From Microcaldota archaeon (GTDB lineage: Archaea > Micrarchaeota > Micrarchaeia > Micrarchaeales > Micrarchaeaceae): a stretch of DNA of 16,695 nucleotides. Of this stretch, positions 1 through 16,695 are shown piece by piece (the first letter of the stretch is position 1; the number at the start of each line of letters is the position of its first letter). Location of the stretch: NCBI GenBank assembly GCA_021829015.1, contig JAJZOJ010000030.1:1-16695 (forward strand), written 5' to 3'. The notes under the pieces were generated by a model. That model was given only the letters and a program-made list of their open reading frames with translations. It was not told the DNA's origin and did no database searches. The position numbers and the translations under genes are program-made.

Positions 1-179
1 AGAACAAGGAGGGAAGGCTTGGGGACATGGAGCACCTGACAAAGCTCTCCGACATACGCATACAGGAGTTCAACGGCACGCCCATGGAGCTCGGGATCGT
101 GTGCGGAAAGCCATTTTCCGTTTCGGTCATATCGATAATAGAGCCGGGCCACTCGAGGATTCTAGAAGAGACATATTGA
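1..179 (+). CDS. rpl30e: Large-subunit ribosomal protein eL30 (L30e), C-terminal part
   Basis: The window opens inside this gene; the reading frame starts at base 3 and ends with TGA at 177-179, leaving 58 residues. The visible part matches the C-terminal half of archaeal L30e: a segment like 'LTKLSDIRIQEFNGTPMELG', followed by ELGIVCGKPF and then a 'IIEPGHSRILE' ending, equivalent to the family's 'EFEGTSVELG...CGKPF...IIDPGDSDIL'. The protein is a small RNA-binding component of the 50S subunit with an L7Ae-like fold. It sits directly before rps12; in many archaea rpl30e lies in the same operon but with nusA in between. The 5' end is outside the window, so nothing can be said about its start or promoter. 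Confidence 0.85.
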   Translation, partial: NKEGRLGDMEHLTKLSDIRIQEFNGTPMELGIVCGKPFSVSVISIIEPGHSRILEETY

Positions 180-189
180 AGTGATGTTA

Positions 190-618
190 TTGCCAAATGG
201 TGAATTCGCAGCAAGAAAGCTTTTGAGGCAGAGGAAGCATCAGCGCCTCCTGAAGAAGTGGCTAAAGAGGAAGCTGCTGAAGCTCAAGCAGAAATACGAT
301 GCGATGGGCACCGTGCCAAGGGCAAAGGCTCTTGTGCTGCAGAAGTTCGCCGTGGGCCAGAAGCAACCGCACTCGGGCCAGATAAAGTGCGTAAAGGTCC
401 AGATAATCAAGAACGGCGCCGTAGTCGGCGCATTCGTGCCTGGTGACGGCTCCGTAGGCTTCATAGACGAGCACGACGAGGTAACCATAGAGGGCCTCGG
501 CGGATCCCAGAGGGGGCAGATGGGATGCATACCCGGAATGAAGTACAAGGTAGTCGAGGTAAACGGGGCCAACATACAGCTGGTAAGGGCAGGCAAGAAG
601 GAGAAGCCTAAGAGATGA
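190..618 (+). CDS. rps12: Small-subunit ribosomal protein uS12 (S12)
   Basis: 142 residues from the TTG at 190. That start gives MPNGEFAARK, the standard archaeal S12 N-terminus, and places GTGAT (181-185), matching the anti-Shine-Dalgarno complement, 4 nt upstream. Starts at GTG 181 or ATG 184 are possible but lack a well-placed site. S12 lies at the 30S decoding centre and monitors codon-anticodon pairing. Archaeal features are clear: FVPGDGSVGFIDEHDEV, then IEGLGG, IPGMKYKVVEVNG and a KEKPKR tail. Two conserved sites differ. The decoding loop usually PNSA is PHSG (367-378), followed by QIK rather than IRK. The Asp of the usual GDIPG is Cys (526-528). The gene follows rpl30e by 10 nt and its stop overlaps the rps7 start (ATGA). 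Confidence 0.93.
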   Translation: MPNGEFAARKLLRQRKHQRLLKKWLKRKLLKLKQKYDAMGTVPRAKALVLQKFAVGQKQPHSGQIKCVKVQIIKNGAVVGAFVPGDGSVGFIDEHDEVTIEGLGGSQRGQMGCIPGMKYKVVEVNGANIQLVRAGKKEKPKR

Positions 619-1343
619 CATTGATGGCAGAGCAAGCTGAACAGCAACCTGAGCATGCACAGGCGCGCAAGAGGCCTACGAGGAGGTCTACTTCAAGGCA
701 GCATGCGGCTCAGGGTGCATCCACGCCCGGAAGCCCGGGCAAGGTGCTGCTTTTCGACAGGTATGATTATGAGGGCGTAGAGGTCCAGGACCTAAGCCTG
801 AAGAGGTACATAAACCTGAAGCCTCTCGAGTACCCGACAACATTCAGGAGGGGGAGCAGGAAGAGCTTCTCCAAGGCCAACATAAACGTGGTGGAAAGGC
901 TGTGCAACTCCCTTATGAGAGGGGGGACAGGCGGCAAGATAAGCGGGCATCTGGTAAGGACGAAGGGGCGCCTCCAGGGGAAGAAGCTGAAGGCGATGCA
1001 CATAGTCGAGGAGGCATTCGGGATAATAAACAAGAACTCCGGGAAGAACCCGTTGCAGGTTCTCGTCAACGCGCTCGAGAACAGCGCGCCGATAGAGGAC
1101 ACCACAAGGGTCATTTACGGAGGGATAAAGTCCAACGTTGCGGTTGACATAAGCGCGAGCCGAAGGCTGGACATAGCGCTGCGCAACACGGCGATGGCAG
1201 CGATAATCAGCGCCTTCGGAAGCAGGAGGAGCATGGCTGACGCGCTTGCATCGGAATTGATGATGGCGGCATCCAACGACGTGAACTCATACTCGATAAA
1301 GCGCAAGAACGAGATTGAGCGCATGGCAAGGAGCGCAAAGTAA
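615..1343 (+). CDS. rps7: Small-subunit ribosomal protein uS7 (S7)
   Basis: 242 residues. S7 binds the 3' domain of 16S rRNA and nucleates assembly of the 30S head. The core starts near residue 43 (KVLLFDRYDYEGVEVQDLSL) and runs to the end, with archaeal hallmarks: YINLKPLEYP, VERLCNSLMRGG, GKKLKAMHIVEEAF, NPLQVLVNALENSAP, TRVIYGGI, ASRRLDIALRN and a final DVNSYSIKRKNEIERMA. Ahead of the core is about 40 residues of low-complexity sequence rich in Gln, Arg, Ala and Ser, longer than usual in archaea. The start at 615 overlaps the rps12 stop (ATGA), suggesting translational coupling; ATG 624 is an alternative giving MAEQAEQQ. fusA follows 13 nt after the stop. Confidence 0.95.
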   Translation: MTLMAEQAEQQPEHAQARKRPTRRSTSRQHAAQGASTPGSPGKVLLFDRYDYEGVEVQDLSLKRYINLKPLEYPTTFRRGSRKSFSKANINVVERLCNSLMRGGTGGKISGHLVRTKGRLQGKKLKAMHIVEEAFGIINKNSGKNPLQVLVNALENSAPIEDTTRVIYGGIKSNVAVDISASRRLDIALRNTAMAAIISAFGSRRSMADALASELMMAASNDVNSYSIKRKNEIERMARSAK

Positions 1344-1356
1344 CAGGCTGGTTCTC

Positions 1357-3555
1357 ATGGTAAGGAAAGAGTATATTGTCGAGGAAATTACGAAGATAAT
1401 GGGCAATACGGAGCAGATACGCAACATCGCGATAATAGCCCACGTGCACCACGGGAAGACCACGCTCACAGATTCGCTGCTCGTAAAGGCGGGCCTGATA
1501 TCAAAGACTGTATCAGGGGACGTCCTCTACACCAACTACGAGGCGATAGAGAAGGACAGGAGGATGACGATAAAGTCGGCCAACATATCCCTGGGATTCG
1601 ACTACAAGGGCAGGGACTACATAATAAACCTTATCGATACTCCGGGGCACGTAGACTTCGGAGGCCACGTGACAAGGTCCATGAGGGCAGTGGACGGTGT
1701 CGTATTGGTCGTTGACCCCGTAGAGGGGATAATGCCGCAGACCGATACCGTGCTCAGGCAGGCGCTAAAGGAGAAGTGCAAGCCTGTTCTGTTCGTCAAC
1801 AAGACCGACCGCCTCCTCACCGAATTGAGGCTAACCCCTGAGCAGACGATGGAGCGGCTCATGGACCTCATAGCGAACATCAACAAGCTGATAGACCAGT
1901 ACTGCCCGGAGGAGTTCATAGGCAAGTGGAAGGTATCGGTGGACGACGGCAGCATATGCTTCGGCTCCGCATACGACCGCTGGGCTGTATCGAAGTACAT
2001 CATGGACAAGTACAAGATCAACTTCAAGCAGGTGTTCGAGTACAGCTCCCAGGGCGAGGAAGGGATAAAGAAACTGCAGGAGGTCGCACCCATAGACGAT
2101 GCGGTCCTGGCGATGATAATAGACCATCTGCCTCCTCCCAACGTGGCGCAAAGATACAGGATACCCCAGATATGGCACGGGGACACGGAGAGCGAGGCTG
2201 GGAAGTCGATGCTGGACGTAAACAAGTCCGCCAAGGCTAACATAGCGATATTCCACATAATGTACGACCAGCACAGCGGGGAGATCGCTGTAGGAAGGGT
2301 GTTCTCCGGTGACGTAAAGAAGGGAACGGAATTCAACATATCCGGAAGGCCGAACACCCAGAAGGTGCAGCAGGTAGGCATATACATGGGCCAGGACAGG
2401 GTTATAGTAGACCATCTTCCTGCAGGGAACATCGCAGCCCTCATAGGCCTGAAGGACATCTCGGTAGGGGATACGCTCAGCGAGGGAGAACTAGAGCCGT
2501 TTGAGCAGATAACCCACTACTCGAAGCCCGTAGTGACCAAGGCTGTAGAGGCTAAGGACTCAAGGGACACAACGAAGCTCATAGAGGCGCTCAGGGTGCT
2601 TTCCAAGCAGGATCCCACTATAAAAGTCGAGATAAACCAGGATACCGGAGAGCACCTGGTCAGCGGAATGGGGGAGCTCCACCTTGAGATAATAGAGACG
2701 AAGCTCAGGGACGAATTCATGGTTCCGGTTACGACCAGCGAGCCGATAGTCGTGTATTTCGAGACCATAGACAAGCCTGCAGGCCCGATAGAATCGAAGT
2801 CGCCCAACAGGCACTCGAAGTTCTACGTACAGGTCGAGCCGCTTCCGGAATCCGTCAGGAAGGCGATGGACGACGGGATAATAAAGGACGGCGCGCCAAA
2901 GGGCCAGGCCGCTGTGCAGAGCATGATAGATGCGGGGCTGGACAGGCCTACGGCCAAGAGCGTGGTCCACGTATCGAACAACTGCATACTTGTAGATTCT
3001 ACTCACGGGGTGCAGTACCTGAACGAGGTCATGGAGCTTCTGATAGACGGATTCGTCGAGGCTGCGAAGGACGGGCCTCTCGCAAGGGAGAAGTGCGCAG
3101 GGGTAATGGTCCGCATAATGGACGCCACGATACACGAGGACCCGGTGCACAGGGGCCCGGCGCAGATAATACCTGCGATGAGGAGGGGAATGTACGCCGC
3201 AATGCTTACTGCCGGCGTGCAGCTCATGGAGCCGAAGCAGCTCTTCACGATAAACGTTCCGCAGGAGTACATGTCGGACGTCATAACGCTTCTTCAGAGC
3301 AGGAGGGGCCAGGTCCAGAACATCGCGCAGGACAGGGAGCAGATGAACATAACCGCGAAGATGCCGGTGTCCGAGGTTCTTAAGGGATTCTCGAACGGAT
3401 TGAGGAGCTCCACGCAGGGCAGGGCCATATGGTACTACGAGTTCGCGGGCTATGAGAAGCTTCCAACGGAGCTGCAGAACAAGATAGTCAGGGAGATAAG
3501 GAAGAGGAAGGGCCAGCCCGAGGAGCCGCCGGCCCCGGAGCAGTTCCTGGAATGA
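1357..3555 (+). CDS. fusA: Translation elongation factor 2 (aEF-2)
   Basis: 732 residues, normal length for archaeal EF-2, the GTPase that translocates tRNA and mRNA on the ribosome. The start at 1357 gives MVRKEY, as in other archaeal EF-2s; an upstream in-frame ATG at 1315 lies inside rps7 and is rejected. Domain G comes first: G1 at residues 28-36, RRMTIKSANISLG as G2 (crenarchaeal-like), DTPGH at 94, NKTD at 148, and SA in the G5 area near 206. Domains II-V follow. The diphthamide histidine is codon 3148-3150 (residue 598) in HEDPVHRGPAQ. One oddity: G1 reads AHVHHGKTT instead of AHVDHGKTT, with His (1447-1449) in place of the near-invariant Asp. The C-terminus ends in a Pro/Glu-rich tail. 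The usual next genes, EF-1alpha and rps10, are not downstream. Confidence 0.97.
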   Translation: MVRKEYIVEEITKIMGNTEQIRNIAIIAHVHHGKTTLTDSLLVKAGLISKTVSGDVLYTNYEAIEKDRRMTIKSANISLGFDYKGRDYIINLIDTPGHVDFGGHVTRSMRAVDGVVLVVDPVEGIMPQTDTVLRQALKEKCKPVLFVNKTDRLLTELRLTPEQTMERLMDLIANINKLIDQYCPEEFIGKWKVSVDDGSICFGSAYDRWAVSKYIMDKYKINFKQVFEYSSQGEEGIKKLQEVAPIDDAVLAMIIDHLPPPNVAQRYRIPQIWHGDTESEAGKSMLDVNKSAKANIAIFHIMYDQHSGEIAVGRVFSGDVKKGTEFNISGRPNTQKVQQVGIYMGQDRVIVDHLPAGNIAALIGLKDISVGDTLSEGELEPFEQITHYSKPVVTKAVEAKDSRDTTKLIEALRVLSKQDPTIKVEINQDTGEHLVSGMGELHLEIIETKLRDEFMVPVTTSEPIVVYFETIDKPAGPIESKSPNRHSKFYVQVEPLPESVRKAMDDGIIKDGAPKGQAAVQSMIDAGLDRPTAKSVVHVSNNCILVDSTHGVQYLNEVMELLIDGFVEAAKDGPLAREKCAGVMVRIMDATIHEDPVHRGPAQIIPAMRRGMYAAMLTAGVQLMEPKQLFTINVPQEYMSDVITLLQSRRGQVQNIAQDREQMNITAKMPVSEVLKGFSNGLRSSTQGRAIWYYEFAGYEKLPTELQNKIVREIRKRKGQPEEPPAPEQFLE

Positions 3556-3624
3556 CATAAATATCTTGATTCCTGAACAATCCTGTACAGGGGCCCATGC
3601 AGTCAGGACAGGCCGATAACAGGG

Positions 3625-3633
3625 TTTAAATAT
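3625..3633 (+). promoter_or_regulatory. TATA box for the ankyrin-like gene
   Basis: TTTAAATAT lies about 55 nt before the ATG at 3685. Archaeal transcription normally starts about 25 nt downstream, here near 3655, giving a leader of roughly 30 nt. The intergenic stretch 3556-3684 (129 nt) also holds a 10-bp palindrome, CCTGTACAGG (3582-3591), flanked by CCTGA/TCAGG, which may form a small hairpin after fusA. No poly-T terminator is evident. Confidence 0.55.
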
Positions 3634-3684
3634 CACCTAACCCATATACTCTCTTACTACTTTCAAGTCCATTGCAGTGTTGTA

Positions 3685-4452
3685 ATGTATTCGCAGAGGT
3701 CACATCAAAGAAACGCAGCGGTACCCAGCGCCCGCACTCTGGGCGAGGTGCCTGCCGGAATGCTGAGGACCGATGCCCAAAGAAGCAGCAGCCCGGGCCC
3801 TGCCCGTATGGAAATAAGCAACGAGGACATGGGGGTGATAACATCCGTGGCCCACAATCTCCTTAAGATGGAGGAGGGCGGCAGAATGAAATCAACAGCA
3901 ATATCCTTGCTGTCAATATTCGGATTCGACATGAGGAGGAAGCAGTTCGACAGGCTCGAGGGGCTGTTCGAGCGCAGCCCGGATGCCGCATTGTACTGCA
4001 TCAAGGACGAGTACATAAGGGATATAAGATCAACAGGAGGGCTTTCAATAGCCCACCTTGCGGTTCATTACAATCCCGATGCCGCGGAATACGCCTTAAA
4101 GAATAAGGCGATAAGGGAACTTGCAACGAACAACAACTACACAGTGGCTCATGAGTGCATGGCAAGCCATGCATACAGGCTTTGGAGATATGCCTATGAT
4201 TTCGCTTCGATAGGGAAGCTTTCAACGTTCAGGAAAGGCATGACGGTAATACACATGGCCGTGCAGGAATCTGAGGCGGCAGCCAGAAATGTGGACATGG
4301 AAAAATTAAGCTTCATAAGGACGAAGGACGGCAAGACGCTAAAGGACGCCGCGGCGCACTGGACAAGCCCAGAAAAGGACGGGAAGGCAGCAGTAACCGA
4401 CAGGATATGGAATAGATTCGGAGTCTTCCTTACTCACATGCCTGCACAGTAA
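3685..4452 (+). CDS. Hypothetical protein with degenerate ankyrin-like repeats
   Basis: 255 residues, not assigned to a known family. The first 45 residues are Ser/Arg/Pro-rich and probably disordered. From about residue 115 four motifs resembling the ankyrin 'G-x-T-P-L-H-x-A' recur: GGLSIAHLAV (119-127), NYTVAHECMA (151-160), GMTVIHMAV (185-193) and a weaker GKTLKDAAA (216-224). The His positions are 124, 156 and 190, spaced 32 and 34, close to the 33-residue ankyrin period. This suggests a small protein-binding solenoid, though sequence identity to ankyrin is low. There is no signal peptide or membrane segment, so it is probably cytoplasmic. It has its own TATA box and stands between fusA and a DUF429 gene. 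ATG 3685 is the first start; no strong ribosome binding site precedes it, so a later Met (26 or 42) is possible. Partner and function are unknown. Confidence 0.8.
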   Translation: MYSQRSHQRNAAVPSARTLGEVPAGMLRTDAQRSSSPGPARMEISNEDMGVITSVAHNLLKMEEGGRMKSTAISLLSIFGFDMRRKQFDRLEGLFERSPDAALYCIKDEYIRDIRSTGGLSIAHLAVHYNPDAAEYALKNKAIRELATNNNYTVAHECMASHAYRLWRYAYDFASIGKLSTFRKGMTVIHMAVQESEAAARNVDMEKLSFIRTKDGKTLKDAAAHWTSPEKDGKAAVTDRIWNRFGVFLTHMPAQ

Positions 4453-4473
4453 TGTGCAGCAGCTTGTCGAAAC

Positions 4474-4481
4474 TATATTAA
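4474..4481 (+). promoter_or_regulatory. TATA box for the DUF429 gene, leaderless type
   Basis: TATATTAA is centred about 26 nt before the GTG start at 4503, the distance expected between an archaeal TATA box and the transcription start. No ribosome binding site is present, so the mRNA is probably leaderless. Confidence 0.6.
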
Positions 4482-4502
4482 TTCGAGCATCCAAATCGAA
4501 CC

Positions 4503-5276
4503 GTGAAGTTCATTGGCGTGGATCTCGCATGGTCCCCTAAGAACAACAGCGGAATAGCGCTCATAGATGGGACAAGGAGAGGCGGACGGCTCAGGTATGC
4601 GGGGCTTGCCCTGTCCGACGAAGAGATAACGGATGCGATATCTAAGGAGAAGGGCGATGCCCTTGTCGCGATTGACGCTCCTCTCATAGTCCCTAACAAG
4701 ACTGGGAGAAGGCTCGCAGAGGAGGTTGTCGGAAACCTTTTCAGAAGATACGATGCCGGGGCGCATCCCGCGAACAGGACGCGCCTTGGCGAATGGTCTG
4801 GCGGGAAGATAAGGGGAGAGGAGATTGTCAGGCAGCTTCGAGCCCTCGGATTCATCCACGATCCCAAAATTGCACGCTACGAATCATGCAGGAAGGTATT
4901 CGAGGTGTATCCGCATCCATCGATGGTGGTCATATTCGGGCTAAATCACATACTGCAGTACAAGGCCAGGCCCAACAGGCCGAATTCCGTAAGGATAAAG
5001 GAGTTCAGGAGGTACGAATCGCTGCTGAAGGGGCTTTCATCAGGTAAGCCTCGCCTGGAGATTCCTGAAGAGTTGCTAGGCAGGAACATATCTGCGATGG
5101 GGCCATCGGAGCTGAAGCGGCATGAGGACGCCCTCGATGCGATATTCTGCGCCTACATAGCATATTACTGCTGGAGCAATCCCGAGAAGTGCATGGTCCT
5201 GGGGAACATGAAAAAGGGGTACATACTGACCCCTGTGTTCGATCACATGAACGGGGAGCAGAGGCTGCTCATGTGA
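4503..5276 (+). CDS. DUF429 family protein, predicted RNase H-like nuclease
   Basis: 257 residues starting at GTG 4503. The pattern matches DUF429 proteins, which are predicted to have an RNase H-like fold and a metal-dependent nuclease centre. Visible elements in order: IGVDLAWSPKN (Asp7 on the first strand), a glycine-containing return strand GIALID, ALVAIDAPL (Asp58), AHPANRTRLG, VFEVYPHPS (Glu134) and HEDALDAIFCAYIAYY (Asp209 and Asp212 on the last helix). Acidic residues on strand 1, strand 4 and the final helix are what such a fold requires. The true substrate is not known for the family. The gene is monocistronic by appearance, with its own leaderless-type TATA box, and converges with a small - strand gene whose stop is 45 nt away. 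Confidence 0.85.
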   Translation: MKFIGVDLAWSPKNNSGIALIDGTRRGGRLRYAGLALSDEEITDAISKEKGDALVAIDAPLIVPNKTGRRLAEEVVGNLFRRYDAGAHPANRTRLGEWSGGKIRGEEIVRQLRALGFIHDPKIARYESCRKVFEVYPHPSMVVIFGLNHILQYKARPNRPNSVRIKEFRRYESLLKGLSSGKPRLEIPEELLGRNISAMGPSELKRHEDALDAIFCAYIAYYCWSNPEKCMVLGNMKKGYILTPVFDHMNGEQRLLM

Positions 5277-5321
5277 ATGGCTGATCATACTTCTGGCAGA
5301 CCAAAACCGCCACATCTGCGC

Positions 5322-5561
5322 CTAATAAAGGATCTTACCGCTCGCGGCGCGCCTTTCCAATTCTACGGCGCGCTTATGTCTGTCATCTATGATCCTGGGG
5401 ATTACTTTCTCATTCATCTCGCGCATGAACCGCTCCATGCATTGCTGCTCTCCAATGCTAAGTTGAGTCCCGTCCTTCCTGATGCGATCAATGACCTCCC
5501 GCGCCAGCCTTTCGCGATCCCCTCCATTGCCATTTTTGCTCATTTCCATGCCGACACCCAT
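5322..5561 (-). CDS. Small hypothetical helical protein
   Basis: 79 residues, family not recognised. After a Gly/Asn-rich start the protein is charged and looks all-helical (RERLAREVIDRIRKDG, then EQQCMERFMREMNEKVIPRI and a basic C-terminal helix). No membrane segment or metal motif is visible. The start at 5561 is preferred because TTATAAAT on the - strand (5589-5582) lies about 25 nt upstream, the usual distance for a leaderless archaeal transcript. An in-frame TTG at 5615 would add 18 residues but would lie upstream of that TATA box; internal Met codons at 5549 and 5543 are also possible. An overlapping + strand frame (5277-5582) is judged to be a shadow. Codon use (AGG, ATA, AAG, GAG) resembles the neighbours. 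Confidence 0.65.
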   Translation of the reverse strand: MGVGMEMSKNGNGGDRERLAREVIDRIRKDGTQLSIGEQQCMERFMREMNEKVIPRIIDDRHKRAVELERRAASGKILY

Positions 5562-5581
5562 TATGGAATCTACATGCCCTG

Positions 5582-5589
5582 ATTTATAA
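5582..5589 (-). promoter_or_regulatory. TATA box for the small - strand gene
   Basis: The - strand reads TTATAAAT here, centred about 25 nt from the ATG at 5561. This fits a leaderless transcript and is the main reason for choosing that start. Confidence 0.5.
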
Positions 5590-5619
5590 CCATGCCCTCT
5601 ATACAGACACTCCAATAGG

Positions 5620-5628
5620 TTTAAATAT
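5620..5628 (+). promoter_or_regulatory. TATA box of the L7Ae-eS28-eL24 operon
   Basis: TTTAAATAT identical to the box at 3625. Transcription would begin near 5650, giving a leader of about 70 nt, unusually long next to the leaderless genes nearby and long enough to include the folded element at 5683-5717. Confidence 0.6.
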
Positions 5629-5682
5629 TCTCACTCTTAAACTATTATTCAGTACTTTCTGTGTATTCTTTTTACTGGAAAA

Positions 5683-5717
5683 GTAATACTGGATGAAGGT
5701 AAAACCGACGGTGTTAT
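5683..5717 (+). promoter_or_regulatory. Probable kink-turn in the L7Ae mRNA leader
   Basis: The RNA can form nine consecutive pairs (three G-U) between 5683-5691 (GUAAUACUG) and 5709-5717 (CGGUGUUAU). Next comes a three-base bulge GAU (5692-5694), then GA (5695-5696) opposite GA (5707-5708), which can form the two sheared G-A pairs that define a kink-turn. A is unpaired at 5697 and a short GGU/ACC stem is closed by AAA. L7Ae is the archaeal kink-turn-binding protein. The ribosome binding site GGUG (5710-5713) is inside the stem and 6 nt before the start, so binding should block translation: a feedback loop of the kind reported for L7Ae in other archaea. The single extra A is the imperfection. 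Confidence 0.65.
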
Positions 5718-5719
5718 AA

Positions 5720-6244
5720 ATGGCGAAATCTTACGTAAAGTTCGAGGTATCCGACGAAGTCGCGGCGAAGACATACGAGGCTCTGCAGCTGGCAAAGCAG
5801 TCCGGCACTATCAGGAAGGGTGCAAATGAGGTTACAAAGAGCGTAGAGCGCGGCCTGGCATCCTTTGTGGTAATAGCCGGGGACGTTGATCCCGAGGAGG
5901 TCGTGGTACACATACCATCCCTTTGCGAGCAGAAGAAGGTTCCTTATTCGTATGTACCTAACAAGGCAGACCTTGGCAAGGCCATAGGGATGAATGTCCC
6001 GTGCACCGCGATTGCGGTCGAGGGCCAGGGAAGCGCCTCAGGCGCGATAAAGGACGTGATAAGCAAGGTGACTGGGCAGTCATCGCATGCCTCGGCTTCC
6101 GAGAAGGAGAAGGCCCAGCCAAAGCACGAGCAGAAGGAGAAGCCCAAGGCCTCCAAGAAGCAGGAAAAGGGAGAGCAGGAGGGCAAGGAAGGGAAGCAGG
6201 AAGAGGCCGCAGAGAAGCAGGAAGAAGGAAAGGAAGGCGAATGA
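5720..6244 (+). CDS. rpl7ae: Ribosomal protein L7Ae, kink-turn RNA-binding protein
   Basis: 174 residues. L7Ae binds kink-turns in 23S rRNA, in box C/D and H/ACA guide RNAs and in archaeal RNase P. The first ~118 residues are the standard domain: YVKFEVSDEVAAKTYEALQL, the RNA-contacting IRKGANEVTKSVERG, FVVIAGDVDPEEVVVHIPSL, CEQKKVPYSYVPNKADLGKA and IGMNVPCTAIAV. Beyond it is a ~55-residue tail made almost only of Lys, Glu, Gln, Ser and Ala, which most archaeal L7Ae proteins (about 120 residues) lack. The start ATG is 6 nt after GGTG. eS28 starts 5 nt after the stop and eL24 follows, a classical archaeal order, though ndk and infB, often next, are absent. The leader probably carries an autoregulatory kink-turn. 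Confidence 0.96.
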   Translation: MAKSYVKFEVSDEVAAKTYEALQLAKQSGTIRKGANEVTKSVERGLASFVVIAGDVDPEEVVVHIPSLCEQKKVPYSYVPNKADLGKAIGMNVPCTAIAVEGQGSASGAIKDVISKVTGQSSHASASEKEKAQPKHEQKEKPKASKKQEKGEQEGKEGKQEEAAEKQEEGKEGE

Positions 6245-6249
6245 TTTAG

Positions 6250-6513
6250 ATGCCCGAGCAGAATCCATCGAAGCAGGACAAGAGCCAGTCCGAGCAGCCG
6301 CAGTTCTCCGGTTTCCTTGCGGAAATCGTTGACGTGAACAGGAAGAGGAAGACCGGCATAGCTGGGGAAATATACTCGATTTCCTGCAGGATACTCGAGG
6401 GCAATGACAAGGGAAGGATAATAAGGAGGAACGTCCTCGGGCCTATAAGGATCGGCGACGTTATAAGGCTCCCGGACACCAGCAGGGAGGCAAGGGAGAT
6501 AAAGGTAAAGTGA
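6250..6513 (+). CDS. rps28e: Small-subunit ribosomal protein eS28 (S28e)
   Basis: 87 residues. eS28 is a small OB-fold protein near the mRNA exit and E site of the 30S subunit. The conserved core is residues 19-87: FLAEIVDVNRKRKTGIAGEI, CRILEGNDKGRIIRRNVLGP and RIGDVIRLPDTSREAREI, close to the family's '[25 protein letters not shown]...ETEREA'. The first 18 residues (MPEQNPSKQDKSQSEQPQ) are an extra Gln/Ser-rich, probably disordered extension. The gene starts 5 nt after the L7Ae stop; a purine-rich GGAAGG-like stretch before the L7Ae stop is the only ribosome binding candidate, so translation may be coupled. Confidence 0.94.
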   Translation: MPEQNPSKQDKSQSEQPQFSGFLAEIVDVNRKRKTGIAGEIYSISCRILEGNDKGRIIRRNVLGPIRIGDVIRLPDTSREAREIKVK

Positions 6514-6522
6514 GGGCTACGC

Positions 6523-6693
6523 ATGAAGTGCACATACTGTTCAACGGAGATAAGGAAAGGGACCGGCACCATGTACGTGCACAGGACTGGGTCCGTCGAG
6601 TACTTCTGCTCCAACAGGTGCTTCAAGAGCAGGACCGTAATGCACAGGAAGCTCAGCAAGAAGGTCCTGAAGCAGAAGGCAGCAAGAAAGTGA
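6523..6693 (+). CDS. rpl24e: Large-subunit ribosomal protein eL24 (L24e)
   Basis: 56 residues. The protein has a treble-clef zinc site: CTYC near the N-terminus (Cys3 and Cys6) and CSNRC (Cys29 and Cys33), with the family pattern 'GTGTMYVHRTGSVEYFCS' between them. It belongs to the 50S subunit. The C-terminus is short and Lys-rich (KLSKKVLKQKAARK). GAGGG (6512-6516), overlapping the end of the eS28 gene, is a ribosome binding site 6 nt before the ATG. Third gene of the L7Ae-eS28-eL24 operon. A longer frame overlapping it in another phase (6510-6713) is not coding. Confidence 0.93.
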   Translation: MKCTYCSTEIRKGTGTMYVHRTGSVEYFCSNRCFKSRTVMHRKLSKKVLKQKAARK

Positions 6694-6764
6694 AAGTGAC
6701 TAATCCTAAATAACCAGGCCGCGCATCCCATCGCTGCGCAACACATCGATAAATTGAAAGTTCA

Positions 6765-6788
6765 GGCCCGGCCGTGCACAGCCGGGCC
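6765..6788 (+). other. GC-rich perfect hairpin after eL24
   Basis: GGCCCGGC (6765-6772) and GCCGGGCC (6781-6788) form an 8-bp perfect stem around an 8-nt loop, 72 nt after the eL24 stop. There is no T-run after it, so it is not a typical terminator. It may be a 3' end structure or part of a small RNA in the 165-nt gap 6694-6858. I could not fold a tRNA from the region. Confidence 0.5.
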
Positions 6789-6838
6789 AACCCAATCCCT
6801 TCCACCCAGGGTTCCTTGGACAACTAAATGCTGATGCC

Positions 6839-6852
6839 ATATATATAATAAT
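6839..6852 (+). promoter_or_regulatory. TATA region of the HTH-CBS regulator
   Basis: A run of alternating AT (ATATATATAATAAT) is centred about 28 nt before ATG 6874. Transcription would begin at or next to the start codon, so the mRNA is probably leaderless. Confidence 0.6.
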
Positions 6853-6864
6853 TCCTACTTGAAA

Positions 6865-6880
6865 TATCCATATATGGATA
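6865..6880. promoter_or_regulatory. Perfect 16-bp palindrome over the start codon, likely operator
   Basis: TATCCATATATGGATA is a perfect inverted repeat that includes the ATG at 6874-6876 and the expected transcription start. XRE-type regulators bind such symmetric sites as dimers, so it is probably the site through which the HTH-CBS protein represses its own gene. This role is inferred from position and symmetry. Confidence 0.55.
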
Positions 6881-7410
6881 ACGAGACCAACGCATTCCCG
6901 GTCCTTGCGTCGATAAGGGCCAGGCGCAAAAGGCTCGGGATAAGCCAGAGCGAATTTTCCAGGCTCACCGGGATAAGCCAGTCGATGCTCACGAGGATAG
7001 AGAGGGGATCCGTCATGCCTGGGTACAACAAGGCGGTAGGGATATTCGAGAGGCTGACTGAGCTCGAGCACAAGGACCAGAAGGTCGCATCGGACATAAT
7101 GAACCGCGACCTCATAATACTCAAGGGGAGCGACACCGTGGGCAAGGTGATGAGGCTCGCAAAGGAGCACTCGATATCGCAGTTCCCTGTGATGGACGGG
7201 GCCAACATAGTCGGAAGCATACGCTTAGTCGACATAATGGGGCTTTCGATGGATTCAAGGATAGGGTGGCGCCTTAACCCGCCGTTCGCTATGATCAACG
7301 AGAGCACCCCGTCAAGCATAGTGCGGGAATTGCTGAAGCACGATCGCGAGGTGCTTGTGATGAGGAAGGCAAAGCCCATAGGGATAATAACAGTCGACGA
7401 TTTCCTCTAG
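6874..7410 (+). CDS. XRE-family HTH regulator with a CBS-domain pair
   Basis: 178 residues from ATG 6874. Residues 11-60 form an XRE/Cro-type helix-turn-helix (RARRKRLGISQSEFSRLTGI, then SQSMLTRIERGSVMPGY). Two CBS domains follow, about 73-122 (IMNRDLIILKGSDTVGKVMR ... FPVMDGANIVGSIRLVDIM) and 137-177 (MINESTPSSIVRELL ... PIGIITVDDFL). CBS pairs bind adenine nucleotides, so this is likely a transcription factor sensing energy or nucleotide state; HTH-CBS fusions of this kind are common in archaea. A TTG at 6859 would extend it by five residues but would precede the expected transcription start. The gene converges with a - strand gene: both stops lie in the shared CTAG at 7407-7410. Confidence 0.9.
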   Translation: MDNETNAFPVLASIRARRKRLGISQSEFSRLTGISQSMLTRIERGSVMPGYNKAVGIFERLTELEHKDQKVASDIMNRDLIILKGSDTVGKVMRLAKEHSISQFPVMDGANIVGSIRLVDIMGLSMDSRIGWRLNPPFAMINESTPSSIVRELLKHDREVLVMRKAKPIGIITVDDFL

Positions 7411-7604
7411 AGCTCCTCGACCTTTATCTCCTTGTCGTTCTCGCTTCCCATTATGCTGTCCATGCCGAACCTCATGAGCTCTGCCTGCATCTTCGAGAGA
7501 AAAAGCTTCCGGCCAGACATATCCTTTATTATGTAGGCACCGCTGTCGTCTATAGTCACTATGACGTACTCCTTTCCCTTGGTTATCCTGAAGCTCTTGG
7601 CCAT
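7407..7604 (-). CDS. Small hypothetical protein, second gene of a - strand pair
   Basis: 65 residues, family not recognised. It starts with a basic stretch and a predicted beta-hairpin (KGKEYVIVTIDDSGAYIIKD), then a helix (KMQAELMRFGMDSIMG) and an acidic tail. No metal, membrane or catalytic motif is apparent. Its ATG (7604-7602) directly abuts the stop of the upstream gene, so the two are surely co-transcribed and probably translationally coupled. It could be a partner of the upstream beta-rich protein. Confidence 0.7.
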   Translation of the reverse strand: MAKSFRITKGKEYVIVTIDDSGAYIIKDMSGRKLFLSKMQAELMRFGMDSIMGSENDKEIKVEEL

Positions 7605-7967
7605 TCAGGCCTCACATTTTATCGTTTCGCTCTGCTCCTCCCTCTCCGCTATCGCACCGTCCTCGTCGTAGAGGTACGCGGTTATCTTCACTGGATAGTG
7701 GTCCGGGAAGTTGTTAGGGCTTGTATAGAGCTTGACCTGCTTCTCTATCGCGCTTCCGGGCTTGAGTATGCCTACCCTGGTGCGCCCTATGTCAAGGTCC
7801 TTGTCATGCGCGAGCGAGAGCGGCGGACTTACGGAGATGTCGCATTCGCACCAGTAAACCTTCTGCGGGTCAGTGGTACTCACTTTCATGAACATCGTGG
7901 CTTCGTTCCTCCTGTTCGCCTTAAGGCTCTCCGGCTCAAACCTGGTCTCGACATTTGCTATTGGCAT
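7605..7967 (-). CDS. Hypothetical beta-rich (Ig-like) protein
   Basis: 120 residues, not recognised as a named family. The alternating hydrophobic pattern (ATMFMKVSTT, VYWCECDISVSPP, IEKQVKLYTS, YPVKITAYLYDEDG) predicts a beta-sandwich like an Ig or CARDB domain. There is no signal peptide, so unlike most such domains it is probably cytoplasmic. Two Cys are close together in WCEC. The start ATG (7967-7965) is preceded by GAGTTGAT, a one-mismatch ribosome binding site 4 nt upstream. First gene of a two-gene operon, divergent from the winged-helix gene at 8063. Confidence 0.75.
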   Translation of the reverse strand: MPIANVETRFEPESLKANRRNEATMFMKVSTTDPQKVYWCECDISVSPPLSLAHDKDLDIGRTRVGILKPGSAIEKQVKLYTSPNNFPDHYPVKITAYLYDEDGAIAEREEQSETIKCEA

Positions 7968-8010
7968 AAAATCAACTCAAACCGCGCCGCGCTAAGACAT
8001 AGGAGCATTG

Positions 8011-8029
8011 GTATAATAAGGTATTTATT
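8011..8029. promoter_or_regulatory. Divergent promoter region with two AT boxes
   Basis: TATAATAAG (8012-8020) and GTATTTATT (8021-8029) lie between the - strand gene at 7967 and the + strand gene at 8063. Either box could serve either strand: the - strand readings are CTTATTATA and AATAAATAC. I cannot decide which box goes with which gene. Confidence 0.45.
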
Positions 8030-8062
8030 TGTTTGAATGAGATACATAATCTCGGTGCTTAA

Positions 8063-8527
8063 CTGGAGCTAAACGAATCTGCACTCATAGAAAATGAGCT
8101 CACGCTCAGGGACCTGCGCATAACAAAGGAGGTCACGGAGACGAGGAGAGCCGTGGTACGGTGGCTAGCCCTCTCGCTGGGGATAATAAGCCCTGGCGAG
8201 TCCAGGCTTGCCGCGGTATCGGTTTTCGATGCGATGCTGCACTTCCAATTCGGGGAGAGGAGGGATGCCACGATACCGGAGCTCATGGGCTACATAGAGG
8301 AGTCATGGGGCGGCATAAACGAGAAGACCCTGCGGTACCATCTCCTCCAGCTGAAGAAAATGAACATAGCGGAGAACTCGAAGGGGAGATATTCTCTTGC
8401 ATCCCCGGGAATAGGCGACCGCCACGATCCCGAGAACTGGGTGCACAGCTACATAGATTCGCAGGTCAGGCCGATAAAGGAGAAGATGGGCCTGGCTACA
8501 AAGGAGCTCAGGACAAGGCAGGCATAA
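8063..8527 (+). CDS. Winged-helix DNA-binding protein, apparent CTG start
   Basis: 154 residues if started at CTG 8063. The C-terminal half holds a winged-helix domain: PELMGYIEESWGGINEKTLR, then YHLLQLKKMNIAENSKGRYS (recognition helix and wing, roughly residues 68-112). Upstream is a helical segment TETRRAVVRWLALSLGIISP. The first conventional start in frame is GTG 8153, but the 30 codons before it read as good protein (ELNESALIENELTLRDLRIT), continuous with the helix that GTG 8153 would cut. CTG 8063 has GGTG 5 nt upstream (8054-8057) and a stop TAA just before it in frame. It lies 21 nt before the exported glycoprotein gene and is probably co-transcribed with it. Confidence 0.8.
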   Translation: MELNESALIENELTLRDLRITKEVTETRRAVVRWLALSLGIISPGESRLAAVSVFDAMLHFQFGERRDATIPELMGYIEESWGGINEKTLRYHLLQLKKMNIAENSKGRYSLASPGIGDRHDPENWVHSYIDSQVRPIKEKMGLATKELRTRQA

Positions 8528-8548
8528 GGCAGGTATTGGTGTTATACT

Positions 8549-10237
8549 ATGGACAAGAAAGAGATTGCAATTTACGCGGTGATAGCTGTCGTCATAATAG
8601 CCTCGGTGGCATTCCTGCTGAGGGGGTCATTCGCGCAGAGCTACAGCGTATCTGTAAGCCTATCGCCTGCAGCTCCCGCAGTGCACTTGTACCCGTACCA
8701 GTCGACCGAATACATAATCAACATAACCAACACAGGGAATAACCGCATAAGCGGCCTTCTCGTCGGATTCTACCTAAACGGGCAGGAGCTCTCCGCCAAT
8801 ACCGTGAGCATACCTGCGGGGCAGAGCCTGCAGCTCATAAGGAACTATACGTATATGGAGCCGGGAAGGTACGGATTCCAGGCCGTGGCCGATCCGGGAA
8901 GCGTGCTGGACATCAGGGACAGGAACGGCACCACCTCATCGGTCTCGGTCAACGTTTCAGTGCCAGAGACGCCTAACGTATACAGCTCAATCCCGAACAA
9001 CAACATAAGGGGCACGCAGAGCTTCACGTTCGACGGGACCGGCGCTCTCGGGATATCCACTGTTGCAGGGCGCTACGACATAGCGCTCCTTGACGAGATG
9101 CTAGGCCCATCGAACCAGATAATGGGCAAGGTCTTCGAGAACGTCTATCCGTATACCGCAAACGCATATGGGGCGTACGCGCAATATTCCAATGGCAGCG
9201 AGGCATATGCCGCATGGATGCAGGGAACCCTTACTCCCCAAATGGTGAGGATAGTCGTATCGAGCTTCGGGAAGCGGTTCAGCTACTCGGGAAACGGGCT
9301 CAACTACTCAATGGTAAGCAACACGACCAGCATATGCACAGGCTATTCGAACGGCTGGACCAAGGTGTACGGCTACTACAACGCGACGAACCCCGGGACA
9401 TGCGCGACCATGGCGGAATCCACATATACCCCATATGAAAGCAACGTCCTAGTCAATGCGGCATCCGACAACGCCCTGAGGCACTACCAGTCCGGGCTCT
9501 TCTATACGAACAGCGTAATACTCGGCTCGTCACTTGGATACTCGTCCGGCAACCTGTCCGCAACCAACATATTCGAGATAGATTACGGGATGTTCATATC
9601 TACGATAACGAGGCTAAGCTCCCCAAGGAACACACTGGAGTTCTCCAATTCCACGTGCTACGGGCTTTCCTATTCGGAGAACGGGGTAAACGTATGCTCA
9701 TACGTCCTGTCCCCAATGGGCATTGTCAATTCCACGTTGCCATACGGCCTGGTCAATTCCACGTACCTCACGAGCAACTACAGCATCAACATCTACTCGC
9801 TGGTGAACAACACCCAGCTGCTAGCCGCGCACTACAATGCGGCTAACCTGTTCGGCCGTCTGGGCGTAAACGAGAGCTCCGTGAAATGGGGCCTTGCATT
9901 CAAGAACTCCTGCACCTTCGCAAACTCGTCCATAGGGTGCAAATCCGTCAACTTCACGGTTAACGATACCGCTTACATAAACCTGACCAACCGCGCCGCG
10001 CATCCGATAAGGCTCAACACCCTCGGGTGCATGATATCGCCAGGGTTCCCTAACGAGAGCATAAACATGACTATCGCCCCTGGCTCCTCGATGGTGCTGG
10101 CCGAGCCGTGCAGCCTTCTCGAGGTCCCGATAACCGCTGCGCAGTACGATTTCACGCTGCTGCTCAATTACACGTACCTGAACCAGACGCATGTGGCTGT
10201 GGGGGCGTTGAACGTGACGAACCCCGGCTATGTCTGA
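8549..10237 (+). CDS. Exported or membrane-anchored surface glycoprotein
   Basis: 562 residues, not a named family. Residues 6-28 form one hydrophobic segment (IAIYAVIAVVIIASVAFLL) after a lysine-containing start: a signal peptide with a possible cut after SFA, or an N-terminal anchor. Residues about 31-137 look like a CARDB/Ig-type beta domain (YQSTEYIINITNTGNNRISG, IPAGQSLQLIRNYTY, RYGFQAVADP). The rest is rich in Asn, Ser, Thr and Tyr, with about 24 N-x-S/T sequons, so it is probably heavily N-glycosylated on the cell surface. Several Cys (in TCYG, VCSYV, SCTF, GCKS, GCMIS) may form disulfides. There is no C-terminal membrane helix. GGTG (8538-8541) is 7 nt before the ATG. The preceding winged-helix gene may regulate it. 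Role unknown. Confidence 0.85.
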   Translation: MDKKEIAIYAVIAVVIIASVAFLLRGSFAQSYSVSVSLSPAAPAVHLYPYQSTEYIINITNTGNNRISGLLVGFYLNGQELSANTVSIPAGQSLQLIRNYTYMEPGRYGFQAVADPGSVLDIRDRNGTTSSVSVNVSVPETPNVYSSIPNNNIRGTQSFTFDGTGALGISTVAGRYDIALLDEMLGPSNQIMGKVFENVYPYTANAYGAYAQYSNGSEAYAAWMQGTLTPQMVRIVVSSFGKRFSYSGNGLNYSMVSNTTSICTGYSNGWTKVYGYYNATNPGTCATMAESTYTPYESNVLVNAASDNALRHYQSGLFYTNSVILGSSLGYSSGNLSATNIFEIDYGMFISTITRLSSPRNTLEFSNSTCYGLSYSENGVNVCSYVLSPMGIVNSTLPYGLVNSTYLTSNYSINIYSLVNNTQLLAAHYNAANLFGRLGVNESSVKWGLAFKNSCTFANSSIGCKSVNFTVNDTAYINLTNRAAHPIRLNTLGCMISPGFPNESINMTIAPGSSMVLAEPCSLLEVPITAAQYDFTLLLNYTYLNQTHVAVGALNVTNPGYV

Positions 10238-10497
10238 AGGTTCATGAAGTCCTTGGAGCCCTTCCCCTCTGGGAAGGCCCTGCCGTTCTCGGCCTCGACC
10301 GGGAGCCCGGTCTCGTTGGCCACCCGCTGCAGCTCCGTCATGTCAAGAACCCTGCTAAGAAAAAGCTCCACGAAATACTCCTTCCCCATGTCCACTTTCC
10401 TGACCCTGAAGGTCATCATCTGCAGCATTCCCGATCTTCTCACGCGCAGCTTCACTCCTCCGCTCCTTATTATCTCAAGGGACCTTTCCTCAATCAT
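10228..10497 (-). CDS. Small hypothetical basic protein
   Basis: 89 residues, family not recognised. The N-terminal part is beta-rich and basic (EIIRSGGVKLRVRRSG, then MMTFRVRKVDMGKEYFVELF), followed by a helix (DMTELQRVANETG) and a Gly/Lys-rich end. No membrane helix or catalytic motif is seen; a nucleic-acid or protein-binding role is possible but unproven. The ATG (10497-10495) lies about 30 nt from a TTTTAAAT box, so the leader is at most a few bases. Its 3' end overlaps the glycoprotein gene by 10 nt on the opposite strand. Confidence 0.7.
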   Translation of the reverse strand: MIEERSLEIIRSGGVKLRVRRSGMLQMMTFRVRKVDMGKEYFVELFLSRVLDMTELQRVANETGLPVEAENGRAFPEGKGSKDFMNLQT

Positions 10498-10522
10498 TGA
10501 ATCCTACTATATATGCAAAATG

Positions 10523-10530
10523 ATTTAAAA
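10523..10530. promoter_or_regulatory. Shared bidirectional TATA element
   Basis: ATTTAAAA on the + strand reads TTTTAAAT on the - strand. Its centre is about 30 nt from the nuoH ATG (10557) and about 30 nt from the - strand ATG (10497). One symmetric box could therefore serve both promoters, with both transcripts nearly leaderless. A second AT-rich stretch, TATTATACC (10539-10547), lies too close to nuoH to be its box. Confidence 0.5.
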
Positions 10531-10556
10531 GCGTGGAGTATTATACCTATGATTGA

Positions 10557-11600
10557 ATGCTCCAGATAGCCTCGCCTGCGATAGCATCATACTTCAACCT
10601 CGTTTATGGCATACTTTCGCGGTTCATTCCCCAGCCGTTCCTCTGGATAGCCTCATTCCTCATAGCGTTCGTGGTATTCCTTGTGATACTTGCGATAATG
10701 TTCAGCATATTCGCATACGTGTTCGGATGGATAGAGCGAAAGATAATAGGCAGGGCCCAGTCCAGGCACGGGCCGACGTACACCGGGCCGTTCGGCTTCC
10801 TGCAGAACATGGCCGACCTGGTGAAGCTTATGTCCAAGGAGGAGATAGTCCCGGACAAGGCTGACAAGCCCCTTTACCAGATGGTGCTTCCCTCAATGGT
10901 CGCATTGTTCGTGCTGATGCTCGCCTTCCTGCCCTTCACCAACGCATTCGTCGGGATAGAAAGCTCCCTGGGCCTGCTGGCGGTATTCGTGCTGCTGTCA
11001 TTCTCCCCGATAATAATGTTCCTGGCGGGATGGACGAGCGGGAACAAGTTCGGCTCGATAAGCGCACAGAGGTCGGTGATGGTGCTCGTGAGCTACGAGA
11101 TCCCGATGTTCATAGTCGTGGCATCGGTCGCGATGCTGGCCGGGAGCATGAGCCTTACATCAATAGTGAATGCGCAGAGCGGCATATGGTACGCCCTCAT
11201 GATGCCGCTGGGGTTCATAGTGTTCTTCATAGTGATGCTCGCGGAGATGGAGAGGCCGCCGTTCGACCTCAGGGAGGCTGACAACGAGCTGATAGCAGGG
11301 TGGCTCACGGACATAAGCGCCCCGTACTACGCGCTCTCGCTGTTCCTCGATTACCTTAGGATGTTCGTGGGAACGGTAATAATATCGCTCCTCTTCCTCG
11401 GGGGGTGGCTGGGCCCGGCGTTCATACCGCCGCTTGCATGGCTCATAACCAAGGCGGTCATATTGTCAATATTCATAATCGTGGTCAGGGCGACCATGGT
11501 GCGCATGAGGATAGACAGGGTCATCAGGACCGGCTGGGAATACCTGACGCCATTGGCGATGCTTAACCTCCTGCTCACCTTTATAATATTTGTCAGGTAA
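10557..11600 (+). CDS. nuoH: Complex I-like subunit H (NuoH/FpoH type)
   Basis: 347 residues with about eight membrane helices. NuoH joins the peripheral arm to the membrane arm and forms most of the quinone chamber. Conserved elements: WIERKIIGRAQSRHGPTYTG with GFLQNMADLVKLMSKEE, ISAQRSVMVLVSYEIPM, and EMERPPFDLREADNELIAGW, where most relatives have PFDLPEAE; the Pro is Arg here. The last helices include VRATMVRMRIDRVIRTGWEYLTPLAMLNL. First gene of the nuoHIJKLMN operon, transcribed from a TATA box about 30 nt upstream with almost no leader and no ribosome binding site. NuoA-D are not upstream; the adjacent gene is divergent and unrelated. Confidence 0.94.
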   Translation: MLQIASPAIASYFNLVYGILSRFIPQPFLWIASFLIAFVVFLVILAIMFSIFAYVFGWIERKIIGRAQSRHGPTYTGPFGFLQNMADLVKLMSKEEIVPDKADKPLYQMVLPSMVALFVLMLAFLPFTNAFVGIESSLGLLAVFVLLSFSPIIMFLAGWTSGNKFGSISAQRSVMVLVSYEIPMFIVVASVAMLAGSMSLTSIVNAQSGIWYALMMPLGFIVFFIVMLAEMERPPFDLREADNELIAGWLTDISAPYYALSLFLDYLRMFVGTVIISLLFLGGWLGPAFIPPLAWLITKAVILSIFIIVVRATMVRMRIDRVIRTGWEYLTPLAMLNLLLTFIIFVR

Positions 11601-11610
11601 GATAGGAAAG

Positions 11611-11982
11611 ATGAGGATGGAACTGAAGAACCCCGTATTGAAGGTATTCTCGCAGGTTGTCACAAAGCCATCCACACTTGAGTATCCGGAAGAGAAGGAG
11701 CTTCTGGACGACAACTACAGGGGAATACACAAGCTGGACATGAAGACGTGCATAAGCTGCTCCGCATGCGCCAGGATATGCCCGAACCAGACGATAACTA
11801 TGGTGCCAACGGAGACGGACAAGGGCACAAAGGTAATGCCTGAGATAAACCTCGAGAGGTGCCTGTTCTGCGCCCTGTGCGAGGAGGTCTGCCCTCCCAA
11901 GTGCCTTACCCTCGGGAAGGAGTACGATTACGAGAAGTACGACCGAAGGGATCTTATCAGGAGGCCGGAGGAGCTGGAATAG
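11611..11982 (+). CDS. nuoI: Complex I-like subunit I, 2x[4Fe-4S] ferredoxin
   Basis: 123 residues from ATG 11611. It carries two [4Fe-4S] motifs: CISCSACARICP and CLFCALCEEVCPPKC, each C-x2-C-x2-C-x3-C-P. NuoI passes electrons along the peripheral arm towards the quinone site. The second motif has an additional Cys right after the cluster. The frame is open to a TTG at 11590 inside nuoH; ATG 11611 is preferred, with a purine-rich AGGAAAG before it, and ATG 11617 is also possible. It is the only peripheral-arm subunit in the window. It starts 10 nt after the nuoH stop. Confidence 0.93.
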   Translation: MRMELKNPVLKVFSQVVTKPSTLEYPEEKELLDDNYRGIHKLDMKTCISCSACARICPNQTITMVPTETDKGTKVMPEINLERCLFCALCEEVCPPKCLTLGKEYDYEKYDRRDLIRRPEELE

Positions 11983-11990
11983 GTATACGC

Positions 11991-12470
11991 ATGGCGTACT
12001 TGGCATTCTTTATGGTGCTTGCGCTCATAGAGATAGCATCGGCTATGGCGGTATACATGCTCAGGGATCTGCTGCATTCGGTTCTCGCCCTGGCCGCATT
12101 CTTCACGGTCAATTCCGCCCTGCTTCTGATGCTGGCCCAGCCCATGATCGCGCTGCTGCAGCTGTTCATAATGGTCGGAGGCATATCTACGTTCATATTC
12201 GTAGGGGTCGCTTCGTCCGGCTATTCGAAGTTCAGGTCAGAGAACTACAACGCGCTAGGCATAGCATACATAGCGCTTTTCCTCCTTCTCGCTGTGTCGA
12301 TAGCGCTGTCGCAGGTGTACGGCTCCGAGAGCAACGTCCTTTCAGCGCCGCTGATAGCGCAGTCGCTTTCCGGAAACGTGGCGCTGCTTTATTTCGCCGC
12401 GCTGCTGCTGTTCGGCGCAGGCTTCGGTTCGATAGTCGTCATGAAACGGCTTGAGGGTGCAAGGAGATGA
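11991..12470 (+). CDS. nuoJ: Complex I-like subunit J
   Basis: 159 residues with five predicted membrane helices. The segment LRDLLHSVLALAAFFTVNSA, followed by LLLMLAQPMIALLQLFIMVG, is typical of NuoJ, whose third helix contains the pi-bulge region that relays conformational change to the pumps. ATG 11991 gives MAYLAFFMVLALIEIASA; the frame is open further upstream but only over nuoI. The stop overlaps nuoK (ATGA). Typical family length is about 160-185. Confidence 0.88.
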   Translation: MAYLAFFMVLALIEIASAMAVYMLRDLLHSVLALAAFFTVNSALLLMLAQPMIALLQLFIMVGGISTFIFVGVASSGYSKFRSENYNALGIAYIALFLLLAVSIALSQVYGSESNVLSAPLIAQSLSGNVALLYFAALLLFGAGFGSIVVMKRLEGARR

Positions 12471-12766
12471 TGATTACAAACTTCATGGTGCTGGCCTCTG
12501 CGATGTTCGCGCTAGGCGTTGCCGGAGTGCTCTCGAACCGCAACTTCATAATAATGATGCTTTCCGTGGAGATGGCCCTCATATCGAGCACGCTTCTCGC
12601 GGTGTCGCTGTTCTATTATTCTTCCGGGGGCAACGTGGTGCCGTTCCTCATAGTCATATGGTCCATAGCCTCGGCCGAGGCGATGACGATGATAGTCTTC
12701 TACAGGTACATGACAAGGCAGCAGATAAGCCTTGACGTGTCAAAGCTCTCGAAGCTGAAGAATTGA
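12467..12766 (+). CDS. nuoK: Complex I-like subunit K
   Basis: 99 residues, three membrane helices, the usual NuoK length. The two essential membrane glutamates are present: Glu35 in MLSVEMALIS and Glu71 in IWSIASAEAM, matching Glu36 and Glu72 of E. coli NuoK. It is a proton-channel subunit homologous to MrpC. GGTG (12456-12459) is 7 nt before the start; the start overlaps the nuoJ stop, and the stop overlaps nuoL by 1 nt. Confidence 0.92.
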   Translation: MMITNFMVLASAMFALGVAGVLSNRNFIIMMLSVEMALISSTLLAVSLFYYSSGGNVVPFLIVIWSIASAEAMTMIVFYRYMTRQQISLDVSKLSKLKN

Positions 12767-14565
12767 TGGAAATGAACCCGTTGCTATCCCTGCTGCCCCT
12801 TGCGATCGCCGCCCTTGCCGCGCTGCTCGGGAGAAAGGTGGCGAAGGCGATAAAGTACATCTCCCTTGCCGCAAGCCTGGCCTCGCTGGCCATAATAATC
12901 CTGGTGGCGCTTTCAGGGGCGCAGGGCGTGCAGAGCATTAGCTGGTTCTCCATCGGCGGGTTTAGCTTCTCGATATCTACATCTACGCTTCCGCTCAACA
13001 TGCTTCTGCTCGCTATAGTAGGGGTTATGACACCTCTGATATTCGTATATGCGATAGGATACATGGACATGCTCTCGGAGCAAAGCAGGTTCTATTTCGA
13101 GATGTGCGTCTTCTCTGCCGCGATGATGCTCTTCGCGATGTCCGCGAACTTCATAACGATGTTCATAGGCTGGGAGCTGCTAGGGATTACGAGCTACCTC
13201 CTCATAGGGTTCTGGTACGGCAGGGAGGGGACCGCCCGCGCCGCAAGGAAGGCGATAACCACTATAATAATCGGGGACGTCATGATGCTCTTCGCGATGT
13301 TCCTGATATGGACCACATTCCACACATTCGAATTCGCCGCCATCATACAACAGGCATCCACGCACAGCTTGTACATGGAGATAGCCCTATCGATGATCCT
13401 TGTCGCAGCATTCACCAAGTCGGCGCAGTTCCCGTTCAGCGAGTGGCTAGCCGATGCCATGAAGGGACCAACCCCCGTTTCGGCATTCCTGCACTCCTCG
13501 ACAATGGTTAAAGCCGGGGTATTCCTGATAGCGGTGCTGCTGCCATTATACGTATCTTACAACATGCTCTACGTGCTCCTTGGCTTCGGAATAGTCACGG
13601 CGCTAATAGGGGCGACCAACGCGCTGACGGAGATTCACATAAAGAGGGTTCTCGCATACTCCACGATAGAGGACCTTGGGCTGATGTTTGTCGCCCTCGG
13701 CACCGGATCGCTCATAGCCGCGATGATGCTCTTCGTGGTGCAGACATTCTACAAGGCGCTCCTGTTCATGAGTGCCGGGGCTGTGATAAAGGCGAATGGC
13801 AACGAGGAGGACATGGACAAGGTTTACAGCTCCCCGTCGTTCCTCAAGTTGACGATACCAACGGTCCTTGCGGTCGCCTCCCTTGCTGGGCTGTTCCCGC
13901 TCAGCGGATTCTTCGGCAAGGCCGCGGTAGACGGAGCAGCATCAGGCAGCATTGCGATATACGGGGTTTTGCTGGTCATAGGCTTCCTGAGCGACATTTA
14001 CATATTCAGGTGGCTGTTCGTGCCGATGCACAAGAGGTCGGACAGGAGGACGGCATCGGCCCGCGCAAGATACAAGATGCTCCCGGCTGCGCTTATGGCC
14101 CCGATGTACATACTTGCTTTCCTGATAGTCGCGGGCGCCGCGGCGTATTTCCTGCTTCCAACGTACCTTTCATCCCTGGGCGCAACGGCCCTCAACATAG
14201 GCATTACCGAGATAGCGGCACTGTCGATAGCATTCGTCATAGGCCTTGCCATATCATATGCGCTGTTCTACAGGAGGAAGTACTCCTCGATAGAGGAGAG
14301 AAGCCCGATATACAGGATACTGCACAGCAGCTCTGCGGTGAACGCCGCATACTACGGCCTTGCAGGGGCATTGCTTGCAGTTGCATCTGGGATGGAATCC
14401 CTAGATTCCTCCGCATACAGCCTGATAAGGGACGGGGGCCGCGGCCTCATGGGCCTGGGGAACAGGATGAGGAAGCTTGAGAACGGCAGCGTGAACGTGT
14501 ATGCCGCGGCATTCGTCATAGGCGTGGCGGCCGTCGGCGCATTGATAATACTGGTGCTCAAATGA
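12766..14565 (+). CDS. nuoL: Complex I-like subunit L, antiporter-like pump
   Basis: 599 residues. NuoL is the distal proton pump and includes the long lateral helix. Key features: YFEMCVFSAAMMLFAMSANF, MFIGWELLGITSYLLIGFWY with the conserved membrane Glu, EWLADAMKGPTPVSAFLHSS with TMVKAGVFLI and its conserved Lys, and HIKRVLAYSTIEDLGLMFVA. The C-terminus ends in a hydrophobic helix. ATG 12766 shares its first base with the nuoK stop (TGATG), so translation is probably coupled; ATG 12772 is an alternative. Confidence 0.95.
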   Translation: MEMNPLLSLLPLAIAALAALLGRKVAKAIKYISLAASLASLAIIILVALSGAQGVQSISWFSIGGFSFSISTSTLPLNMLLLAIVGVMTPLIFVYAIGYMDMLSEQSRFYFEMCVFSAAMMLFAMSANFITMFIGWELLGITSYLLIGFWYGREGTARAARKAITTIIIGDVMMLFAMFLIWTTFHTFEFAAIIQQASTHSLYMEIALSMILVAAFTKSAQFPFSEWLADAMKGPTPVSAFLHSSTMVKAGVFLIAVLLPLYVSYNMLYVLLGFGIVTALIGATNALTEIHIKRVLAYSTIEDLGLMFVALGTGSLIAAMMLFVVQTFYKALLFMSAGAVIKANGNEEDMDKVYSSPSFLKLTIPTVLAVASLAGLFPLSGFFGKAAVDGAASGSIAIYGVLLVIGFLSDIYIFRWLFVPMHKRSDRRTASARARYKMLPAALMAPMYILAFLIVAGAAAYFLLPTYLSSLGATALNIGITEIAALSIAFVIGLAISYALFYRRKYSSIEERSPIYRILHSSSAVNAAYYGLAGALLAVASGMESLDSSAYSLIRDGGRGLMGLGNRMRKLENGSVNVYAAAFVIGVAAVGALIILVLK

Positions 14566-15974
14566 TGCCTCTCATACTACTCGCGTTGCTCGCTATACCG
14601 ATAGCGTCGCTGGCGCTTCTGCTATTGCTGGGGGAAAAGAAGTCAAGGCCCATCTCAGTAGCATCGACACTGCTGGGCTTCGCCATAGTATCATACATAT
14701 TCGTAGAATCAGTAATCTCCGGGGCGTTGAGCCTCTCAGTTACGTACCCGTACATAAGCGCGCTGGGGATAAACTTCGGGCTGAGGATAAACCTGATATC
14801 GATGGTGCTGCTTCTCATGTCCTCTGCGGTGCTCTTCGCCACCGCGCTCGCAGGGAACCCGGAAAAGGAGAAGGGAAAGGCCAGGAACGCACTGGTGCTT
14901 CTGTTCCAGACAGCCGCAATGGGGATATTCATGTCCTCAAACATGTTCCTCTTCTTCATATTCTGGGACGTTGGCGTCATAGCGATGTTCTTCATGATAA
15001 ACCTGCTCGGATCCGCCAACAGGAAGCAGGCCTCTATGCGCTTCATAGTCTATGAGATATTCGCGAGCTCCCTCCTGTTCCTGGGGATAATGCTGCTCTA
15101 CTTCTACATGCCAGGGCACTCCCTGGACATGTCGAGCATAGTGCTGCATTCCGCATCCATGCCTGTGCTCATCCAGGAACTGGTGTTCCTCCTGCTATTC
15201 GTAGCCTTCATGGTGAACATGCCGATGTTCCCGATGCACTTCTGGCTTCCAGATGCGCACACCGAGGCGCCGACACAGGGGTCCATGCTGCTCTCCGGGG
15301 TCTTGACGAAGTTCGGCGGATTCGGCATGCTGCTGATATTCTACATGCTTCCGATATCCTCAAAATACGCATTCTACGTCGCTGCGCTTGCGGTGGTGTC
15401 AGCATTCTATTCCGTGCTGGTGCTGATGAAGCAGACGGACATAAAGCGCATAATAGCCTATTCCACCATCATAGAGATGAGCGTGATAATGGTCGGCATA
15501 GCCGCGTCCAACACCCTCGGGACGTATGGCGCGGTGTATGCAATGCTCTCGCACGGGCTCACCATAGCCCTAATGTTCCTCGTTGTCGGGTCCATGAAGC
15601 ACATATTCGGGGAGAGGAGCATAAACGTGCTCAAGGGCACCGTGGCCTCAGCGGCCTCTACCTCCTATTCGTTCCTGATGGGATCGCTTTCCATGGTGGG
15701 ATTCCCGCTTACCGCCGGGTTCGTCGCCGACATACTCCTGTTCATAGGCTCCGCCAGCGCATTCGGAATCGTAGGGCTGCTGCCGCTCGTAGCGCTGATG
15801 CTGATGGCGATGTTCATGTACTTCGTGATGGAGCGCAGCGTATTCTCCGTTAGGGAGAAATCTAAGCCGGTGGATTTCATAACCATAGAACAGAAACTGG
15901 GATATGCGATATTCCTTTCCATGATATTCATTTTCGGCGTGCTGCCCTTCACGGTGCTGGGGCTTTTGAGGTAA
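14562..15974 (+). CDS. nuoM: Complex I-like subunit M, antiporter-like pump
   Basis: 470 residues, a MrpD-like pump subunit. Conserved parts include MHFWLPDAHTEAPTQGSMLL with LSGVLTKFGGFG (channel Lys), and DIKRIIAYSTIIEMSVIMVG. In the helix that normally reads FFxFWEVMLIPMYF, this protein has FFIFWDVGVIAMFF: the essential membrane Glu (E. coli Glu144) is Asp136, codon 14967-14969. The charge is kept but the side chain is shorter. GGTG (14553-14556) lies 5 nt before the start. The start overlaps the nuoL stop; ATG 14565 is also possible. Typical NuoM length is about 480-510, so this one is slightly short. Confidence 0.95.
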   Translation: MMPLILLALLAIPIASLALLLLLGEKKSRPISVASTLLGFAIVSYIFVESVISGALSLSVTYPYISALGINFGLRINLISMVLLLMSSAVLFATALAGNPEKEKGKARNALVLLFQTAAMGIFMSSNMFLFFIFWDVGVIAMFFMINLLGSANRKQASMRFIVYEIFASSLLFLGIMLLYFYMPGHSLDMSSIVLHSASMPVLIQELVFLLLFVAFMVNMPMFPMHFWLPDAHTEAPTQGSMLLSGVLTKFGGFGMLLIFYMLPISSKYAFYVAALAVVSAFYSVLVLMKQTDIKRIIAYSTIIEMSVIMVGIAASNTLGTYGAVYAMLSHGLTIALMFLVVGSMKHIFGERSINVLKGTVASAASTSYSFLMGSLSMVGFPLTAGFVADILLFIGSASAFGIVGLLPLVALMLMAMFMYFVMERSVFSVREKSKPVDFITIEQKLGYAIFLSMIFIFGVLPFTVLGLLR

Positions 15975-15975
15975 T

Positions 15976-16695
15976 ATGATGATGCAACAAGTCCTGCAAT
16001 ACCTGCCTGAAGCCCTTCTGGGGCTCGTAGCGGCATTCGCGCTGCTTGGCATCGCTTCCGCATATTCCAACAGGAAGAGGGCCTCATTCTCGCTCAGCAC
16101 AATATTGCTGGCCGCCATCTCAATAATCTCAGGGTACATGCTTGCCTCAGGGGCGAACGTGCTTATTCTTGGGGAGGTCCACGTATATGCATTCTCGATG
16201 CTGTTCGTTCTGCTCTTCTCAGTAACGCTGGCGCTGGCCAACGCGCTCGCCTATGCCTACTCCAAGAACTACCACGAACTGCTGATGCTTATCGGATTCT
16301 CGTATGCAGGGATGTGCGTAGTCGCTACCGCATCCTCCATCCTGGGTGTGTTCCTGGGCATAGAGGTAGTTGCGATAGTGACGTCCCTGATGCTGCTATT
16401 CGAGGGGAGGCACAGGCTCGAGGCAGCGGCGAAATTCTTCATACTTAGCTCCATCGCAGCAGCGATGTTCGCGTTCGGCGCGGCATTGCTGCTGCAGTAC
16501 AGCCCTGCGCTCGCCCTTAGCGGAATAACCTCTGTATGGTCAGACATACTTGGCGCATCAATGCTGCTCATAGCCGCAGCGCTGGGATTCGAGGCTGCTC
16601 TCTTCCCGTTCAACCTCTGGGTGCCCGACGTATACGAGGGGGCTCCAGGGCACCTAACCGCACTGATATCAGGAATAAACAAGAAAGTGGCGTTT
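15976..16695 (+). CDS. nuoN: Complex I-like subunit N, N-terminal part
   Basis: 240 residues to the window edge, no stop reached; family length is about 470-490, so roughly half is visible. The reading frame from ATG 15976 (three ATGs in a row, the last at 15982) starts 1 nt after the nuoM stop. The N-terminal ~110 residues are hydrophobic helices; LGIEVVAIVTSLMLL holds the conserved membrane Glu of NuoN. FNLWVPDVYEGAPGHLTALI near the edge matches the family's 'HxWxPDVYEGAPxxVTAF', followed by NKKVAF. Last visible gene of the operon. Confidence 0.92.
   Translation, partial: MMMQQVLQYLPEALLGLVAAFALLGIASAYSNRKRASFSLSTILLAAISIISGYMLASGANVLILGEVHVYAFSMLFVLLFSVTLALANALAYAYSKNYHELLMLIGFSYAGMCVVATASSILGVFLGIEVVAIVTSLMLLFEGRHRLEAAAKFFILSSIAAAMFAFGAALLLQYSPALALSGITSVWSDILGASMLLIAAALGFEAALFPFNLWVPDVYEGAPGHLTALISGINKKVAF

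Follow-up and report, generated by a model that had tools for sequence, protein, structure and literature searches.

The mRNA leader of the L7Ae gene in a Micrarchaeota genome carries a kink-turn (k-turn) with the Shine-Dalgarno (SD) sequence inside one of its helices, and this leader very probably serves as a translational off switch operated by protein. The window, which is the whole stretch of DNA analysed here, comprises 16,695 nucleotides of contig JAJZOJ010000030.1. Judged by its sequence, the element is a k-turn leader of the L7Ae autoregulation type known from other archaea, here found in Micrarchaeota.

We propose that when free L7Ae is scarce the k-turn would not form stably and GGUG would remain accessible, so that L7Ae, and probably also S28e, would be made. 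Free L7Ae would then bind GAU-GA/GA, stabilise the C-helix and hide GGUG from 16S rRNA. In the unbound leader of the window and of some relatives, the 5' strand of the C-helix could be held by an upstream hairpin. L7Ae binding, repression and any role of this hairpin are what we infer from the features described below.

A k-turn with an embedded Shine-Dalgarno sequence precedes L7Ae

Positions 5683-5717 read GUAAUACUG-GAU-GA-AGGUAAAACC-GA-CGGUGUUAU and are followed by AA and the L7Ae ATG (Table 1). A C-helix, a three-nucleotide bulge, tandem GA/GA and a second helix are all present, the last being short (a non-standard 3b:3n, one pair and a loop). The first-pass annotation had described nine consecutive stem pairs, a GAU bulge and facing GA/GA dinucleotides forming a nearly complete k-turn ahead of L7Ae, and a GGUG ribosome binding site within the stem. 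Our analysis agrees on each point: a script count on the window gives six Watson-Crick and three G-U pairs, the gene that follows is L7Ae by its family match, and GGUG lies in the 3' strand of the C-helix, 6 nt from the ATG. The sequence taken as the 16S rRNA 3' end in the complete genome A_DKE, GAUCACCUC, contains CACC, which matches GGUG, and the window GGUG is therefore a fair SD sequence.

A loose k-turn descriptor matches 13.9% of dinucleotide shuffles of 81 leaders (the window and 80 relatives), and of 5000 shuffles made from the window leader just 0.1% reach a C-helix of 9 bp or more. The fold energy of the whole window leader is unremarkable (z +0.91) and uninformative, and an Rfam search of the window gave no match at gathering scores. 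The window has G:C at -1b:-1n and A:C at 3b:3n; by the rules given in PMC6298567, metal ions alone should not fold this k-turn.

Table 1. Features of the L7Ae leader and neighbouring genes in the window
Feature	Position	Strand	Basis or remark
TATA box TTTAAATA of L7Ae promoter	5620..5627	+	8/8 match to TTTAWATA, at -100
Upstream hairpin GUAUU-CUUUU-loop-AAAAG-U-AAUAC (predicted)	5663..5689	+	-5.2 kcal/mol alone
C-helix 5' strand GUAAUACUG	5683..5691	+	pairs with 5709-5717; covariation in class 1 leaders
Three-base bulge GAU (L1-L3)	5692..5694	+	NAU in 71/72 fitting leaders of the phylum sample
Kt-b GA (1b, 2b)	5695..5696	+	sequence; faces Kt-n GA
Apical part	5697..5706	+	3b A5697/3n C5706, 4b G5698-4n C5705 pair, loop 5699-5704
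Kt-n GA (2n, 1n)	5707..5708	+	sequence; faces Kt-b GA
C-helix 3' strand CGGUGUUAU	5709..5717	+	pairs with 5683-5691; covariation in class 1 leaders
Shine-Dalgarno GGUG within C-helix 3' strand	5710..5713	+	complementary to CACC of anti-SD
L7Ae (eL8) gene, 174 aa	5720..6244	+	TIGR03677 153.5 bits, cut-off 134.6
Ribosomal protein S28e gene	6250..6513	+	NF003080 92.6 bits, just below cut-off 95
NuoH-like gene, downstream of ribosomal protein genes	10557-11600		276.7 bits, below cut-off 305

A full match to TTTAWATA also occurs at -77 to -99 in 10 of 13 relatives inspected. Because of the TATA box position in the window and relatives, transcription probably starts near 5650, which would give a leader of ~70 nt. 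Only 5 nt separate the L7Ae stop from the start of S28e, which is probably on the L7Ae transcript; the leader may therefore govern both genes through coupled translation.

The window L7Ae contains the recognition helix NExxKxxxR (N36, E37, K40 and R44), whose NExxK and R are described as k-turn contacts in PMC4245976. NExxK is present in all 81 proteins of the set and the following R in 77. Lengths range from 118 to 179 aa across these proteins, and that of the window has a Lys/Glu-rich C-terminal tail extending ~50 residues past the family domain. Four proteins of a single clade have Q (L002, L017 and L023) or K (L007) in place of this R, and their leaders either have A at 2n or fall outside the classes defined below; it is possible, from these sequences, that protein and leader are drifting jointly in this clade.

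Leader classes and covariation among relatives

The relatives are the best 80 of 307 L7Ae-encoding stretches from a scan of genome contigs; they are 61-84% identical and titled Micrarchaeota or related names, including 'Marsarchaeota' and 'Mancarchaeum'. Leaders of the window and these 80 loci were classified automatically and then corrected by hand, with L006, L038, L041, L047, L049, L058 and L069 overruled or confirmed in this way. Class 1, which includes the window, comprises 39 of the 81 leaders and mostly reads CUG-RAU-GA-X-G..C-Y-GA-CGGUG. Class 2 (9/81) has A at 2n (GA..AA), and class 3 (24/81) is a triloop form, ACC-RAU-GA-three bases-GA-GGU. Two leaders with bulge ACC form class 4, and seven (L017, L023, L029, L037, L038, L047 and L050) lie outside these classes.

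Covariation was assessed in 34 class 1 leaders (28 distinct), with the insertion rows L031, L072, L076, L077 and L080 dropped. The nine C-helix pairs and 4b:4n are 83.6% standard in the 34 leaders versus 77.7% in shuffles. Among the distinct rows, both sides change at seven pairs versus 2.9 in shuffles, a count reached in 0 of 500 shuffles, and slid controls scored lower. The first-pass annotation had proposed looking in relatives for covarying stem pairs with GA/GA, and these numbers, together with the phylum-wide fit reported below, bear that expectation out. All 28 distinct rows keep the four bulge-adjoining pairs and 4b:4n, although class 1 rows were chosen by a descriptor requiring GA/GA and at least three pairs, so that those features are partly selected. 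RNAalifold predicts only the four bulge-adjoining pairs from this alignment.

The SD also lies at a variable distance from the tandem GA: no pair intervenes in class 3 or in the majority of class 2, a single pair separates them in most class 1 leaders, and L072, L076, L077 and L080 have two pairs there, with both strands altered together. We read this variation in the aligned sequences as a further sign of structure.

These comparisons also bear on A5697, which had been annotated as an extra unpaired base. We reject that assignment: 3b:3n is standard in only 6 of the 28 distinct class 1 rows (and A:C in 21 of 42 raw-table class 1 rows). Because 4b:4n is always paired and 3b:3n seldom standard, A5697 is most simply 3b facing 3n C5706.

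Some features of the relatives point the other way on function. C occupies 3b in 10 of 42 raw-table class 1 rows, and -1b:-1n is mostly C:G in class 2 (8/11) and class 3 (22/23) of that table, a difference from all six leaders discussed in PMC6298567. By the published rules both features favour folding without protein, which counts against an off switch.

Three leaders, examined by eye, depart from the common arrangement. L029 and L207 are without GA/GA and retain a CCGU/ACGG hairpin enclosing the SD, the pattern that loss of the k-turn core with retention of the helix would leave. L172 has a k-turn in another register, built on an ACAAUC/GAUUGU helix, and its SD lies in the apical loop.

The leader k-turn is widespread in the phylum and largely restricted to L7Ae

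We assembled a phylum sample of 97 genomes, 95 of which encode a near full-length L7Ae (90 above the family cut-off and five somewhat below); one of the other two has a weak L7Ae match and the other none. A fixed k-turn-plus-SD descriptor fits 72 of the 95 leaders versus 3.3% of dinucleotide shuffles, and a NAU bulge with tandem GA is found in 71 of 95 versus 0.46%. This sample and the 80 loci overlap, 29 of the 95 leaders being in both sets, and are therefore not independent; among the leaders outside those loci, 48 of 66 fit the descriptor and 48 of these 48 have NAU. The remaining 23 of the 95 leaders do not fit. By eye, at least L166, L242 and L237 among them have a longer apical hairpin that exceeds the descriptor limit, and L176 and L202 appear to be without the element. 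The leader k-turn, as recognised by these sequence features, is thus kept in most sampled Micrarchaeota genomes, often in a stripped-down form. The suggestion that the window holds an independent example of this regulation consequently finds no support, since the element is common to most of the phylum sample.

Within the searches made, the element is almost confined to L7Ae. In A_DKE (989,838 bases), we took candidate starts from the first third of 3,644 stop-to-stop frames of at least 80 codons on both strands, and a strict descriptor fits one of 10,563 such starts, which is that of L7Ae. A covariance model gives E 3.3e-11 before L7Ae in this genome, with the next match at 0.89. Across the 97 genomes, the covariance model with stricter filters gave one match in each of 17 genomes at an E of 0.01 or below, and a triloop pattern gave one match in each of 29 genomes; the reversed control matched nothing. 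All 17 model matches and all 29 pattern matches sit 13-26 nt before an L7Ae match. The model and the pattern were built from such leaders, so recovery of the leaders follows by construction, and the informative part is that nothing else matched.

A separate covariance-model search of 19 genomes with more permissive filters produced two further matches below 0.01, both in genome G003: L147 (E 2.2e-4) and L152 (E 9.8e-4). The remaining 18 genomes searched gave no counterpart to either. The k-turn-like match at L147:1501-1531 (26 bits) extends from the end of one reading frame into the leader of a second, and this second frame by eye resembles aIF1A. We treated both matches as probable chance.

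This distribution bears on two other accounts of the leader. The 35-nt element folds alone at -8.1 kcal/mol, and L029 keeps its helix around the SD without GA/GA, both in keeping with a plain SD-sequestering hairpin (for example a thermosensing one) in which L7Ae is not involved. Such a hairpin needs neither the NAU bulge nor the tandem GA that most of the 95 leaders keep far above the shuffle rate, and the element precedes the gene of a k-turn-binding protein and is hardly found elsewhere; we therefore regard the plain hairpin as very improbable. We think it more improbable still that the main ligand is another L7Ae-family protein, a weaker paralogue and possibly L30e. Most of the 97 genomes have a second, weaker family match, and yeast L30e regulates itself through a k-turn (as stated in PMC6298567), but the element precedes L7Ae, and self-binding is the published case in other archaea. 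The ligand that we favour is thus L7Ae itself.

A triloop form brings the Shine-Dalgarno sequence next to the k-turn core

Exactly three bases lie between the GA pairs in 32 of the 95 phylum-sample leaders: GAU in 8, AAC in 7, AAU and UAU in 6 each, GAC in 2, and UAC, AAA and AUU in 1 each. Where a leader ends in GA-GGUG, the SD continues directly from the Kt-n GA to give GAGGUG, which matches the anti-SD over six bases. In the L7Ae tree a well-supported branch (100/97) sets class 3 apart, and class 3 takes up every row on its side, so no exceptions were dropped among these 24 triloop rows. Changes of form were counted over the 32 triloop rows and 41 armed ones, with the window among them. The tree, in which many forks of this short protein are unresolved, requires seven triloop/armed changes, at least six of them forced by strong branches. 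The two forms thus replace each other.

We read the triloop leaders as k-turns free of an NC-helix. Their sequence is compatible with either polarity, and it is possible, though in our judgement rather unlikely, that they are instead K-loops of the box C'/D' type lying in the opposite orientation. The elements would then be assigned, at the same low likelihood, with RCC/GGU as the NC helix, RA as the n strand, UGA as the loop and NAY as the bulge, followed by GA. The triloop bases are NAY in 30 of 32 leaders, as such a bulge would need, and K-loops, which have a loop in place of stem I, are known targets of L7Ae (PMC8413462). The first GA, which the K-loop reading would not need, is invariant in the 24 aligned triloop rows (the L079 row being partial). 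The armed forms have an unambiguous polarity, agree with the NC-free reading in the alignment and alternate with the triloop forms on the tree. Conservation thus favours the NC-free reading.

Known RNAs offer parallels to these reduced forms. The K-loop of archaeal box C'/D' sRNAs likewise has one helix replaced by a short loop, as class 3 does (PMC8413462). The K-loop is without stem I, which by our reading is the C-helix, whereas class 3 is without the NC-helix on the NC-free reading. Kt-23, which is bound by L7Ae, has A at 2n like the class 2 leaders but is not a leader element (PMC3985660).

A predicted upstream hairpin would share a strand with the k-turn

In the window, AAUAC (5685-5689) can pair either with 5711-5715 in the k-turn or with GUAUU (5663-5667) in the upstream hairpin, which has the inner stem CUUUU/AAAAG. 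Because the 3' strand of the hairpin overlaps the 5' strand of the C-helix, the two structures are mutually exclusive. Of the 18 distinct leaders that have an AATAC arm, 14 carry GTAT within 40 nt upstream versus 3.0 expected, these being related rows and not 18 independent trials; the inner stems of AATAC-arm leaders differ and are mostly self-complementary.

The segment before the k-turn has slightly more favourable folding than its shuffles, with a mean z of -0.71 in class 1, -0.80 in class 2 and -1.61 in class 3, versus -0.09, -0.32 and +0.46 in control segments. Pairing of the arm with upstream sequence exceeds shuffles in class 1 (p 0.0056) and class 3 (p 0.022); there is no excess in class 2, and the window on its own gives p 0.17. 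A different null yields, for class 1, 0.008 at the site versus 0.030 in a control segment 20 nt upstream; for class 3 the two values are 0.047 and 0.41. No fold is predicted before the k-turn in L032, L034 and L042; the TATA box of L032 is nearer, at -77. Two successive hairpins of differing sequence stand directly before the class 3 k-turn in L035, L040, L045, L048, L070 and L073 (z -3.3 to -5.3), and L051, of the same kind, reaches only -1.1.

An energy model, which omits the k-turn itself and whose ensemble probabilities vary with the chosen ends, gives the hairpin about 0.89 and the C-helix about 0.10 for 5651-5725, 0.47 and 0.52 for 5654-5740, and 0.23 and about 0.7 for 5660-5725. When 5651-5725 is modelled as the unbound leader, its SD bases are paired at 0.60-0.78, chiefly within a weak local hairpin; the energy model therefore shows no 'open SD', which counts against the proposed switch.

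The upstream hairpin is, with moderate support, a plausible unbound state, or antisequestor, in the group to which the window belongs. It is nevertheless slightly more likely than not to be incidental or a stabiliser of the 5' end, with no switching role: the enrichments in class 1 and class 3 are modest and contrast less under the other null, the rows are related, the window alone does not stand out, and three leaders have no predicted fold. The excess of GTAT upstream of AATAC arms, whose inner stems differ yet remain self-complementary, argues against an incidental hairpin. We regard only as a doubtful extension of the off switch the wider reading of a two-state leader, in which the hairpin holds the k-turn 5' strand, combined with an NC-helix-free triloop k-turn in 32 of 95 leaders where L7Ae and 16S rRNA would compete for the GAGGUG bases.

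Relation to known leader k-turns

L7Ae leader k-turns have precedents in other archaea, supported by gel shifts, reporters, a crystal structure and in-line probing (PMC5539422; PMC6298567). Daume et al. (2017) described L7Ae autoregulation in Sulfolobus acidocaldarius, also tested other archaeal leaders and examined 121 species, naming as exceptions the Thermoproteales and Nanoarchaeum equitans, the latter without the SD (PMC5539422). The S. acidocaldarius leader resembles that of the window in its GAU bulge and in an SD adjoining the k-turn. Its SD lies on the 5' side of the bulge, where there is a single G-C pair, and a 4-bp stem follows the GA pairs (PMC5539422), whereas the window has Kt-b as its leading strand and carries the SD downstream of Kt-n, within a C-helix of 9 bp.

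The closer parallel is the Archaeoglobus fulgidus complex solved by Huang, Ashraf and Lilley (2019), in which the SD is occluded in the C-helix (PMC6298567). That leader shares with the window the GAU bulge, the tandem GA, the position of the SD and a predicted inability to fold without protein; it differs in having C:A rather than G:C at -1b:-1n and A:U rather than A:C at 3b:3n. Because its SD is already in the C-helix, an SD inside the stem, which the first-pass annotation had put forward as a novelty of this lineage, is not new. A competing upstream hairpin is not described for A. fulgidus, which belongs to a different phylum, in the portion of PMC6298567 consulted.

A search of the open-licence literature found no paper naming both Micrarchaeota and L7Ae, and none among the matches listed there concerned an NC-free k-turn or a competing hairpin in an L7Ae leader. 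L7Ae leader autoregulation and an SD in the C-helix are thus already known in other archaea, and their occurrence in Micrarchaeota extends them; the triloop form and the strand-sharing upstream hairpin go beyond the published accounts consulted.

These observations extend L7Ae self-control, as a very probable function of the leader, to a phylum of archaea with small genomes, on sequence evidence that spans it. The passage from an armed k-turn to a three-base loop, with the SD entering Kt-n, would provide a natural test set for a minimal L7Ae RNA, and the strand shared by the hairpin and the C-helix makes a protein-driven two-state leader directly testable.
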